Below are positions 1 through 64,000 of a stretch of DNA of 64,000 bases, one piece after another. Made by a program: the position numbers and the translations under genes. The stretch is from Bacteroidales bacterium (lineage in GTDB: Bacteria > Bacteroidota > Bacteroidia > Bacteroidales > UBA932). Each line of letters starts with the position of its first letter. Within the stretch, counting starts at the first letter, position 1. The DNA lies in NCBI GenBank assembly GCA_017962375.1, contig JAGCVJ010000018.1:62001-126000 (forward strand), read 5' to 3'. The notes beneath the pieces are model-generated. The model saw only the letters and a program-made list of their open reading frames with translations. It was not told where the DNA came from and did no database searches.

Positions 1-335
1 TTGTCTGTCCACATATAGAACTCCAGCGAGTTCTGGTACTGAGTCCGGGCGTAAACCGAAGCATAGTTGTTCTCCACGTCTTTCTGCACTTCAAACAAAG
101 GGTCTGAAGCCTTGCCCAGGAATATTCTCGCCTTGTCCATATCTTCTGTCTTGCAGTATAGGTTTGCAAGATACACTACATCCACATCTGCAGGATCTGC
201 AGGCTGGACTTGGGCCTCGGAAGCAGTCTGTGGGGCAGTTTGCTCCTGCTTTGGGGCTGTGGCCTTGCTGTTTTTGCAGGATGCCAGGCAAATCGCTGAG
301 GCGGCAAATATCAGTATCGCGATATGTTTTTTCAT
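1..335 (-). CDS. Lipoprotein with TPR-like helix, 3' end cut by window edge
   Basis: The frame opens at an ATG at 335-333 and stays open to position 1, so the C-terminus lies outside the window. The first 20 residues form a lipoprotein signal peptide (MKKHIAILIFAASAICLASC, lipobox L-A-S-C, acylated Cys at 20). An Ala/Gln/Pro-rich linker follows, then a helix-forming stretch with the sequence VVYLANLYCKTEDMDKA, which resembles one tetratricopeptide hairpin. It is probably anchored in a cell-envelope membrane. The function is unknown and TPR membership is a guess from one repeat. A -7 box lies 25 nt upstream of the ATG. Confidence 0.75.
   Translation of the reverse strand, partial: MKKHIAILIFAASAICLASCKNSKATAPKQEQTAPQTASEAQVQPADPADVDVVYLANLYCKTEDMDKARIFLGKASDPLFEVQKDVENNYASVYARTQYQNSLEFYMWTD
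316..323. repeat. ATCGCGAT palindrome in signal-peptide codons of left-edge lipoprotein
   Basis: Extends to TATCGCGATA. One of eleven copies of the over-represented octamer. Confidence 0.7.
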
Positions 336-360
336 GATTCTTGTCTAATAAATTGTAATG

Positions 361-368
361 CAAATATA
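361..368 (-). promoter_or_regulatory. -7 promoter box (TATATTTG) for the left-edge lipoprotein
   Basis: Exact match on the minus strand to the Bacteroidetes -7 consensus TAnnTTTG, 25 nt before the ATG at 335. I see no -33 box at standard spacing. Confidence 0.5.
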
Positions 369-515
369 ACAATCTGCTGCAAATGGCTTCGATTTTTTAT
401 TAATCGGCAAGGTACACCGTGAAACAAAAACGCTGAGATTCTTTGAATTTATTTGATAATTATATTATATTTACAAAACGTAAGCAAATTGTCATAAATA
501 AAACAACATAGTATT

Positions 516-638
516 ATGGAAACAAAGAAAGATCCTTACGAAAATCCTTGTTCCAGAATTCTAAAATTCGAGTATCAAGGCATTGTATGCCAGACAGTCT
601 TGGAGCCTATCGGAGAAGACGATGAAGGCGAGTGGTAG
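516..638 (+). CDS. Small 40-residue peptide with acidic Trp tail
   Basis: ATG at 516 to TAG at 636-638, 40 residues. It starts METKKDPYENP and ends in an acidic tail GEDDEGEW, with Cys at 12 and 25. A weak -7-like sequence TATATTTA lies at 466-473. The next gene, a large surface lipoprotein, starts 34 nt downstream in the same direction. From memory, short peptides of this general shape (Lys-rich start, a Pro near residue 10, central hydrophobic patch with a Cys, acidic end) are common in Bacteroidales beside surface-protein genes. The role is unknown; a ribosomally made modified peptide precursor is one possibility. Gene-finders may skip it. Confidence 0.55.
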   Translation: METKKDPYENPCSRILKFEYQGIVCQTVLEPIGEDDEGEW

Positions 639-672
639 AAAATTCTCTGACAACATATAAAATCATAATATC

Positions 673-3156
673 ATGAAGAAGCTATTGTTACTTGCAGCAT
701 CAGCTTTTATGCTGTTTGCCTGCAGCAAAGACGACGCGACTCCTGAAGGAAATCTTCTCCAGCAGGAAGAAGGCAAGATTTATCGCGCCTCTTTTGAAGG
801 AACTGGGGAATCCGGTACCAAGGTTTATGCCGATGACGCTCTTCGCCTGAGATGGAACGCAGACGACCGCATCTCCATCTTTGAAATGGTAACCCGAAAC
901 AAGGAGTACAGGTTTACAGGAGAGGACGGAGACACTGGCGGAGAGTTTGAGCAGGTGGGCAGCACATTCGGAACCGGCAATCCTCTGCCTCACGTTTACG
1001 CTATCTACCCTTATTATTCTACTACCAAGATCAGCGATGTTGACCAGAAGATATCGCTCACCCTTCCGACAACCCAGACCTACAAGGCAGGATCTTTCGG
1101 AATCGGCGCCAATCCAATGGTAGCCGTCACCGACAACGATTTCCTGGCCTTCAAGAACATCTGCGGCTATCTTAAACTGAAGCTCTACGGCGACAACATT
1201 TCAGTTGCCAGCGTTGCCATTCAGGGCAACAACGGCGAGCCTCTTGCCGGACTGGGCAAGGTGACTGCGGATGTAGACGCTGTTCCATCAATAGTGATGG
1301 ACGCTTCCGCTACCGGCGTCGTAACTCTCAACTGCGCAGAGACAGTATTGATCGGCAGCAGCAGTTCAGACTTTACGGAGTTCATCATCGCCGTTCCTCC
1401 AACCACCTTCACGGGCGGTTTCAAGATTACCGTCACCGACGCTCTGGGCGGTGTTTACGAGAAAACCACGACCAACAGCACCACCATCACCCGCGGCAAC
1501 CTGAAGCCAATGCCAGCATTGAAGGTTACTCCTAACTATGCCGGCCTCAACGTTGTTTTTGACGATGACAAATTCAAGGAATATTGCGTTGCAAATTTCG
1601 ATAGCGGCGGAGATAACGAAGTCAGCATCGATGAGGCCCGTGCTGCTACGTCCATCGATTTGAACAGTACTGCATATTATAATACAATACAGTCTTTGGG
1701 CGGATTGGAGTGTTTCACAAACTTGACTTATCTTGATTTGGGCAAAGAAGATATTCCTTCAATCAACCTTAGCACGCTTGTTAAACTGGAAAACTTTTAC
1801 TGCTACAACAGTGTAGTTCAGCAGTTGGATTTCAGCAACAACCCTGAACTTAAAGAGATCATCTACCAAGGCGGCAGGAGTGACCAAGGTGAACCTCTTG
1901 GCCAGTTGGCTTCTGTCTGTTTGCCTGACAATCCGAATCTGGAGAAACTTTGGATAATAGAGAGCAATGCTCTCACTTCCATAGATTTGAGTCACTGCCC
2001 GGCTCTCAAGGATTTGGATGTTCACAACAACCAGTTGACGGCATTGAATATCGATGCAAATACAGCTCTGGAGTCATTGAGTTGTTACAACAACCAGTTG
2101 ACGGCAATAGATGTAAGTCCGTTGACAGGCTTGACGGAACTGGACTGTGCCCAGAATCAACTGACATCTCTGGATGTAACCGCACTCACAAATCTGACCC
2201 GCTTGACATGCTCTTTCAATCAGCTTTCAACTATAGATTTGAGCCATAACACAGCTTTGACTGTACTATATGTCCAGCAGAATCAGTTGACAAGTCTTGA
2301 CGTCAGTGCAAATACAGAGCTTCAATGGTTAATGTGTTCGTACAACAAGATCGGAAGTTTGACTATTGCCCATTTCAATTCTCTCAAGAGGGTTTATTGT
2401 GGCTATAATCCTTTCATGACCAGTGTTTCCTGCACTTACTGCCCTGCATTGATCACATGTGACGTGACAGATAACACGGCCTTGAAATCTTTGGGATTGA
2501 GCAGTACCAAGCTGGAGAGCATTACAGGTCTGAAGACTTGCACTGCTCTGGAAGATCTGATCTGTCAGTCCGGCAAGGTTTCAACTTTGGATGTCTCCGA
2601 CATGACTTCTTTGAAGACGTTATACGTTGCATATAATCATATGACTTCTTTGAACGTAACCGGTTGCACTGCACTTGAGGTACTGAGCTGCCGTGATAAC
2701 AGTCTGGAAACACTTGATTTGACAACTAACACTGCCCTTAAGATTCTGTACTGCGAAGACAACAATCTGGGCAGTTTGGATGTAAAGAAGAATCAGCTGT
2801 TGGAAGAATTGTGGGCCCAGAATAACCAGTTGACATCTATTAGTTTCACAACTAGCTCAATGGTCAGAGTTTCTTTGAAGACACTTTGGGTTCATAAGAA
2901 TAATCTGACCAATATAGACTTATCTAAACTCCTTAAGCTTGAGACACTTTATTGCCACGATAATCAGATCAGTGCTTTAAGTGTATCTAATAACACTAAT
3001 TTGACAAAACTGGCAGCATGGTCAACTGGAGCGACAGGTTCAATCGAAAGATTGACAAAAGCTTCTGGCCAGACTATCACATATCTTGCATCTGACCACT
3101 CTACGGTTATTGATCCTACACAGTCACCGTGGAATACTTCTATTGCAAACCTTTAA
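673..3156 (+). CDS. Surface lipoprotein: fimbrillin-like domain, EF-hand-like loop, LRR array
   Basis: 827 residues. Lipoprotein signal peptide with lipobox L-F-A-C (Cys 17). Residues about 35-285 contain patterns of the fimbrillin-like family (GTKVYADDALRLRWNADDRI; AIYPYY; a SLTLPTTQ segment). Around residue 310 there is an EF-hand/dockerin-like loop (NFDSGGDNEVSIDEA) that may bind calcium. From about 340 to the end there are some 20 leucine-rich repeats of about 21 residues with the Bacteroidetes pattern LxxLxCxxNQLTSLDVSxNTxL. The repeats are also visible in the DNA, for example near 2027 and 2088. The protein is probably outer-membrane anchored, surface exposed and involved in binding. 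No enzyme domain is seen. The ligand is unknown. Confidence 0.85.
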   Translation: MKKLLLLAASAFMLFACSKDDATPEGNLLQQEEGKIYRASFEGTGESGTKVYADDALRLRWNADDRISIFEMVTRNKEYRFTGEDGDTGGEFEQVGSTFGTGNPLPHVYAIYPYYSTTKISDVDQKISLTLPTTQTYKAGSFGIGANPMVAVTDNDFLAFKNICGYLKLKLYGDNISVASVAIQGNNGEPLAGLGKVTADVDAVPSIVMDASATGVVTLNCAETVLIGSSSSDFTEFIIAVPPTTFTGGFKITVTDALGGVYEKTTTNSTTITRGNLKPMPALKVTPNYAGLNVVFDDDKFKEYCVANFDSGGDNEVSIDEARAATSIDLNSTAYYNTIQSLGGLECFTNLTYLDLGKEDIPSINLSTLVKLENFYCYNSVVQQLDFSNNPELKEIIYQGGRSDQGEPLGQLASVCLPDNPNLEKLWIIESNALTSIDLSHCPALKDLDVHNNQLTALNIDANTALESLSCYNNQLTAIDVSPLTGLTELDCAQNQLTSLDVTALTNLTRLTCSFNQLSTIDLSHNTALTVLYVQQNQLTSLDVSANTELQWLMCSYNKIGSLTIAHFNSLKRVYCGYNPFMTSVSCTYCPALITCDVTDNTALKSLGLSSTKLESITGLKTCTALEDLICQSGKVSTLDVSDMTSLKTLYVAYNHMTSLNVTGCTALEVLSCRDNSLETLDLTTNTALKILYCEDNNLGSLDVKKNQLLEELWAQNNQLTSISFTTSSMVRVSLKTLWVHKNNLTNIDLSKLLKLETLYCHDNQISALSVSNNTNLTKLAAWSTGATGSIERLTKASGQTITYLASDHSTVIDPTQSPWNTSIANL

Positions 3157-3185
3157 AAACGAACTGAAGTTATTATTCGATGATT

Positions 3186-3758
3186 ATGAAAACTTTAAGG
3201 AAAATATTCATCGGAGCGTTGGCGCTGCTGTTCGGTTCCTGGGTAAACATGCAGGCCCAGGATATGGCTGTTGTTAAAGACAATACAATGACTAAGACAG
3301 TCAAGAGCAAGACTTCCAAATCGCTGAAGCAGAAAAGGATGGCTGAATATATTGCAGATCATCCGGGAGTGATTCAGCTGGCAGGAAACGGAAGCGTGAG
3401 CTTTGAGGTCAGCGGTGAGTGTTCAAGGAAAAGCTTTTCTGCAAGCACCTCGCAGATAACGCTCACATTTCCATTGGCGGAGCCTGTCTCCTTGGAAAAT
3501 CTGATTGAGTTTATCCACAGGGAGGAAGCCATTTACAATGGCCTTGAGAAAGAGTTTGATAACTTGAAGTACGATAGGCCGGGAGAGGGTGAATACAAGT
3601 ACAATCTGCGCCAGGAGGCTCTCCAGAAGCTGAAGAATGAAATGATCTTTCGTCGCGACAGGCTTCTGGGAGCACGGAGCGCACTCTCAATGGTAGAGAA
3701 TTATCTGGACACGTTTATAGCGTACGTGACCGAAGGCCTCACCACTACCGGCGGTTAA
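3186..3758 (+). CDS. Secreted protein of unknown function
   Basis: 190 residues from ATG 3186; an in-frame ATG at 3180 would add two residues. A signal peptide runs from MKTLRKIFIG to about NMQAQ. The mature part has a Lys/Ser-rich stretch (SKTSKSLKQKRMAEY), a central beta-like region and a C-terminal helical, charged half (residues about 95-180) with probable coiled coil. I do not recognise the family. It starts 29 bp after the LRR lipoprotein and probably shares its transcript, so it may act at the same surface. Its stop is 7 bp from the convergent fumarase gene. Confidence 0.7.
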   Translation: MKTLRKIFIGALALLFGSWVNMQAQDMAVVKDNTMTKTVKSKTSKSLKQKRMAEYIADHPGVIQLAGNGSVSFEVSGECSRKSFSASTSQITLTFPLAEPVSLENLIEFIHREEAIYNGLEKEFDNLKYDRPGEGEYKYNLRQEALQKLKNEMIFRRDRLLGARSALSMVENYLDTFIAYVTEGLTTTGG

Positions 3759-3765
3759 TCTTAGG

Positions 3766-5376
3766 CTATTTGAACTTGGCGAAGAAGTCGTTGCCCTTGT
3801 CATCCACGAGGATGAAGGCAGGGAAGTCTTCCACCTCAATCTTCCAGATGGCCTCCATTCCGAGTTCCGGATACTCGAGGCATTCCACGCTCTTGATGTT
3901 GTTCTGGGCCAGGATTGCAGCAGGACCTCCGATGCTGCCCAGGTAGAAGCCGCCGTGTTTCTTGCAGGCATCGGTTACCTGCTGGCTGCGGTTGCCCTTG
4001 GCGAGCATAATCATACTTGCACCGTGGCTCTGGAACAGGTCAACGTAAGGGTCCATACGGGCTGCGGTCGTAGGGCCGAAGGAGCCGGAAGGCATACCCT
4101 TAGGAGCCTTGGCCGGGCCTGCATAGAATACAGGATGATCCTTGAAATACTGTGGAAGTCCTTCTCCGCTGTCCAGTCTTTCCTTGAGCTTGGCGTGAGC
4201 TATGTCTCTGGCAACCACAATGGTGCCGTTGAGGCTAAGCCTTGTGGAGACAGGATATTTGGTCAGTATCTTGAGGATGTCAGGAATAGGCTGGTTGAGG
4301 TCTATCTTCACTGCGTTGCCTTCTCCGGCTTGGCGGAGTTCTTCCGGAATCAGGCGTCCAGGATTGTCGTCAAGCTTTTCAATCCAGATACCGTCTTTAT
4401 TGATCTTTGCCTTGATGTTGCGGTCTGCGGAGCAGCTTACGCCCAGTCCGATAGGGCAGCTTGCGCCGTGGCGAGGAAGGCGGATGATCCTGATGTCGTG
4501 AGCCAGATACTTGCCGCCGAACTGGGCGCCAAGCCCGATCTTGTATGCTTCTTCCAGAACCTGCTTTTCAAGTTCTATGTCTCTGAAAGCCCTTCCGCTC
4601 TCGTTGCCGGTAGTAGGGAGGCTGTCGTAGAACTTGGCTGAAGCAAGTTTAACGGTGAGCAGGTTCTTCTCTGCTGAGGTGCCGCCGATTACGAATGCGA
4701 TGTGGTAAGGAGGGCAGGCAGCCGTTCCCAAAGACTTGATCTTCTCAACCAGGAACGGAACCAGAGTGTCCGGATTGAGGACAGCCTTGGTCATCTGGTA
4801 GAGGTAGCTCTTGTTGGCGCTTCCGCCGCCTTTCACTACGCAGAGGAAGCGGTATTCCATTCCCTCGGAAGCCTCAATATCTATCTGGGCAGGGAGGTTG
4901 CACTTGGTGTTAACTTCCTTGTACATTGTAAGCGGAGCGTTCTGGCTGTAGCGCAGGTTCTCCTCCGTGTAAGTCTTGTAAACTCCGTCTGAAAGGGCTT
5001 CAGCGTCGTCGAAACCTGTCCAGACCTGTTGGCCTTTCTCGCCGTGGATGATGGCGGTTCCGGTATCCTGGCAGAAAGGAAGTTTGCCCTTGGCGGCAAC
5101 TTCCGCGTTGCGCAGGAACTGGAGAGCTACATACTTGTCGTTGTCAGAAGCCTCAGGATCGGTGAGGATCTTTGCAACCTGATTGTTGTGCTCAGGCCTA
5201 AGCAGGAAGTTCACGTCTCTGAATGCCTGGTTTGCAAGCATCCTGAGGCCTTCTGCATCCACCTTGAGGATAGGGTGCCCTTCAAATTCTCCCACGCTAA
5301 CGTGGTCTTTTGTAAGCAGATAGTATTCAGTGGTGTCTTCGCCCATCTGAAACATCGGTTCGTATTTGTATGCCAT
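3766..5376 (-). CDS. fumA: Fumarate hydratase, class I (iron-sulfur)
   Basis: 536 residues, the usual length for two-domain class I fumarases. It reversibly hydrates fumarate to malate, here probably in the reductive branch leading to fumarate and succinate, in the cytoplasm. The three 4Fe-4S ligands are visible: Cys102 in FCQDTGT, Cys221 in AACPPYH and Cys315 in [10 protein letters not shown]. Their spacing (119 and 94) equals that known for the structurally solved class I enzyme. The N-terminal domain (about 1-330) carries the cluster and the C-terminal beta domain ends in GNDFFAKFK. The gene lies 39 bp downstream of prfB, and the gap contains one ATCGCGAT palindrome. An aspartate ammonia-lyase elsewhere in the window would supply fumarate. 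Confidence 0.95.
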
Positions 5377-5403
5377 ATCAGTTATGTTTTTATTGTTTTA
5401 TTT

Positions 5404-5411
5404 ATCGCGAT
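5404..5411. repeat. ATCGCGAT palindrome, prfB-fumarase gap
   Basis: Perfect 8-base palindrome in the 39-bp gap between the prfB stop and the fumarase start. One of eleven copies in the window. Confidence 0.7.
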
Positions 5412-5415
5412 TATT

Positions 5416-6502
5416 CTATTCAAGATCTTCTTCAATGTCTTTGTCGCCGCGCTTCTTGCCCATCAGGAAGGCCTTCATGAACTCGTTCAGGTCTCCGTCA
5501 AGCACGGCCTGGGTGTCGGCAGTCTCTTCTCCTGTTCTGAGGTCTTTGACCATTTTGTAAGGATGAAGGACGTAGCTTCTGATCTGGCTTCCCCATTCGA
5601 TTCTCTTTTTCTGGCCTTCCAGCTCAGCTTGCTTCTGGCGTTTTTTCTGGAGTTCAAGTTCGTACAAGTGAGACTTGAGGATGCGCAAGGCGTTCTGGCG
5701 GTTGTCCAGCTGGCTTCGGGTTTCAGTATTCTCTACCACAATTCCCGTTGGGATATGCCTTACCCTCACGCCGGTCTCCACCTTGTTCACGTTCTGCCCG
5801 CCGGCTCCGGATGAACGGAAGGTGTCCCATTCCAGGTCTGCCGGATTAATGACTATTTCAATGCTCTCGTCTACAAGAGGATACACGAATACAGAAGAGA
5901 AAGTGGTCTGCCTTTTTCCCTGGGCGTTGTAAGGGGAGATTCTTACCAGGCGGTGCACTCCGTTCTCGGCTTTCAGATATCCGTAGGCATAGTCTCCTTC
6001 AATTTGCAGGGTGGCTGATTTGATGCCGGCCTCGTCGCCTTCCAGAAGATCGGTGACGGTTACCTTGTAGCCGTTCCTCTCTCCCCATCTGGAGTACATT
6101 CTCATAAGCATGGAACTCCAGTCGTTGGCCTCAGTGCCGCCGGCTCCGGAATTGATCTTTACCAGCGCTCCCAGATTGTCTCCTTCCTGAGAGAGCATGC
6201 TCTTGAATTCCAGGTCTTCCAGATGTTTTTCCAGGGCAGATTCGGCTTGGGCGATTTCCTCCTCGGAGGCCTCCATCTCAACCAGAACGTCCAGGTCTTC
6301 CCCCTCGCTCTTGAGGCGGTCAAGCTCGTTTACCCAATACTTTATGCCGGAAAGCTTCTTCACAAAAGCTTCGGCTTCCTTAGGATTGTCCCAGAAACCA
6401 GCGGATGTGGTTACTTTTTCTTTTTCTTCTATCTCCTTGACTTTGCCGTCATAGTCAAAGAGACCTCCTTAACGCAGCCAGGCGTTCCTTAAAGTTTTCC
6501 AT
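5416..6502 (-). CDS. prfB: Peptide chain release factor 2, with programmed +1 frameshift
   Basis: Terminates translation at UGA and UAA codons. The gene is in two frames. The first 15 codons run from ATG 6502 and hit an in-frame TGA at 6457-6455. Skipping the T at 6457 joins the second frame (6456 to 5416), giving 361 residues, close to the 365 of E. coli RF2. The catalytic GGQ motif is present (SSGAGGQNVNKVETG). The stop-codon-recognising tripeptide is SPY (RISPYNAQGK) instead of the SPF of E. coli. A -7 box TAAATTTG lies at 6532-6525. The fumarase gene follows 39 bp downstream. Annotation starting at the internal ATG 6363 would lose the N-terminal part. Confidence 0.95.
6455..6469 (-). promoter_or_regulatory. 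prfB programmed frameshift site
   Basis: Reads AGGAGG TCT CTT TGA on the minus strand. The CTT slip codon is followed by the TGA stop, and a perfect anti-rRNA AGGAGG lies three bases before CTT, the same spacing as in E. coli. Low RF2 slows termination at TGA and allows the +1 slip, so RF2 controls its own synthesis. This is established for the family. Most genes here lack a Shine-Dalgarno site, which makes this one stand out. Confidence 0.93.
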
Positions 6503-6524
6503 TAATTTGTATCTTTACAGTCCA

Positions 6525-6532
6525 CAAATTTA
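6525..6532 (-). promoter_or_regulatory. -7 promoter box (TAAATTTG) for prfB
   Basis: Exact TAnnTTTG on the minus strand, 22 nt before the prfB ATG. The opposite strand carries a weaker TATCTTTA at 6510-6517 that could serve the divergent gene at 6550. Confidence 0.5.
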
Positions 6533-6549
6533 ACAAATAAGCCCGACCA

Positions 6550-8142
6550 ATGAAAAACAAATTCTTTGTGGCGATAAAGACAGCAGCTGTTTCTGTGTCT
6601 GCACTGATGATTGTGATGGTTTCCTGCAAGAGCGGAAACGGGGAAGATGTTGACAATAATGCCGTAGATACTCTTGAAAAGGTGATACCTCTGGAGGATC
6701 TATTTCTCCCCGACACCGCTTACGCTTCGGCCCAGAAGGTGGTTTATGAGGTGGAAAAGACCGACACCTTGCCTCATTTTCTGAAGGATGTGGATGACAG
6801 GTACGCTTCTGATTTCTCAACTTTTACATTCAGAAGGAACATGCTCCGCGACGCTTCTTTCTCCGGAAAGCTGGATCACAGGCCGGAGACGGTGGAGATT
6901 GCCTGGCAGTTCAACACTCCGGAAGACAACTACAAAACCTCGCTGGGAAACTGGGGCGGCGGAACAGGCTGGACCGGCCAGCCGATTTATGTGCACTGGA
7001 AGGATGAAGACATTGAGGCCTTCAAGCAGGCGGGGGTTCTTGTCAACAATGATTTCAGCGGTGAGGAAATAATCTTCGCATCGTTGAACTCAAGGGCTTA
7101 TTTCCTGGATTTCAATACCGGCAAAAGGACAAGGGCAGACCTGAACGTGCTGAACACCATCAAGGGTTCTCCTTCACTGGATCCTGAACTGAAAAACCTC
7201 TACATAGGGCAGGGCGTTTCAAGAAGCACTCCTATGTGCCTTCTCTGCGTGGATCTTCTCAAGCATCAGATAACCTTCAAGTATCTGGACAGCAAGGCCT
7301 GGAGAAAATGGGGGGCATTTGACTCTTCTCCTGTAGTTGCCGGCACATATCTTATCTGGCCTGGCGAAAACGGCAGCATCTACAAGTTCGAGAGAGAGCA
7401 GGGCAGCCTGAAGCTTCTGGAGACTCTGCGATACAAGGTTAACGGAGCGGCTCCTGGAATAGAGTCCAGCATTGCCATCTGGAGAAATTACGGATGGGTT
7501 CAGGACAATGCGGGCAACATCCTTTGCATCAACCTCAACACCATGAAGCCGGTATGGCATTACTGGAATCACGATGATTCAGACGGCACCGTTGTCTGCC
7601 GCATTGAGGATGGAAAGCCTTACCTCTATGCAGCATCAGAAGTGGACCGCCAGGGAATGAATGGCTCTTGCTTCTTCATCAAACTTAACGCTCTGGACGG
7701 CACCGTTGTGTGGGAGCAGAAGATTCCTTGCAGAAGAATTGACCTTGGAGGAAAGATCCTGGATGGCGGAATGTATTCCACTCCGCTTCTTGGTCAGGGA
7801 GACTGCAAAGACATGATCTTTGCCAACGTCTGCCGCAATAGGGCTGCAAAGACCAACGGTGAACTTATGGCGCTTTCCACAAAGGACGGAAGTATAATCT
7901 ACAACATTTCTCTACGCCAGTTCTGCTGGTCTTCTCCTGTTGCCTTCTATGACAACGAAAACCGTATGTACATCTTCACCGGAGACGGAGAAGGCAATAT
8001 CTACCTGATAGAAGCCAAGACCGGCAAGGTGCTCTATACCAAAAAAGTAGCCTACAACTTTGAGTCATCTCCAACAGTTATAGGCAACGCTGCAGTTGTG
8101 GGCTCCAGAGTCAACGGCATCTACAAATTCGTGATAAAATAA
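6550..8142 (+). CDS. PQQ-like beta-propeller lipoprotein
   Basis: 530 residues. Lipoprotein-type signal peptide ending in MIVMVSC. The rest shows repeated WD/PQQ-like blades, for example ILCINLNTMKPVWHYW, LNALDGTVVWEQKIPC and YLIEAKTGKVLYTKK, each with the Gly/Ala-x-x-G-x-x-x-W pattern of PQQ-type propellers and of BamB. Enzyme quinone-binding residues are not evident, so a scaffold or carbohydrate/protein-binding role is more likely than dehydrogenase activity. It is exported, probably lipid anchored. It is divergent from prfB, and the following hydrolase has its own promoter box overlapping the end of this region. Confidence 0.8.
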   Translation: MKNKFFVAIKTAAVSVSALMIVMVSCKSGNGEDVDNNAVDTLEKVIPLEDLFLPDTAYASAQKVVYEVEKTDTLPHFLKDVDDRYASDFSTFTFRRNMLRDASFSGKLDHRPETVEIAWQFNTPEDNYKTSLGNWGGGTGWTGQPIYVHWKDEDIEAFKQAGVLVNNDFSGEEIIFASLNSRAYFLDFNTGKRTRADLNVLNTIKGSPSLDPELKNLYIGQGVSRSTPMCLLCVDLLKHQITFKYLDSKAWRKWGAFDSSPVVAGTYLIWPGENGSIYKFEREQGSLKLLETLRYKVNGAAPGIESSIAIWRNYGWVQDNAGNILCINLNTMKPVWHYWNHDDSDGTVVCRIEDGKPYLYAASEVDRQGMNGSCFFIKLNALDGTVVWEQKIPCRRIDLGGKILDGGMYSTPLLGQGDCKDMIFANVCRNRAAKTNGELMALSTKDGSIIYNISLRQFCWSSPVAFYDNENRMYIFTGDGEGNIYLIEAKTGKVLYTKKVAYNFESSPTVIGNAAVVGSRVNGIYKFVIK

Positions 8143-8148
8143 AAATAG

Positions 8149-8156
8149 TAACTTTG
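8149..8156 (+). promoter_or_regulatory. -7 promoter box (TAACTTTG), predicted leaderless
   Basis: Exact TAnnTTTG ending only 7 nt before the ATG at 8164, so the transcript would start at or next to the start codon. Other such cases in the window are at 18691, 22205 and 44094. Confidence 0.5.
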
Positions 8157-8163
8157 CCGCGCT

Positions 8164-9102
8164 ATGAGAATTATTAGGATAGTTTTATTGATATGTGTTG
8201 TTGGTCTGACGGCTGTTGTGGGGCAGGCGCAGGGAAAGTTCGTAAGGATGGTGGAGGAAGACAGCCTTCGGATGCAGATCGTGGCAGACAGTTTGAGAGC
8301 GGACAGCATTAGGATTGCACAGATAAAGGACAGTCTGATGAAGGTTAGGGAGCCTGTGCTCAGGGCCATGAGGAAAAAGGTTGAGGGGAGCTACAATTTC
8401 TGGCTCTATACCCCGGCAGGATATGACCGCAAGGACACATTGTGCAAAGACACTCCGCTGGTGCTTTTCCTTCACGGCAAAAGCCTGTGCGGAAATGACC
8501 TTGAGAAGGTTCGCCGATATGGCAGCATAGATTGCGTGGAAAGGGGAAGGACGATACCCGCCCTGGTGGTTGCTCCCCAGAATCCTGGCGAATGGTGGAA
8601 TCCGGACAAGCTGTGCAAGATACTGGACTGGCTCAAGGTTGAGTATCCGTACGACACGGCAAGAGTTTATGTGCTTGGAATGAGCCTTGGCGGCTACGGC
8701 ACTCTTGACTTTGTAGCCGCAAAGCCTGAAAGAGTGGCAGCAGCTGTTGCTCTGTGCGGCGGAACAACCGCAAAAGACGTGGGCCCTATGGGTCAGGTGC
8801 CGCTGTGGATCATCCACGGAACGGCTGACAAGCTAGTATCCGTAAAGGCCTCGCAAGTGATAGTCAAAGACCTGGAAAGCAGACATCTGGCTTCCAGGCT
8901 CAGATACGAGTGGCTGATAGGAGCGTCGCATTCCTACCTGGCCAGGTATTTCTATATGCCGAAGATTTATGACTGGCTGCTGAGCCATTCTTTGAATGAT
9001 GAAGACCGTCCTGTTAATCGCGACGTGAAGATTACAAAGGATGACCAGAACACGGTTTATTCCGGCTGGGGGAAAAGACCTACACTTAAGACAATCCGTT
9101 AA
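8164..9102 (+). CDS. Secreted alpha/beta hydrolase (esterase/peptidase type)
   Basis: 312 residues. A cleavable signal peptide ends at about VVGQAQG. Residues 30-70 form a charged helical segment (DSLRMQIVADSLRADSIR), then the alpha/beta-hydrolase fold follows. The oxyanion region is LVLFLHGKS. The nucleophile elbow is G-M-S174-L-G-G, with acid D222 in HGTADKLV and base H256 in GASHSYLA, giving a complete triad. The closest families by pattern are prolyl-oligopeptidase-like and feruloyl-esterase-like hydrolases (YTPAGYD start). It acts in the periplasm or outside; the substrate is unknown. The gene converges on the TPM gene with a 4-bp gap. Confidence 0.82.
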   Translation: MRIIRIVLLICVVGLTAVVGQAQGKFVRMVEEDSLRMQIVADSLRADSIRIAQIKDSLMKVREPVLRAMRKKVEGSYNFWLYTPAGYDRKDTLCKDTPLVLFLHGKSLCGNDLEKVRRYGSIDCVERGRTIPALVVAPQNPGEWWNPDKLCKILDWLKVEYPYDTARVYVLGMSLGGYGTLDFVAAKPERVAAAVALCGGTTAKDVGPMGQVPLWIIHGTADKLVSVKASQVIVKDLESRHLASRLRYEWLIGASHSYLARYFYMPKIYDWLLSHSLNDEDRPVNRDVKITKDDQNTVYSGWGKRPTLKTIR

Positions 9103-9106
9103 GCGT

Positions 9107-10192
9107 TTACCAGCTTCCTCCTGCACCGCCGCCGGAGAATCCTCCGCCGCCGAAGCCTCCGAATCCGCCGCCTCCCCAGCCGCCTGAGGAACCTCCTCCC
9201 CAGCTGCCGCCTCCGTGGCTTCCGAATCCTCCGCGAGCAAGGCTGCTGAGAATGTTGCCGAGGATATATCCCGTTGTGAAATCTTCACCCCTGCGGTTGC
9301 CGCTTCCGAAGTTGTTGTTCTTGTTGTTGGAACTTGTGGCAATGATTACCATCGCGATGAAGAAGATAAACATCAGGATTGCCAATGCCCCGCCTTCATC
9401 ATCGTCTTCCTTGAATGCAAACTCGTCTGTTGAAACTTCTCCTGCCGCTACAGGGAATATGATATTGAGGGCATCGTTGATGCCGTTGTAATAGTCGTTT
9501 TCCTTGAAGGCTGGAATTACTCTGAGCTCGATGATTCTCTTTGTGAAAGCGTCTGTGAGAACAGGCTCCAGGCCGTCTCCAACGGCTATGAAAACCTCTC
9601 CGTTCTCGTCCTTTACCTTAGGCTTTACCAGAAAGACAATACCGTTGTCGAACTTTTTCTGGCCCACACCCCATTTGCTGCCGATCTTGTAGGCCACGTC
9701 TGCACGGTTCTTTCCGTTCAGGGATGGAAGAATCACGATTGCCACCTGGTTGGAAGTCTTGTTTGCAAACTCGTTGCAGCGGACCGTAAGAGCATCCACC
9801 TGCTGCTGGGTGAGAATGCCTGTAAAGTCGTTTACAAGATGCGGCGGATAAGGCCTGTCGGGAATATCCTTTGAGGATTTTTTCGCCTTGCGGAGAGCTT
9901 CTTCCGCGTTTCTGATGTTCTGGGAAGAAGCTGGGACATAATGCTCTGTAGCAGTTACCGGGCCCCAGGAACTGGAGACCACATTTCCGTCTTTGTCTCT
10001 TATTATGGCGGCCTGCTGAAGCGTTTTTTCTGCAGCCTGGCGGGAGATGTCATTCAGGGAGTCAATCCTCTCCTGGTTCATAGGATTGAATTCCTGGAGG
10101 ATTTCATTCTGGGCAAAAGAATTTCCGGCCAACAGCAATGATGCTGTCAGCAGCGCGGCAAAAACAGCCGTGCGGAACTTTCTATCTGCCAT
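9107..10192 (-). CDS. TPM-domain (YgcG family) membrane protein
   Basis: 361 residues from ATG 10192; an upstream ATG at 10204 is possible. The order is signal peptide (MADRKFRTAVFAALLTASLL), TPM domain about 125-265 (DFTGILTQQQVDAL, QVAIVILPSL, IAVGDGLEPVLTDA), one membrane segment (ALAILMFIFFIAMVII) and a Gly/Trp-rich tail (GGSWGGGSSGGW). This matches the YgcG/TPM phosphatase-like family. It overlaps the preceding small TPM gene by 11 bp and belongs to the cluster lemA-TPM-TPM, a common pairing thought to act at the cell envelope. One ATCGCGAT lies inside at 9351. Confidence 0.9.
   Translation of the reverse strand: MADRKFRTAVFAALLTASLLLAGNSFAQNEILQEFNPMNQERIDSLNDISRQAAEKTLQQAAIIRDKDGNVVSSSWGPVTATEHYVPASSQNIRNAEEALRKAKKSSKDIPDRPYPPHLVNDFTGILTQQQVDALTVRCNEFANKTSNQVAIVILPSLNGKNRADVAYKIGSKWGVGQKKFDNGIVFLVKPKVKDENGEVFIAVGDGLEPVLTDAFTKRIIELRVIPAFKENDYYNGINDALNIIFPVAAGEVSTDEFAFKEDDDEGGALAILMFIFFIAMVIIATSSNNKNNNFGSGNRRGEDFTTGYILGNILSSLARGGFGSHGGGSWGGGSSGGWGGGGFGGFGGGGFSGGGAGGSW
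9351..9358. repeat. ATCGCGAT palindrome inside TPM gene
   Basis: Perfect palindrome in the codons of the membrane segment. One of eleven copies. Confidence 0.7.
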
Positions 10193-10625
10193 ATGAAATC
10201 TCATCTGGCTGCTCGTTCTTGTCGTCTTCCTTGTGAGGGAAATAGTCTTTGAGGATCTTTCCTGTTTCCAGCACGGCATACTTGATGCCTTCTGCTATCT
10301 CGTTTTTCTCGAAATACACTGCGAGAGTGTTCTTCACTCCGTCCCAGAAGCCGGGCTTGGCCACGGAGTTGATTCCCACGTCGCCGATTACGGCAAACTT
10401 TCTGGACTTGAGGGAAACATAGATCAGCACTCCGTTGCGCTCTGCGGTGTCGAACATGCCAATGGCATCGAAGATGAAGATGGCTCTTGCCACCGGATCT
10501 TCTTCTGGACAGACGTTCTCTATGTGCACACGGATTTCCCCGGAAGTATCATTCTCGGCTTCTTTTATCGCCGACACGATATTCCGTTCCTCAGATCTCT
10601 TTATAAGCCTGTGGTGGAAAAACAC
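10182..10625 (-). CDS. Small cytoplasmic TPM-domain protein
   Basis: 147 residues with a single TPM domain (SGEIRVHIENVCPEEDP, RNGVLIYVSLKSRKFAVIGD, AEGIKYAVLETGKIL) and no signal peptide or membrane segment. It is the second TPM protein of the lemA cluster. It starts 11 bp after lemA and overlaps the next TPM gene by 11 bp, which suggests translational coupling. This lemA / short TPM / long TPM-Gly arrangement is known in many bacteria. The biochemical role is unsettled. Confidence 0.87.
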   Translation of the reverse strand: MFFHHRLIKRSEERNIVSAIKEAENDTSGEIRVHIENVCPEEDPVARAIFIFDAIGMFDTAERNGVLIYVSLKSRKFAVIGDVGINSVAKPGFWDGVKNTLAVYFEKNEIAEGIKYAVLETGKILKDYFPHKEDDKNEQPDEISYGR

Positions 10626-10636
10626 GGCCTTATGCT

Positions 10637-11224
10637 CTAGAACTGAACCTTTGGAGCTTCAGAAGCGCCCTCGGCTGCAGCAAAGTAAGCCTTGTTCTTG
10701 AATCCGAAGATAGAGGCCACGATGTTTGCAGGGAACTTGCGGACCATTGTGTTGTAGGTCTGGGCAGCTTCGTTGAAGGCGTCGCGGGCATTGTTCACGC
10801 GGTTCTCGGTTCCTTCAAGCTGGCTCTGGAGTTCCAAAAAGTTCTGGTTTGCCTTCAGGTCAGGATATCTCTCGATAGTAACCATCAGTCTTCCCAGCGC
10901 GTTGGAGAGTTCTCCCTGTGCCTGCTGGTACTGCTTGAGAGCCTCTTCAGTGAGGTTGTTAGGATCTACGGTTATGCTGGTGGCCTTAGCCCTTGCCTCA
11001 ATCACGTTCTGGAGAGTCTCGCTTTCGTGCTCGGCATAGCCCTTTACGGTTTCTACCAGGTTAGGAATAAGGTCTGCTCTTCTTTGGTACTGGTTTTCTA
11101 CCTGAGCCCAGGCCTTGTTAACGTTCTCGTCTTGTGATACCAGGGAGTTGTATTTGCCAAGTCCCCAAAGAACCAATGCAATAACGGCAATCAGTATAAT
11201 GCCGAGACATCCAAGCTTTTTCAT
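10637..11224 (-). CDS. lemA: LemA family protein
   Basis: 195 residues, the usual size. N-terminal membrane anchor (LGCLGIILIAVIALVLWGLG), then the helical LemA domain with its markers YNSLVSQDENVNKAWAQV, QYQRRADLIPNLVETVKGYA and the C-terminal FPANIVASIFGFK. It probably sits in the inner membrane with the coiled helical bundle exposed. It is the first gene of the lemA-TPM-TPM cluster. It lies 24 bp after the FISUMP lipoprotein gene, which may be co-transcribed. The molecular function of LemA is not established. Confidence 0.93.
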   Translation of the reverse strand: MKKLGCLGIILIAVIALVLWGLGKYNSLVSQDENVNKAWAQVENQYQRRADLIPNLVETVKGYAEHESETLQNVIEARAKATSITVDPNNLTEEALKQYQQAQGELSNALGRLMVTIERYPDLKANQNFLELQSQLEGTENRVNNARDAFNEAAQTYNTMVRKFPANIVASIFGFKNKAYFAAAEGASEAPKVQF

Positions 11225-11248
11225 GTTTTATGTTTTTAGAATTGTTTT

Positions 11249-12259
11249 CTATTTCTTCTTGACGCATCTTACGGAGAATCCCGGATTGTCGTTTTCAGCG
11301 TAGTTGAACGGGAAGTCCGGAAGATCGAAGTAGAGGTATCTGTAGTAAGCGGTCTTGCTGTCTCTTTCGGTTGAGCTCCAGAAGTAAGCGTAGGTGAGCA
11401 GGCCCTGGAAGCTGTGGTGCTGATGCTGGCTCATTCCGGCGGCAAGAGCGTTCCATTCCAGATCATTTGTAGGGTTGGTGTTTGCGCTGTAAGGCCAGAA
11501 CCTGTCGCCGTTGAAAGTGGCTTCGTTCATAACGTGATTACCCACCTCAGACCATTTGTCAAAGAACGAAAAGTCTTTGCCGGTAAGCGCTTTAGCCAGG
11601 TCTTCCCAGTCTTCGTTTGTAGGAACCGACCATCCGTCCGGGCAGATGCCTTGAGGACCTGAGCCCAGTCCGCTGCCAGAAACGCCTCCTGTGGCTTCTT
11701 TCCATGTGTAGAGCCTGCCTGTTACATAGCCTATGTCGTCTGCGGCCTCATATCCAGTACCGGCTTCGTAGAAGTTCAAGTTCTCGGCAAACCAGAACAG
11801 GTTGCCGGCTTCCATTATATGGTAATACTGGTTGTCTCTAGCGTCCAGTATGGAGTCTTTCGGCTCAGGCAGACCCTGCAGGGAACCTCCGAGCCAAGGC
11901 ATGATGGAAGTTACATAGTTTTGCGCTATGTCGTTGTAATAGCCGTCTGCCATTGCGGTTTCCGTAATGGTGTATTTGCCGAGGCTGTCCGGAACGATAA
12001 AGTAGTAAAGTCCGCCCGAGGCAACCCACGCGGTGTCTTTGGTGTTGTAGCTGTTGGTCCAGAAATACTTCACTCCCTGTGCAGGATCAGTGATGCCGCC
12101 GGTGTGGCAAATGCAGGCGGTGTTTATGAGCTTGTATGCGGGAGCTCCCGGATTCAGGTTGCCGGTCATGTAAAGTTTTTCCTTCTCTTTCTTGTGGCAG
12201 GATACCATAACAGAGGCTGCAACTGCCGCTAAGGTCAAATATGTTAGAAATCTTCTCAT
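11249..12259 (-). CDS. FISUMP-domain lipoprotein
   Basis: 336 residues with a lipoprotein signal peptide (lipobox V-M-V-S-C, Cys 21). The C-terminal half is the Fibrobacter succinogenes major paralogous domain, seen as GRLYTWKEATGG, GPQGICPDGWSVPTNEDWEDLA, YFWSSTERDS and the ending NPGFSVRCVKKK. The N-terminal part (residues 25-130) is unassigned. Probably a surface lipoprotein; FISUMP proteins are assumed to have binding or structural roles. A -7 box TAAATTTG on the minus strand at 12289-12282 drives it, divergent from apbE. Confidence 0.87.
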   Translation of the reverse strand: MRRFLTYLTLAAVAASVMVSCHKKEKEKLYMTGNLNPGAPAYKLINTACICHTGGITDPAQGVKYFWTNSYNTKDTAWVASGGLYYFIVPDSLGKYTITETAMADGYYNDIAQNYVTSIMPWLGGSLQGLPEPKDSILDARDNQYYHIMEAGNLFWFAENLNFYEAGTGYEAADDIGYVTGRLYTWKEATGGVSGSGLGSGPQGICPDGWSVPTNEDWEDLAKALTGKDFSFFDKWSEVGNHVMNEATFNGDRFWPYSANTNPTNDLEWNALAAGMSQHQHHSFQGLLTYAYFWSSTERDSKTAYYRYLYFDLPDFPFNYAENDNPGFSVRCVKKK

Positions 12260-12281
12260 TTTTCAACAATCGATAATCGCA

Positions 12282-12289
12282 CAAATTTA
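12282..12289 (-). promoter_or_regulatory. -7 promoter box (TAAATTTG) for FISUMP gene
   Basis: Exact TAnnTTTG on the minus strand, 22 nt upstream of the ATG. It forms a back-to-back pair with the plus-strand box at 12313-12320. Confidence 0.55.
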
Positions 12290-12312
12290 ATAAAAATGTG
12301 CGAACTATTATG

Positions 12313-12320
12313 TAAATTTG
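12313..12320 (+). promoter_or_regulatory. -7 promoter box (TAAATTTG) for apbE
   Basis: Exact TAnnTTTG on the plus strand, about 40-50 nt before the apbE start codons. Confidence 0.55.
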
Positions 12321-12354
12321 AACTATCAACCAAAAACGTGCCATCGGCATAATC

Positions 12355-12362
12355 ATCGCGAT
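12355..12362. repeat. ATCGCGAT palindrome at apbE start
   Basis: Perfect palindrome in the leader. Its last two bases are the first two of the ATG at 12361. Confidence 0.7.
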
Positions 12363-13422
12363 GGATATTATGAGAATTAAAACTGCAGCCTGCGCGGCCA
12401 TTGCCGCCCTGCTGGCTTTCTCCTGTTCTGACAGGGGAGGCCCAAAATATTACACCATAGACGGAACGGCCCAGGGAACCACTTTCCACATTGTATTCCA
12501 GCCACAGGTGGCTTCCGATTCTTCATTTGCCGCCGCAAGAGACAGCATCAATGCCTGCTTTGAGAGGATAGACAATTCCGTAAGCGGCTACAACAAGGAA
12601 TCTGTGCTTACGGCTTTCAACGAGAAAGGGGAGTTCTTTGTGGACGATATATTCATGGACAATTTCTTCGGATCGCTGAAGGCGTACAAGCTTAGCGACG
12701 GCCTGTTTGACGCTTCGGCGGCTCCGCTTTTCGACCTCTGGGGCTTCGGCTTCAAGACCGGTACCGAGGTAACTCAGGCTATGATAGACAGCGTGCTCCA
12801 GTTTGTTGGAATGGAGCATTTCGAGCCCACTTTTCTTCTCAAGGATGGAGACAGCATTCCAAGCCCTGCCCTGTTGAGGGATGATCCAAGGTGCAAGCTG
12901 AATTTCAACGCCATAGCCCAGGGCTACACGGCAGACTACATAGCATTCAAGCTGGAGGAGATGGGCATGGAGAACTTTCTTGTAGAGATAGGGGGAGAGG
13001 TTTACGCCAAGGGAGTCAATCCCAAGGGCAAGATGTGGAACGTGGGTATCGACCGCCCGGTGGACGGCAACAACTCTCCAGGAACCGACGTTCAGGCAGT
13101 GGTGCACATCCAGAACCAGGGGCTTGTCACCAGCGGAGACTACCGCAAGTTCTACATGAAGGACGGCAAGAAAATCTCCCATTCCATAAACCCCAAGACC
13201 GGCTATCCTGTTGATCATAACCTGCTCAGCGCTACGGTGGTGGCTAAAGAAGCCATGGCTGCCGACGCCTATGCCACATACCTTATGGTGCTCGGCTTTG
13301 ACAAGGCCAAGGAGGTGGTGGAAGGCACGGAGGGCATAGAGGCCCTGCTCATCTACGACGACAACGGCTCCCTCCAGGTCTGGATGAGCCAGGGTATGGA
13401 TGCAATTGCAGATTCGCAGTGA
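12361..13422 (+). CDS. apbE: FAD:protein FMN transferase, lipoprotein form
   Basis: 353 residues. It attaches FMN covalently to Thr/Ser of extracytoplasmic proteins such as the NqrB/NqrC or RnfG/RnfD subunits. Signal peptide with lipobox L-A-F-S-C. ApbE markers are GTAQGTTFHIV, NSVSGYNKESVLTAFN, DASAAPLFDLWGFG, the NFNAIAQGYTADY segment, LVEIGGEVYAKG and the metal/FAD-site region KISHSINPKTGYPV with AADAYATYLMVLG. ATG 12361 overlaps an ATCGCGAT; ATG 12370 (MRIKT) is an equally good start and would leave a more typical signal peptide. No Nqr or Rnf genes are in the window, so the substrate is elsewhere. Confidence 0.92.
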   Translation: MDIMRIKTAACAAIAALLAFSCSDRGGPKYYTIDGTAQGTTFHIVFQPQVASDSSFAAARDSINACFERIDNSVSGYNKESVLTAFNEKGEFFVDDIFMDNFFGSLKAYKLSDGLFDASAAPLFDLWGFGFKTGTEVTQAMIDSVLQFVGMEHFEPTFLLKDGDSIPSPALLRDDPRCKLNFNAIAQGYTADYIAFKLEEMGMENFLVEIGGEVYAKGVNPKGKMWNVGIDRPVDGNNSPGTDVQAVVHIQNQGLVTSGDYRKFYMKDGKKISHSINPKTGYPVDHNLLSATVVAKEAMAADAYATYLMVLGFDKAKEVVEGTEGIEALLIYDDNGSLQVWMSQGMDAIADSQ

Positions 13423-13442
13423 CAACCTTCCGCCTTTTTTGC

Positions 13443-13450
13443 TAAATTTG
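13443..13450 (+). promoter_or_regulatory. -7 promoter box (TAAATTTG) for amidohydrolase gene
   Basis: Exact TAnnTTTG, 39 nt upstream of the ATG at 13490. A TTATCGCGATAA palindrome follows in the leader. Confidence 0.55.
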
Positions 13451-13462
13451 AAAGTCATAGTT

Positions 13463-13470
13463 ATCGCGAT
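13463..13470. repeat. ATCGCGAT palindrome in amidohydrolase leader
   Basis: Extends symmetrically to TTATCGCGATAA (13461-13472), between the predicted promoter and the start codon. Confidence 0.7.
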
Positions 13471-13489
13471 AAACAAAAAACTCACAGAT

Positions 13490-15202
13490 ATGGAAAACAA
13501 AGAGAACCAGAAAAGCATTTCCAGAAGAAACTTCCTGAAAGCTTCCATAGTGCTGGGCGGAGCTGCCTCTCTTGCCGCAATAGGCGGAAAGGCTTTTGCC
13601 AAAAGCGCTGTGGCCCAGGGTTTCACCACCAAGGAAAAGTTTGACACCATCATCGCCAACGGTATGGTTTACAGCGGAGAAATCGCTGAGCCTATCAGGG
13701 CTGATGTAGGTATCAGAGACGGCAAGATCACAGCCATTGCCAAGCTCGGCAAGAACTGCAACAACTGGGTTGACGCTTCCGGCAGAGTGGTTTGTCCTGG
13801 CTTCATAGACATTCACGGCCATACCGACACCAACCTGCTCGAGGCACCTCTTGGAGACAGCAAGATCCACCAGGGAATCACCACCGACATTGGCGGAAAC
13901 TGCGGCTATTCTCCGTTCCCGTTCTCGGACGAGGAATATGAAAGAAGGAAGAACACTCTCAGGTTCGGATATCCTTTCTGGCAGAACATAGATGGTTTCT
14001 ACGATGCTCTCAGAAAGAACACAATCGGCATCAACTACGGCAGTTACGTGGGGCATGGAGACATTCGCCACATAGTTGTGGGCGACAACGACGTTGCCGC
14101 TACTCCAGACCAGCTCAAGCAGATGTGCTACATTCTGGACAAGCAGCTGGAAATGGGTGCCGTTGGACTTTCCTTCGGCCTGGAATACACTCCTGGATCT
14201 TACGGCAGAACTGAGGAGTTCATAGCCCTGCTTAGAGTTGTGGCCAAGCACGACGCCCTCTACGCCATCCACATGAGAAATGAGGATGATAGGGTGGAAG
14301 AGGCTATCGCTGAGGCAATTGAACTTGCAAGAAGGTCTGGGGCAAGACTTGAGATCTCTCACCTCAAGGCCCAGAACCAGAACAACTGGCACAAGGTTCC
14401 TAGCATGCTCAAGCTCATCCACGATGCTGAAGAGAGCGGTATGGACATTCACTTTGACCGTTACCCGTACACAGCTTTCTCAACCGGTCTGGACTGCTTC
14501 ATCCCTCTGGCCCAGAGACAGGGTTCTTCAAAGGAAATCCTTGCCCGACTCGAGAATCCTACCACAGAAAAGATCATCAGAGAATACGCTCTTGGAAGAG
14601 TGAAGAGGCTCGGCGGTCCTGAGTGCATCCTGATTGCCGCCTGCTTTGCTCCTGGCAATGAGAAATACACAGGCAAGTACCTTAACGAGTGCTGCAAGAT
14701 TTCCGGCAAGGACGAGTGGGAGACCATCAAGTACCTGCTCCAGAGCGAGAAGCTTGGCGTGAATATGGCCGGTTTTGCAATGAAGGAAGACAACCTGAGG
14801 ACTCTCCTGAACGACCCTCTGGCTATGGTAATTACAGACGGCAGCGTTTATTCTCCTAAGGGAAGGCTCGGAAAGGAAGCTCCGCATCCTCGTTCATACG
14901 GATCCTTCACCAACTACATCGGCAAGTACGTAAGAGACCAGAAGTTCTGCGACCTGCAGACCGCTATTTCCAAGTGTACCAGTGTTCCTGCCCATCAGCT
15001 CAAGCTCAAGGACAGGGGACTTCTCAAGGAAGGCTACTGCGCAGACATCCTGGTTATCAACTACGACACCATTGCAGACGTTGCAACCTACGGCCAGCCT
15101 CACCAGTTCTCTGCCGGCATAGACCACGTCTTTGTCAATGGCGCCCACACTCTCAAGAACGGTGAATACACTGGCTGCAAGCTCGCCGGCGTAATCATCT
15201 AA
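13490..15202 (+). CDS. Tat-exported N-acyl-D-amino-acid deacylase-like amidohydrolase
   Basis: 570 residues from ATG 13490; longer upstream extensions cross the promoter and are unlikely. A twin-arginine signal is clear: SRRNFLKAS followed by a hydrophobic stretch to about residue 45. The amidohydrolase domain starts at FDTIIANGMVYSG. Metal-site motifs are GFIDIHGHTD, YAIHMRNEDD, LEISHLKAQN and ITDGSVYSPKGRLGKEAPHPRS, matching the D-aminoacylase/N-acyl-D-glutamate deacylase subfamily. Tat export suggests the metal is loaded in the cytoplasm. It would cleave N-acylated D-amino acids, perhaps from peptidoglycan fragments, in the periplasm. The exact substrate is inferred from family only. Confidence 0.88.
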   Translation: MENKENQKSISRRNFLKASIVLGGAASLAAIGGKAFAKSAVAQGFTTKEKFDTIIANGMVYSGEIAEPIRADVGIRDGKITAIAKLGKNCNNWVDASGRVVCPGFIDIHGHTDTNLLEAPLGDSKIHQGITTDIGGNCGYSPFPFSDEEYERRKNTLRFGYPFWQNIDGFYDALRKNTIGINYGSYVGHGDIRHIVVGDNDVAATPDQLKQMCYILDKQLEMGAVGLSFGLEYTPGSYGRTEEFIALLRVVAKHDALYAIHMRNEDDRVEEAIAEAIELARRSGARLEISHLKAQNQNNWHKVPSMLKLIHDAEESGMDIHFDRYPYTAFSTGLDCFIPLAQRQGSSKEILARLENPTTEKIIREYALGRVKRLGGPECILIAACFAPGNEKYTGKYLNECCKISGKDEWETIKYLLQSEKLGVNMAGFAMKEDNLRTLLNDPLAMVITDGSVYSPKGRLGKEAPHPRSYGSFTNYIGKYVRDQKFCDLQTAISKCTSVPAHQLKLKDRGLLKEGYCADILVINYDTIADVATYGQPHQFSAGIDHVFVNGAHTLKNGEYTGCKLAGVII

Positions 15203-15260
15203 CCCGCTCTTTTAGGGTTTCTGCAAGACAATACGCTGATATTCAGCAACATAAGCATTT

Positions 15261-15286
15261 TCTAGTGCTTCGAAAGAGGCACTAGA
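15261..15286. terminator. Hairpin between convergent genes, probable terminator
   Basis: Perfect 8-bp stem TCTAGTGC / GCACTAGA with a 10-nt loop, in the 128-bp gap between convergent genes. Only a short T-rich tract (TTTTATTT) follows on the plus strand, so termination is likely but weak. Confidence 0.5.
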
Positions 15287-15330
15287 GATGTTTTATTTGC
15301 CTGACAATCAGGAGATAACCTTGCAGGACT

Positions 15331-16212
15331 TTATTGCCTGGTCATAGCCACCGCTTCTACTGCAAACATTGTCCGTGCTATATTATGGCCTTTATGAGCC
15401 AGTCGTTTTAACGGACTCTCCGCAGAAAAACCAGTCTGCTTCAAAAGCACTACTTGCTCCTCATATACAAGAAAGCCGTATGACTCTTTCAAAATCATGT
15501 CGTCAACCCTGTTTGAAGAAGGAAAGCAGTCTGGGTTTTGTCGCCGATGGAGAATTGACGGAAATAACTTCATCCCGTCTGGATGCAGCAACGCTCTAAG
15601 CAGCACAAGATCAGACATTGATTCTGGTGCAAATTCCACCAGCCATTCCCGCATCAGATCAGTTTCAAACCAAAGTGTATTCTCCGTTTCTCCTTTCTTG
15701 AACTTCCTGAGAATCTCATCATCAAGATCTCTCCATCCTCTCACGATAGTATGCTGAAATTTGTCAAGCTCAGGATATTCCAAGATGTGAATGATAATAA
15801 TACGACTAATATTGCTGTTACCTTTAAGAAATTCCAGCCTGAAAGATCCTTTCTCTATTTCTTCAATCTTGATGTTAGTTGCTTTCAAAGACAGCAGCAC
15901 TTTTTCTGCTTCAGCGATTCCTCCTGAACCTGTTTCCAGAACTATATCATTCTCAGTTTCATAATAGTCTGTAAAACACTCGAGTGGCAAATGCCATTCA
16001 TAGGGATGGACCCTTGTAATGGAATTGCCATACATCAGCAGGGAATCTGTCAAGTGTCCATGTCCCGGACTCATCGCGATACCCTTTTCCCTAAAAGCCT
16101 TTTTCAACTTATTGAGTAGTATCCAGCAAACTCCTATCTCAATATGACTTGTCATCCAGTTCAGTTCCAATGAAATCCGCGGTTCTATTATATGTTTATG
16201 TTTCCTAGTCAT
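15331..16212 (-). CDS. DnaE-like pseudo-polymerase fragment (catalytic site lost)
   Basis: 293 residues with no signal peptide. I recognise segments of DNA polymerase III alpha (DnaE) in order. Residues 44-80 (IAMSPGHGHLTDSLLMYG, SITRVHPYEWHLPLECF) match the PGRGSGAGSLVAYALKIT...DPLEFDLLFERF motif. Residues 181-225 match [20 protein letters not shown]...ALFRPGP, and 239-256 (ILKESYGFLVYEEQVVLL) match VLEPTYGIILYQEQVM. The end (AHKGHNIARTM) matches FNKSHSAAYA. The catalytic Asp-x-Asp segment after the first motif is replaced by ENDIVLETG, and most of the palm between motifs is missing. FRPGP has become HPDG. It cannot be a polymerase. It lies 27 bp after the DnaB-like gene. Function unknown; replisome mimic or sensor is an inference. 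Confidence 0.75.
   Translation of the reverse strand: MTRKHKHIIEPRISLELNWMTSHIEIGVCWILLNKLKKAFREKGIAMSPGHGHLTDSLLMYGNSITRVHPYEWHLPLECFTDYYETENDIVLETGSGGIAEAEKVLLSLKATNIKIEEIEKGSFRLEFLKGNSNISRIIIIHILEYPELDKFQHTIVRGWRDLDDEILRKFKKGETENTLWFETDLMREWLVEFAPESMSDLVLLRALLHPDGMKLFPSILHRRQNPDCFPSSNRVDDMILKESYGFLVYEEQVVLLKQTGFSAESPLKRLAHKGHNIARTMFAVEAVAMTRQ
16073..16080. repeat. ATCGCGAT palindrome inside DnaE-like gene
   Basis: Perfect palindrome within the coding sequence. One of eleven copies. Confidence 0.7.
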
Positions 16213-16239
16213 CTTTTGCCTTTGATCCTAGTTGATGTT

Positions 16240-16653
16240 TCATTTCTTGTCGGTTTTAACTACAACCTGAACGACAGGGATATGAGCTGATTTGGCCAGT
16301 CTTTGCAACCAGTACTGGTGATCCAAGTCCTGTTCTAGTAGCCCTTCAATCACAACGGCTCTAACAAACTTGCTATGAACCATTCCTCTGGCCTTGTTCT
16401 CGATAACCGGGAAACTGTGATTTTTCTGATTGACTGTGAATAGCTGTGCTACACTGGATTGGTTGTTCACCAGTTCCAGCAGTTTCTCGCTTCTGCTTGT
16501 CAGCGAGAAGAATGCAACCGTGGTATTCCACTTGTTGAGTAAATCCGATACAACTTGAGCCGAGAGCACGATGGCGCCCTCCTCATCCGAGGCAACAACA
16601 GTCTGAACTTTGCCTTTCTCGTAACCTGGAATTTGTGTAATTACTTCTGCCAT
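16240..16653 (-). CDS. DnaB-like pseudo-helicase (RecA fold, ATPase site lost)
   Basis: 137 residues from ATG 16653; an upstream TTG extension runs through the promoter and is rejected. It aligns by eye with the RecA-fold core of the replicative helicase DnaB. GYEKGKVQTVVASDEEGA stands where DnaB has GLQKSDLIIVAARPSMGKT, VAFFSLTSRSEKLLEL where DnaB has VLIFSLEMPSEQI, AVVIEGLLEQ for the Walker B LIMIDYLQL, and WLQRLAKSAHIPVVQVVV for SLKALAKELNVPVVALSQ. Walker A has lost its Gly-Lys-Thr, the catalytic Glu of FSLEM is Thr, and the Walker B Asp is Glu. The N-terminal DnaB domain is absent. It is probably inactive. It has its own promoter with WYL-type elements and is followed by the DnaE-like gene. 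Confidence 0.72.
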   Translation of the reverse strand: MAEVITQIPGYEKGKVQTVVASDEEGAIVLSAQVVSDLLNKWNTTVAFFSLTSRSEKLLELVNNQSSVAQLFTVNQKNHSFPVIENKARGMVHSKFVRAVVIEGLLEQDLDHQYWLQRLAKSAHIPVVQVVVKTDKK

Positions 16654-16672
16654 ATAGATTAATAATTCTTTT

Positions 16673-16703
16673 TTCGGCAAAAGTAATCTTAGCTTCGGCA
16701 AAA
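16673..16703 (-). promoter_or_regulatory. Promoter with two TTTTGCCGAA elements for DnaB-like/DnaE-like genes
   Basis: On the minus strand TTTTGCCGAA occurs at 16703-16694 and again at 16682-16673, 21 bp apart (two helix turns). A -7 box TACTTTTG at 16685-16678 overlaps the second copy. The first copy lies 8 bp upstream of the box, exactly as the single copy does in the WYL promoter. Probable operator of the WYL regulator (inference). Confidence 0.6.
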
Positions 16704-16715
16704 TTTTGGCAGAAG

Positions 16716-17711
16716 CTATTGCTCTCTTTGGTTGTTTGGTCTATATGTTTTAGGACTTATCATAAAACTAATATACTTTTCAATGAATTCTGTAGACATA
16801 TAAGATGTCAAATCCTCCCAAAATAGAGCAATAATATGTTCATTATTATTGACAAGATTCTTTCTAAATGATTCAAATTCCTTATTCGTATTTGGATTAG
16901 CTTTCGGGAAAATGAAAACAGAATACTTAGAATTATCTGCTTTTAGAGCATTCCTAAATAATTGATAATGTTTGTTGAAAGGATTGTTTGGTTTAGAAAA
17001 AGAGTCCTCACTCATTGCTGTATAAAAGTCTTTGCAGCCTTGGGTAAAAAAAGGAGACCTCTTTAGCATTTCCTTGTATCCTTTTTCAACATATGTACAA
17101 TGATTATTAATAGACTGTTGAGAGATCTTATTACTGTTAGTCCATTTACCAAAAGAAGATTCAGTATACTTTATTTCAAAGAATATCTCAGTTTCTTCAT
17201 CTTTAATATAAAAATCAAATTGACTTTTTTCTCCTCTTCCATAATTAACTAGTGATTTAAAATGGTCTTGCATCTCATCATCCTCATATTCAAAGTGACA
17301 GATAGCTTTTTTTGAGATTTCTAGATGGAGTTTTTCCTTAATGAATGTAGTTAATATATCGTTTGCATGACCCAAAGGTTTTTGAGAATCTACTGTCATC
17401 ATTCGACGGAAGAAATTGTAGCACATTATTTGTGAGGAATTTAAATGTCTTGCATAAGAATGAATTTTTCCAATAAGCCTTTCAAGATTCCCATTATCTT
17501 CGTAGATGATTTTATCATCATATATGAGATTGTATTTTTTTATAATGTCCAATTCATTTTCACCTTCTTTTAGGTCTATGATGTAATCATGTTTTGCTTC
17601 TTGCCCTTTATTATTTTTTCGGGTATAACCTCCAACGCGAGATATATCCTTTTTTTTAAGAAAGGAAGTAAGGCCATGTTCCCATTTTTCTTTAAACTCT
17701 TTTTGTGTCAT
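16716..17711 (-). CDS. PGN_0703-type PD-(D/E)XK restriction endonuclease-like protein
   Basis: 331 residues. The nuclease core is in the middle: SQFDFYIKDEETEIFFEIKYTE gives the D-x(n)-E-x-K triad (Asp, then EIK), with SSFGKW next to it. Around it are helical, charged regions with RRMMTVDSQKPLGHANDILT and a C-terminal segment (HIIALFWEDLTSYM). Overall this fits the family named after PGN_0703 of Porphyromonas, putative restriction-like nucleases without a fixed methylase partner. The gene is visibly more AT-rich than its neighbours, a sign of horizontal transfer. It starts 35 bp after the WYL gene and probably shares its transcript. No methyltransferase is nearby. DNA target and trigger are unknown. 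Confidence 0.72.
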   Translation of the reverse strand: MTQKEFKEKWEHGLTSFLKKKDISRVGGYTRKNNKGQEAKHDYIIDLKEGENELDIIKKYNLIYDDKIIYEDNGNLERLIGKIHSYARHLNSSQIMCYNFFRRMMTVDSQKPLGHANDILTTFIKEKLHLEISKKAICHFEYEDDEMQDHFKSLVNYGRGEKSQFDFYIKDEETEIFFEIKYTESSFGKWTNSNKISQQSINNHCTYVEKGYKEMLKRSPFFTQGCKDFYTAMSEDSFSKPNNPFNKHYQLFRNALKADNSKYSVFIFPKANPNTNKEFESFRKNLVNNNEHIIALFWEDLTSYMSTEFIEKYISFMISPKTYRPNNQREQ

Positions 17712-17746
17712 TTAATTATGTTTTTATTGAATAGAATAAATGCTTG

Positions 17747-18682
17747 TTAGATAATATGCCTTTTCTGCCATTTCTTCCTTAATTCCTTAGGTTCTAGGAC
17801 TTCCACGTCATCGCCAAAGTAGAGGAGGTCGTGGATGAAGTCGTAGTTTGGGGTGAGGTAGTATGTGAATATTGAGTGGTCTTTTGTTGATTTTGGTTGT
17901 TGGGTTTTGTTTGCTGTGTTTGTTGTTTCGGTTGGCTCAAGTTCTTGCTGGCTGGGGTGGAGAGGAAGGGTGCGGAAGTAGTTGGCTTGGCGGGCGCTGA
18001 CTTTGATCTTGATCAGGGCGGGCTTTGTGTCTTCGTAATGCAAGACTCCGTAGCGGGTACTGAAGAAAGAATCGGTATTGAATTTCTTAGGAAGCTTGAA
18101 ATGCTTGTCGCTGATTATGACGGAGTTCATGCGGTCAAGAGCAAAAGAGTGGGGATCTTTGTATTTGCCCTTGTGATCCCGGGCGAATAGATACCAGCGG
18201 CGCTTGTATTCCTTGAGGCAGAAAGGCTCCAGCAGGAAGTCGCGAGGAGAATCCATATTGAAGCTTTGGTAATTGACCTCAATCATCTTTTCATCCCGCA
18301 TGGCACGAATGATATCAGTAAGGAAGCGGTGGCTGGAAGGCTCGCTCTCGAATATAAGGCGAGAACGCAGGCTAGCACTTTCATTGATGAGACTGTTGAG
18401 GCTGAGGGCCTCCATCATCCATTCACGGATGCCGCTGCCATTCAGTTCATCCTTGTTCTCAATGTAATAAGTATTGTCACTTCTGTCGCATTTTATTGAA
18501 ATGCCAAAGATGTCGGCAATGGCGGCTATATGATTTGAGAATGTGCGGTTTGCGAGTTCTTTTTCCTCATCGTTGATGGAGCTGCACATCCATAAGTCCT
18601 TGATTTCCTTTAAGGTTAAGCGGCCTCTTGTCTGGAGTGTCTCCAGTAGCCAGATGTAGGATTTGAAGTAATTCTTTGCCAT
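17747..18682 (-). CDS. WYL-domain transcriptional regulator
   Basis: 311 residues. An N-terminal winged-helix-like region (about 1-95, TLKEIKDLWMCSS, FSNHIAAIADIFGI) is followed by the WYL domain (about 125-205) with the signature KRRWYLFARDHKGKYK, and a C-terminal WCX-like region ending in DVEVLEPKELRKKW. WYL proteins bind nucleic-acid-like ligands and often control phage-defence loci, for example BrxR and CapW. The promoter carries TTTTGCCGAA, 8 bp, then the -7 box TATCTTTG, which ends 8 nt before the ATG. The same architecture precedes the DnaB-like gene, so autoregulation and control of that promoter are likely. Confidence 0.85.
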   Translation of the reverse strand: MAKNYFKSYIWLLETLQTRGRLTLKEIKDLWMCSSINDEEKELANRTFSNHIAAIADIFGISIKCDRSDNTYYIENKDELNGSGIREWMMEALSLNSLINESASLRSRLIFESEPSSHRFLTDIIRAMRDEKMIEVNYQSFNMDSPRDFLLEPFCLKEYKRRWYLFARDHKGKYKDPHSFALDRMNSVIISDKHFKLPKKFNTDSFFSTRYGVLHYEDTKPALIKIKVSARQANYFRTLPLHPSQQELEPTETTNTANKTQQPKSTKDHSIFTYYLTPNYDFIHDLLYFGDDVEVLEPKELRKKWQKRHII

Positions 18683-18690
18683 AGCTAATA

Positions 18691-18716
18691 CAAAGATAAT
18701 AACACCTTCGGCAAAA
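18691..18716 (-). promoter_or_regulatory. WYL gene promoter with TTTTGCCGAA element
   Basis: TTTTGCCGAA at 18716-18707, 8 bp spacer, then the -7 box TATCTTTG at 18698-18691, which ends 8 nt before the ATG. It matches the DnaB-like promoter in element and spacing. Confidence 0.6.
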
Positions 18717-18762
18717 AAGTGGCTGAACGTCTAGTCTTTTTCTCGTTTTATTGTAAAATCTT

Positions 18763-18779
18763 TGGTAACTATTACCAAG
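18763..18779. promoter_or_regulatory. Inverted repeat, probable HigA operator
   Basis: TTGGTAACTATTACCAA is a perfect inverted repeat with 7-bp arms and a 3-bp centre. It lies 16 bp upstream of the higA -7 box, in the region between divergent WYL and higA genes. Antitoxins of this family repress their own promoter through such sites. Confidence 0.55.
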
Positions 18780-18794
18780 TTACGATAATTTTTC

Positions 18795-18802
18795 TATTTT
18801 TG
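18795..18802 (+). promoter_or_regulatory. -7 promoter box (TATTTTTG) for higA-higB-higA
   Basis: Exact TAnnTTTG, 23 nt before the ATG at 18826, just downstream of the TTGGTAA/TTACCAA inverted repeat. Confidence 0.55.
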
Positions 18803-18825
18803 TAGAGAAGAAATAGCGACACATT

Positions 18826-19149
18826 ATGGAAGCCAAAAATGATGGATACGTTGTAATAAATGACAGGACGAGCTTTGCAGTACATCCGGGAGAAATACTT
18901 CAAGCAGAATTAAAGGAGAGAAAAATAAAACAGAAGGACTTTGCATACTCTATTGGTATGCAGCCTTCACACCTGAGTGCATTGATTCATGGAAATAGAA
19001 GCATTACTCCTGAGATTGCAGCCAAATTGGAGAAAGGACTGGGTATATCAGCTTCTTTTTGGAAGAATTTGCAGAATAAGTATGTTGCTGATTGTATTAG
19101 GTTAAATAAACGTGATAAGTTGAAGTATGAAGGTAGAGGCAGATGGTGA
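18826..19149 (+). CDS. higA: HigA-type antitoxin (first copy)
   Basis: 107 residues with an N-terminal XRE/HigA helix-turn-helix: FAVHPGEILQAELKERKIKQ, MQPSHLSALIHGNRSITPEIAAKLEKGLG, ASFWKNLQNKY. It matches the HigA/VapI antitoxin family. The DNA-binding half is nearly the same as that of the second antitoxin at 19431 (HPGxxLxxELxERKIKQKDFAxSIGMQPSHLSALI). This copy ends soon after the HTH. The gene overlaps the toxin by 23 bp. It probably represses the common promoter and neutralises the toxin; which of the two antitoxins neutralises HigB is unclear. Confidence 0.88.
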   Translation: MEAKNDGYVVINDRTSFAVHPGEILQAELKERKIKQKDFAYSIGMQPSHLSALIHGNRSITPEIAAKLEKGLGISASFWKNLQNKYVADCIRLNKRDKLKYEGRGRW

Positions 19150-19447
19150 TTTGAAGGAACTGATGGAGACAGGCACGAATCGAAGGTATAAGAACATTGT
19201 CAGAAACAAGGAACTGTTCGATGGCTTTCATAGGGCTGTTGATACTATGAAAGCGGCCGAGAATATTGAGGCTCTGAAGAATATAAGTTTTTTGCATTAT
19301 GAAAAACTCAAATATGAGTTGTCTGGATTATCATCAGTTAGACTCTCTAACCGATATGTTCATAGGCTCATATTCGAAGAAAAAGATGATTTGATAACAT
19401 TGAAACTCATAGAAATAGACGACACGCATTATGGAAACAAAAAATGA
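19127..19447 (+). CDS. higB: RelE/HigB-type toxin
   Basis: 106 residues. It follows the pattern of Bacteroidetes RelE/ParE-superfamily toxins: MKVEADGDLKELMETG start, then RYKNIVRNKELFDGF, KAAENIEALKNISFLHYEKLKYELSGLSSVRLSNRYVHRLIFE (the LHYEKLKG-SVR core with basic residues) and a short beta end IEIDDTHYG. It would act as a ribosome-dependent or free mRNA endonuclease. The gene overlaps the upstream antitoxin by 23 bp and the downstream one by 17 bp, so all three genes are translationally linked. The gly in the usual LKGD turn is replaced (LKYEL), so activity is not certain. Confidence 0.78.
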   Translation: MKVEADGDLKELMETGTNRRYKNIVRNKELFDGFHRAVDTMKAAENIEALKNISFLHYEKLKYELSGLSSVRLSNRYVHRLIFEEKDDLITLKLIEIDDTHYGNKK

Positions 19448-19928
19448 AAAATTATACTTGCTGAATGATGTAGTTCCACTGTATGCTCTTCACCCAGGAG
19501 GTACGTTGCGGGAAGAATTAAGGGAAAGAAAGATAAAGCAGAAGGACTTTGCTCGTTCAATAGGAATGCAACCTTCACACTTGAGTGCTTTGATAAATGG
19601 AACGAGAAACATCACTCCAGCAATAGCTGCCAAGTTGGAGAAGGGGCTTGGTATCTCGGCAACTTTTTGGGTTAATCTCCAGAATAATTATAACATTGAT
19701 CTAAAGCGGATTAAAGAAAGAGATGAAGCGGCGGGCAAGAAATCGCCTGAGGGACAGGCTCCGGTAAAGCCATATCCTGTAAAGCAGTATCCGATGAGAG
19801 CATTGGCGGATCCTGTCGGTCCGCCTTGTGAAAAGCTGGCAAGGGTAATGCTTACGTTAGAAGCTTCAGACCTGGAATGGCTGGAGTTTCTGGCGGACCG
19901 AATGGGGTGGGGCTTCAAGGAAGTTTAA
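19431..19928 (+). CDS. higA: HigA-type antitoxin (second copy, extended C-terminus)
   Basis: 165 residues. Residues 18-88 form the same HigA helix-turn-helix as in the 18826 gene (LREELRERKIKQKDFARS, SHLSALINGTRNITPAIA, ATFWVNLQNNYNIDL). Beyond it, this copy has a Pro/Lys-rich linker (APVKPYPVKQYP) and a C-terminal helix (LEASDLEWLEFLADRMGW). It overlaps the toxin by 17 bp. Toxin-then-antitoxin is the classical higBA order, so this is likely the original partner and the upstream copy a duplicate. It converges on phoH with a 17-bp gap. Confidence 0.85.
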   Translation: METKNEKLYLLNDVVPLYALHPGGTLREELRERKIKQKDFARSIGMQPSHLSALINGTRNITPAIAAKLEKGLGISATFWVNLQNNYNIDLKRIKERDEAAGKKSPEGQAPVKPYPVKQYPMRALADPVGPPCEKLARVMLTLEASDLEWLEFLADRMGWGFKEV

Positions 19929-19945
19929 TGCTTGTAGGGCAAGAT

Positions 19946-20905
19946 TTAGGACTTGTCAAAGGCAGAGACTATTTTGCTGACAAGAGGGTGGCGGACAATG
20001 TCTTCCACGCCAAAGTTGATGACAGCAATGCCCCGGATTTTGCCAAGCATCTTTATGCCTTTTTCAAGGCCTGAGTCTTCTTTGTTTGGAAGGTCTATCT
20101 GAGTCATGTCTCCGGTGACGATGAACTTGGAGTTGTTGCCCATTCTTGTAAGGAACATCTTCAGCTGACCAAGAGAGGTGTTCTGGGCCTCGTCGAGGAT
20201 TACAAAAGCGTTTTCCAGGGTTCTTCCTCTCATATAGGCAAGAGGGGCAATCTGGATGATGCCTTCTTCCATGAGTTCCTTTAGTTTGGAGGAGGCTATC
20301 ATGTCTCCCAGAGCGTCGTAGAGAGGCTGGAGATACGGGTCAAGTTTTTCCTTGAGGTCGCCAGGCAGAAAGCCGAGCCTTTCTCCGGCTTCAACGGCAG
20401 GGCGGGTGAGTATCAGGCGCCTGACTTCTTTGTTCTGCAATGCTCTTACAGCCAGAGCAATGGCGGTGTAGGTCTTGCCGGTTCCGGCAGGGCCGAGAGC
20501 AAACACCAGATCGTGAGTGGCATAATCCTTTACAAGCTGTTTCTGGTGCTTGGTTCTGGCGGTTATGACCTTGCCGGCCTGTCCCATAACAATCATGTCC
20601 TTGTCGTTGACACTCGGTACGGTGGCCTTGGTTTCCCCGGTTTTCTTGTCGGCCTTGGCCACAAAGATGCTGTCCACGTCGTCGGTGTTGAGGTGGCGCT
20701 TTTTCATCCTTATCTTGGTGAGGGCTTCTATGGCGTTTTGGAAGGTGTCCATATCCTTGTAGCTGCCTTTGAGCTTTATGGTGCTGTCTCTTGCAGTTAC
20801 CTTAAGATCAGGGAAATATGAGCACAGATGGTTGATAATCCTGTCGTTGATGCCATAGATGTCTATCGGGTCTATGTTCTGAAGCTGTATCTTTTTTTCA
20901 GGCAT
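19946..20905 (-). CDS. phoH: PhoH family ATPase
   Basis: 319 residues. The N-terminal 100 residues are a KH-like RNA-binding region; then comes the PhoH ATPase with Walker A GPAGTGKTYTA, RPAVEAGERLGFLPGDL, Walker B NAFVILDEAQNTS and sensor VTGDMTQIDLP. Family members (PhoH/YbeZ) are linked to ribosome maturation and RNA metabolism with YbeY, which is not in the window. Cytoplasmic. The gene starts 12 bp after the CapA-like gene and is likely co-transcribed with it. Confidence 0.93.
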   Translation of the reverse strand: MPEKKIQLQNIDPIDIYGINDRIINHLCSYFPDLKVTARDSTIKLKGSYKDMDTFQNAIEALTKIRMKKRHLNTDDVDSIFVAKADKKTGETKATVPSVNDKDMIVMGQAGKVITARTKHQKQLVKDYATHDLVFALGPAGTGKTYTAIALAVRALQNKEVRRLILTRPAVEAGERLGFLPGDLKEKLDPYLQPLYDALGDMIASSKLKELMEEGIIQIAPLAYMRGRTLENAFVILDEAQNTSLGQLKMFLTRMGNNSKFIVTGDMTQIDLPNKEDSGLEKGIKMLGKIRGIAVINFGVEDIVRHPLVSKIVSAFDKS

Positions 20906-20917
20906 ATAGTGTGTTTG

Positions 20918-22141
20918 TTATTCTTCTGTGTAAATTACTTTAATCAGGTCTTTTTTCACGATTTGAGGCCAGAAGTCTGATATGGCCTTGAAACCTTGGA
21001 TCTGTTCGGTGGTCTTTCCTCCTGCCTTGAAGTCATCACTTTCCAGGAAATCTTCAATAGGGACAACAGTATAATCATCGGTATATTGGCCCTTTCGGAA
21101 GCACCAGGTGTATTTCCACTGAGGCATCAGCATCTTGACTTTGCCACTTACCCTGTCTCTTGTAAACGAGAGGGTTATAAGCATGCCGGTGGAGGTCCAG
21201 CCGCTGCGTGTCATATTGGAGATGTAGTTGCCCATAGAGTAGAATATCATTCTCTCAACGCTGTCTTTTGCTACAGGTCCCTGATGCCTTTTCACATAGA
21301 TGTAGCCTTCTTCAGGAACGTGCGGATGTCCGCCGACTATTGCATTCACGCCTTCTCTGAACATCATCTTTGCATATTGTTTCTGCTCGGCGACAGGTGC
21401 TAGCACGTATTCTATCCCCCAGTGCGGAAGCGCGATTATGATATCGGCTCCCATTGCCTTTGCCTGGCGGATGTGCTTCTTGATTTCCGTGCTGTCTTGA
21501 AGATTGACATAGTACGGGTCCGGTATCGGGAGTCCGTTGGTGTCGTAAGTGTAGTTGAACATGGCGAACTTCATTCCCTTGAGTTCCACCAAGATGACTG
21601 ATGCAGTGTCTGCCTGGGCCTTGTTGCGGTAGGCTCCCAACTTGGGCATGTTCAGATTCTCGTATGCGTTCAGGGTTTTGTTGAGTCCGCCTGCATTCTT
21701 GTCACAGATATGGTTATTGGCCATAAGGAAAAGATCTATGCCGGCCCTCTTTGCGGCAGCTGCAATCTCCGGCGGGGCGGAAAAGCAAGGATATCCGGTA
21801 TAAGGCTTTGTGCCAACCGTAAACTCCATGTTTGCAACCATATAGTCTGCCTTCTTGAAGTACGGCTCCATAAACCGGAAGGCGTTTGTGTAGTCATAGC
21901 TTCCGTCCTTCTGCTTAGCGGCGTCTATCTGCGCTCCGTGCTGCATTACATCTCCTATAAAGGAAATGGTAACTGTATCGCGATGATTGAAATAGTCAAA
22001 GTCTCCCAGCGGCCTGGCCTTTGGAAGAGGACCCGGGTCAATCGTGCAAGGCCAAATAGAATACTCCCACTCCGTTTGCGCAAAGGCTCCGGCTGCAAGT
22101 GAGATAGCAACTGTGAGCGTAAATATCTTTTTCAGTTTCAT
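20918..22141 (-). CDS. CapA-like secreted metallophosphatase
   Basis: 407 residues with a cleavable signal peptide (MKLKKIFTLTVAISLAAGAFAQ). The PGA_cap (poly-gamma-glutamate capsule protein CapA) metallophosphatase fold is visible through its metal motifs: FIGDVMQHG, VANMEFTVG, LMANNHICDKN, IALPHWGIEY and VGGHPHVPE. No capB or capC lie nearby, so a capsule role is not supported; it is better called a CapA-like calcineurin-fold hydrolase acting in the periplasm. Followed 12 bp later by phoH. One ATCGCGAT lies inside at 21977. A -7-like TATCTTTA lies just upstream. Confidence 0.87.
   Translation of the reverse strand: MKLKKIFTLTVAISLAAGAFAQTEWEYSIWPCTIDPGPLPKARPLGDFDYFNHRDTVTISFIGDVMQHGAQIDAAKQKDGSYDYTNAFRFMEPYFKKADYMVANMEFTVGTKPYTGYPCFSAPPEIAAAAKRAGIDLFLMANNHICDKNAGGLNKTLNAYENLNMPKLGAYRNKAQADTASVILVELKGMKFAMFNYTYDTNGLPIPDPYYVNLQDSTEIKKHIRQAKAMGADIIIALPHWGIEYVLAPVAEQKQYAKMMFREGVNAIVGGHPHVPEEGYIYVKRHQGPVAKDSVERMIFYSMGNYISNMTRSGWTSTGMLITLSFTRDRVSGKVKMLMPQWKYTWCFRKGQYTDDYTVVPIEDFLESDDFKAGGKTTEQIQGFKAISDFWPQIVKKDLIKVIYTEE
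21977..21984. repeat. ATCGCGAT palindrome inside capA-like gene
   Basis: Perfect palindrome in coding sequence. One of eleven copies. Confidence 0.7.
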
Positions 22142-22204
22142 GACATAAAGATAATGCTATTTTGGTTAAGTGGGTTTCTTATTGTGTTTGACGGCAATAA
22201 TTGT

Positions 22205-22212
22205 TAAATTTG
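22205..22212 (+). promoter_or_regulatory. -7 promoter box (TAAATTTG) for SPOR lipoprotein
   Basis: Exact TAnnTTTG. It ends 8 nt before ATG 22221 and 17 or 23 nt before ATGs 22230 and 22236, so it helps to limit the start choice. Confidence 0.5.
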
Positions 22213-22235
22213 TCCGATTTATGCATTGTATGAAT

Positions 22236-22790
22236 ATGAACAAGAGATTGATTGTAGTTTTGGCTCTTGCAGCTGTCCTAGCCTGCGGCTGTGACTGGAT
22301 TAGGGCAAAGCTGGATATGCCTACCTCTGAGGATATTGCACGGAAAAAGGAGATGATCGCCCAGAAGGAGGCGGAGAAGGTGGTGCTTGCCCAAGCCGCA
22401 AAAGCAGATTCTTTGCAGGTGGCCGACAGCGTGTCCGCTTCTGCAGAGAACGTTCAGGGTACGTCAGTTGAGCCTTCTGCCGCAAAGCCAGATGCAACTG
22501 CTTCTGAAAAGCCGTCGCAGAGCAGTAATGCGGATACAGGCCTGCAGCTTACTCCAAGGTCAAATCTGGACAAGACCTATTACATTATTGTGGGAGCTTT
22601 CAAGACGGATGGGCTTGTTTCCAAGAGCCTTAAAGATAATGAGGGCATACTGGAGACACCGTTTGCATTCTCCGGCAATGGGCTGAAGTATGTGTCCATA
22701 GGCGGGTATGAGACTCTGGAAGAAGCCCGCAAGGCTCTTGTTCAGGCTCACGCCAAGGCTCCGGAGGCATGGGTTTGGAAGAAGAAATAA
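22236..22790 (+). CDS. SPOR-domain lipoprotein
   Basis: 184 residues from ATG 22236 (MNKRLIVV); in-frame ATGs at 22221 and 22230 are alternatives. Lipoprotein signal with lipobox L-A-C-G-C. An Ala/Ser/Glu-rich linker follows (about 35-105). The C-terminal 70 residues look like a SPOR domain (YYIIVGAFKTDGLVSKSLK, YVSIGGYETLEEARKALVQA), which binds denuded glycan strands of peptidoglycan at division sites. It is probably outer-membrane anchored and contacts the wall. Followed after 38 bp by gcvT, possibly without its own promoter. Confidence 0.8.
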   Translation: MNKRLIVVLALAAVLACGCDWIRAKLDMPTSEDIARKKEMIAQKEAEKVVLAQAAKADSLQVADSVSASAENVQGTSVEPSAAKPDATASEKPSQSSNADTGLQLTPRSNLDKTYYIIVGAFKTDGLVSKSLKDNEGILETPFAFSGNGLKYVSIGGYETLEEARKALVQAHAKAPEAWVWKKK

Positions 22791-22828
22791 TAGTTGAATA
22801 AAGTAATAATTATCAAGATATTAGATTT

Positions 22829-23935
22829 ATGAAGACAACAGCTTATACTCAGAAACACATTGAACTGGGTGCAAAGATGACCCCGTTCGCAGGTTTCAAC
22901 ATGCCATTGGAATACACAGGAATCAGGGCAGAGCATCTGGCCGTAAGGCAAAGCGTGGGCGTTTTTGACGTGTCCCACATGGGAGAGTTTACCGTTAAAG
23001 GCCCTAACGCCTTGAAGTTCATCCAGTATGTAACAAGCAACGACGCTTCAGTGCTGTTCCCTGGAAAGGTGCAGTACTCCTGCCTGCCTAACGGAAAGGG
23101 CGGAATTGTGGATGATATGCTGGTTTACTGCATTGATCCTGAAAACTATATGCTGGTTCCTAATGCAGCAAACATAGACAAGGACTTTGCTCACCTTTGC
23201 CAGTACGCCCCTAAGTTCGGCTTGACTCCTGGAGTTGATTTCTGCAATATTTCAGACCAGATCAGCCAGCTGGCGGTTCAGGGCCCTAATGCCATGAAGG
23301 TTATGCAGAAGATCTGCAAGGAGGATGTTCTGGGTATGGAGTATTATACTTTCAAGATTCTGGAAGTTGCCGGAGTAAAGGACGTAATCCTTTCAACAAC
23401 AGGCTATACCGGAGCCGGAGGATGCGAGGTTTACATGAAGAACGAGGATGCTCTCAAGATATTTGACGCAATCTTTGAGGCCGGAAAGGAGTTTGACATT
23501 GTGCCTGCAGGACTGGGATGCCGCGACACTCTCCGCCTGGAGATGGGCTTCTGCCTCTACGGTAACGATATTGACGATTCAACCTCTCCTCTTGAGGCAA
23601 ATCTGGGATGGATCACCAAGTTCAACGATGTTAAGGGAGACTTTGTGGACAGAGATTATATGCTCAAGCAGAAGGCTGAGGGCCTGAAGAGAAGGCTCTG
23701 CGGCTTTGAGCTGATAGACAGGGGAGTGCCTCGCCACGGCTATGAGATCTGCAACGCTGAGGGCAGGGTGATCGGCCACGTTACCAGTGGCAGCCTCACT
23801 CCTTGCTGCGCCCGCCCTATCGGAATGGGCTATGTGGAGGCTCCTCTGTACAAGCTTGACACCGAGATCTATATCAAGGTGCGCGACAGGCTTCTGAAGG
23901 CAGTTGTAGTTAGACCTCCGTTCTACAAGGGATAA
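22829..23935 (+). CDS. gcvT: Aminomethyltransferase (glycine cleavage T protein)
   Basis: 368 residues, the normal size. It transfers the methylene group from the lipoyl-bound aminomethyl intermediate of H protein to tetrahydrofolate, releasing ammonia. Family markers are [81 protein letters not shown] and [11 protein letters not shown]. The gcvH and gcvP genes are not next to it. It heads a tight plus-strand run (gaps of 6, 14, 1 and 6 bp) with the pseudo-M28 gene, leuS and two yitT genes. Confidence 0.97.
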
Positions 23936-23941
23936 TTTAAG

Positions 23942-25300
23942 ATGAGCCGCACGGGAAGAATAATGATCTGCATTGCCTGCATTTTGCTTGTGGGCAGTGC
24001 GGGTTTTGTCTCCGCCCAGAATATCGGAGGCAGCCGTCCTTCGTCGCCGAGGAATGTGGAAGATTCGCTGAGAAAGAAGGTGGCCTATCTTGCCTCTGAC
24101 GCTTTGAAAGGGCGCAAGGCAGGAAGTGAAGGGGAGAAGATGGCCGCCGAGTACATCTACAGCTATTTGCAGGACTTGGGAGCTATTATGCTCACGCCAA
24201 AAGAAGGAGACGACTTCCTTATAGCCAATCTGGGAGGCGAGGATACTCTCTACTCCCGCAACATTGTTGGAATCATCCCCGGCTACGACTCTAAGCTGAA
24301 AGGCGAGATGATTCTCATTGGAACACAGATGGATGGCCCGGGATATGAGAGAGTTCGGGTGAACGGGGTTGAGCAGGAGAGGATTTTTCCTGGAGCCTAC
24401 TCCAATGCCAGCGGTGCTGCGGTTCTGATGCAGGTGGCCAGGCTTGTGGCCGAGAACAAGTTCATGTTCAAAAGGAGCGTGGCTTTCGGTTTCTTCGGAG
24501 CCGGAAACTTGTCTCAGGCCGGAAGCTGGTATTTCCTCAACCGGTCTTTCGGGGTTTATGCAGAGGCCATTAAGTTCATGGTGGACATCAACTCCGTGGG
24601 CAGAGACAGCGGCCCGAACAAGTTCCAGGCTTTCATAGGCTTGCCGGACAAGCACATTCTCAAAGACATTTTTACCGTATCCGCCCAGCCGTTTTCTCTG
24701 GGCGTGGAGATTGCCAATACAGAGCCGCTTCCGGCAGACTACAGGAGTTTCCACTCGGCAGACATTCCGTTCACACTGTTCACTACCGGAGACAATACAA
24801 TCAGGGGAACTATCCACGACACTCCGGACCAGCTTGACTATGTGCAGCTTTCTCAGATTGTGGAGTTCGTGTATTCGTACGCCTTGATTCTTGCCGGCAA
24901 AGACAGCTTTGAAAAGCAGGAGGAGGTTGAAGAGGACAATTCGGACCGCATCTACAGCCAGATAGAAGTGGACAAGAGGGCGTCTTTCTTCAAGGGAGAC
25001 GAGAGGACCTTCCTCAGAGACTGGGTTTACCATTACGTGAAGTATCCTGACAGTGCAATCGCTTCACACACAGAGGGAACCGAAGTGGCCGAGTTTGTGG
25101 TGGACAAGACAGGAAAGGTCAAAGACATAAAGATTACAACCAGCCTCAGCGATGATATTGACAAGGAGGTTCTGAAGGTGCTCAAGGCATCTCCGAAATG
25201 GACTCCGGCAGAAATCAACGGAAAGAAAGTACCGGTGAAGATCTCCATTGCAATCGAGTTCAAGCTGGCGCAAGGTTCAAAATTCGGAATAAACAAATAG
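23942..25300 (+). CDS. M28 peptidase-fold protein with TonB C-terminal domain, catalytic site lost
   Basis: 452 residues with a cleavable signal peptide ending about FVSAQ. Residues 40-315 follow the M28 (aminopeptidase Y) fold but lack most zinc and catalytic residues. The AHYDH site reads GTQMDG, GADDNASG reads GAYSNASG, and FGAEEMGL reads FGAGNLSQ. Only the Asp of [10 protein letters not shown] and the His of IHDTPD remain. Residues 370-445 form a TonB C-terminal domain ([50 protein letters not shown]). It is probably a periplasmic binding or scaffold protein, not a peptidase. Co-transcribed with gcvT and leuS by position, with no obvious functional link. Confidence 0.82.
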
Positions 25301-25314
25301 ACAGACAGATAGAG

Positions 25315-28110
25315 ATGGATTACAAGTTCAATGAAATTGAAGCCAAGTGGCAGAAGTTCTGGGCGGAGAACAAGACTTTCTCGGCGCCCACGGATTCTTC
25401 CAAGCCTAAGTATTATGTGCTGGACATGTTCCCTTATCCTTCGGGAGCGGGACTTCACGTAGGTCATCCGCTAGGATACATTGCCAGCGACATTTATTCC
25501 AGGTACAAGAGACTAAGGGGCTTCAACGTGCTGCATCCTATGGGTTATGACGCTTTCGGCCTTCCTGCCGAGCAGTATGCCATCCAGACCGGTCAGCATC
25601 CGAGAATCACCACATTCCAGAACATAGACCGCTACCGCAGCCAGCTTGACAGGATAGGCTTTTCCTTCGACTGGGACCGCGAGGTCAGAACCTGTGATCC
25701 TAAGTATTACAAGTGGACCCAATGGGCGTTCCTGAAGATGTTCGAGAGCTGGTACAACGCCGAGACAGATTCAGCCGAGCCTATCACGGAGCTTGTGGCC
25801 AGGTTTGAAGAAGAGGGAAACAAGAAAGTGAAGGCCGCCTGCGGATCCGTGCCGGAGTTTGACGCAGAGCAGTGGAAGGGCTTTTCCGAGAAACAGAAGG
25901 CCGATATACTGATGCAGTACAGGATTGCATATCAGGGAGAAACATCGGTGAACTGGTGCCCTGCGCTGGGAACGGTGCTGGCCAACGACGAGGTGAAGGA
26001 AGGTCTTTCGGTTCGCGGAGGCTACCCTGTGGAGCAGAAGAAGATGAAGCAGTGGCAGCTCAGGGTTTCGGCTTATGCCGGAAGGCTTCTGGACGATCTG
26101 GAGAGCCTTGAGTGGAGCGATGCGCTGAAGGAAATGCAGCGCAACTGGATAGGCCGCTCATACGGAGCTCAGATGGTGTTCAAGGTTGTCAATCCGGATC
26201 CTGCGGACGGCAGCAAGTTCGATCGCGAGTACGATATGGAAATATTCACCACCCGCGCCGACACCGTGTTCGGAGTTACGTTTATGGTGGTGGCTCCTGA
26301 AAGCGACTGGGTTGAACTGCTGACCACTGAAGCCCAGAAAGAGGCCGTGGATGAATATGTAAAGCAGGTAAAGAAAAAGACCGAAAGAGAGAGAATCGCC
26401 GAGACAAAGACTGTAACAGGAGTTTTCTCAGGATCTTGGGCAATAAATCCATTTACCGGAGAGAAGGTTCCGGTATGGATTGCGGAATACGTTCTGGCCG
26501 GCTATGGTACGGGCGCCATTATGGCTGTTCCGGCTCACGACAGCAGAGACTATGCCTTTGCCAAGAAGTTCGGCCTGAAGATAGTCCCTCTGATAGAAGG
26601 CTGCGACGTAAGCCAGGAAAGCTTTGACGCCAAGGACGGAATAATGGTAAACAGCGGCTTCCTTACAGGAATGACAGTGAAGGAAGCCATTCCGGCGGCT
26701 ATTGAGGAAGTGGAGAAGAGAGGAATAGGCCACAGGATGGTCAATTACCGTCTCCGTGATGCCATCTTCTCCCGCCAGAGATACTGGGGCGAGCCGTTCC
26801 CGATTTACTACAAGGACGGCATAGCCACCCCGGTTCCCGAGAGCGAGCTTCCGCTGGAGCTTCCGGACATTGAGACATTCAAGCCGGCTGACAACGGAGA
26901 GCCGCCTCTGGCCCGCGCCAAGGACTGGACATACAACGGCTATCCTCTGGAAAAGAGCACTATGCCGGGCTTTGCGGGCAGCAGCGCCTACTATCTGAGG
27001 TATATGGATCCGCACAACGACAACGCATTGGTAAGCTCTGAGGCCGACAAATACTGGCAGGACGTTGACCTGTACGTTGGCGGAACGGAGCACGCTACCG
27101 GTCACCTGATCTATTCCCGTTTCTGGAACAAGTTCCTCTATGACCTGGGCTATGTTTGCAAGAAAGAGCCGTTCAAGAAACTCGTCAACCAGGGAATGAT
27201 CCAGGGCCGAAGCAACTTTGTTTACAGAATCAAGAACACCAACACCTTTGTTTCCTGCGGCCTGAAAGACAAGTACGACACCACTGAAATCCACGTGGAC
27301 GTGAACATTGTCTATAACGACAGGCTGGATATTGAGGCATTCAAGAAATGGAGGCCTGAGTTCGAGACAGCAGAATTCATCCTGGAAGACGGCGAATATA
27401 TCTGCGGATGGGCTATCGAGAAGATGTCCAAGTCTATGTTCAACGTGGTGAATCCAGACAGCATCTGCGACAACTACGGGGCAGACACTCTCCGCCTGTA
27501 CGAGATGTTCCTCGGTCCTGTGGAAATGTCCAAGCCGTGGGATACCAAGGGAATAGACGGAGTGCACCGCTTCCTCAAGAAATTCTGGAGGCTGTTCTTC
27601 GGCGGCGGGGAAGGCCTCGGCGATTTCTGCCTGTCAGATGACGAGCCTACTCCAGCAGAGCTGAAGGTGCTCCACAAGCTGATTGGCAAAGTTGAGACAG
27701 ACATTGAGAGCTTTTCATACAACACCTCCGTTTCCGCGTTTATGGTGGCAACAAACGAGCTGGGCGCCCTCAAGTGCAACAAGCGCAAGATACTGGTTCC
27801 TATGATTGTGCTCCTGAGCCCGTTTGCTCCTCACATCGCTGAGGAACTTTGGCAGATGAGCGGCCATTCTGAGAGCGTTTCATTTGCAGACTTCCCTATG
27901 TATCACGAAGAATACACCAGGGAAGACAGCTTTGACTATCCGGTGTCGTTCAACGGCAAGACCAGGTTCAAGCTCACCCTTCCTAAGTCTATGGGCAAGC
28001 ATGAGGTGGAGAAAGCCGTGCTGGCAGCTCCTGAGGCGGCCAAGTACTTGACCGGCCCTGTAAAGAAAGTAATTGTGGTTCCGGGAAGAATAATCAACAT
28101 AGTGCTTTAA
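25315..28110 (+). CDS. leuS: Leucyl-tRNA synthetase
   Basis: 931 residues from ATG 25315, 14 bp after the previous stop. Charges tRNA-Leu. The class I signature HVGH (residues 48-51, in [15 protein letters not shown]) and EKMSKSMFN (about residue 703) are intact. The CP1 editing domain is present ([36 protein letters not shown]). The C-terminal part ends in [15 protein letters not shown]. Length is slightly over the bacterial norm because of an insertion near residues 150-185. It sits in the gcvT to yitT operon. Confidence 0.98.
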
Positions 28111-28111
28111 T

Positions 28112-29086
28112 ATGCCTTCGGAAAAGAAGAAGGTTTCCGTCAGGAAGCTGATACTGGACTATATACTTATCACAATAGGAGTACTGTTATACACGTTCTC
28201 CTGGCAGGCTTTTGTGGTGCCTACAGGCATTTCCGGCGGAGGGCTGGTGGGTCTTTGCACGGTGCTCAACTATGCCACGGGTATTCCTATTCCGGTATTC
28301 TTCGGTACAATCAATGCCGCGCTTCTAGTGATAGGCACCATAGTGCTGGGTAGAGGTTTCGGATTCAAGACCATTTACAGCATCATCCTGTCCACCATCT
28401 TCTTTGCCATACTTCCGAATATCCAGTGGATTTACGACATCGGCATGAACACCATTCCGGTGGACAGCCCTCAGGCATCGCTGAGATATCTGGTGAACCC
28501 GATAATAGGAGGATTCCTCTGCGCAGCCGGCATAGCCCTGATTTTCAAGCGCAACGGAAGTACCGGAGGAACGGATATACTGGCGCTGATCATAAACAAG
28601 TACAAGGATATTTCTCCGGGAAGGGTTTTCATGTACAGCGATTTCTGCATAGTGGCATCCATCATTCTTCTTCCTGACAAGCATCTGAGCGACGTGATTT
28701 TCGGTTACATCTTCACGATAGCTTTCTCCTATATGGTGGACCTGATTCTTACCGGAAGCACCCAGAGCGTCCAGGTGATAATCTTCTCGCAGAAATACCA
28801 GGAGGTGGCAGACGAGCTTATGTACGAGCAGAACAGGGGAGTGACTGCCCTGGATTCTGTGGGCTGGTACTCCAAGCAGCAGGGCAAGGTTCTGATTGTG
28901 GTTTCCAGAAAGCATCAGCTCAAGGAGATTACCCAGGCGGTGAAAGAGGTGGATCCAAAGGCCTTCATCTCGGTTTCCAACGTGTCTGCGGTTTACGGCC
29001 TGGGCTTTGCCCAGATCAAGGGAAGCCAGAAGAAGAAAAGCCAGGAGAACCGGCTCAAGAGGCTCCTCAAATGGATTGACAGTTAA
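28112..29086 (+). CDS. YitT family membrane protein (copy 1)
   Basis: 324 residues. The N-terminal part has five or six membrane helices (ILDYILITIGVLLYTFSW, FFGTINAALLVIGTIVLG, IVASIILLP) with the family patterns PTGISGGGLVGL and GSTGGTDILALIINKY. The C-terminal 90 residues are the cytoplasmic DUF2179 domain (RGVTALDSVGWYSKQQGKVLIVVSRKHQ). Transport substrate is unknown. It starts 1 bp after leuS and is followed after 6 bp by a paralog, so the two may form a heteromer. Confidence 0.92.
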   Translation: MPSEKKKVSVRKLILDYILITIGVLLYTFSWQAFVVPTGISGGGLVGLCTVLNYATGIPIPVFFGTINAALLVIGTIVLGRGFGFKTIYSIILSTIFFAILPNIQWIYDIGMNTIPVDSPQASLRYLVNPIIGGFLCAAGIALIFKRNGSTGGTDILALIINKYKDISPGRVFMYSDFCIVASIILLPDKHLSDVIFGYIFTIAFSYMVDLILTGSTQSVQVIIFSQKYQEVADELMYEQNRGVTALDSVGWYSKQQGKVLIVVSRKHQLKEITQAVKEVDPKAFISVSNVSAVYGLGFAQIKGSQKKKSQENRLKRLLKWIDS

Positions 29087-29092
29087 ATCATT

Positions 29093-30025
29093 ATGAATAC
29101 TAGAAAAATTCTGGGCGGAGTCAAGGCTTATGTAATCATCACCATCGGCCTTCTCTGCTATGTGCTGGGATGGTGCATTTTCCTGATTCCGAACAACCTG
29201 GTTGGAGGAGGGGTTTCCGGTATCTCTTCCATCATCCTCTACGCTTTCGGAGTGCCGATTTCAATTACCTACTTTTCCATAAACATCATTCTGCTGCTGA
29301 TTGCGCTGAAGGTTTTGGGAAAGAGTTTCGGGGTGAAAACGGTTTATGCCATAATCGCCACCACTCTGTTTTTCCAGTTTGTGCCGGAATTTTTGCCACA
29401 GGACTTTATCAACGAAATAGCCATATCCAACGGCAAGCTTATCTCGGCCATCTTCGGCGGCGTGATGAGCGGCGTGGGAATAGGCATCAGCTTCTCTCAG
29501 GGCGGAAGCACTGGCGGAACTGATATCGTGGCTCTTATGGTGGCCAAGTACCATAACATAGCCCCGGGCAGGATGATTCTCTACATGGATCTGGTGATTA
29601 TCGCCTGCTCTCTGCTGATTCCTGCCAGGCAGATTACGGATGCGGCCGGCAACATTACTACAGAAACCTGGGGAATGAGGCTGGCAACTGTGCTCTACGG
29701 CTATATGCTCATAGCTTCCTGCTCGCAGATTGTGGACATGATGGTGGCCGGCAGCCGACAGAGCGTTCAGGTTTACATCTTCTCCAGGGAATATGAGAAG
29801 ATAGCGGACAGGATAACTACGGAAATGGGCCGCGGCGTCACCGTGCTTACCGGCGAGGGCTGGTACACCAGAAGCGAGAACAAGATGCTTCTGGTTCTCA
29901 TCCACAAGACCGAGGTAGGCAAGATCCACAACCTGATCCGGGAGATAGACAAAGACTCCTTCATTTCCATGGCTCCTGTCACCGGAGTATGGGGAAGAGG
30001 GTTCCAGCAGATATCTGTAAAGTAA
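29093..30025 (+). CDS. YitT family membrane protein (copy 2)
   Basis: 310 residues, paralog of the preceding gene with the same order: membrane part (GVKAYVIITIGLLCYVLGWC, PNNLVGGGVSGISSII, QGGSTGGTDIVALMVAKYHN) then DUF2179 (RGVTVLTGEGWYTRSENKMLLVLIHKTEV). It has about ten extra residues between helices (AGNITTETWGM). Last gene of the operon that begins at gcvT; a strong terminator lies 75 bp after the stop. Confidence 0.92.
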   Translation: MNTRKILGGVKAYVIITIGLLCYVLGWCIFLIPNNLVGGGVSGISSIILYAFGVPISITYFSINIILLLIALKVLGKSFGVKTVYAIIATTLFFQFVPEFLPQDFINEIAISNGKLISAIFGGVMSGVGIGISFSQGGSTGGTDIVALMVAKYHNIAPGRMILYMDLVIIACSLLIPARQITDAAGNITTETWGMRLATVLYGYMLIASCSQIVDMMVAGSRQSVQVYIFSREYEKIADRITTEMGRGVTVLTGEGWYTRSENKMLLVLIHKTEVGKIHNLIREIDKDSFISMAPVTGVWGRGFQQISVK

Positions 30026-30031
30026 TTTTTT

Positions 30032-30064
30032 TACAATCGTAGAATCGTATATTGATACAATCGT
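30032..30064 (+). repeat. Short direct repeat TACAATCGT x2
   Basis: TACAATCGT occurs at 30032-30040 and 30056-30064, 24 bp apart, with a partial GAATCGT between. AT-rich stretch just after the yitT stop. No function is evident. Confidence 0.35.
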
Positions 30065-30100
30065 GTAATTAACAAATAATCAACATCTTATTTTGTTTTT

Positions 30101-30126
30101 AAAGAGCACCTTAGGGGGTGCTCTTT
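30101..30126 (+). terminator. Intrinsic terminator of the gcvT-leuS-yitT operon
   Basis: 10-bp perfect stem AAAGAGCACC / GGTGCTCTTT, 6-nt loop TTAGGG, followed by TATTTTTGTGTTTTTT. The A-rich left flank means it could also work in the other direction. Confidence 0.88.
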
Positions 30127-30150
30127 TATTTTTGTGTTTTTTCAAAACAC
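30127..30150 (+). promoter_or_regulatory. Promoter with start-site inverted repeat for AraC-type gene
   Basis: -7 box TATTTTTG at 30127-30134, then a perfect 7-bp inverted repeat GTGTTTT-TTC-AAAACAC at 30134-30150 that spans the predicted transcription start, 6 bp before the ATG. A possible autoregulatory operator. Confidence 0.45.
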
Positions 30151-30156
30151 AGCATT

Positions 30157-30744
30157 ATGAACATCTTATCAAAAACAAAAACAATGATTGGAAAAATCTT
30201 CACCAACAAGAGAAAAACAGAAGAATTCAAAGGATCAGTTTCACAGGAAAAGGCGGAAATACCAATTGACCCGCTGATGCCCGTGAAGGAATATGCCGTC
30301 AGCGGCGGAGACACCTCCTTCCTTTACGAAAGCGGCGAAGTGCTGGAGATTGCAAACAGGCTGCTCCTGCACATGGAAAACGCCAAGCCGTATCTTAATC
30401 CCAAGCTCAAGCTCGACGACATGGCGGAAACCCTGAACACCAACCGAAGCTATCTTTCAAGAACGGTTAACGGCTATATGCGACTCAATTTCAGCCAGCT
30501 GTGCAACTATTTCAGGGTGAGGGAGGCTTGTGTGGTTTATCTCCGGAATCCCGGCCTCAGCAAGAAAGAATGGATAAAGCGGTCTGGCTTCAGTTCGCTG
30601 TCCTCCTTTGCCGGAAATTTCAGCAAATATACCGGAATGTCTCCGGCCCGGTGGCAAAAAGACGTGCTGCAGAGAATAAAGAACAAGGAACTCCTTACTG
30701 CAGACGACTATATCAAAAGTTTCAGATGTACTTTATATCGTTGA
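30157..30744 (+). CDS. Small AraC-type HTH regulator (copy 1)
   Basis: 195 residues from ATG 30157; an upstream extension through the promoter is rejected. Residues about 85-180 form an AraC-type double helix-turn-helix (PKLKLDDMAETLNTNRSYLSRTVNGYMRLNFSQLCNYFRVREA, then SGFSSLSSFAGNFSKYTGMSPARWQ). There is no ligand-binding or receiver domain, only a short basic N-terminal part (KTKTMIGKIFTNKRKTEEF). It is a probable DNA-binding regulator of unknown targets. A paralog follows 1 bp after the stop. Confidence 0.78.
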   Translation: MNILSKTKTMIGKIFTNKRKTEEFKGSVSQEKAEIPIDPLMPVKEYAVSGGDTSFLYESGEVLEIANRLLLHMENAKPYLNPKLKLDDMAETLNTNRSYLSRTVNGYMRLNFSQLCNYFRVREACVVYLRNPGLSKKEWIKRSGFSSLSSFAGNFSKYTGMSPARWQKDVLQRIKNKELLTADDYIKSFRCTLYR

Positions 30745-30745
30745 A

Positions 30746-31270
30746 ATGAAAAAGATTATGAAAAAGTTTTTCAGCAAGGCGGCCGCTCTGGCAAGGCGGA
30801 TTTGGCCCTCAGGCAAAAAAAGCGGTTCTGATTCGGTTCTGGATGAGGTTCTCCGGTATCCGGAATGCGGTGTTACCGCTCCCAAGAGCAAGACTCTGAC
30901 CGATTTGTTTGACAGGCTGGATAGGTGCATAGAGGGCCAGAAACTGTTTTTGGACCCTTACATCAGCCTTTCGCAGGTAGCCAGGATAGTGGGGAGCAAC
31001 CGCACCTATATTTCCAACATTCTTGCGCTCAGGGGAGGGTACAAATACTATATGAACGAATACCGCCTCAAGCACATAGCCTTGAGGCTGGAGAGAGCCA
31101 ATATAAAATGCGACGCGCGCGTACTTTCGGAGGAGGAAGACTGCCTTCCTCCTTCGAAGCTCTCTGCAATTGTGCTTACAAGCGGATTTGCCGATATGAG
31201 AACCTTCCGCCGGGCTTTGGCGTCATCTGGCGGAAAATGGGCCAAAAGGATTAGAGGAAAAATTTATTGA
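30746..31270 (+). CDS. Small AraC-type HTH regulator (copy 2, degenerate second HTH)
   Basis: 174 residues, start ATG 30746 (a second ATG at 30758 is possible). The first HTH is clear (PYISLSQVARIVGSNRTYISNILALRGGYKYYMNEYRLKHI), and the second is weaker (LTSGFADMRTFRRALASSGGKWAKRIR). The N-terminus is basic (KKFFSKAAALARRIW). Paralog of the gene 1 bp upstream, in the same transcript. The 3' end overlaps the convergent trkA gene by 20 bp. Confidence 0.72.
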   Translation: MKKIMKKFFSKAAALARRIWPSGKKSGSDSVLDEVLRYPECGVTAPKSKTLTDLFDRLDRCIEGQKLFLDPYISLSQVARIVGSNRTYISNILALRGGYKYYMNEYRLKHIALRLERANIKCDARVLSEEEDCLPPSKLSAIVLTSGFADMRTFRRALASSGGKWAKRIRGKIY

Positions 31271-32603
31271 CCTTTGTAAGTACCTGAGGGAGGGCAAATA
31301 CCACCACTCTGTCGTATGGGTTAATCTGAGTGTTGGCGCTTGCAATAATGCTTTCCTCTCCTCTGATAATGCCTCCGATGATAGCCTCTTTCGGGAATTT
31401 GAGATCTTTGATAGGGGCTTTGGTTATGGCGCTGTCAGGGTTTGCTATGAACTCGAGCACTTCCGCGTCAGAGCCGTTGAGGCATTTGATGGAGCGCACC
31501 TTGTTGCTGAGGGTGAAACGGAATATGCGGCCTGCGGTCACGAGCTTTTTGTTTATGACCGCGTCTATGCCCATATCTTCCGCCAGCTTGATGTATTCTA
31601 TGTTTTCCACCTCGGCGATGACTTTAGGCACTCCCATGTTCTTGACGGCCACGCACGAGAGGATGTTGGTCTCGCTGGATGAGGTTACGGCCACGAAAGC
31701 GTCGTATCCTCCGGCGTCCTCGTCTACCAGAAGGTCTGTGTTGCGGGCGTCGCCGTTGATTACCACTATGTCCGGAAGAGCCTCTGCCAGATACTCGCAT
31801 CTTTCCTTGCGGGCTTCCACAACCTTGATGTGTTCAACTTTGTCTACCATCTTGCGGCAGAGCATCTCGGCTATCCTGCCTCCGCCCACTATCATCAGGT
31901 TCTTTACGTCTATCTCGTATTTTCCGGAATGCCCGATAAGCTCTGTGAGGCCTTCTTTCTTGCTTACCATAAACACCAGGTCTCCCTGGATGAACTTGGT
32001 GTCAGCGTCCGGAATTATGGTCTGGTTTCCCCTGGCCACTGCAACCGGCTTGTATGGTTTCTTTTCAGGATTGCCGCCGCTCAGCAGGTTGAGTGTCTTC
32101 CCGATCAGCGGGGCTCCTTCGTCCAGCCTGAACACGGCCATCTGGAGCTTTCCTCTGGCAAAGTCCATGAATTCGCTGGTTCCGGTTTCCTTGAGAAGGT
32201 CTATGATCTCGTAAGCCGCCATCTTCTCCGGGTAGAACAGCAGGTCTATTCCCAGTTCGGTGAATATGAGCTTGTTGTCATGCTCCATATATTCATCATT
32301 GTTGATTCTGGCGGTAACCTTCTTGGCTCCCATCTTCTTGGCAAGGCAGGCTGAGATGATGTTGGTGTTCTGTGTCTGGGCCGGGCCTACGGCTATGAAC
32401 AAGTCTGCCTTGGCCACGCCGGCCTGCTTGAGAACCGGTATGGATGTAGGGTCTCCGTGGACTGTTACAACGTCAGCCAGTTCGGCCAGCTTGTCGAGCT
32501 TGTCCTCATCGTTTTCGATAATGGTGATGTCGTTGGCCTCGCGGCTGAGCATCTTTGCCAGATGGCTTCCTACTTCTCCTGCTCCTGCAATTATTATTTT
32601 CAT
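31251..32603 (-). CDS. trkA: Trk potassium uptake regulatory subunit TrkA
   Basis: 450 residues with two TrkA_N/TrkA_C tandems, the normal architecture. The NAD(H)-binding Rossmann motifs are IIIAGAGEVGSHLAKML at the N-terminus and LMIVGGGRIAEMLCRKMV near residue 230. Each is followed by a TrkA_C subdomain (YKPVAVARGNQTIIPDADTKF; AIIGGIIRGEESIIASANTQI). It is a cytoplasmic gating subunit of the Trk K+ channel. The membrane subunit TrkH is not downstream within the window; the next gene on that side is convergent. A -7 box TATCTTTG lies at 32633-32626. Confidence 0.95.
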   Translation of the reverse strand: MKIIIAGAGEVGSHLAKMLSREANDITIIENDEDKLDKLAELADVVTVHGDPTSIPVLKQAGVAKADLFIAVGPAQTQNTNIISACLAKKMGAKKVTARINNDEYMEHDNKLIFTELGIDLLFYPEKMAAYEIIDLLKETGTSEFMDFARGKLQMAVFRLDEGAPLIGKTLNLLSGGNPEKKPYKPVAVARGNQTIIPDADTKFIQGDLVFMVSKKEGLTELIGHSGKYEIDVKNLMIVGGGRIAEMLCRKMVDKVEHIKVVEARKERCEYLAEALPDIVVINGDARNTDLLVDEDAGGYDAFVAVTSSSETNILSCVAVKNMGVPKVIAEVENIEYIKLAEDMGIDAVINKKLVTAGRIFRFTLSNKVRSIKCLNGSDAEVLEFIANPDSAITKAPIKDLKFPKEAIIGGIIRGEESIIASANTQINPYDRVVVFALPQVLTKVNKFFL

Positions 32604-32625
32604 GGTCTATGGGGTTTCTAAACTG

Positions 32626-32633
32626 CAAAGATA
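32626..32633 (-). promoter_or_regulatory. -7 promoter box (TATCTTTG) for trkA
   Basis: Exact TAnnTTTG on the minus strand, 22 nt upstream of the ATG at 32603. Confidence 0.55.
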
Positions 32634-32672
32634 AAAATAATAGCAGGAATACTTTAACTTTCTTTTTTTGAT

Positions 32673-32680
32673 TAAATTTG
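32673..32680 (+). promoter_or_regulatory. -7 promoter box (TAAATTTG) for the HPr-kinase-like/PqqD locus
   Basis: Exact TAnnTTTG, 15 nt before the ATG at 32696. The only promoter-like signal I see for the five-gene run up to dinB. Confidence 0.55.
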
Positions 32681-32695
32681 AAGATTGATAATGAT

Positions 32696-33568
32696 ATGGA
32701 AAAAAGATATTTCGAAATAGCCGGATATGTGGTTTCTCTTTCTCTGGAAGATTCAGCGCTTTGGGAGAGGCTGGGAAACTATAGCCCTTTTATATGTCCA
32801 GAGTCTTCAAATGCTGTTTTGGAGGCCAGGCAGGTGGCTTCTGTTGGAGAAACTGAGCCGGAGCCGCTGCTTGTGTCCGCTGACGAGGGCTTCCCGAGAA
32901 TTACAATAGGCAAGACTGTTTCGGGAAAATGGTTTTTCACCATGGCTCCGCTACACAACCGTCCTACCAGCTGCCTCTGCACGGCTTCTGAGGATTTCTC
33001 CAGTGCGGAATTCGAGATTCTGGACAAGAGAAACGCCGTTTTTTCCATAAACAACGTGATGATGCTTCTTTATGCCCTCAGGACATCTTCCCTGGGCTGT
33101 CTGGAAGTTCATGCGTCGGTGATAATGAAAGGCGGAAAGGGAGTGGCTTTTCTGGGCAAGAGCGGCACGGGCAAGAGCACTCACAGCCGCATGTGGCTGG
33201 AGAACATAGAGGGAACGGAGCTTCTCAACGACGACAATCCTGTGGTCAGATGCCACGAAGACGGCCGGATCATTATCTACGGTTCTCCGTGGAGCGGCAA
33301 GACTCCTTGCTACAAGAAACTTTCAGTTCCTCTGGCAGGATTCGTGAGGATAATCCAGGCTCCGTACAACAAGATTCAGAGGCTGAGCGGTTTTCAGGCT
33401 TACGCCTGTCTTTATCCGTCCGTTTCCGCTTACCGTCCTGAACGCAAGGTGGCGGACGGCATTCACGACTCTCTCTCCAGGGTGGCGGCCTCAATTCCTT
33501 TCTTTAATCTGGAATGCCTTCCTGATGGAGATGCAGCCAGGTTAAGCTTCAAGACAATCTATGGATAA
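32696..33568 (+). CDS. HPr-kinase-like (PEPCK-fold) ATP-binding protein
   Basis: 290 residues from ATG 32696. The C-terminal half carries a Walker A in AFLGKSGTGKSTHSRMWL and the following TELLNDDNPVVR, typical of the HprK-like kinases found in RiPP clusters, where some phosphorylate a precursor peptide. Then come YGSPWSGKTPCYKK and a helical end. The N-terminal 130 residues are a beta-rich domain of the same family. It is the first gene of the run HprK-like / S26 peptidase / PqqD / ABC exporter / dinB. Overlaps the peptidase gene by 8 bp. Substrate unknown. Confidence 0.75.
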   Translation: MEKRYFEIAGYVVSLSLEDSALWERLGNYSPFICPESSNAVLEARQVASVGETEPEPLLVSADEGFPRITIGKTVSGKWFFTMAPLHNRPTSCLCTASEDFSSAEFEILDKRNAVFSINNVMMLLYALRTSSLGCLEVHASVIMKGGKGVAFLGKSGTGKSTHSRMWLENIEGTELLNDDNPVVRCHEDGRIIIYGSPWSGKTPCYKKLSVPLAGFVRIIQAPYNKIQRLSGFQAYACLYPSVSAYRPERKVADGIHDSLSRVAASIPFFNLECLPDGDAARLSFKTIYG

Positions 33569-33986
33569 GAAGACAGTACCTAACGATATTCTGATACCGC
33601 AGATTGGAGAACTGCTCTCCGAGGGGCGGGAAGTGGAGCTCAAGCCAAAGGGCTTCAGCATGCTCCCTTTCATACGCCCCGACAAGGACAGTGTGGTTCT
33701 CAAGAAGAAAGACTCGGTTTCCATAGGCGACATAGTTCTGGCGGACCTGAAAGGAAGATATGTTCTCCATAGGGTGATAAAAGAAGACGGGGAGAAGCTG
33801 ACTCTGATGGGAGACGGCAATGTGAGAGGAACGGAAGGCTGCTCCAGAAAAGACGTTCTTGGAACCGTGGTGACAATAATGAAAAACGGAGTCAAGCCGG
33901 TGGTTCCGGGCAAGGGAAAGCTGTGGAAGACGCTGCTCCCTGCCAGAAGATACCTTCTTGCATTTTACAAGAGGGTGATTATGTAG
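33561..33986 (+). CDS. S24/S26-type signal-peptidase-like protein
   Basis: 141 residues. The nucleophile motif is GFSMLPFIRP (S-M), and the second motif is YVLHRVIKEDGEKLTLMGDGN. This HRV...GDGN form resembles the SipW/archaeal type S26 peptidases, which use His in place of Lys. The C-terminus is basic and hydrophobic (LLPARRYLLAFYKRVIM), without a clear membrane helix. By position it could process the leader of an exported peptide. It is followed by PqqD and an ABC exporter. Confidence 0.72.
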   Translation: MDKKTVPNDILIPQIGELLSEGREVELKPKGFSMLPFIRPDKDSVVLKKKDSVSIGDIVLADLKGRYVLHRVIKEDGEKLTLMGDGNVRGTEGCSRKDVLGTVVTIMKNGVKPVVPGKGKLWKTLLPARRYLLAFYKRVIM

Positions 33987-34001
33987 TCTTATAGTAGCTT
34001 T

Positions 34002-34009
34002 ATCGCGAT
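34002..34009. repeat. ATCGCGAT palindrome, peptidase-pqqD gap
   Basis: Extends to TATCGCGATA, in the 40-bp gap between the S26 peptidase and PqqD genes. One of eleven copies. Confidence 0.7.
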
Positions 34010-34026
34010 AATAATAGTTTACAGAT

Positions 34027-34296
34027 ATGAAAATAAAGAAAGGTTTCGTTCTCAGGCAGCTTCTGGGAGAATATGTGGTAACAGGCGAGGGCCTGGAAAG
34101 GGTGAATTTCAACAAGATAATCTCCCTTAACGCTACTGCCGCCTATCTTTGGGAAGAACTCAAGGACAAGGAGTTTGACTCTCAGGCAATGGCTGATTTG
34201 CTAACCGCCAAATACGAGGTGGATCCTCAGACGGCTCTCTCCGATTCCGAGAAGCTCGCCCAGTCGTGGAAAGAAGCCGGACTGTTAGAAGACTAG
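34027..34296 (+). CDS. PqqD family protein (RiPP recognition element)
   Basis: 89 residues. A PqqD-like winged fold is seen from FVLRQLLGEYVVTGEGLERVNFNKIISLNATAAYLWEEL and the C-terminal helix MADLLTAKYEVDPQTALSD. Such proteins bind leader peptides of ribosomally made, modified peptides and present them to enzymes. It lies between a peptidase-like gene and an ABC exporter, the usual setting. No precursor gene is visible next to it. Confidence 0.82.
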   Translation: MKIKKGFVLRQLLGEYVVTGEGLERVNFNKIISLNATAAYLWEELKDKEFDSQAMADLLTAKYEVDPQTALSDSEKLAQSWKEAGLLED

Positions 34297-34298
34297 CA

Positions 34299-35942
34299 AT
34301 GAAGAGCATTTCGTCCTGTCTGGTTTACGCCTGGAGGCTCAGCCGCCCTTGCCGGTGGCGTATTCTGGTCAGTTTCCTAATCGGACTGTTCCAGATTGCG
34401 GCTTCTTTGTCTTTCGTGTGGGTCAGCAAGGCTCTGGTAGACATAGCAACCAAGGAAAGGAGCGGCTCAATCTGGGTTTTCGCAGGCATTATGGCCGGCA
34501 TTCTGGTGCTTCAGATTTCGCTGAGGCTCTTTGCCGCATGGTGGGAGAAGATGACTATGGTAAAGACGCAGAATCTTCTGCGCAAAAACCACTTCGCCCA
34601 TATCCTTCACAGCACCTGGAACGGCAAGGAAACCTATCATAGCGCCGACGTTGTTAACCGTCTGGAGGAGGATATCAGGGTTGTCACCGAGCTTCTCTGC
34701 GTAAAGGTTCCTGATGTGGCCGTTACTCTCTGCCAGCTTATCGCGGCATCTGTATATGCTGTGATTCTGGCTCCGGGGCTTGTCTGGATGGTGATTGTCT
34801 TGATGATTATTGCTCTGGTGGGAAGCCGCATGTTCTTCAAGAAACTCAGAAGCCTTACCAACGACATTCGCCGCAAGGACAGCCAGGCCCAGCAGGTTTT
34901 CCAGGACAATCTGAGGATGAGGTCTCTGGTGCTGATGCTTTTCGGCCCGTCCAAGGTAATAGGGAGGCTTGACGGCATCCAGACAGACATAGAGAAACTT
35001 ACCCGCAAGAGGCTTGTCTACAACATCATAGCCAGGGGCTTTATGGCCTTCGGCTTTATGGGCGGCTATGCTGCGGCCTTCTTCTGGGGAGTGTTCGGAA
35101 TCAATGCCGGAACGGTTACATACGGCATGATGACGGCCATGCTCCAGCTTGTAAGCCAGGTTCAGCGTCCTATTTCGGAAATCGGCCGTGCCATACCGGC
35201 TTTCATACACGCTGTCACTTCTATCGAGCGCCTGTCTGACATTACAGACCTTGAACTTGAGAAGCAGGGCAAGAACATCGTGTTTGACGGGGCTCCTTCC
35301 ATCAGCCTGGCCAATGTGGACTTTCATTATCCCGATACCGGCGAGTATGTCCTCAAGGATTTCTCCTGCGAGTTTCCTTCAGGCACCCTGACCGCTGTAA
35401 TGGGAGCTACCGGCGCCGGCAAGAGCACTCTTATGAGGATTGTGATGGGGCTTCTTAAGCCTTCTTCCGGCTCGGCGACGCTCTCCGGAACCATAGGCGG
35501 AAAGGAACGCTCGTCAGACATTTCCGCTGCCACCAGAGAGAACTTCATGTATGTTCCCCAGGGCAACACCCTTCTTTCCGGCACTATCCGAGAAAACCTG
35601 CTTCTGGTTGATTCAGAGGCAGATGAGGACACAATGAAAAAAGCCCTCACCTTGGCGGAGGCGGGCTTTGTCTTTGATCTTCCTGAAGGAATTGATACCA
35701 AGTGCGGAGAAGACGGAAGCGGTCTTTCCGAAGGCCAGTGCCAGAGGATAGCCATTGCAAGGGCGTTGCTGAAAAAAGGCGGGGTTCTGCTTCTGGACGA
35801 GGCTACTTCCGCTCTCGACAGCCAGACCGAACACCGCCTTCTTGAAAACATCTGCAAGACCTATCGCGGAGAAAAGACCATAATCTTCATTTCCCACAGA
35901 GAGGCCGTAGCAAGCTTTGCCGACAACATCATCAAGTTCTAG
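34299..35942 (+). CDS. ABC transporter, fused permease and ATPase
   Basis: 547 residues from ATG 34299, 2 bp after the pqqD stop. About six N-terminal membrane helices (VSFLIGLFQIAASLSFVWVS, SIWVFAGIMAGILVLQ, AVTLCQLIAASVYAVIL), then the nucleotide-binding domain from about residue 330: Walker A GATGAGKSTL, Q-loop region YVPQGNTLL, signature LSEGQCQRIAIARALL (Glu replaces the usual Gly), Walker B GVLLLDEATSALDS and switch His in ISHRE. It has no peptidase C39 domain. It probably exports the peptide handled by the upstream PqqD and S26 proteins. Confidence 0.9.
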   Translation: MKSISSCLVYAWRLSRPCRWRILVSFLIGLFQIAASLSFVWVSKALVDIATKERSGSIWVFAGIMAGILVLQISLRLFAAWWEKMTMVKTQNLLRKNHFAHILHSTWNGKETYHSADVVNRLEEDIRVVTELLCVKVPDVAVTLCQLIAASVYAVILAPGLVWMVIVLMIIALVGSRMFFKKLRSLTNDIRRKDSQAQQVFQDNLRMRSLVLMLFGPSKVIGRLDGIQTDIEKLTRKRLVYNIIARGFMAFGFMGGYAAAFFWGVFGINAGTVTYGMMTAMLQLVSQVQRPISEIGRAIPAFIHAVTSIERLSDITDLELEKQGKNIVFDGAPSISLANVDFHYPDTGEYVLKDFSCEFPSGTLTAVMGATGAGKSTLMRIVMGLLKPSSGSATLSGTIGGKERSSDISAATRENFMYVPQGNTLLSGTIRENLLLVDSEADEDTMKKALTLAEAGFVFDLPEGIDTKCGEDGSGLSEGQCQRIAIARALLKKGGVLLLDEATSALDSQTEHRLLENICKTYRGEKTIIFISHREAVASFADNIIKF

Positions 35943-35943
35943 G

Positions 35944-37086
35944 ATGAAACGTGTAGTGTTTCATATAGACGTAAACTCAGCTTTCCTGAGCTGGACAGCC
36001 GTCAAAATTCTCAAGGAGGGCGGGACTCAGGACATTCGAACCATTCCTTCAGTTGTAAGCGGTGACCCGAAAGACCGCCGCAGCGTTATCACCTCTGTCT
36101 CTGTTCCTGCCAAGAAGCTGGGTATCAAAGCCGCTACGCCTGTTTCCATGGCTCTGAGAACTTGTCCTAACCTTGTAATTGTAAGAGGCGATTTTGACTG
36201 GTACCGCCAGTGTTCAAGGGGTTTCATCGAGATATGCAAAAGTTATAGCCCCGTGCTTGAGCAGTTCTCCATAGACGAATGTTTCCTGGATATGTCTTTC
36301 CGCCTTTACGGCAAAGGCCCCAAAGAAGTTGCCGAATCGCTGAAGAAGCAGATTTTCAACACATTGGGTTTTACGGTAAATGTTGGAATAGGACCCAACA
36401 AGCTTCTTGCCAAGATGGCTTCTGACTTTGAAAAACCCGATAAGGTTCACACTCTCTGGGAAGAGGAAATAGAGGAAAAGATGTGGCCGCTTGGCGTGAG
36501 AGATCTTTTGTGGGTGGGAAGGAAAACGGAAGAAAAACTTCTTTCCTACGGGCTCAGGACAATAGGTCAGCTTGCCACTGCAGACCTTTCCTATCTGAAG
36601 CGCATAGTAGGGGAAAGAGGAGCGCAGCAACTTCACGACTCTGCCAACGGCATAGACAATTCTCCTGTCGAGACCGAGCATCCCGATGCCAAGAGCTATA
36701 GTGCCGAGCGCACTTTCCCTAAAGATCTTTCGGATCCGAAAGACATAGACCGTGCTCTTTTCAAGGTTGCCTGCATTGTCTGCCATCGCATAAGAAAAGA
36801 CATGGTGAAGGCTTCCACAGTATCTATCTTTATAAAGTTCACCGATTTCTCCACTCTTCAGAAACAGTGTTCACTGCCTCAGCCTACAGACATTACAGCC
36901 TTGATTCTCAATGCGTCAAGAGGTCTTCTGTCTGAAATATGGGATGGAGAGCGCCCTCTAAGGCAGATAGGGCTTGGCCTTACAAAACTCTCCAGAGATT
37001 CTGCAGAGCAGATGTCTTTGTTCGAAGATCCCAAGCTTGACTATTACCGCAAGTGGGATGAAGACTATGACAAAAAACAGTCCTGA
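35944..37086 (+). CDS. dinB: Y-family DNA polymerase (DNA polymerase IV)
   Basis: 380 residues from ATG 35944, 1 bp after the ABC exporter stop. A translesion polymerase without proofreading. The catalytic motif I is VVFHIDVNSAFLSWTA, and motif III is QFSIDECFLDMSFRL. The finger/palm pattern GIGPNKLLAKMASDFEKPD and the helix-hairpin-helix (DLLWVGRKTEEKLLSYGLRTIGQLA) are typical. The HIDVNSAFLSW form, with Asn-Ser in place of the common Asp-Ala, is known in several Firmicutes and Bacteroidetes members. Its stop codon lies inside a bidirectional terminator stem. Confidence 0.93.
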   Translation: MKRVVFHIDVNSAFLSWTAVKILKEGGTQDIRTIPSVVSGDPKDRRSVITSVSVPAKKLGIKAATPVSMALRTCPNLVIVRGDFDWYRQCSRGFIEICKSYSPVLEQFSIDECFLDMSFRLYGKGPKEVAESLKKQIFNTLGFTVNVGIGPNKLLAKMASDFEKPDKVHTLWEEEIEEKMWPLGVRDLLWVGRKTEEKLLSYGLRTIGQLATADLSYLKRIVGERGAQQLHDSANGIDNSPVETEHPDAKSYSAERTFPKDLSDPKDIDRALFKVACIVCHRIRKDMVKASTVSIFIKFTDFSTLQKQCSLPQPTDITALILNASRGLLSEIWDGERPLRQIGLGLTKLSRDSAEQMSLFEDPKLDYYRKWDEDYDKKQS

Positions 37087-37111
37087 TGCAAAAGCAAAAG
37101 GACTGTTTTTT
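37072..37111. terminator. Bidirectional terminator overlapping the dinB stop
   Basis: 13-bp stem AAAAAACAGTCCT / AGGACTGTTTTTT with a 14-nt loop, A-tract on the left and T-tract on the right. The dinB TGA starts at the last stem base. It serves dinB and the convergent lipoprotein gene. Confidence 0.85.
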
Positions 37112-37132
37112 TAAGAGATCTCTAGAAACTGA

Positions 37133-37849
37133 TTATTCAATACTGATAAGTTCCTGGGTGAGGGTAGGATTGCCGTCCTCGCCGTTAAGAACATTCTTTA
37201 CTACGCCAATGCCTTTCTTCATCCACATCTTGCAGGTTCCTGCTTGTTTGATGTTCATTATGAAATTCACTTCAGAACTATAGTCATATTCAAGAACCCA
37301 GCATTTGAATTTTCCTGCCGGAGTTTCTATCTCCTCCTGGCCGGTGAATCTAACATTGTGGAAAGAGCCGGTGGTGCCGAGGGCTTCAATCACAATCTGG
37401 CTGTCTCCCAGATCTTCACCAATCTTAGGATCTTCAGGAATGACAGGACCGTGCCCCTTGACGCTGAAAGCCGGGCCGTATTGCCCCATCATTGCCCTGG
37501 CGTTTGTGTGGAAGAGTCCGTCTTCTGTCCATACATCGCATCCTACAGGTTGCTGTGCCACTCCTTTGATTGATTCTATTACCACATTGAAGGTGATGGT
37601 GGTCTTGTTGCCCTCGGTATTGCTTCCGATGATATGGTACTTGAAGATGTCATTGGTGGTTCCGCTCTGTTTATAGGTCAGAACTGCGCCGGGAGTTTCA
37701 CAGAACCAGGTTCCTTCTTCTTTGGCTGCCTCTTCTGCCTGCTGTTCCTGGGCATCGGCAGCTTCTCCGCTATTGCCTGAGTTGCCTTTGCAAGATGCAA
37801 TCATCATCGCTGAGGCGGCAAACAGCATAACAAGATAAATCTTTTTCAT
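37133..37849 (-). CDS. Lipoprotein of unknown function
   Basis: 238 residues from ATG 37849. The start is chosen because MKKIYLVMLFAASAMMIASC lines up with the signal peptide of the upstream gene; an ATG at 37870 (adding seven residues) overlaps the upstream stop and is also possible. Lipobox I-A-S-C. The mature start GNSGNSGEAADAQEQQAEEA is like that of the neighbour (GNSGNSGEGAEAEG), so the leaders are duplicated. The rest is beta-rich with VNFIMNIKQAGTCKMWMKKGIGVVKNV, recalling LolA/DUF-type outer-membrane lipoproteins. Function unknown. Confidence 0.78.
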   Translation of the reverse strand: MKKIYLVMLFAASAMMIASCKGNSGNSGEAADAQEQQAEEAAKEEGTWFCETPGAVLTYKQSGTTNDIFKYHIIGSNTEGNKTTITFNVVIESIKGVAQQPVGCDVWTEDGLFHTNARAMMGQYGPAFSVKGHGPVIPEDPKIGEDLGDSQIVIEALGTTGSFHNVRFTGQEEIETPAGKFKCWVLEYDYSSEVNFIMNIKQAGTCKMWMKKGIGVVKNVLNGEDGNPTLTQELISIE

Positions 37850-37869
37850 ATTGAACAGTTTTTTAAACA

Positions 37870-38646
37870 TTATTTCTTGATTTCCTCAAGTCCGTCGAGG
37901 CTTACTATAAGCCCTTCGTAATCAGGGTTGTCAGAGAACTCCACCACTTCAAATACAGGCCCGTCCTTTATTACCTGGTCTCCGCTCTTCACGTATCCGT
38001 ACTTGTAGTAAGGCATGCCGGTTTCCTTGTCTATCCACATTATGGTCTTGCCGTATGCCTCAGCTGCAATGTTCTTCTCGGTATGTTCCTTGGTGATAAT
38101 GTATGCCGGCTTTCCGAAGACAACGGTGTCTTTGACAACGCATTCCGGATCATCCTTCTTGAGCGTTTTCCCGAAGACGGTCTCGCTCATCTGGCTCTTG
38201 AGATACTTGTAAATGGCGTCATCCACGCTGGTGAATCCAGGTTTCTCTTTTATAAAGCCGTATTTGCCTGTAGAGTTGCCTACCATATATTCTGAACGCG
38301 TAGAATCTGTGCACACAAACAGGCTTGTTGTAGGGCTGCCTTCAGATGTTCCAATCACCACATTGCCTTTGCGGGCATAGGTTCTGGTTATGCTCTGATT
38401 GCCCACATACATCTTTTCCTTGAGTACAAAGTCTTTTTCATGCCATTTTTTCGGCTCAACTTTTTCCTCAGCGATTTGCTCAGGCTCAGGTGCAGCTTCC
38501 TCTGCAACAGCCTCTGTTTTCTTTTCAATTTCTTCTGTCTGCCGTCCTTCTGCCTCAGCGCCTTCACCGCTATTGCCTGAGTTACCTCCGCAAGCAGTAA
38601 ATGTCACAGCAGCTGCGCACATAAGTGCCAAATAGATTTTTTTCAT
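37870..38646 (-). CDS. Lipoprotein of unknown function, acidic linker
   Basis: 258 residues. Lipobox F-T-A-C (Cys 19), then GGNSGNSGEG and a Glu/Ala-rich linker of about 45 residues (VAEEAAPEPEQIAEEKVEPK), then a beta-rich domain (VIGTSEGSPTTSLFVCTD, KTIMWIDKETGMPYYKYGYV) that looks like the DUF4412-type or LolA-like families, which I cannot confirm. Paired with the next lipoprotein; the stop shares one base with the possible ATG at 37870. Confidence 0.77.
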   Translation of the reverse strand: MKKIYLALMCAAAVTFTACGGNSGNSGEGAEAEGRQTEEIEKKTEAVAEEAAPEPEQIAEEKVEPKKWHEKDFVLKEKMYVGNQSITRTYARKGNVVIGTSEGSPTTSLFVCTDSTRSEYMVGNSTGKYGFIKEKPGFTSVDDAIYKYLKSQMSETVFGKTLKKDDPECVVKDTVVFGKPAYIITKEHTEKNIAAEAYGKTIMWIDKETGMPYYKYGYVKSGDQVIKDGPVFEVVEFSDNPDYEGLIVSLDGLEEIKK

Positions 38647-38670
38647 AATGGAACTAATCTTTAGGTTAAT

Positions 38671-38709
38671 AAAAAAAGAAACGGCTATAAGGTAATGTTT
38701 ATAGCCGTT
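38671..38709 (-). terminator. Terminator after the zinc-ribbon OmpA gene
   Basis: 11-bp perfect stem AACGGCTATAA / TTATAGCCGTT (38680-38690 and 38699-38709), 8-nt loop. On the minus strand it is followed by TCTTTTTTTATT. It lies 16 bp beyond the stop of the gene at 38726. Confidence 0.88.
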
Positions 38710-38725
38710 CCAATTAAAATCCGAA

Positions 38726-40105
38726 TTACTTCTTTATGAACTCAACTCTGCGGTTCTTAGCCCTTCCGGCTTCGGTTGAGTTGTCTGCTACAGGCTCGTG
38801 GCTTCCCTTGCCAACTGCCCTGAGGTTGAAGCCGTCAACTCCCAGGCTTTCGAGCGCCTTTACAACAGCCTCTGCCCTCTGCTGAGAAAGAGGATCGTTC
38901 ACCTTGTCTGATCCCTGGTTGTCGCAGTGGCCCTGTACCTCGAACCTTACGTTAGGGTTCTTCTTCATGTACTCTGCCACCTTCTTGATTTCCTCCATGC
39001 TCTCAGGCTTCAGATCTGCCTTTCCACTAACGAAGAGAATGTTGTTTGTAACAAATTTACCGCTCTCAGAGATAGCCTTTGATACGGCATCCATATCGGT
39101 TACATTCTGATCATAGAGATCCATAGCGCCTTTGGCATAGCGGAAGTTTGTTACATAATTATTGTTGCCGTGGAATCCGCCCCATTCTGCCTGATGGATT
39201 TTCATGCGCGCTGCAGGTTTGCAGTTAGGGATGTTGATAACACGCTTGTTGTTGACGTAAATCTTTAGAGCGCGTTTATTGAATGACATTGCGAAGTGAC
39301 TCCAATCATTCTTCTTCATTTCCCAAGTCTTGCCGCCGCCAGAATCACGCCAGTCATCTGCGGTAGACCTGTAACGGCATGTTACTTCCAGTTTTCCATA
39401 ACTCTCGCCGATTCTGATTTCATATACATCATCACCCTGCTCATCCTTGAACTCCAACTCATAGCAGTTGCTAAGTTCTGTCTTAGGGTCGTTCATCCAG
39501 AAATCGAACTCCAAAGTGAATACATCAGGGATATAACTCTTCTGGTTAGTCATTAGAGGTTCGATTCTTGATCCCGGCTCAAAATGGATGCACTGGAAGC
39601 CTTTCAGATTAGCCACATCTGCTGAGCCATCGATAAGATCCCATTTAGACGGGAACTCGCCCATCTGCTCAGTCTTCAAATCATCTTCAAAGAAAGCAAC
39701 AGCTCCAGGCACAAAATCGCTTTGTTCGTATTGTGCTTCGGCAGGAACATTGTCCGGACGTTTGGTTCCGCACTCGTCGCAGAATTTGCCGGTGTTGCCC
39801 TTGTGGCCGCAGTCTGGGTTAGGGCAGGTCCAGGTTGCAGAAGCAGGAGCTTCGGCATCATCTTCATCGTCTTCGTCGCTGTCTTTGGATTTCTTCTTGT
39901 CTTTCTTCTTGTTTTTTCCAGTAAGCACGTCATCAACAGCGTCAAAAGCATTGTCAACGGCATTGTCGACACTCTCCTTTGCCCTGTCGGTAGTCTTCTC
40001 CTTTACGGCTTTTCCGATTTTCTTCAGGAAGCCCTGTGCATCTGCGTTGGTTGGCAATGCTATTGCAAACAGAAGCACAGCAATGATTAAAGCAAGCCTT
40101 TTCAT
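38726..40105 (-). CDS. Exported zinc-ribbon, LamG-like and OmpA-domain protein
   Basis: 459 residues. Order: cleavable signal peptide to about ADAQG; an amphipathic segment (FLKKIGKAVKEKTTDRAKES, VDNAFDAVDDVLTGK); Lys- then Asp/Glu-rich linker; a zinc ribbon with four Cys (TCPNPDCGHKGNTGKFCDECGTKRP, residues about 93-116); a middle beta-sandwich domain of LamG/concanavalin type (VFTLEFDFWMND, FNKRALKIYVNNKRV); and a C-terminal OmpA peptidoglycan-binding domain (VQGHCDNQGSDKVNDPLSQQRAEAV, ending KNRRVEFIKK). A zinc ribbon of cytoplasmic type in an exported protein is unusual. The paralog at 40180 shares the first half. Terminator downstream. Confidence 0.85.
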   Translation of the reverse strand: MKRLALIIAVLLFAIALPTNADAQGFLKKIGKAVKEKTTDRAKESVDNAVDNAFDAVDDVLTGKNKKKDKKKSKDSDEDDEDDAEAPASATWTCPNPDCGHKGNTGKFCDECGTKRPDNVPAEAQYEQSDFVPGAVAFFEDDLKTEQMGEFPSKWDLIDGSADVANLKGFQCIHFEPGSRIEPLMTNQKSYIPDVFTLEFDFWMNDPKTELSNCYELEFKDEQGDDVYEIRIGESYGKLEVTCRYRSTADDWRDSGGGKTWEMKKNDWSHFAMSFNKRALKIYVNNKRVINIPNCKPAARMKIHQAEWGGFHGNNNYVTNFRYAKGAMDLYDQNVTDMDAVSKAISESGKFVTNNILFVSGKADLKPESMEEIKKVAEYMKKNPNVRFEVQGHCDNQGSDKVNDPLSQQRAEAVVKALESLGVDGFNLRAVGKGSHEPVADNSTEAGRAKNRRVEFIKK

Positions 40106-40138
40106 TGTAGTATTATTTTAATGTATTGTTAGTTCAAA

Positions 40139-40146
40139 ATCGCGAT
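40139..40146. repeat. ATCGCGAT palindrome between the two zinc-ribbon OmpA genes
   Basis: Perfect palindrome in the 74-bp gap between the paralogous genes. One of eleven copies. Confidence 0.7.
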
Positions 40147-40179
40147 GAGATTACAGCAAATCCCATTCCACGGCTATTT

Positions 40180-40941
40180 CTATTTCTTGATGAAGACAGT
40201 GTAGAGGCCTTTAAGACCGTTTCTGTCCTTTGCCGGAAGACCAGCGTAATCCTTGTCCACAGCTTTAAGGCTGAACTCGTCGCATCCCATTTCAACCAGA
40301 GCCTTCACTATATTCTCAGCCCTGTCTTCCGAGAGAGCATCCTCTTTGCTGTCCGGGGTGGTGTTGATATACAGCACCTGAACAATAAGCCTGGCTTTAG
40401 GGTCGCTCTTCATATACTCGGCTATCTTTTGTATTTCGTTGAAACTCTCGAACTTGAGTTCAGCCGAACCAGGCATGAACACTATTTTCTTGGTGGTGTA
40501 GGTGCCATACGTGCTAAGAGATGAAGCCATGCCTACAGGCCTCTTGGAGCCGCATTCAGAGCAGAACTTGCCAGTGTTGCCCTTGTGGAGGCACTCAGGG
40601 TTGGTGCAGTCCCAAACAGCTGATGCACCACCAGCTGTGCCGGCGAAAGACTTTTTGGCGGCTCCTGGGTTTTCCTCGTCACCGCCTTCTTCCTCTTCTT
40701 CGTCGTATTCTTCGTCTTCTCCCTGGGCTTTCTTGTTCTTCTTGTCCTTGTCCTTCCTCTTGCCGCCAAGCAGACCGTCTATTGCGTTAAAGGCCCTGTC
40801 TACAACATTGTTTACGGTTTTTTCACTTCTGTTTGCGGTTTTGTCCTTGGCTTCCTTGCCAATTTTTTTGAAGAATCCCTGCGCACTCGCTCCCGAGCAG
40901 ATGAACAGGATCAAGACCATTATGAGGGCTATTTTTTTCAT
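40180..40941 (-). CDS. Exported zinc-ribbon protein with divergent OmpA-like domain
   Basis: 253 residues from ATG 40941 (an upstream ATG adds six residues). A short paralog of the 38726 gene: signal peptide to about GASAQ, the segment FFKKIGKEAKDKTANRSEKTV...VDRAFNAIDGLLGGK, an acidic linker (EDEEYDEEEEEGGDEE), the zinc ribbon CTNPECLHKGNTGKFCSECGSKRP, and then directly an OmpA-like domain (FMPGSAELKFESFNEIQKIAEYMKSDPKARLIVQVL). The domain lacks the usual GHTD and NRRVE motifs, so peptidoglycan binding is doubtful. The beta-sandwich domain of the paralog is absent. Promoter box at 40992-40985. Confidence 0.83.
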   Translation of the reverse strand: MKKIALIMVLILFICSGASAQGFFKKIGKEAKDKTANRSEKTVNNVVDRAFNAIDGLLGGKRKDKDKKNKKAQGEDEEYDEEEEEGGDEENPGAAKKSFAGTAGGASAVWDCTNPECLHKGNTGKFCSECGSKRPVGMASSLSTYGTYTTKKIVFMPGSAELKFESFNEIQKIAEYMKSDPKARLIVQVLYINTTPDSKEDALSEDRAENIVKALVEMGCDEFSLKAVDKDYAGLPAKDRNGLKGLYTVFIKK

Positions 40942-40984
40942 TGCAGATACGTTTTCCAAGTTAACGCTTTTGTATTAAGCAGTC

Positions 40985-40992
40985 CAAATATA
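40985..40992 (-). promoter_or_regulatory. -7 promoter box (TATATTTG) for the zinc-ribbon gene
   Basis: Exact TAnnTTTG on the minus strand, 43 nt before ATG 40941 and just after the terminator of the upstream DUF2795 gene. Confidence 0.5.
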
Positions 40993-40996
40993 AAAA

Positions 40997-41029
40997 AAAT
41001 ACCCGAAAGGGCAGTCCTTCCGGGTATTT
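40997..41029 (-). terminator. Terminator of the DUF2795 gene
   Basis: 14-bp stem AAATACCCGAAAGG / CCTTCCGGGTATTT with one mismatch and a 5-nt loop, flanked by an A tract on the left and a T tract on the right, so it works in both directions. Confidence 0.85.
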
Positions 41030-41046
41030 TTTCTGTTCGGTCAGAT

Positions 41047-41268
41047 TTAGTACTCATCCTCGTTGAAGAAAAAATCTTCTTTGCTAGGATAGTCCGGCCA
41101 TAAATCTTCAATGCTGTCGAACACTTCTTCCTCGTCTTCGATGTCGTTGAGGTTTTCAATTACCTCGTCCGGAGCGCCGGAACGAATAGCATAGTCCAGC
41201 AATTCACTTTTGGTAGCTGGCCAAGGTGCATCCTCCAGTTTGGATGCGAGCTCTAATGTCCAATACAT
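41047..41268 (-). CDS. DUF2795 domain protein
   Basis: 73 residues, a conserved Bacteroidetes protein. The sequence MYWTLELASKLEDAPWPATK, ELLDYAIRSGAPDEVIENL and the acidic end WPDYPSKEDFFFNEDEY fit the DUF2795 family, which is nearly invariant across the phylum. The net charge is strongly negative. Function unknown; conservation and its own promoter and terminator suggest a core cellular role. Upstream there is a -7 box TATATTTG at 41337-41330. Confidence 0.9.
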   Translation of the reverse strand: MYWTLELASKLEDAPWPATKSELLDYAIRSGAPDEVIENLNDIEDEEEVFDSIEDLWPDYPSKEDFFFNEDEY

Positions 41269-41294
41269 CTTTTGTTCAAATTAGCTAGAGTAAA

Positions 41295-41329
41295 CAGCCC
41301 TTTCAGGCTATCTTCTCTGAAATGGGCTG
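41295..41329. other. Interrupted inverted repeat upstream of DUF2795
   Basis: CAGCCC-TTTCAG and CTGAAA-T-GGGCTG form two 6-bp arms with a one-base bulge and a 10-base centre. It directly follows the -7 box and covers the predicted transcription start. It could be an operator, or a weak terminator of the cobalamin adenosyltransferase gene. Confidence 0.45.
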
Positions 41330-41337
41330 CAAATATA
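41330..41337 (-). promoter_or_regulatory. -7 promoter box (TATATTTG) for DUF2795 gene
   Basis: Exact TAnnTTTG on the minus strand, 61 nt before the ATG at 41268. Confidence 0.55.
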
Positions 41338-41367
41338 ATAACATTTTCTATTCTGCAATCATTTTTT

Positions 41368-41945
41368 TTACGGCAGCCAGAATTCTTCCGGCGTAGAGGT
41401 GATTGCACAGAAAAATCGTGCCAGAGTGAAAAGGTAGTCACTCAGGCGGTTAATGTATGTTTTGCACTTGACCAGATTTTCTTCAAGCTCTTCATTTGTG
41501 GAGTGAATATTTACGCAGCGCCTCTCCACTCGGCGGCAGACGGTACGGGCAACGTGGCAAAGGGCGGCCTGCCTCGGCCTTCCGGAATGACAAAGGCTTT
41601 CTGAGGGGGCATCTGGCCCGTCATGTCGTCTATGCCCTTTTCCAGGAACTCGGTTTCAGATTCTTCCATTGGCTTGAGAGCCTTGCCGGTACCTTCTTCA
41701 GGCATAGCCAGGAAGGCGGAGATTTTCATAAGAGTCTGCTGGATTCGGAGAATGTCTCTGCGAATCTGTGTTGCCGTTTTTGCGGTATTTGCGGGATTCT
41801 CGCTCTCGGCGATGATAAGGCCCAGATAGGAGATCAGCTCGTCTGCGTCTCCATAAGCCTCAACTCTGGGGTCATTCTTGAAAACTCTTTTTCCTCCTAC
41901 AAGGGATGTTGTGCCTTTGTCGCCGGTCTTGGTGTAAATTTTCAT
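41368..41945 (-). pseudogene. Cob(I)alamin adenosyltransferase (PduO type), frameshifted
   Basis: The ATG at 41945 gives a normal PduO-type start (YTKTGDKGTTSLVGGKRV, VEAYGDADELISYLG). After KAFVIPEG the frame goes wrong and stops at 41511. Another frame continues the family sequence: QAALCHVARTVCRRVERRCV, then NEELEENLVKCKTYINRLSDYLFTLARF, ending at a TAA at 41370-41368. The total is 578 nt, one short of 193 codons, so a single-base loss near 41570-41585 fits. I see no slippery sequence. Either a recent inactivation or a sequence error. The full-length protein would make adenosylcobalamin. It overlaps the upstream ATPase stop (ATGA). Confidence 0.82.
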
Positions 41946-42655
41946 AATGATAGGGTAGGGTTTGGGTTCATTGTGTCACTCTCGATTTTTCCGTCGCGGA
42001 GCCTTACAATTCTCCTGGCGAACTTGGAAATGTCTTCTTCGTGAGTGACGATGATAATGGTGTTGCCCTGGCGGTAGATTTTCTCGAAGATGTTCATAAT
42101 CTCCACAGAGGTCTTGGTGTCGAGGTTGCCGGTAGGCTCGTCGGCCAGGATGATGGTGGGGTTGTTGATTATGGCCCTGGCTATGGCCACTCTCTGCCTC
42201 TTTCCGCCGGAAAGCTCGCTCGGCTTGTGGTCCATCCTGTCTGAAAGGCCTACGGTGTCCAGGGCTTTGGAAGCCAGGTCTGTCCTTTCCTTGAGAGGGG
42301 TGCCGCAGTAAATCAGCGGCAGGGCCACGTTCTCCAGGGCGCTGTAGCGGGGAAGCAGGTTGAAAGACTGGAACACGAAACCTATTTGGCGGTTGCGGAC
42401 CTCGGCAAGCTCGCTGTCTTCCATCTGGCTCACGTCTGTTCCGCCAAGAATATAGCGGCCGCTTGTGGGCGTGTCAAGGCAGCCCAGAATGTTCATCATG
42501 GTGGACTTTCCGCTTCCGGAAGGCCCCATAATGGCTATGTAGTCGTTCTTGTTGATGGACAGCGAAACTCCGTCCAGCGCATGTACTTTCTGGGATCCCA
42601 GCACGTATGTCTTGTGCAGGTCCTCAATTCTGATAACTTCTGTCTTTTCTTCCAT
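41942..42655 (-). CDS. ABC transporter ATPase, LolD/MacB type
   Basis: 237 residues, with all ATPase motifs: Walker [14 protein letters not shown]-loop [11 protein letters not shown], signature [15 protein letters not shown] (Lys for Gln), Walker [14 protein letters not shown] and switch His in VTHEEDIS. The pattern (VYALD-like start [16 protein letters not shown]) is that of LolD/MacB/FtsE ATPases working with FtsX-type permeases for lipoprotein release or macrolide/peptide export. No permease gene is beside it. Located between mqnB (47 bp) and the frameshifted adenosyltransferase (4-bp overlap). Confidence 0.92.
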
Positions 42656-42702
42656 ATCTCCTTCTCAATTCTTGTTCCTGGACAGGCTTTTTAGCATTTG
42701 CG

Positions 42703-43410
42703 TCAGATGCCTTTGTGCTGGTTCTCCACAAACTGGCGGAAGAACTCCTTCATGGCTTCCTTTAGGGCCTCCAGCGCCTTAGGGGTTTCCCACTTGGCCG
42801 GGTCTTCTTCTCCCACCCTGTTGGAAACGGTCCTGATCTGGATGAACTTCACGTATTCGTTTAGGCATACATAGAAGAAGCCGGCTCCTTCCATAGTCTC
42901 TATCTGCGGAGAGTATTTGGCTATTATCTGCGAGCAGACTTTCTCGTCTCCCGAAATGGTCTGGACGGTAACTCCTACAGCTTTTTTGTAGGTGTTGGCT
43001 ATATCGTTGAAATAAGAAGGGAGAGAAAGCATGTCCAGGGCCCCGTCTTTAAACGGGAACAGGTTGGCGTCCAGTGTCTTGGAGTCAAAGAGCGTCTGAA
43101 ATCCGGAGGCGGTCATGAACCCCAGGTCTCCAAAATGCTCCTTTTCCACCAGGGCGGTGCTGCCTACAGGAAACTTCTCAAGGTCGTAGCTTCCGGCGAT
43201 GCCTATATTAACAGCAAGGGCATAGCCGTTTCCCTCGGCTTCAGCCTCCACGAGCTTCTTGGTAAGGCGGTAGCAGGTCGAGGTGGTTCCTATTCCGGTA
43301 AGCATGAAATCCACCTGGGCTTTTCCCACAATCTTGCTTTCATAAAGCCTGAGCGCCTGGATTGCACAATCCAGTTCTTCCTGTTCAGCGGCGCAAATCA
43401 AAATTCTCAT
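42703..43410 (-). CDS. mqnB: Futalosine hydrolase
   Basis: 235 residues of the nucleoside phosphorylase fold. Start MRILICAAEQEELDCAIQAL, VNIGIAGSYDL, the substrate and catalytic region ETMEGAGFFYVCL and the family-typical IRTVSNRVGEEDPAKWETPKALEAL distinguish futalosine hydrolase from MTA/SAH nucleosidase. It releases hypoxanthine from futalosine in the alternative menaquinone pathway, so the organism probably makes menaquinone this way. It lies 27 bp after folE. Confidence 0.9.
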   Translation of the reverse strand: MRILICAAEQEELDCAIQALRLYESKIVGKAQVDFMLTGIGTTSTCYRLTKKLVEAEAEGNGYALAVNIGIAGSYDLEKFPVGSTALVEKEHFGDLGFMTASGFQTLFDSKTLDANLFPFKDGALDMLSLPSYFNDIANTYKKAVGVTVQTISGDEKVCSQIIAKYSPQIETMEGAGFFYVCLNEYVKFIQIRTVSNRVGEEDPAKWETPKALEALKEAMKEFFRQFVENQHKGI

Positions 43411-43437
43411 ATTCTCTGGTTTTCAACGATGTTTTTC

Positions 43438-44037
43438 TTAGTGAAGCGGAGATCCTATCAGGCGAAGGAACTCCTCCCTGGTCTTGCGGTTGTTAAGGAA
43501 TGCTCCCGTGAAGGCGGATGTGGTGGTAACCGAGTTCTGCTTCTGCACGCCCCTTATCTGCATGCACATGTGGGCGGCCTCTATTACAACTGCAACTCCC
43601 AGCGGCTTGAGAGTCTTCTGGATGCAGTCTCTGATCTGAACCGTAAGCCTTTCCTGAACCTGTAGACGGCGGGCGTACGCGTCCACAACTCTCGGAATCT
43701 TGCTCAGGCCCGTGATGTACCCGTTTGGAATGTAAGCCACGTGAGCCTTGCCGTAGAACGGGAGCATGTGATGCTCGCACATGGAGTACAGTTCAATGTC
43801 CTTTACAAGCACCATCTGCTGGTATTCCTCCTTGAACATTGCAGACTTGAGTATGGCCACAGGATCAATCTGATAGCCCTGAGTCAGAAACTGCATGCTC
43901 TTGGCCACTCTTTCAGGAGTTTTCAGAAGCCCTTCTCTGGACGGGTCCTCAGAAATCAGTTTAAGTATTTCCTTGTAGTGTTCAGCCAGTTTCTGGGTTG
44001 TTTCCGGAGTGAATATTTCTTTTTTCTTGTATGTCAT
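43438..44037 (-). CDS. folE: GTP cyclohydrolase I
   Basis: 199 residues from ATG 44037 (a GTG three codons upstream is the other option). First step of tetrahydrofolate and pterin synthesis, GTP to dihydroneopterin triphosphate. Zinc and active-site motifs are [45 protein letters not shown] and [20 protein letters not shown], with Cys, His and His ligands intact. It may share a transcript with mqnB and the LolD-like ATPase. Divergent from the response regulator, with a short promoter region between. Confidence 0.97.
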
Positions 44038-44093
44038 AATGTTCACCGAACGTTTAAAACAGGGGACTAAGATAATAAAAATAATAAAAGTAT

Positions 44094-44101
44094 TACCTTT
44101 G
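44094..44101 (+). promoter_or_regulatory. -7 promoter box (TACCTTTG), predicted leaderless
   Basis: Exact TAnnTTTG ending 7 nt before the ATG at 44109, so transcription likely starts on the start codon. Confidence 0.5.
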
Positions 44102-44108
44102 TGAAGTT

Positions 44109-44900
44109 ATGGAAGAATCTAAATACAAAGCAAAGATTTTAGTGGTTGACGATGAAGAGGATATCTGTGAAATCCTCCAGTACAATCTTGAAAGGGCCGG
44201 CTACCAGGTCAAATGCGCATCCGATGCCGAAAAGGCGCTATCGCTGTTCTCTTCAGAGAAATTTGACTTGCTGCTTCTGGACATTATGATGGGCGGAATC
44301 AATGGCCTTGAGCTGGCAAAACTGCTTAGGGAAGATTTCAGGAGCACTGTTCCGATTATTTTTGTGACAGCACTCGGCGAAGAAAAAGATATTCTGAAAG
44401 GATTCTCTGCAGGCGGAGACGACTACATCTCAAAACCTTTCTCTGTAAATCAGCTGGTGGCCAGAGTTGGCGCCGTTCTGTCCCGCTCGGGTAAGAGGGT
44501 TATTCCTGATGGGGGATCAGGCGCGTCTTCCTGGAAGAGTTCTTCCTTTGCGTCAGACAAGAACGGGGATGCCTCGCCGCAGGCTCCATCTGCCGAGCAG
44601 ACCGTATTCGATTTCGGGATACTCACTGTAGATTCTGCTGAAAACCGCGTTAAGGTTGAAGGCAAAGACGTTATGCTTACCAGAAAGGAGATGGAGATAC
44701 TGCTTCTTCTTTCCCGCTCTGCCGGAAAGCTGTTCTCCAGAGAAGACATTCTCAAGAAGGTCTGGAAAAACGACGGTTTCGTGCTTGAGAGAACCGTAGA
44801 TGTCCATATCGCCCGTCTGCGCAAGAAACTTGGCGTGGCCGGAGAGCTTATCCAGAACCGCTCAGGCTTCGGCTACTGCATCCACAGCCAGGACAAATGA
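44109..44900 (+). CDS. Two-component response regulator, OmpR family
   Basis: 263 residues. Receiver domain at 1-125 with the acid pocket VVDDEEDI, phosphorylated Asp in LLLLDIMMGG, switch Thr in IIFVTALG and Lys in DDYISKPFS. A long Ser/Gly-rich linker (about 130-165, GGSGASSWKSSSFASDKNG) is unusual. The C-terminal winged-helix domain (VMLTRKEMEILLLLSRSAGKLFSREDILKKVW, ERTVDVHIARLRKKLG) is OmpR type. It pairs with the next gene, overlapping by 4 bp. Stimulus and targets are unknown. Confidence 0.95.
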   Translation: MEESKYKAKILVVDDEEDICEILQYNLERAGYQVKCASDAEKALSLFSSEKFDLLLLDIMMGGINGLELAKLLREDFRSTVPIIFVTALGEEKDILKGFSAGGDDYISKPFSVNQLVARVGAVLSRSGKRVIPDGGSGASSWKSSSFASDKNGDASPQAPSAEQTVFDFGILTVDSAENRVKVEGKDVMLTRKEMEILLLLSRSAGKLFSREDILKKVWKNDGFVLERTVDVHIARLRKKLGVAGELIQNRSGFGYCIHSQDK

Positions 44901-46315
44901 AAAAACTCAAGCTGAAATACCGCTACAGGCTTGTCATCTATCTTTTGATGCTACTTGCTCTGCTTGCCCTGTTTTTCGTTCTTTACGTTTCCAGGCAGAG
45001 CCGCGGCTACAGTATTTCAGCTCTTCAGGGAGAATTGAAAAGCACCATAGCCGATGTGCTTGACAGTCTTGCCGAGGGCAAGGATCCGCAGACGATTGTG
45101 CTACAGCCGGGCTTCGGCTTCACTTTGGCAGATACTCTGGGCAACGTTATTTACGATTCCCGCCAGAGGGACATTTCCATACCGGACAACATATCGTCTC
45201 TTTCAGAGATAGTTACAGCGTCTGCAGGCTCAGACGGAAGCGCGCTCAGGAGCGCTATCGGCGAGCCGGATGTGGAATACCTCTATTACGCGAGAAAGTC
45301 GGGAGACCTTTATGTGCGCTCCTATTCCAAGTTCAAGATGAGCCGCCCGTCCCAGATAGAAAAGGACAACACTTATTTTGTGCTTATCGCGATACTGCTG
45401 GGAGCCCTGATAATATCCTTTATTTACATTTTGAGAAGGCTCTACAAGCCGCTCAAGACTTACAGCCAGCTTGTGGGGGCAATCAAGGAAGACACGGCTC
45501 AGCTCTCCGGCATAGATTTCGGGCACGACGAGCTGGGAGAAGTGGGAAAGGAAATCGCCGACACGTTCAACCAGCTGGAGGAGGCCAAAAAATACAAGCA
45601 GCAGATGAGCCACAACATAGCCCACGAGCTGAAGACTCCTATTACCGGAGTGAGGGCTTATCTGGAGACTATAATGAGTTCCGAAGACATGTCTGCCGAA
45701 CAGATGCGAAAGTTCGTCTCCAAGGCCTATTCGCAGACTCTTAGGCTGTCGGATCTGGTGAATGAAGTCTCCACCCTCAACAAGCTCGACGAGGCGGCCG
45801 AAAAACTGTCTTCAGAGAAGATTTACAAGATAGAGCAGGTGAATCTTCGCGAATGCATTGACGCCATACTGGACGAGATAGGCTACAAGCTGGAGTCACA
45901 CGGCGACATCTTCAACTGCAGAATAAGCAGCAGCCTGAAGCTCAACGGCTGCTACAACCTAATTTATTCTTTGTTCAAGAACTTGATAGACAACTCAATA
46001 GAACACGGCGGAGACGGAATCCAGATGGGTCTGGTGGCAGGAATAGAACAAGTTTCCGGGGAGGGCAGATACAAGATAAACTTCACCTATACCGATACCG
46101 GAAAGGGGGTTCCCGCTGAGGCCATAGACAGAATCTTCGAGAGGTTCTTCAGGGTGGAGGAAGGCCGCACTCGCAAGACCGGAGGTTCGGGGCTGGGGCT
46201 TGCCATCGTGAAGAACGCCGTGGCATTCCACAAGGGTACAATAAACGCCTCCCCGAGAGAAGGAGGCGGTATTGTGTTCAAATTCAGTCTTTATTCTCTG
46301 GACGAGACGTCTTAG
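44897..46315 (+). CDS. Sensor histidine kinase
   Basis: 472 residues. Membrane helix 1 at about 10-30 and helix 2 at about 155-180 (FVLIAILLGALIISFIYILR) enclose a periplasmic sensor of about 120 residues. A short linker follows, then the H-box QMSHNIAHELKTPITGVRAY, N-box LIDNSIEHGG, G1 TDTGKGVP, F-box FERFFRVEEG and G2 GSGLGLAIVKNAV. The ATG overlaps the response-regulator stop by 4 bp (ATGA). Resembles the RprX type of Bacteroides, from memory. The 3' end overlaps the convergent 5'-nucleotidase gene by 4 bp. Confidence 0.95.
   Translation: MKKLKLKYRYRLVIYLLMLLALLALFFVLYVSRQSRGYSISALQGELKSTIADVLDSLAEGKDPQTIVLQPGFGFTLADTLGNVIYDSRQRDISIPDNISSLSEIVTASAGSDGSALRSAIGEPDVEYLYYARKSGDLYVRSYSKFKMSRPSQIEKDNTYFVLIAILLGALIISFIYILRRLYKPLKTYSQLVGAIKEDTAQLSGIDFGHDELGEVGKEIADTFNQLEEAKKYKQQMSHNIAHELKTPITGVRAYLETIMSSEDMSAEQMRKFVSKAYSQTLRLSDLVNEVSTLNKLDEAAEKLSSEKIYKIEQVNLRECIDAILDEIGYKLESHGDIFNCRISSSLKLNGCYNLIYSLFKNLIDNSIEHGGDGIQMGLVAGIEQVSGEGRYKINFTYTDTGKGVPAEAIDRIFERFFRVEEGRTRKTGGSGLGLAIVKNAVAFHKGTINASPREGGGIVFKFSLYSLDETS
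45386..45393. repeat. ATCGCGAT palindrome inside histidine kinase gene
   Basis: Extends to TATCGCGATA, in the codons of membrane helix 2. One of eleven copies. Confidence 0.7.
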
Positions 46316-47136
46316 AACCAGATGTCGATTCTCCCGACTTCTTCTCCCTTGGCTCCGGCCTGGACAATCATCACTTTCTTTCCCGTCTTGCTTTCCACAA
46401 GCATAGGTTTCTTTATGAAAGTGTGTGAGTGACCGCCTATTATTATGTCAACTCCCTCGGTGTTTTTCGCAATCATCTCGTCGGTAGGGTTCTGCTCCGT
46501 TCCTCCATTGTATCCGCAGTGAGAAAGCAGTATCACCAGATCGCACTTCTCCCTGTTGCGGAGCTTTCTGGCCAGACGGTTGACTATCTTGTAAGGATGC
46601 TGGTATTTCATCTTGCCCAGCCTTGAAGGGCTTACTAGGCTCGCGAGCCTTACGCTCAGTCCGATTACACCAATTCTCTTTCCGCCCCTTTCCACAATTG
46701 CGTACGGCTGTATAACTCCGTTCAAAGGAGAGCCGTTAAGATCGTAATTGGCGTTTACTACAGGGAAATTAGCCATCTTGATTCTTCTGGCAAGCTCTTC
46801 CTGACCGTTGTCAAACTCGTGGTTTCCGAAAGTAGCCACGTCCACTTTCAGGGCGTTCATCAGTTCGATTTCCACATCTCCCCTGAAAAGAGTGAAATAA
46901 GGAGTTCCCTGAGAGAAATCTCCTGCATCCAGCAGAATAACATTCTTGTTTTCTGCCCTTACCTGATTAATGTATTTTTCTCTGCGAACCACTCCGCCCA
47001 GGTCTTTGTATTTTCCGGAAGCCAGAGGCTCAATCTGGCTGTGGGTGTCGTTGGTGTGAAGTATCACAAGATCCTGCCCCATCGCTGATGAGAAAGCAAG
47101 GAGCAGAGCTGCAAAAAGTGTCAAAGTCTTTTTCAT
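46312..47136 (-). CDS. 5'-nucleotidase metallophosphatase half
   Basis: 274 residues with a cleavable signal peptide (MKKTLTLFAALLLAFSSAMG). The calcineurin-like phosphatase domain has all metal motifs: VILHTNDTHSQI, LLDAGDFSQGTP, TFGNHEFDNG, VILLSHCGYNG and IIGGHSHTFI. It is the N-terminal half of UshA-type 5'-nucleotidases; the C-terminal, substrate-specific half is encoded by the gene just upstream (47139). Periplasmic release of nucleosides from nucleotides is likely. The two genes are 2 bp apart. Confidence 0.92.
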   Translation of the reverse strand: MKKTLTLFAALLLAFSSAMGQDLVILHTNDTHSQIEPLASGKYKDLGGVVRREKYINQVRAENKNVILLDAGDFSQGTPYFTLFRGDVEIELMNALKVDVATFGNHEFDNGQEELARRIKMANFPVVNANYDLNGSPLNGVIQPYAIVERGGKRIGVIGLSVRLASLVSPSRLGKMKYQHPYKIVNRLARKLRNREKCDLVILLSHCGYNGGTEQNPTDEMIAKNTEGVDIIIGGHSHTFIKKPMLVESKTGKKVMIVQAGAKGEEVGRIDIWF

Positions 47137-47138
47137 GG

Positions 47139-47987
47139 CTATTTCTCCTTGTTTTCAACGATCAGCCTGTCGTCCTTTGCTTTTTCTATTTTCTTGCCCT
47201 TGGCTGTAAGGTCAATGATATACTCGATGAATATGTCCATCAGCTTCTTGTGGGTTTCAATCAGATAGTTGCTTCTTTTCAGCGGGTAGAGATTGTCTCC
47301 GCCGTTGTAGAGGAAGTCTATGGTGGCTATCACGTACTTGCGGTTCTCGTCCAGCGGCTTTCCGCCAATCAGGCATTCCTTTACAGTGTTGCCGTCTATA
47401 TGCAGCTTGATGTTGCTCATCGCCTGGCCTCTGGTCTTTGCGAAAAACTCCATCAGCTCTTTCACGTCCTTTCCGTCCATCTCCTCAATTACCAGGAAGT
47501 TGTCAAAAGGGAATATGGAGAGGATGTCGTAGCGGGAGACATTTCCCTTAGGCATTTCGGTGCGCATTCCGCCGAAGTTCATCAGGGCGAAGTCTACCTT
47601 GATGTTCTTGTCTATGTCCGTTCTGGATGTGGTGTCTATGAACTTCTGCGCATATTCCAGATAAACGTCTGTAGCCCAGTTAGACATGGGAGCAACAGGA
47701 TAGCCTCTTTCCAGGCCGGCAGGGCAGAAGCCTATAGGGTCTGAATACTTGTCCACTTCCGGCTTGTACTTGTCAACGATTTTCTGAGTCTGCAGAACCT
47801 CTCCCTTCTGGGGCTCGAAGCGGGAATTGATAGTTGTGGTTGTCCAGGTGATTTTGCTCACCGACGGGTTGTTGAGCTGGGCCGAGGTGAATTCGGACTT
47901 TTTCACCCTCTGCCCCGATGCCGTTGCCGTAGCTAGTAGAAAGGCCGCGGCAACTAGTGAAAGAAATATTATGAACGGGCTTTTCAT
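47139..47987 (-). CDS. 5'-nucleotidase C-terminal domain protein
   Basis: 282 residues with its own signal peptide (MKSPFIIFLSLVAAAFLLATATASG). The main part matches the 5_nucleotid_C domain, which binds the base: PIGFCPAGLERGYPVAPMSNWATD, FALMNFGGMRTEMPKGNVSRYDILSIFPFDN, VIEEMDGKDVKELMEFF and YVIATIDFLYNGGDNLYPL. It lacks the metallophosphatase domain, supplied by the following gene. Lies 6 bp after the exporter permease gene. Confidence 0.9.
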   Translation of the reverse strand: MKSPFIIFLSLVAAAFLLATATASGQRVKKSEFTSAQLNNPSVSKITWTTTTINSRFEPQKGEVLQTQKIVDKYKPEVDKYSDPIGFCPAGLERGYPVAPMSNWATDVYLEYAQKFIDTTSRTDIDKNIKVDFALMNFGGMRTEMPKGNVSRYDILSIFPFDNFLVIEEMDGKDVKELMEFFAKTRGQAMSNIKLHIDGNTVKECLIGGKPLDENRKYVIATIDFLYNGGDNLYPLKRSNYLIETHKKLMDIFIEYIIDLTAKGKKIEKAKDDRLIVENKEK

Positions 47988-47993
47988 ATCAAT

Positions 47994-49397
47994 TTAGTCT
48001 CTGAACTTGAGCCATTTGAAGATTTCCTTCCAGCCGGCTTTCTTGCCGTAGGAAAGAATTCCAATTCGGTAGATCTTGGCGCTCAGCCATCCCATGAACA
48101 GGAATGTTCCAATCAGCAGCGCCACTGAAAGAATGTACTGCCATGCCGGAACTCCGTAGGCGAATCTGGCCACCATCACCATCGGCGAGGTGAAAGGAAT
48201 GATGGAGCCCCATACCGCAACAGTGGAGTTCGGGTTCTGGAAGGCGCTCATCATTATGAAAAGGCCTATGATCAGCGGAATGGTTATCGGCCACATCAGC
48301 TGCTGAGTGTCCGCCTGATTGTCAACGCAGGCGCCCACGGCCGCAAACATGCTGGCATACAGCAGATATCCGAGTATGAAGTAGAGCAGGAACGTGCCAA
48401 TGATTCCCAGAATGTTCATCTGCTTGAGCGTGTTGAAAATAGGGGCAATGGCACTCAGGCCTTCATTCACGGCTGAGGAATCGGCCGGATTTTCCCCTGC
48501 GTTCAGGGAAGCGATGTCTATTCCTGCCACATCCGCTCCCTGGATGTTGACACCGGCGGTCTGGGCTTGGACGCTCTGCTTGACCATAGACGAGCTGGAG
48601 GCTCCAGTAACCACGCTCACTCCGGTGACAATCAGGAAGGTGAGCACGATCCACGCCATGAACTGGGTGAGGGCCACCAGGGCAACGCCAACTATCTTGC
48701 CAATCATCAGCTGCATAGGCTTTACCGATGACACAATAACTTCTATAATCCTGTTGTTCTTTTCTTCGATGACTCCCTGCATCACCATTCCGCCGAACAT
48801 GAAGATGAACATGTAGATGATGAAGCTGGAGATATAGCCGATAGCCATATAGGCTCCAACGGAAGTCTCCTTGCCTTCCTGGTCGTTCTCTCCCACCTTG
48901 AGAGTCTTCACTCTGGATGTGTTGCGAATGTTGGAGAGCACGTTTTCCAGGTCAGGAATGTCGTATGAAGCCAGCTTGTTGGCAGAAAGAATCTCGTTTA
49001 CCTGGCTCTGTATCTGGTCTTTGAGCGATATGCTAACCTGCTCCGGGCAGAAGATGGAAACGTCTGCGTTATTCAGAGAGTCCATCTTGGATATCTGAAG
49101 CAGCGCATAGTAAGTGCCAGACTTTGCAAGGTCTTTCTTTACCTGCTCGGCCACAGCGCCGTCTATGATGCTGTATTTTATGTTCTCCTTGTCTTCCAGC
49201 TTCTGAGCCACCACCCCGCTCTGGTCGTCCACGGCTATGGTGCGCACCTTGTTGTCAGAAGAGTACGTTGCTATCAGCATCGGGATGACAAACATAAGCG
49301 CAAACAGCACAGGAACCAGAAAAGTTCCTATGATGAAGCTCTTTTTCCTTACCCTTGTAGAGTATTCTCTGGCTATAATAATTCCAATCTTGCTCAT
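47994..49397 (-). CDS. ABC-2 permease, NatB type
   Basis: 467 residues. One N-terminal membrane helix (IIGTFLVPVLFALMFVIPML), a large extracytoplasmic domain of about 150 residues, then five helices (FIIYMFIFMFGGMVMQGVI, VALVALTQFMAWIVLTFLIV, ILGIIGTFLLYFILGYLLYA). EEKNNRIIEVIVSSVKPMQLM is characteristic of the ABC-2/NatB type. It forms an exporter with the ATPase gene 3 bp upstream. Substrate unknown; sodium is possible for NatB-like members. Confidence 0.9.
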   Translation of the reverse strand: MSKIGIIIAREYSTRVRKKSFIIGTFLVPVLFALMFVIPMLIATYSSDNKVRTIAVDDQSGVVAQKLEDKENIKYSIIDGAVAEQVKKDLAKSGTYYALLQISKMDSLNNADVSIFCPEQVSISLKDQIQSQVNEILSANKLASYDIPDLENVLSNIRNTSRVKTLKVGENDQEGKETSVGAYMAIGYISSFIIYMFIFMFGGMVMQGVIEEKNNRIIEVIVSSVKPMQLMIGKIVGVALVALTQFMAWIVLTFLIVTGVSVVTGASSSSMVKQSVQAQTAGVNIQGADVAGIDIASLNAGENPADSSAVNEGLSAIAPIFNTLKQMNILGIIGTFLLYFILGYLLYASMFAAVGACVDNQADTQQLMWPITIPLIIGLFIMMSAFQNPNSTVAVWGSIIPFTSPMVMVARFAYGVPAWQYILSVALLIGTFLFMGWLSAKIYRIGILSYGKKAGWKEIFKWLKFRD

Positions 49398-49400
49398 AGT

Positions 49401-50375
49401 CTATAAGGTTTTAGGGTTTGACTTCTGGTAATCATCTATGCTCTGCGATGTAGCTCCGCCGCTTTCTCCCACCAGCTTTATGAATATCTCGTTCATCTTA
49501 GGCATAAGCGGCTGGAAAGAGATGACGTCTGTCTTGTCGGCCACGATTCTCAGCAGATCTCTTCTGCTTACGTCCGGGGCCACTTCCAGTATGCTCTTCA
49601 GGTGGTCTTTCACGTTTTCCGTGGAAACTACGGAGAACAATCCCTCCACGCTTTCCAGAGAAGGCTCGTCCTGAGAAGGGCTGTAGCAGACTTCCACCCT
49701 GTTGTGTCCGTGCTCCTTGCGGATCTGGTCCACATTGCCGGTAATTACCAGCCTGGCTTTGTTTATCAGGGCGATGTCATCGCAGAGCTCCTCCACAGAC
49801 TCCATGTTGTGGGTGGAGAGGATAATGGTGCAGCCCTCGTTCTTGAGCCTTATGATTTCATCTCTGATCAAGCTCACGTTGATAGGGTCGAAGCCGGAGA
49901 ACGGCTCGTCCAGAATCAGCAGCTGAGGCTTGTGCAGAACAGTGGTTATGAACTGGATCTTCTGGGCCATTCCCTTGCTGAGCTCTTCCACTTTCTTGTT
50001 CCACCACGGCTGGATGCCGAACTTCTGGAACCATTTCATAAGCTCTCTTGTGGCGTCGCTCTTTGACAGGCCTTTCAGCCTTGCCAGATACACGGCCTGC
50101 TCTCCCACCTTCATCTTCTTGTAGAGGCCACGCTCTTCAGGCAGATAGCCTATGCGTTCTATATCGCTGAGCCTTAACTCCTTGCCATTGAACATAACTC
50201 TGCCTTCAGTTGGCAGCGTAATACGGTTGATTATTCTGATCAGAGTGGTCTTGCCCGCTCCGTTCGGACCCAGGAAACCGAAAATCTTGCCCTGGGGAAT
50301 CTCCAGATTAATGTGGTCCAGGGCAACAAAATTGCCGAACTTCTTGACCACATTCTCACAACTGATAAAACCCAT
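49401..50375 (-). CDS. ABC transporter ATPase, NatA type
   Basis: 324 residues. Walker A GPNGAGKTTLIR, Q-loop IGYLPEERGLY, signature LSKGMAQKIQFI (LSKGM form, common in NatA/Ccm-like members), Walker B LLILDEPFSGFDP and switch His in STHNMES. A C-terminal extension of about 90 residues resembles the DUF4162 tail. First gene of the operon NatA / NatB / 5'-nucleotidase C / 5'-nucleotidase N. Promoter box TAAATTTG at 50411-50404. Confidence 0.94.
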   Translation of the reverse strand: MGFISCENVVKKFGNFVALDHINLEIPQGKIFGFLGPNGAGKTTLIRIINRITLPTEGRVMFNGKELRLSDIERIGYLPEERGLYKKMKVGEQAVYLARLKGLSKSDATRELMKWFQKFGIQPWWNKKVEELSKGMAQKIQFITTVLHKPQLLILDEPFSGFDPINVSLIRDEIIRLKNEGCTIILSTHNMESVEELCDDIALINKARLVITGNVDQIRKEHGHNRVEVCYSPSQDEPSLESVEGLFSVVSTENVKDHLKSILEVAPDVSRRDLLRIVADKTDVISFQPLMPKMNEIFIKLVGESGGATSQSIDDYQKSNPKTL

Positions 50376-50403
50376 CTTATTTGTGTATGTAAATTAAACC
50401 GGG

Positions 50404-50411
50404 CAAATTTA
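50404..50411 (-). promoter_or_regulatory. -7 promoter box (TAAATTTG) for NatA operon
   Basis: Exact TAnnTTTG on the minus strand, 28 nt before the ATG at 50375. Confidence 0.55.
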
Positions 50412-50422
50412 CACAAAAACAT

Positions 50423-51445
50423 CTATTTAATATATGGATGCAGCCTCAGGGTGTCCTCCGGGGAGAGAATGTTGTTTTGGCAGAGATTCTTGAGGGTGCA
50501 CTGCTCCTTCCCCTGAGACTGGATGAAAAGCTCTATGCCACGGGCGTTGTACGCTCCTATGTAAGGATGCCTGGAGAGGAATGTCTTGTCTGAATCGGCG
50601 ATGGAGAACTTCCTTATTCCTGCCGGATGAACGAACACCTGGTCTTTGATCCGGTCGAACTTCTCCTGGTCCATTCCCTTGATTTCCAGCAGCTGGTCTA
50701 TGCTGGCAAAACTCCCCAGGGCTTTCCTGTAGGAGAGTATGGCCTTGCAGAAATACGGGCCTATGCCCCTTACGGAAATCAGCGCCGCGCTGTCTGCCTC
50801 GTTGAGGTCTATGTACACTTTGCTTTTGCTTTCATAGGAACTTCCGTAGACTCTCTCTTCTTGTTTGGGCGATGGAGTGTCCGGAATCTTGCTTTCAGCT
50901 TTTGTTTCCGCATTCGGCGCCTGGGCTTGGGGAATTGTGATGTACGGGGCCAGCTCCTTGTATTTCTGAGGGCTCACGGTGTACATCTTTGAGAAGTCTT
51001 CCTTCTTTTTGAACCTCCCTCCTTTATCGCGATAATGAATAATGGCAAGTGCCTGCTTGTAAGACAATCCTAGCAGCTGAAGGCTGTCTATTGAGATGGT
51101 GTTCGGGTTGAAACAGAACAGGCTGTACTTTCTTTTTCCGGATTTCTTGGCCTTGGGTTCTGCACAGAAGCCAGAGCCGCCGGAGTCTGCCTTTTCAGAA
51201 TAAACTTCTTCATGCGGGGCCTGCGCAGAATAGGTCTGCACAGGGTTGTTTCCCGTGTCCTTGTCATCTGAACATTTGTGGATTGTGAACGTGACGGCCT
51301 GGAAAATGAATATCAGGGCCATCATCCCGATTACGCCTCTGGCGGTGGTGTCGCTGACTTTACCTCTTTCCTTTTTGTCTGAGTTTTCCGTCCCTCTTCT
51401 CCAGAATCTCATCCCTTCCAAGATCTTCATCCTCATCTTTCCCAT
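50423..51445 (-). CDS. Membrane-anchored helix-hairpin-helix (ComEA-like) protein
   Basis: Up to 340 residues from ATG 51445, which overlaps rsmI by 86 bp; in-frame ATGs at 51436, 51430 and 51412 (MRFWRRGTENS) shorten the overlap. One membrane helix near residue 45 (VIGMMALIFIFQAVTFT), a linker, then two helix-hairpin-helix modules: IDSLQLLGLSYKQALAIIHYRDKGGRF and INLNEADSAALISVRGIGPYFCKAILSYRKALGSF. The second is followed by a third repeat-like segment (FIQSQ...LKNLCQNNILSPEDTLRLHPYIK). ComEA-like proteins bind DNA; no other competence gene is here. One ATCGCGAT inside at 51026. Confidence 0.83.
   Translation of the reverse strand: MGKMRMKILEGMRFWRRGTENSDKKERGKVSDTTARGVIGMMALIFIFQAVTFTIHKCSDDKDTGNNPVQTYSAQAPHEEVYSEKADSGGSGFCAEPKAKKSGKRKYSLFCFNPNTISIDSLQLLGLSYKQALAIIHYRDKGGRFKKKEDFSKMYTVSPQKYKELAPYITIPQAQAPNAETKAESKIPDTPSPKQEERVYGSSYESKSKVYIDLNEADSAALISVRGIGPYFCKAILSYRKALGSFASIDQLLEIKGMDQEKFDRIKDQVFVHPAGIRKFSIADSDKTFLSRHPYIGAYNARGIELFIQSQGKEQCTLKNLCQNNILSPEDTLRLHPYIK
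51026..51033. repeat. ATCGCGAT palindrome inside HhH gene
   Basis: Extends to TATCGCGATA. One of eleven copies. Confidence 0.7.
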
Positions 51446-52121
51446 TTTCTTTCCCTTCTACTATAACAACTATTTCTCCCTTAGGTTCGTTTTCGGTGAA
51501 CCATAAAACCAGTTCGTCCAGAGTGCCTCTTCTGCACTCGTTGTGGACTTTGCTTATCTCGCGGCATACGGCTGCCTTTCTCTGGCCTCCGGCAAATTCC
51601 TTCAGGCTTTCCAGAAGCTTGAGCAACCTGTATGGCGATTCGTAAATGATTGATGTTACCGGGCTTTCCGCAATCATCCTGACTCGTGTCTGGCGGCCTT
51701 TTTTCTGAGGAAGAAAGCCTTCGAACAAGAAGCGGTCAGACGGAAGTCCGCTTACGGTAAGTGCTGGAACAAAGGCGGTGGCGCCTGGCAGTGCCTCCAC
51801 CTCAATGCCGTTTTCTATGCAGGCTCTGGTTACAAGAAAACCGGGGTCTGAGATTCCCGGCGAGCCGGCATCGGTTATCAGAGCTGCGTTCTGCCCTTCC
51901 AGAATCTTTTTGCAGATGCTGTCGGTCCTTTTGTGCTCGTTGAACTTGTGGTAGCTTTCCATGTGGGTGGAAATCCCGTATTTTTTCAGCAGAACGCTTG
52001 ATGTGCGGGTGTCTTCGGCGTAGATGACGTCCACGTCTTTGAGAACCTGCAAAGCCCTGAGAGTGATGTCCTCAAGATTGCCCACAGGAGTAGGCACCAG
52101 ATATAGTTTTCCGCTGTCCAT
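51360..52121 (-). CDS. rsmI: 16S rRNA (cytidine1402-2'-O)-methyltransferase
   Basis: 253 residues from ATG 52121, which follows the upstream stop by 1 bp. SAM-dependent methylation of C1402 in 16S rRNA. Markers are KLYLVPTPVGNLEDITLRAL, DVIYAEDTRTSSVLLKKYGI, LITDAGSPGISDPGFLVTRAC, VEALPGATAFVPAL and GLPSDRFLFEGFLP. The C-terminal end is Lys/Glu/Asp-rich (ENGKDEDEDLGRDEI). Cytoplasmic. Co-transcribed with the acidic coiled-coil gene and the HhH gene. Confidence 0.95.
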   Translation of the reverse strand: MDSGKLYLVPTPVGNLEDITLRALQVLKDVDVIYAEDTRTSSVLLKKYGISTHMESYHKFNEHKRTDSICKKILEGQNAALITDAGSPGISDPGFLVTRACIENGIEVEALPGATAFVPALTVSGLPSDRFLFEGFLPQKKGRQTRVRMIAESPVTSIIYESPYRLLKLLESLKEFAGGQRKAAVCREISKVHNECRRGTLDELVLWFTENEPKGEIVVIVEGKENGKDEDEDLGRDEILEKRDGKLRQKGKR

Positions 52122-52122
52122 T

Positions 52123-52980
52123 CTAGTTCCTGAACTTGCGGCGGATATGCATGTAGAACCTGTAAACGGTGTCGCTTCCCTGGTCCCATTCCGGATGGGC
52201 CTGGCGGAAGAACTGCACGATTGCCTTGAAGTTAGGCATAGTCTCAACTTCCCTCATCTGGCTGTCGAACTTTGCCGGATCGGAGTTGAACAGCTCTCTT
52301 ACGAACTCAAGCTTGTCGTTGATGCCCATGCTGTCCAAAAGGCTGTCTACATATTCTGCAGGATAGTCATATTCCCAGTCATACCAGTCTCTGCTGGTCT
52401 TGGTGCTGACGCCTTCAGGCTCTTCAACCGGCTCCTCTTCTGCCTTTTCTTCCTCAACAGCCTCTTCCTCAGCCACCGGATTGTCTTCAGTTTCAACCTC
52501 TTGCTCGGTTACCTCTTCTTCTGGCTCCGGCTCGCTCTCAGCCTCCGGAGCATTTTCAACGGCATCTGCATTCTCCTCAACTGGCTCTTGGGCTTCTTCA
52601 GCCTCTATCTGCTCGTCTATGTCCTCTTCTTCAACTGCCGGCTCTTCAAAAACATCCTCGTCCATGGTGAGGTGGAAACTGTCGTCCACATCTGCGGCGT
52701 CAAATACAGGCTCGGCTGTAACTGCCTCAAAGTCATCTTCCTCAACCTGTGGTTCCACGGCTGCAAGGCTATCCACTTTGTCGCCAATGGAGGTAAGGCG
52801 GCTGCTCAGGCTGTCCACCCTGTCGCTCAGGGAAGAGATCATCTTTGCAATTTCATCCAGTTTCTCTTCCAGCGCTATCACCTGACTTTCCTTGTCGTCA
52901 GACTGGTTAAGCTCGTACTGCTTCAGAGCTTCCGCCAGGGCGGAAAGCAGTCCTTTTTTCTCTTCCATATTTCTGTCCAT
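52123..52980 (-). CDS. Acidic coiled-coil protein with conserved C-terminal domain
   Basis: About 285 residues from ATG 52980 (MDRNMEEKKG); ATG 52968 is an alternative and a longer extension would run through the repeats. Residues 5-85 include a coiled coil (IALEEKLDEIAKMISSLSDRVDSLSSRLTSI). A very acidic Glu/Ala/Pro-rich middle of about 110 residues follows (EEEDIDEQIEAEEAQEPVEE). The last 85 residues form a compact domain (DWYDWEYDYPAEYVDSLLDS, EFVRELFNSDPAKFDSQM, FFRQAHPEWDQGSDTVYRFY) that I do not recognise. Its promoter is duplicated in the 69-bp repeats. Confidence 0.75.
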   Translation of the reverse strand: MDRNMEEKKGLLSALAEALKQYELNQSDDKESQVIALEEKLDEIAKMISSLSDRVDSLSSRLTSIGDKVDSLAAVEPQVEEDDFEAVTAEPVFDAADVDDSFHLTMDEDVFEEPAVEEEDIDEQIEAEEAQEPVEENADAVENAPEAESEPEPEEEVTEQEVETEDNPVAEEEAVEEEKAEEEPVEEPEGVSTKTSRDWYDWEYDYPAEYVDSLLDSMGINDKLEFVRELFNSDPAKFDSQMREVETMPNFKAIVQFFRQAHPEWDQGSDTVYRFYMHIRRKFRN

Positions 52981-52990
52981 ACTATATCTT

Positions 52991-53156
52991 TTATTTTCGC
53001 TCGATTTGCTTATATTTATATTCTCAAATATATGCTGCATCTCGGAAAATTAAGCAAGCTTATTTTCGCTCGATTTGCTTATATTTATATTCTCAAATAT
53101 ATGCTGCATCTCGGAAAATTAAGCAAGCTTATTTTCGCTCGATTTGCTTATATTTG
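52991..53156. repeat. 69-bp tandem repeat, 2.4 copies, containing divergent promoters
   Basis: Units start at 52991, 53060 and 53129 with a period of 69 bp; the third stops after about 27 bp. I see no difference between the first two. Each full unit has a minus-strand -7 box TATATTTG (53032-53025 and 53101-53094). On the plus strand the units carry TATATTTA, and in the last partial unit the perfect TATATTTG (53149-53156), which serves tdk. Confidence 0.92.
53149..53156 (+). promoter_or_regulatory. -7 promoter box (TATATTTG) for tdk
   Basis: Exact TAnnTTTG in the third, partial repeat, 23 nt before the ATG at 53180. The matching positions in the two full repeats read TATATTTA. Confidence 0.6.
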
Positions 53157-53179
53157 TATTTAGTACAAAAATAGAAAAA

Positions 53180-53773
53180 ATGTTTCTTGAAAGTGCAAAA
53201 CAGAGCGGCTGGCTTGAAGTTATCTGCGGAAGCATGTTCTCGGGCAAGACAGAAGAGCTTATCCGCAGGCTCAAGAGGGCGAATTTCGCCAAGCAGAGGG
53301 TGCAGATTTTCAAGCCGTCCATAGACAACCGCTATTCAGATACTGACGTGGTCTCTCACGAGGGCCATTCCATACAGTCTATCAGCGTGGATTCATCCCA
53401 GAACATCCTGCTGTATGCCACCGATGTGGATGTTGTGGGAATAGACGAGGTCCAGTTCTTTGATGAAGGCATTGTAGATGTCTGCAATATTCTCGCCGAC
53501 AAGGGCATAAGGGTTATCGTGGCCGGGCTGGACATGGACTATCTGGCCAAGCCTTTTGGTCCTATGCCTGCACTTTTGGCCAGAGCTGAGCACATTACCA
53601 AGGTTCACGCCATCTGCGTCAGATGCGGCCAGCCTGCCCAGCACTCTCACCGCCTGCCAAGCGTCAAGGGAGCCGGGGCAGACGAGCAGGTTCTCATCGG
53701 CGAAACAGACAAGTACGAGCCACTCTGCCGCCACTGCTTCAACGCCGCCCTCAAAGAGGAAGGCAAACTTTGA
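53180..53773 (+). CDS. tdk: Thymidine kinase (type II)
   Basis: 197 residues from ATG 53180; a TTG start at 53144 would lie inside the promoter. Phosphorylates thymidine in the salvage pathway. P-loop [19 protein letters not shown], the magnesium Asp region [11 protein letters not shown], the lasso-type PVL/PMPALL segment, and a zinc site with Cys pairs ([15 protein letters not shown] and YEPLCRHCF). Type II (human TK1-like) family. Followed by a bidirectional terminator. Confidence 0.97.
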
Positions 53774-53797
53774 TAAACTCAAAAAAAGGATAAAATG

Positions 53798-53830
53798 ATC
53801 CCGGTGTTCCAATATGTGGGACACCGGGAT
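53798..53830. terminator. Bidirectional terminator between tdk and aspA
   Basis: 13-bp stem ATCCCGGTGTTCC / GGGACACCGGGAT with one G-T pair and a 7-nt loop, between convergent genes. TCTTTT follows on the plus strand and TCATTTTATCC then a T-tract on the minus strand. Confidence 0.88.
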
Positions 53831-53860
53831 TCTTTTAGTTTAAAACGGTAAACGTTGTGT

Positions 53861-55273
53861 TTATTTCTTGTAGTCGCGGGCAGCGAGCATGTTCTTAGGG
53901 TTGAGGGCTTCGTCGAGCTTTGCCTTGGTCATGACCTTCTGCTCAAGAACAATGTCGTAAACGCTGCGGCCGGTCTGCTGAGCCTCCTTGGCTATCTTGG
54001 TGCTGGCCTTGTAGCCGATGTAAGGGTTGAGGGCGGTAACGATTCCGATGGAGTTCTTGACCAGATCAAGGCAATGGTCCTTGTTGGCGGTGATGCCGTC
54101 TACGCACTCAACTCTGAGAGTGTTCATCACGTTGCTCATCCAGGTAATGCTCTCAGTAATGCACTGGATGATAACAGGCTCCATAACGTTGAGCTGGAGC
54201 TGGCCAGCCTCGGCTGCAAATGCAACGGCGGTGTCGTTTCCGATAACCTTGAAGCAAACCTGGTTGGTAACTTCAGGGATGACAGGATTAACCTTGCCAG
54301 GCATGATGGAAGATCCAGGAGCCTTTGGAGGAAGGTTGATCTCTCCCAGACCGCATCTTGGGCCGGAAGCCAGCAGACGGAGGTCGTTGGCAACCTTTGA
54401 CAGTTTTACAGCAAGCCTCTTTACTGCTCCATGATATGCAACGTAAGGAGCTGTGTCAGGAGTAGCGGCTACAAGGTTCTTTGCAGCATAGAAAGGTTCT
54501 CCGGTAAGTTCAGCAAGCTTCTTGCAGCAGAGCTTGGTGAAGCCAGGAGTGGCGTTGATGCCGGTTCCGATAGCGGTACCGCCCATGTTGATTGCATAGA
54601 GCTTCTTCTTGTTGTACTCGAGGTTCTCGATTTCTTCTTCCAGAGAATCGGCGAATGCCTTGAATTCCTGGCCCAAAGTCATAGGGACAGCGTCCTGGAG
54701 CTGGGTTCTTCCCATCTTGATGATCTTGTCGAATTCCTTGGCCTTTGCCTTGAAGGAAGCAACGAGGGCTTTCAGGCTGTCGATGAGCATCTTGTTCATC
54801 CTCACGATGGTAAGGTGGAGAGCTGTAGGATAGGCGTCGTTGGTGCTCTGTGCGCAGTTGATGTGGTCGTTAGGGGAAACAGTCTTGTAGTCTCCTCTCT
54901 GCTTGCCCATAATCTCGAGGGCGCGGTTTGCGATAACCTCGTTTGCGTTCATGTTGACTGAAGTGCCTGCACCGCCCTGGAGCATGTCGATAGGGAAGTC
55001 CTGGTGCATCTTGCCGGCGATAATTTCCTTGCAAGCCTTTACAACAGCCTTGGTAATGGTGTTGTCAACAACGCCGAGCTCGTTGTTTGCCTGGATAGCA
55101 GCCAGCTTAACGTAAGCGATAGCCACAACGAAATCAGGATAGTCGCACATCCTGATGCCGGAAATCTTGTAGTTGTTCAGCGCTCTCTGAGTCTGAACAC
55201 CGTAATATGCCTCTGCAGGAACTTTGAGCTCGCCCAGAAGGTCTGATTCAACTCTATATTTCGTAGTTGCCAT
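53861..55273 (-). CDS. aspA: Aspartate ammonia-lyase
   Basis: 470 residues. Converts L-aspartate to fumarate and ammonia; here it likely feeds fumarate respiration together with the class I fumarase in this window. The fumarase/aspartase superfamily signature is GSSIMPGKVNPVIPE. Other markers are the N-terminal RVESDLLGELKVPAEAYYG, the substrate-site INCAQSTNDAYPTALH and the GGTAIGTGINATPGF segment. Aspartase rather than fumarase C is chosen from the GELKVP start. Cytoplasmic tetramer. Promoter box TATATTTG at 55336-55329. Confidence 0.95.
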   Translation of the reverse strand: MATTKYRVESDLLGELKVPAEAYYGVQTQRALNNYKISGIRMCDYPDFVVAIAYVKLAAIQANNELGVVDNTITKAVVKACKEIIAGKMHQDFPIDMLQGGAGTSVNMNANEVIANRALEIMGKQRGDYKTVSPNDHINCAQSTNDAYPTALHLTIVRMNKMLIDSLKALVASFKAKAKEFDKIIKMGRTQLQDAVPMTLGQEFKAFADSLEEEIENLEYNKKKLYAINMGGTAIGTGINATPGFTKLCCKKLAELTGEPFYAAKNLVAATPDTAPYVAYHGAVKRLAVKLSKVANDLRLLASGPRCGLGEINLPPKAPGSSIMPGKVNPVIPEVTNQVCFKVIGNDTAVAFAAEAGQLQLNVMEPVIIQCITESITWMSNVMNTLRVECVDGITANKDHCLDLVKNSIGIVTALNPYIGYKASTKIAKEAQQTGRSVYDIVLEQKVMTKAKLDEALNPKNMLAARDYKK

Positions 55274-55328
55274 GTTTTTAAAAATTAAATATGATTAAAT
55301 TCTACTTATAATCTTTTTTGAAGAGAAC

Positions 55329-55336
55329 AAATATAA
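55329..55336 (-). promoter_or_regulatory. -7 promoter box (TATATTTG) for aspA
   Basis: Exact TAnnTTTG on the minus strand, 55 nt before the ATG at 55273. Confidence 0.5.
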
Positions 55337-55397
55337 TTAAAATTTGATACGAATGCCACACGTCCTGGGATTATTTTTCTTTTCCGCTTCAAAAAGG

Positions 55398-56582
55398 TTA
55401 TGCCTTATTGATGTAGCGGTAGGAGAAGCAGGCCGTGATGAAATAGATGATGGCCTGTGCCCAGAGGGCGAAGAATTCCGGCATGATTACGGAGAAGTCC
55501 GATGCCATGCAGTTGATCTTGATGTAGCCCTGAACTCCGAAGGTTCCCGGGAAGATGTAGGAAAACCACTTCCAGAAGGCCGGGAAGCTGGAAACTGGCC
55601 AGGTAAGGCCGCTCAGGAAAAGAAGTATCACGCTGAAAAACAGGAACATCACCATGCCAGTCTCGCGGTTGCGGATAAATACGGTGCAGGTCTGGGAGAA
55701 GAATATAGTGGCCAGCAGGAACGGAACCAGAAGCCTGTAGATGTCCCAGGCGGATGCATAGTGCGGAAGTCCGAATAGCCTAGGCACGAGGATCAGGATG
55801 TATGAGCCGATGATCAGATAGATCAGGAAGTAGGCGAAGCCCTGCCCCCAGATGTACCTCTGGACTTTTTTGTGCGGACCTTCCTGGATGACCTTGTGGA
55901 TGGCATTTTCTTCTCTTCTTGTTCCCGATACCATGCCAATTCCCAGGAAGAGCAGCTGGTGGATGATAAGAACCAGCACTCCCGGAACGAAGAAGCTGGC
56001 AAAGCCGTTGCCTTCGTTGAACAGAATGGTCATCTTGTTTCTCAAAGGCTCGGCGGCTTGCAGGGCCTCCTGCTCTGTCAGGCCGTCTGCGCTGAGTCTT
56101 CTGAGAGAGATGTTTTTGTTCTCGGCCAGCATCACATAGTTGCAGGCCAGGGCTATGTTCTTGTAAATGAAGAAAGTGGCCATGTTCACATAGAGAGAGA
56201 CGGTGGTCTGCTTCCCGGTCTGGATGTCTTTGCTGAAATCTTTCGGGATAACAACAATGCCGTGAATCTCCCTCTTTTTCATCTTCCCGATGGCTTCTTC
56301 CATATTTATGCAGCTTGTCAGGCTGACTTCTCTGGTGGCGTCTATCTTGGAAGCGAAGCCGCGGCTGTAGGAGGTGCCGCACTCGTCTATGATTCCAACA
56401 GGAATCTCGTCCACGCTCTCGTTCAGGTAAACGGTGCTGTAAAGCAGAGGGTAGCCCACTCCGGCAATGATCAGTATCAGCAGCACGCCGCTGTCGGTGA
56501 AGATGGTCTTTATCTCCCTCCAGGTGATGCCGATCAGCTCACTCAGGTAATCCTTCAAATATGCAAATCTCAACTTTTTCAT
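55398..56582 (-). CDS. ABC-2 family permease (YhhJ/YbhR-like), copy 2
   Basis: 394 residues. N-terminal helix (FTDSGVLLILIIAGVGYPLLYS), an extracytoplasmic domain of about 140 residues (PVGIIDECGTSYSRGFASKI), then five helices (FFVPGVLVLIIHQLLFLGIG, YFLIYLIIGSYILILVPRLF, FLFFSVILLFLSGLTWPV). Same topology as the preceding gene; together they make the two-permease exporter. Last gene of the tolC/hlyD run. No ATPase gene is adjacent. I see no clear terminator. Confidence 0.9.
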   Translation of the reverse strand: MKKLRFAYLKDYLSELIGITWREIKTIFTDSGVLLILIIAGVGYPLLYSTVYLNESVDEIPVGIIDECGTSYSRGFASKIDATREVSLTSCINMEEAIGKMKKREIHGIVVIPKDFSKDIQTGKQTTVSLYVNMATFFIYKNIALACNYVMLAENKNISLRRLSADGLTEQEALQAAEPLRNKMTILFNEGNGFASFFVPGVLVLIIHQLLFLGIGMVSGTRREENAIHKVIQEGPHKKVQRYIWGQGFAYFLIYLIIGSYILILVPRLFGLPHYASAWDIYRLLVPFLLATIFFSQTCTVFIRNRETGMVMFLFFSVILLFLSGLTWPVSSFPAFWKWFSYIFPGTFGVQGYIKINCMASDFSVIMPEFFALWAQAIIYFITACFSYRYINKA

Positions 56583-56591
56583 TTTCGGCGA

Positions 56592-57776
56592 TTATTTGGT
56601 TGGATAGTTGAGATTGACCATAGCGTCTTTCAGCCTTCTCAGAATCAGGAAAGGCAGGAAGAGGAACACGCACATTCCCAGCATATTGACCCAGCAGTCC
56701 CGGATGCCGGAATTCAGCATGGCCCACTTGACGTAGATAAGATAGTACTGCCTGAGCGGGAATATCTGGGCAAAGCCCTGCATCGGGCCGATCATCATCT
56801 CCACAGGGTATGTCATTCCGCACATGGAAAGAGCGAGAATCGAGTAGAGTGAAGCGGCGCTCAGAGCGTCTCTGAGGACAGGGAAAAGCCCTATGAGGAA
56901 CAGCCCCACGGCGTGGGATGCCAGTATGAGCAGCGTTATGTTTATAGCCATGACCCAGGCCGGTCCCAGAAGCGGGAAACCGAAGACCTTGTAGGCGAAC
57001 GCCACAAACGACAGGCCCAACAGCATATAAATCAGAAAATACGGCAGCAGCTTGCCCACAAGGGCGTTGACGATGCTGCCCCCGGCTTTCTCCAGCAGGT
57101 CGGGAGTGGTCTTGTTCTTCAGCTCAAAGCCAATCGTGAAAACGGTCATCACAATAATGCAAAGAGAAAGAATGCCCGGCCAGATGATTGAAATCAGGTA
57201 GATGGCATAGCTGGTCCACGGATTGCAGATGCTGTGCGTGTCTATTGTAATGGGCTGAAGCTGAGGCATAATGTCGGCCTCGGGAACTCCCTTGGCCCGC
57301 ATAGTTGTTCTTCTTACACCTGCGTTCAGGACATTGGCCAGCTGGTAGAAGCACTTGTAGGCCAGAGTGCCCGGAATCATATATGCCTCCGTGTAATAGA
57401 CCGGCACTGTAGGCCTCAGGCCGTTGACCGTATTTTTGTAAAGGTCTTCCGGAAATTCTATGAAGCCGTAGATTTCTCCTCTCTGCATAGCCAGGCGGGC
57501 ATCGTGATGGCTGCCGTAGCGGTGAGAAATCTCAATTCCCTGCAAGGCCTCCATCTGCTTTATGGCGGTTCTGGAAAGATAGGAATTGTCCTGGTCAACC
57601 ACTCCTACGGGAACTCTCTGCGGAAGCCCCTGATACATCAGAGAAACGAAGAAAATGGCGCAAAAGGCCAAAACCAATATGGTGCCGTACAGATAAATAG
57701 GACGGCTGGACATTATATCCTTCTCCCTGAGCAGGACGTTCAGGATACAACGTAGCATATTGGAACTTTTCCTCAT
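56592..57776 (-). CDS. ABC-2 family permease (YhhJ/YbhR-like), copy 1
   Basis: 394 residues, the same length and topology as the downstream copy. Start segment RPIYLYGTILVLAFCAIFFVSLMYQGLP, extracytoplasmic part with VPVGVVDQDNSYLSRTAIKQM, then helices SYAIYLISIIWPGILSLCIIV, FLIYMLLGLSFVAFAYKVFG and INITLLILASHAVGLFLIGL. It probably pairs with the downstream permease, the HlyD-like fusion protein and TolC for export from the cytoplasm or inner membrane to outside. Lies 6 bp after the hlyD gene and 9 bp before copy 2. Confidence 0.9.
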   Translation of the reverse strand: MRKSSNMLRCILNVLLREKDIMSSRPIYLYGTILVLAFCAIFFVSLMYQGLPQRVPVGVVDQDNSYLSRTAIKQMEALQGIEISHRYGSHHDARLAMQRGEIYGFIEFPEDLYKNTVNGLRPTVPVYYTEAYMIPGTLAYKCFYQLANVLNAGVRRTTMRAKGVPEADIMPQLQPITIDTHSICNPWTSYAIYLISIIWPGILSLCIIVMTVFTIGFELKNKTTPDLLEKAGGSIVNALVGKLLPYFLIYMLLGLSFVAFAYKVFGFPLLGPAWVMAINITLLILASHAVGLFLIGLFPVLRDALSAASLYSILALSMCGMTYPVEMMIGPMQGFAQIFPLRQYYLIYVKWAMLNSGIRDCWVNMLGMCVFLFLPFLILRRLKDAMVNLNYPTK

Positions 57777-57782
57777 CAGAGA

Positions 57783-58772
57783 TTATTTTACGATGGCGCT
57801 CATTCCGGCTCTCAGGTTCGGGATCTTGGAGGTTGGCCTGGCCCTGACTTCAAAGGTCTTGGCGTCGAACTCGCCGGAGGCTTTTGTTGGCTTCCAAGTT
57901 GCGAATGAAGCCATTACGTTGATGAAGTAAACCTCAGCCTCGTATGTCTTGTCGCCCAGGGCCGGTATCTTCACGTTGATCTTGCTTCCCATGGTGATGC
58001 CCTTGAGCATATCTTCTCTGACGTTGAAGGAGAACCACACGTCTTCTATATCGGTGACGGTCATGATAGGGGAGCCTTGGCCAACGAGTTCGCCCACCTT
58101 AGGGAAAACTTCGGTTATAACTCCGGTGATAGGGGAAACCAGATTGATTTCGTCTATGTAGGAGTTAACCTGTGTTACGCTGGCATTGGCGGCGTCCACG
58201 GCTGCCTGGGCTGCCATGCGGTCTTCGCTCTGGGCTCCGTTGCGGGCCAGATTGTACTGGCTGTAAGCTGCTTTCTCAGTGGCCACTGCGGCGTCGTACT
58301 GGGCTTTGGCCTCGTCTCTCTTCTGGGCGGAAACCACTTCCTGGCGGAAGAGGTTTTCCACTCTCTCGTAAGACTTGCGGGCAATGTCTACGCCCACCTT
58401 GGCTTTCTGCCACTGCTCGAACGCTCCTTCCACCAGCTCTGAGCGGGCGCTTCCTGAAGCTTTTGCTCTCTGGGCCATAGCGGCTCTGCTCTGGGCGTTG
58501 GCCTGGATTATCTTGGCCTGCAGTTCAGGGCTGTCGAGCTTGACTACAACTTGTCCTTTGCTTACAGTGTCGCCTTCTCTGTACAGAAGCTGCTCCACTC
58601 TTCCGGCCACTTTTCCGGAAACCCTGTACTCCTGTGCTTCAACAGTTCCCTGTATGGTCAGTTTCTGGGTTGACGAGGTGAGCCAGCCGATTACAACCAA
58701 GGTTATGACAACAAGAAGCAATGCTGCCAAACCTATCAGCAGACTGATTGTACTTTGCTCTAACTTCTTCAT
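57783..58772 (-). CDS. HlyD-family membrane fusion protein
   Basis: 329 residues. N-terminal membrane anchor (TISLLIGLAALLLVVITLVVIGWL), a lipoyl-like beta domain (GTVEAQEYRVSGKVAGRVEQLLYREGDTVSKGQVVVKLD), a long alpha-helical hairpin (about 95-195), the second half of the lipoyl domain (INLVSPITGVITEVFPKVGELVGQGSPIMTVTD) and a beta-barrel. Connects the inner-membrane permeases to the TolC channel. Lies 26 bp after the tolC gene. Confidence 0.94.
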   Translation of the reverse strand: MKKLEQSTISLLIGLAALLLVVITLVVIGWLTSSTQKLTIQGTVEAQEYRVSGKVAGRVEQLLYREGDTVSKGQVVVKLDSPELQAKIIQANAQSRAAMAQRAKASGSARSELVEGAFEQWQKAKVGVDIARKSYERVENLFRQEVVSAQKRDEAKAQYDAAVATEKAAYSQYNLARNGAQSEDRMAAQAAVDAANASVTQVNSYIDEINLVSPITGVITEVFPKVGELVGQGSPIMTVTDIEDVWFSFNVREDMLKGITMGSKINVKIPALGDKTYEAEVYFINVMASFATWKPTKASGEFDAKTFEVRARPTSKIPNLRAGMSAIVK

Positions 58773-58798
58773 ATATAAACTTTTTTAAATTTCTATTT

Positions 58799-60289
58799 TT
58801 ACTCTTCCCGCTTGAGATTGCTAATTCCAACCGCCTTTCTCAGGTAAAGCTCGCACATTCTGGCATCTATTCCGGCGTCAATCTTGTCAGAGTTGGCGCT
58901 TATCCAGGCGGTCTGGGCGGCCAGAAGATCGGTAACGCTTATAAGGCCCTCCTTGTAGGAAAGCTCGGCGAGCCTGAGGTTCTCTTCAGCGGCGCTTATG
59001 TTGCTCTGGGCGGTTTCCAGTTTCTTGTTGGCTTCCCTGACTTTGAAGTTGGCCTGGGTTACCTGCAGGTTAATGAGCTCCTTGGCCTCGTCTATGCGGT
59101 GGCGGATGATTCTTTCTTCGCTTTGGGCGGCTTTCAGGGTGTGGATTCTATCGCCGAAATGGAAAATAGGGATGGTGATGGCCACTCCTGCAGAGAACAT
59201 GCCCTTGAACTTGTTCTCGAAGCCGTTGAAAGTGTTAGGATTGGTGGTCAGGTAGTTGGCCGATGCCAGGATGTTTGGCATAAAGCGGCTTTTGGCTATG
59301 TTTGTCTGGCTGTGGCTAATCTTGCTCAGGTTCTCCAGTTCCCTGATTTCAAATCTGCTGTCTATTGCCTGAGCCCTGTTGTATGCAGGGTCCAGCTCCT
59401 GTGCTTGGCCCTGGGTTATGTCTTCGTCCGCAAGACCGAAGTCGCCGTCCAGGTCAAGTCCGCAAACCCTGAACAGAGCCATTTTGGAAAGAGTCACTCC
59501 GTTTGTTGCCCTGGTCAGCGCCAGGTTGGCCTCGTTGAGTTTCACCTTCACGTTCAGAAGGTCTCCCTTTGTGGCCACTCCCTCGTTTATGGAGGCCTGG
59601 ATGTTTTTCTCCAGCTTGGTCAGAAGCTCAACGTATTTCTCGGCAAGCTTCTTCTTGTTAATCAGCGATACGGTTGTCCAGTATGCCTGGTCAACAGATA
59701 TTATCAGCTCTTCCTGCCGGTTGTCTGTCTGGAGCCTGGCCATTTCTTCGCTGACCTTGGCTATGTTGTACAGTTCCCTGACCTTTCCTCCGAGGAATAT
59801 CGGCTGGGTGAAGCCTATGCCGGCTGCAAATACATTGTGAACGTCGTAAGTGAGCTCACTCTTAGGCAGATAGGCGTATTGTTTCCACTGGATTTTCTCC
59901 GGATTGGTTTTGGGGTTGAACGGCACTCCGTCCGCATCCAGAGGAACCGGCTGGCCGTCTATTACGGTCCAGCTGTTGGAAATCTGGTCTGCCGTGAATC
60001 CGAAGCTGCCGTCTGCCATTTTGGTTCCTACCGGAAGCAGGGCGTCCTCGGAGAGCAGCGAAATGTTTTTCTGGTTCCAGGTATATGTGCCCACGGCCTG
60101 GAAACTCGGGAGAAACTGGGTGAAATCCGCTTTCTTGAGCTGCTCGGCGGCATTGACTCTCTCCTGGGCTACCTTCAGGCTTTTTGAGTTCTGGAGCGCG
60201 AAGTCTTCATATTCGGCCAGCGTGTATGTCTGCGAAAAGGATGCTGACGCTACCAGCAGACACAAGGCCAATGATATGTATCTCTTCAT
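58799..60289 (-). CDS. TolC-family outer-membrane efflux protein
   Basis: 496 residues with a signal peptide (MKRYISLALCLLVASASFSQ). Two outer-membrane efflux protein repeats: YTLAEYEDFALQNSKSLKVAQERV at the start, an elongated coiled region, and in the second half ISAAEENLRLAELSYKEGLISVTDLLAAQTAWI, the usual C-terminal repeat. It begins 2 bp after the acyltransferase gene and forms the outer channel of the HlyD/ABC-2 system. Substrate unknown. Confidence 0.95.
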   Translation of the reverse strand: MKRYISLALCLLVASASFSQTYTLAEYEDFALQNSKSLKVAQERVNAAEQLKKADFTQFLPSFQAVGTYTWNQKNISLLSEDALLPVGTKMADGSFGFTADQISNSWTVIDGQPVPLDADGVPFNPKTNPEKIQWKQYAYLPKSELTYDVHNVFAAGIGFTQPIFLGGKVRELYNIAKVSEEMARLQTDNRQEELIISVDQAYWTTVSLINKKKLAEKYVELLTKLEKNIQASINEGVATKGDLLNVKVKLNEANLALTRATNGVTLSKMALFRVCGLDLDGDFGLADEDITQGQAQELDPAYNRAQAIDSRFEIRELENLSKISHSQTNIAKSRFMPNILASANYLTTNPNTFNGFENKFKGMFSAGVAITIPIFHFGDRIHTLKAAQSEERIIRHRIDEAKELINLQVTQANFKVREANKKLETAQSNISAAEENLRLAELSYKEGLISVTDLLAAQTAWISANSDKIDAGIDARMCELYLRKAVGISNLKREE

Positions 60290-60291
60290 AA

Positions 60292-60873
60292 CTAGTCTAT
60301 AAGTTTTGGCTCCACGTTTCCGCAGCTGAAGCAGTCTTTATGCCTGCCTCCCAGGTTCATAGCCGCGTAGTGGGCCTGGATTCTTTTCATGTCTTCTTTC
60401 GGATTGTCTGAGACAGCAAATCTCGGACCATGTCCAACTTTTTTGGTCTTGTAATTGAAGTATCCCAGATAAACAGGAACATCGCACGCTCTGGCTATAG
60501 TCAGAAATCCCATCTTCCACCTGTCTGTCTTCTTGCGGGTTCCTTCAGGAGCAATTGCCAGGCACATTTTATCTGCCTCTTTCATTGCCTGAATGCTGTA
60601 CAGGGCCACGTTGCTGCCCTTGCTCCTGTCTACGGGAATGGCTCCCATTTTCCTCAGCAGCCAGCCCAGCGGCCAGAAGAAAAACTCCTTCTTGATCATT
60701 ATGTTAGGGGTTATCCCGATGGAAACGCAGTAAGACCAGGCAACAATGAAATCCACTACTGAAGTGTGCGGAACGCCCAGGAAAATGCACTTGGAATCTT
60801 CTACCATGCTTTCATCCGCCTTCCAGCCCATCAGCTTGAGGAGCCTTCTGCCGAACCGTTGCCTGAAACTCAT
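60292..60873 (-). CDS. 1-acyl-sn-glycerol-3-phosphate acyltransferase-like protein
   Basis: 193 residues of the PlsC-type acyltransferase family. The HX4D catalytic motif is PHTSVVDF, the acceptor-site motif is AIAPEGTRKKTDRWKMGF, and in between lies GAIPVDRSKGSN. It is shorter than typical PlsC, without an N-terminal membrane helix, so it is peripheral. Transfers an acyl chain to a glycerol-phosphate-like acceptor or another lipid. The gene has 2-bp gaps to parE and tolC, so it is probably in one transcript with them. Confidence 0.88.
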   Translation of the reverse strand: MSFRQRFGRRLLKLMGWKADESMVEDSKCIFLGVPHTSVVDFIVAWSYCVSIGITPNIMIKKEFFFWPLGWLLRKMGAIPVDRSKGSNVALYSIQAMKEADKMCLAIAPEGTRKKTDRWKMGFLTIARACDVPVYLGYFNYKTKKVGHGPRFAVSDNPKEDMKRIQAHYAAMNLGGRHKDCFSCGNVEPKLID

Positions 60874-60875
60874 AT

Positions 60876-62795
60876 CTATGCTGACAAATCGTCTGTTGTT
60901 CTTTCTTCCAGAACTACATCTTCCCTAAGATTCTCCATTATGAAATTCTGCCTGTCAGGAGTATTGTTTCCCATATAGAATTCCAGAATCTCTCGGGTAG
61001 GGTCGTCGTTTTCGAGACGGATGGTGTCCAGGCGCATTTCCTTGCCTATGAAATGCTCGAACTCCGTGTCGGAAATTTCGCCGAGGCCTTTGAATCGGGT
61101 GACTTCCGCGCCGTTTCCCATCTCCTCGATGCTTTTGAGCTTCTCGGCCTCGCTGTAGCAGTAGTGGACATCAAAAGAGTTGTCTCTCTTTTTCTTCCTG
61201 ACTCTGAACAGAGGAGTCTGGAGTATGTACAGGTGCCCTCTGCTTATAAGCTCAGGGAAGAACTGGAGGAAGAAGGTCAGAAGCAGCATCCTGATGTGCA
61301 TTCCGTCCACATCGGCATCGGTGGCGATCACCACCTTGTTGTAGCGGAGGTTGTCAATGTCTTCCTCTATGTCCAGCGCTGCCTGAAGCAGGTTCAGTTC
61401 CTTGTTGTTATTGTCGTAGATAACTTTCTTGGAATTGCCGTAGGTGTTTTTCGGTTTTCCTCTCAGCGAGAATACTGCCTGGGTGTCTGAATTCCTGGCT
61501 TTTGTCACGGTTCCGCTTGCGGAATTACCCTCGGTGATGAATATTGTTGTCTCTTCCGCCAGAGGGTTGCCGGTGTCGGTATAGTGGATCTTGCAGTCGC
61601 GGAGTTTCTCGTTGTTGATCATTCCCTTCTTGCTTCGCTTGCTCTTGAGAATAGACTGGATTTCTTTTCTCTCCTTCTCGCTGGCGTTGATTTTCTTCTG
61701 CATGGAGTCTGCAGTGATAGGGTTCTTGTGCAGATAGTTGTCCAGCTCTGCCGCAAGGAAGTTGCCGATGAAGGTCCTGATAGGAATTCCTCCGTTTTCT
61801 TCCGTGTCTGTGAGTTTGGAGTTGAGGAAGGTCTTGGTCTGGTTTGCAAAGCCAGGCTCTCCAACTCTGATGGCTATGGCAGCCACTATGCCTTCCCTGA
61901 CGTCTTTAGGGTCGTAGTCTTTCTTGAAGAAGTCTTTTACGGTCTTGCTGACGGCCTCTCTGAAGGCGGTCAGGTGAGTTCCTCCGTGATAGGTGTTCTG
62001 CCCGTTCACGAAAGAGTAGATGTTCTCTCCTTCTCCGCAGTGGGTTATCACCACTTCTATATCGTGGCCTTTCAGGTGGATAGGCGGATAGAGGGGAGTT
62101 TCCCTCATATTATCGTTGATGAGGTCCAGAAGACCGTTCTTGGAGTGGTAGGTGTTGTTGTTGAAATGGATGGTAAGGCCAGTGTTCAAGTACGCGTAGT
62201 TCTTGAGCATGCTGTCTATGTACTCCATCTTGTAGGAATAGTTCTCGTAGAGAGTAGGGTCTGCGGTGTAGCGGATGAGCGTTCCGTCTTTCTCGCCGGT
62301 GTTGTCTAGCTCTCCCTGTTTCTTGAGCGCTCCTTCTTCAAAATATGCCCACACGCTCTTTCCGTCTCTCCAGCTCTGGGCGTAGAACTTGGTGGAGGTG
62401 GCGTTCACGGCCTTGGCTCCAACGCCGTTCAGTCCGACGGACTTTCCGTAGGCCTCGGAGCCGTACTTGGCGCTGGTGTTCATCTGCCCCACAGCCGCAA
62501 CCAGTTTTTCCAGAGGAATGCCTCTGCCATAGTCTCTGACGGAGACTTCATTGGTCTGCTCGTCCAGCGTTATATCAACAACCTTTCCGTGGCCCATGTT
62601 GAACTCATCCACGGCATTGTCCACTATCTCCTTGAACAGCACATAGATGCCGTCGTCTTTCTCGCTTCCGTCACCCAGCTTGCCCAGGTACATTCCCGGC
62701 CTTTTTCTCAGGTGCACGTTCCAGTCCCAGTGCTGGATGTCTTCACTTCCGTATTCGGGGGTTCCTTTCTTGATATCTTTCTCTTCTTTGCTCAT
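60876..62795 (-). CDS. parE: DNA topoisomerase IV subunit B
   Basis: 639 residues, the length of ParE and shorter than most GyrB. The GHKL ATPase is in the N-terminus: Asn site EIVDNAVDEFNMGHG, RDYGRGIPLEK and the lid-type LNGVGAKAVNATS. The TOPRIM domain has the Glu in IFITEGNSASGTVTKARNSDTQAVFSLRGKP and Asp-x-Asp in ATDADVDGMHI. Decatenates chromosomes after replication. The parC partner is not next to it: upstream lies the hydrogenase (3-bp gap) and downstream the acyltransferase (2 bp). Confidence 0.94.
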   Translation of the reverse strand: MSKEEKDIKKGTPEYGSEDIQHWDWNVHLRKRPGMYLGKLGDGSEKDDGIYVLFKEIVDNAVDEFNMGHGKVVDITLDEQTNEVSVRDYGRGIPLEKLVAAVGQMNTSAKYGSEAYGKSVGLNGVGAKAVNATSTKFYAQSWRDGKSVWAYFEEGALKKQGELDNTGEKDGTLIRYTADPTLYENYSYKMEYIDSMLKNYAYLNTGLTIHFNNNTYHSKNGLLDLINDNMRETPLYPPIHLKGHDIEVVITHCGEGENIYSFVNGQNTYHGGTHLTAFREAVSKTVKDFFKKDYDPKDVREGIVAAIAIRVGEPGFANQTKTFLNSKLTDTEENGGIPIRTFIGNFLAAELDNYLHKNPITADSMQKKINASEKERKEIQSILKSKRSKKGMINNEKLRDCKIHYTDTGNPLAEETTIFITEGNSASGTVTKARNSDTQAVFSLRGKPKNTYGNSKKVIYDNNNKELNLLQAALDIEEDIDNLRYNKVVIATDADVDGMHIRMLLLTFFLQFFPELISRGHLYILQTPLFRVRKKKRDNSFDVHYCYSEAEKLKSIEEMGNGAEVTRFKGLGEISDTEFEHFIGKEMRLDTIRLENDDPTREILEFYMGNNTPDRQNFIMENLREDVVLEERTTDDLSA

Positions 62796-62798
62796 CTT

Positions 62799-64000
62799 CT
62801 ATTTCATCTTGTTCAGTGCTGCGTTCAGGTTTCTGAGCGCCGTTGCAGGGTCGTTGTAAATCAGAGGACCGCTTGCGCATCCGCTTTCGCACGCCATTAC
62901 TTCCAGGAACGGCGACGGGGCCTTGAGTGTCTTGGCTATTCCTCGGAGCAGGGCTATGTTCTTCTTGTCCAGATTGGCAATTGGAGTAGCCTGGAGCTGC
63001 TCGTCGCGGAGTATGTACTTGACTGCTCCAATCACTCCTCCGCTCTGCGCAAATCCGTGAGCTGCCTTGTAGCTCTGAACCTCCGGAGTGAACGGCTCTA
63101 TGGTTGCAAAGTCTATGTGAAGGCCTGCAAACACGCTGCCTATTTCCTCAAAGGTGATAGCCATGTCGGTATCCGGATTGTCCCTGACTTCTTTCTTCTT
63201 GGCAAGGCAAGGGCCTATGAACACAATCTTGGCGTCCGGATGCTTTTTCTTCGCGATTTTTGCCGTGTAATACATCGGCGAACCGGTAGAAGAAACGTAT
63301 GGCGCCATTTCAGGCACATGCTTTCTTACAAGCTCTATCCAGGAAGGGCAGCAGCTGGTTGTCATGAAAGGCTGGCCCTCGGCAATTTTCTCCTTCAGTT
63401 CGGCGGCTTCAGTGGAAGTGGTTTCCATAGCGCCCTGGGCAACTTCTATCACATCTTTGAAGCCCAGAGACTTGATAGCGCCGTAAACTCTTTCCATAGG
63501 CACGTCCTTGAACTGGGAGAGTATGGCCGGTGCCACGATTGCCACCATCTCCTGTCCGTCTTTCATTCCCTGGAGAACGTCAAAGATCTGGCTGACCTCG
63601 AATATGGCTCCGAACGGGCAGGCGTTGATGCATTTTCCGCAGTAGATGCACTTGCTCTCGTCCACGTGCTCTATGTTGTTCTCGTCTTTGGAAATGGCTT
63701 TCAGAGGGCAGGCTTCCTCGCAAGGCACAGGAATGTACACGATTGCGTGATAAGGGCAGCTCTGCTGGCATTTTCCGCAGCTGATGCAAAGGTCATGGTC
63801 TATTTCCGCATGGCCTTTCTTGTTGAAGAATATGGCATTTTTCGGGCAGTTCATGTAGCAGGTTCTGGCAACGCAGCCGCGGCAGAGGTTAGAAACCTCG
63901 TAGCTGGTCTTCACGCAGGAAGAGCAGGCCTCGTCTATTACGCACATCAGGTTCTTCTTGCGGTGAGGGTCCTTACGCTTGAGGGCCTGATCTGCATACC
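62799..64000 (-). CDS. [FeFe]-hydrogenase with ferredoxin-type clusters, 5' end cut
   Basis: The frame is open to the right window edge; residues before the ATG at 63947 (for example ADQALKRKDPHRKKNL) belong to it. N-terminal Cys-rich region with several 4Fe-4S motifs (CRGCVARTCYMNCP, CISCGKCQQSCP, CIYCGKCINACPFG), then the hydrogenase core with the three H-cluster motifs TSCCPSW, GPCLAKKKE and MACESGCASG. This composition suggests a group B [FeFe]-hydrogenase of anaerobes, for hydrogen production or oxidation with ferredoxin. First visible gene of a dense minus-strand run with parE. Confidence 0.93.
   Translation of the reverse strand, partial: YADQALKRKDPHRKKNLMCVIDEACSSCVKTSYEVSNLCRGCVARTCYMNCPKNAIFFNKKGHAEIDHDLCISCGKCQQSCPYHAIVYIPVPCEEACPLKAISKDENNIEHVDESKCIYCGKCINACPFGAIFEVSQIFDVLQGMKDGQEMVAIVAPAILSQFKDVPMERVYGAIKSLGFKDVIEVAQGAMETTSTEAAELKEKIAEGQPFMTTSCCPSWIELVRKHVPEMAPYVSSTGSPMYYTAKIAKKKHPDAKIVFIGPCLAKKKEVRDNPDTDMAITFEEIGSVFAGLHIDFATIEPFTPEVQSYKAAHGFAQSGGVIGAVKYILRDEQLQATPIANLDKKNIALLRGIAKTLKAPSPFLEVMACESGCASGPLIYNDPATALRNLNAALNKMK

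Follow-up and report, generated by a model that had tools for sequence, protein, structure and literature searches.

The conserved unit to which the operon described here belongs is a regulator, a swappable effector and a catalytically dead mimic of a replisome protein. We judge the chances to be evenly balanced that the window, the whole stretch of 64,000 nucleotides analysed, contains a variant of a mobile nuclease cassette that is controlled by a regulator, belongs to one Bacteroidales family and has as recurrent partners pseudo-replisome proteins that dock on the replication fork of an invader. The swappable island of this rumen bacterium most likely contributes to defence against invading DNA, from phages or otherwise, and nuclease cassettes controlled by WYL or Arm proteins are probably directed against mobile genetic elements. 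At the level of sequence, dead proteins are conserved under purifying selection, one box is common to regulator and mimic, nucleases and regulators are exchanged at one site, and a prophage integrase occurs as a neighbour on one contig.

The operon consists, as the original prediction had it, of four minus-strand genes for a WYL regulator, a nuclease, a DnaB-like and a DnaE-like protein, with gaps of 35, 62 and 27 bp (Table 1). The length of the DnaB-like protein is counted from the ATG at 16653, the mechanical open reading frame beginning earlier. Because a copy of the predicted promoter box sits in the 62-bp gap, dnaB and dnaE may form their own transcription unit. Pfam matched the WYL and WCX domains of the regulator and no HTH family at its N-terminus, and the D...ExK motif of the nuclease was recognised by eye (QFDFYI...FFEIKYTE). 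Reading of frames and Pfam searches detected no methyltransferase gene inside the window island. In the profile searches the HigA proteins of the island matched TIGR02607 at 6.6e-18 and 1.1e-17; the HigB-like protein, at 2.9e-4, is below cut-off.

Table 1. Features of the island, with positions in the window
Feature	Position	Strand	Basis
WYL-WCX transcription regulator, 311 aa	17747..18682	-	Pfam WYL 3.4e-13, WCX 4.1e-9
REase-ARP PD-(D/E)XK nuclease, 331 aa; swappable effector	16716..17711	-	PF22558 5e-26
mini-DnaB, 137 aa, remnant of the DnaB RecA core that lacks Walker A	16240..16653	-	hhalign and PDB search
mini-DnaE, Pol III alpha palm start and fingers, 293 aa	15331..16212	-	PF17657 4.5e-13
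Predicted promoter box before WYL gene, TTCAGCC...TTTTTTGCCGAAGGT...TATCTTTG	18691..18727	-	sequence
Second copy of the WYL promoter box, before mini-DnaB	16678..16714	-	sequence
Possible terminator after mini-DnaE, an inverted repeat (CTAGTGCCTCTTTCGAAGCACTAG)	15262..15285	-	sequence
higA-higB-higA type toxin-antitoxin genes, in the island, divergent from WYL	18826..19928	+	
Inserted island in full; flanked by the stop codons of the amidohydrolase gene (end 15202) and the phoH gene (end 19946), which are convergent	15203..19945	.	

The homology of both mimics to replisome proteins was borne out. The window DnaE-like protein matches the Pfam finger domain (DNA_pol3_finger; Table 1) and, below its cut-off, DNA_pol3_alpha (1.7e-4), and the mini-DnaE profile matched Pol III alpha in the PDB at 7.5e-21. 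The protein ends at the NKSH region, and its PHP, beta-binding and C-terminal domains are absent. The predicted loss of catalytic aspartate extends to all 20 mini and mid proteins audited, in which the residues matching D401 and D555 of the E. coli enzyme have been lost and the one matching D403 is Glu. PHP is present only in large DnaE-like forms, which keep the PHP motifs and the DxD pair and lack the third Asp in all four proteins audited. Pfam gives no match for the window DnaB-like protein alone; its homology to DnaB was detected only by profile, an alignment of 12 mini-DnaB members matching one of seven DnaB members with an hhalign probability of 94.8 (E 5.4e-8) and the PDB search finding DnaB 2r6a at E 3e-4. 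Sequence and alignment agree with the earlier description, in which the motifs Walker A, FSLEM and Walker B are all degenerate: the Walker A position reads ASDEEGA in the window, and by eye there is no P-loop in any of the 12 aligned proteins, one of which (L012, truncated and from a locus where the WYL gene is absent) is without that region. Alignments show that dead mini-DnaE retains conserved finger residues and dead mini-DnaB conserved core residues.

Mini- or mid-DnaE occurs in 20 of 398 genomes of the family, in every case at E <= 3.8e-45; the next-best matches have E >= 2.2e-26 and, among the matches listed, lie in frames of at least 824 aa. Mini-DnaB was found in 15 of the 398. A spread across the Bacteroidales was not seen, neither profile giving a further match in 295 order-level genomes at E 1e-34 and 1e-6, a set that includes at least four genomes of the same family and thresholds that weaker relatives would escape. 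The mini/mid-DnaE proteins of 18 of the 20 genomes, together with one prophage copy, form a single clade (support 100/100). The mid-DnaE of G051 stands outside it on a long branch and the large forms were not resolved as one clade in the same tree, on which large and mini DnaE may or may not be of one origin.

Purifying selection, which the original prediction had proposed to look for, is indicated for both mimics. Median dN/dS is 0.21 for mini-DnaE (107 of 171 pairs, those with dS < 2.5) and 0.32 for mini-DnaB (25 of 55 pairs), and close pairs lie at about 0.1-0.2 and at 0.12-0.25, respectively; for the window proteins, mini-DnaE gives 0.20 against G167 and 0.21 against G097, and mini-DnaB 0.25 against G167. 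The frames of mini-DnaE are intact and nearly constant in length. Broken copies of mini-DnaB were met as fragments (L013 and L115) and as a match with an internal TGA (G266).

The locus map ruled out the four-gene operon as the conserved unit. Nor did the DnaB-like/DnaE-like pair, first thought to act together, prove to be one: among the mapped loci, both stand at one locus only in G000, G167 and G051, of which the first two share one site and the third pairs mini-DnaB with a 445-aa DnaE form, and one mimic per locus is the usual state. The company of WYL and REase-ARP proteins is recurrent, as was expected, but mini-DnaE is found more often with an Arm-DNA-bind/DUF1653 protein (13 of 20 mini/mid-DnaE genomes, every copy adjoining mini-DnaE, and 0 of 20 hand-picked control genomes) than inside a WYL locus (5 of 20). 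Mini-DnaB lies within a WYL locus, with the WYL relative upstream, in 12 of 13 mapped loci. Among 21 mini/mid-DnaE loci, 10 carry a REase-ARP homologue by phmmer, some of these assignments being under the Pfam cut-off of 27 bits (L010 25.4, L093 20); an MBL-fold protein is present in five, an unassigned gene read as nuclease-like only in three, and none of these in three.

Exchange is visible at the window site itself and is bounded there by the mini-DnaB box. G167 carries a REase-ARP protein other than that of the window operon (9.7e-8), G097 a further REase-ARP homologue along with an Arm-type and a 236-aa protein, and G108 keeps the WYL gene and nuclease with mini-DnaB only as a fragment and mini-DnaE absent, so the remainder of a cassette can persist without a mimic. 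Elsewhere, DnaB- and DnaE-type mimics fill one and the same WYL-metallophosphoesterase slot (G262, L295), and in Arm-type loci mini-DnaE is divergent from the regulator-effector genes. We dropped the generalization that no methyltransferase stands near such cassettes, as L096 (type I N6_Mtase, 1.2e-36, and a specificity gene) and L093 (EcoRI_methylase, 7.9e-21, partial) carry restriction-modification genes whose methyltransferases lie at a distance of 2-4 kb from mini-DnaE.

The island sits between convergent phoH and amidohydrolase genes, and at 30 phoH loci read these genes abut in 13, are 1.2 kb apart in one and enclose an island in four, with no match to the queries in 12. One cassette, on one contig, adjoins a prophage integrase. 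An origin from phages was considered and rejected: IMG/VR yielded a single prophage-borne mini-DnaE, no mini-DnaB and 80 kept phage DnaE loci 24-32% identical to the large form, and INPHARED and PLSDB gave partial matches only (among the matches listed, at most 46% of the query covered and identity below 60%, with four of the five plasmid matches listed annotated dnaE).

A predicted promoter box of 37 bp stands before the WYL and mini-DnaB genes and before some that are DnaE-like. It contains the dyad TTCnGC-N9-GCnGAA, a reading for which direct repeats were given up after analysis of the box sequences. The 18 WYL-type loci hold 29 matches, and neither the 15 Arm-type loci nor 37 other loci hold any; the first pattern was drawn up from sites already seen, and new genomes were reached only by a search with it, in which the box before mini-DnaB is one of three matches in the G000 assembly, and by a scan of 299 genomes. 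The scan gave 56 matches in 43 genomes (six with a reversed control), of which 30 sites were inspected, the matches of 13 genomes being left out. Both half-sites are present at 16 of the 30, and 15 of these precede WYL (seven), mini-DnaB (five, one weak) or DnaE-like genes (three), the sixteenth lying at a contig end; 0 of the 14 sites without the left half-site precede a cassette family. Two further DnaE-like genes were turned up under the box, which is thus a sequence handle for further cassettes. The divergent DNA between Arm and mini-DnaE genes is conserved in 12 loci, with no consistent repeats beyond the conserved blocks.

From these patterns we infer how such a cassette might work. The regulator, WYL or Arm-DNA-bind/DUF1653, would hold it low and release it on infection or DNA damage, and the nuclease would attack DNA that is entering the cell or being replicated. 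With parts of the polymerase fingers and of the helicase core retained and no catalysis, the mimics would dock on the replication fork or replisome of the invader and either guide the nuclease to the fork or stall it; they could act as guide, brake or antidote, and may sense, decoy or trigger as was originally proposed. We suggest only tentatively a class of immune cassette not described before, whose dead polymerase and helicase copies serve as fork-recognition modules and whose WYL or Arm-DUF1653 protein turns them on together with a swappable nuclease that is aimed via the fork, with no methyltransferase in the cassette; the mimics may then be two unrelated folds able to fill one promoter-defined slot. 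If this is true, parts of the replisome have been recruited as non-catalytic immune components, and a cassette nuclease without a methyltransferase could recognise invading DNA through its fork. Such dead DnaE proteins may have been overlooked elsewhere because at least one broad survey of C-family polymerases discarded sequences without an intact active site (PMC3919608).

The mimics might instead act alone, as dominant-negative replisome parts that under stress brake replication, be it of a phage, a plasmid or the host, with the nuclease a mere neighbour under the same switch. Dead active sites beside conserved finger and core residues, the interchangeable mimics of the metallophosphoesterase slot and a mini-DnaE with no nuclease or regulator recognised nearby (L102, in G367) are consistent with this, but a REase-ARP or MBL-fold gene is present in 15 of 21 mini/mid-DnaE cassettes, or 18 when unassigned nuclease-like genes are counted, and we regard a pure brake as unlikely. 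We are more doubtful still that the mimic is an immunity partner, restraining the nuclease or hiding host forks in the manner of a toxin-antitoxin system, so that effectors are swapped and a general antidote stays. The window island has no methyltransferase and its nuclease therefore needs another restraint, and mini-DnaE, being divergent in Arm-type loci, can be made independently. However, a single family of mimics accompanies effectors that are not related to one another (REase-ARP, MBL-fold and others), which is hard to reconcile with a specific antidote; the G108 site keeps WYL and nuclease without an intact mimic, mini-DnaB under the regulator's promoter box suggests co-induction, and methyltransferase genes do stand near mini-DnaE in L096 and L093.

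By analogy with the ImuA-ImuB-DnaE2 mutasome, the proteins could also form an accessory complex of the damage response, with inactive RecA-like and polymerase-like scaffolds under WYL control. Published accounts describe an inactive RecA-like ImuA and an inactive Y-family ImuB (PMC3919608, PMC12926913) and, for the WYL protein PafBC, activation by ssDNA (PMC11804915), and the large DnaE-like proteins retain PHP motifs and the DxD pair. We nevertheless consider such a complex improbable, as there was no Y-family polymerase among 48 proteins given to Pfam, the large forms audited lack the third Asp, and nucleases and a prophage position misfit a repair module. That the mimics are what is left, in decay, of a replication module from an integrated phage or plasmid is the least probable reading, and a very improbable one, for although they are truncated and dead and some mini-DnaB copies are broken, the low dN/dS of close mini-DnaE pairs, the intact frames of near-constant length and a single clade that has conserved promoter DNA of its own argue for more than decaying fragments.

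We return to the nuclease cassette with fork-docking mimics. No described counterpart of the operon was found in open-licence papers, in keeping with the original prediction; this literature likewise gave no paper naming REase-ARP or PGN_0703, nothing on truncated DnaE in defence or on DnaE-like/DnaB-like defence in Bacteroidetes, and for DUF1653 only a paper on an unrelated subject. In PADLOC-DB 2023 neither the nuclease nor either of the mimics was matched, and the sole operon protein matched was the WYL regulator, by CRISPR-associated WYL models and more weakly by Cas3c. Eight of 10 further cassette proteins had no match there; the metallophosphoesterase of a sister locus matches the PADLOC candidate PDC-S10 at 2.2e-39.

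Among known proteins, DnaE (Pol III alpha, C-family) shares with mini-DnaE the palm start, the finger segment and YQEQ and NKSH-like motifs, whereas mini and mid forms are without catalytic Asp and the minis also without PHP or anything past the NKSH region. Mini-DnaB shares the RecA-core strand order, the FSL motif and the Walker-B strand of the DnaB C-terminal domain, but has no Walker A, no N-terminal domain and a shortened mid-part. The ImuA-ImuB-DnaE2 mutasome is alike in its catalytically inactive RecA-like and polymerase-like partners and unlike in that the window cassette has other protein families, a nuclease, a mobile context and no recognised active polymerase. Several cassette effectors, the window nuclease among them, match the REase-ARP family (PF22558). 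WYL regulators of the BrxR/CapW type, which belong to phage-defence islands, offer the nearest parallel for control: the island of BrxR has two sites at which this protein binds inverted repeats (PMC9122601). Although the box of the window differs in sequence and spacing and its genes include dead DnaE and DnaB proteins rather than BREX or CBASS, here too a WYL-WCX regulator heads a variable locus, with a putative inverted-repeat box at two promoters, that of the regulator itself and an internal one.

Mapping of 34 loci showed that the actual unit is a regulator with a variable effector behind it, accompanied by a replisome mimic, the last being a remnant of Pol III alpha (mini-DnaE, the 293-aa type, with longer mid forms in G051 and G323) or of the DnaB RecA core without Walker A (mini-DnaB, the 137-aa type); G and L handles denote genomes of the family and single loci. 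These mimics are dead yet conserved proteins. The four window genes are separated by gaps of 35, 62 and 27 bp, as originally observed, and the kinship proposed for both mimics is upheld by profile searches. The 137-aa sequence alone gave no Pfam match; its 12-member profile matched DnaB (94.8%, E 5.4e-8, hhalign) and, in the PDB, the DnaB structure 2r6a (E 3e-4). The 293-aa protein spans the start of the Pol III alpha palm and the first part of the fingers (PDB profile search).

Features of the window operon and coordinates of other features discussed
Feature	Position	Strand	Identified by
WYL-WCX regulator, window operon		minus	domain search
REase-ARP nuclease, window operon		minus	domain search
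DnaB-like protein, 137 aa, window operon		minus	
DnaE-like protein, 293 aa, window operon		minus	
higA-higB-higA	window 18826-19928		
Secreted-looking protein	L137:4846-5349		
Type I methylase + specificity gene	L096:11645-15066		
Partial EcoRI-type methylase	L093:4533-4997		
Replisome-like set	L010:6554-17224		
Second full-length DnaB	L109:13703-15208		
DnaB-like protein, altered P-loop	L132:1450-2490		
SLOG-family protein	L107:7859-8419		

Loss of the catalytic aspartates, noted for the window protein, was borne out and extends to all 20 proteins audited (18 minis and two mid-size forms, L137 left out; E. coli residue numbering): the first and third aspartate positions are lost and Glu replaces the second, with the Glu of YQEQ and the Lys of NKSH each retained in 19/20. 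Of 398 family genomes, 20 contain mini/mid-DnaE and 15 mini-DnaB; some 19 orders of magnitude in E-value separate the mini/mid-DnaE matches from those that follow. Searches of 295 order-level genomes, at E 1e-34 and 1e-6, showed no further matches. Nineteen mini-DnaE rows (18 genomes and a prophage copy) form one clade with support of 100/100, to which the G323 mid form is sister; the G051 form was placed elsewhere on a long branch. The dN/dS check proposed earlier (Nei-Gojobori) gave medians of 0.21 for mini-DnaE (107/171 pairs with dS < 2.5), 0.32 for mini-DnaB (25/55 pairs) and 0.15 for WYL (6/10 pairs).

In 12 of 13 loci mini-DnaB follows WYL on the same strand, a count that excludes the fragments in L013 and L115, the copy at a contig edge (G393:C132) and a weak L117 match; the exception, L012, has a truncated mini-DnaB. 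Among 21 mini/mid-DnaE loci, ten carry a REase-ARP homologue (phmmer; two of those scanned score under the Pfam cut-off), five an MBL-fold protein, three only a nuclease-like gene by our own reading, without Pfam match, and three no effector, two of the three lying close to the end of a contig. An Arm-DNA-bind_5/DUF1653 protein occurs in 13/20 mini/mid-DnaE genomes, every copy adjoining mini-DnaE (one small gene intervenes in G097 and two g22 loci), and in 0/20 hand-picked controls, discounting a short DUF1653-only match in G268. The stretch separating the two genes is strongly conserved (12 loci aligned), and part of it lies upstream in the two of 20 genomes with neither regulator in view (G353, G367). 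A ~167-aa secreted-looking protein (STNPLNYSGRMYVEAIEI) recurs in both the WYL-type and Arm-type cassettes (L137, whose copy has no Pfam match, and L010, L099, L107, L108, L109, L110 and L113). The methylase genes of L096 and L093 lie 2-4 kb from mini-DnaE.

Four larger DnaE-like proteins of 719-840 aa (L010, L107, L111, L117) retain the PHP ligand motifs and the DxD pair, have the third Asp replaced by Asn, Asn, Asn or Tyr, and stop after the finger region; three of the four genes are divergent from WYL, with a small gene intervening in one. A fifth, of 783 aa, was found in G259, and the tree does not resolve the large forms as a single clade. The replisome-like set of G051 (L010) comprises WYL, mini-DnaB, a 277-aa P-loop DnaB-like protein and two DnaE-like proteins (445 and 787 aa), together with an exonuclease (RNase_T, 6.5e-18) and a PLD-like gene (4.2e-11). 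The second full-length DnaB of G393 (501 aa) lies ~4.7 kb from mini-DnaB, and in G367:C38 a 346-aa DnaB-like protein (P-loop SRSWGGKS) is followed by another P-loop protein of ~299 aa.

The window operon occupies an island between convergent phoH and amidohydrolase genes. phoH was found in 36/39 genus genomes; in 30 loci read, the amidohydrolase abuts in 13 and is 1.2 kb off in one (L240), four loci hold an island, and 12 gave no match to our queries. In the island genomes G000 (the window's own, a 2.2-Mb assembly with the window at C11:62001-126000) and G167, WYL is followed by a REase-ARP protein, which differs between the two, and by mini-DnaB and mini-DnaE, separated in G167 by a 78-aa gene; G097 carries Arm-236aa-REase divergent from mini-DnaE, and G108 WYL-REase and a mini-DnaB fragment without mini-DnaE. 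Identity between G000 and G167 ends at ~17792 of the window, near the WYL 3' end, and returns at 16718, at the mini-DnaB promoter box. An Arm-REase/mini-DnaE cassette also lies between integrase and tail genes in IMG/VR contig 3300021400_003794. Inside the island, two HigA-like antitoxins surround a HigB-like toxin, as in G167 and G108 (G097 has higB and one higA). GC content is 0.364 at window 16001-18000, inside the island, 0.481 at 14001-16000, 0.422 at 18001-20000 and ~0.49-0.51 farther out.

The box, TTCTGCC-N3-TTTTTGCCGAAG-N7-TAnnTTTG, whose last element resembles the Bacteroidetes -7 element, precedes genes that include WYL, mini-DnaB and the G160 mini-DnaE. Its right part matched 29 times across 358,592 bp in 18 WYL-type loci (a set that takes in the entire window as well as two WYL-less loci) and not once in the 234,665 bp of 15 Arm-type loci or the 151,629 bp of 37 others. 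The dyad that fits these 29 sites best, TTCnGC-N9-GCnGAA, has a mean pairing of 0.62 (0.25 over all centres), and two of three matches in G000 are the window WYL and mini-DnaB promoters. Because this regex derived from known sites, a stricter pattern was scanned against 299 family genomes, giving 56 matches in 43 genomes (reversed control, 6). Both half-sites were present in 16 of 30 sites read (30 genomes, one site each), preceding WYL in seven, mini-DnaB in five (one the weak G096 copy) and DnaE-like genes in three, with one at a contig end; none of the 14 others precedes a cassette family. With two second sites included, eight new sites in seven genomes were obtained: four before WYL (G015, G286, G282 and G220, the last an 84-aa fragment), two before DnaE-like genes (the 783-aa form of G259 and a 174-aa protein in G262 that matches PF07733 at 7.9e-9), a second G015 site for which the closest gene with a label encodes a secreted-looking protein, and a G118 site at a contig end. 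The G262 gene follows WYL and a metallophosphoesterase, the position of mini-DnaB in other genomes. A SLOG-family (YAcAr) protein under a WYL-type box in L107 carries a PcrA_UvrD_tudor-like segment, below cut-off.

For the mimics we rank first the reading that they may guide or stall at the fork, because the promoter box is common to mimic and regulator, a single mimic family is found alongside unrelated effectors, and one slot can take two unrelated replisome folds. The cassettes probably function in defence, as suggested by effector type, swapping, patchy distribution and prophage position, and by restriction-modification genes nearby in two loci and one neighbouring PADLOC candidate. The regulators likewise point to defence, being of a type that is linked to such systems (PMC9122601).
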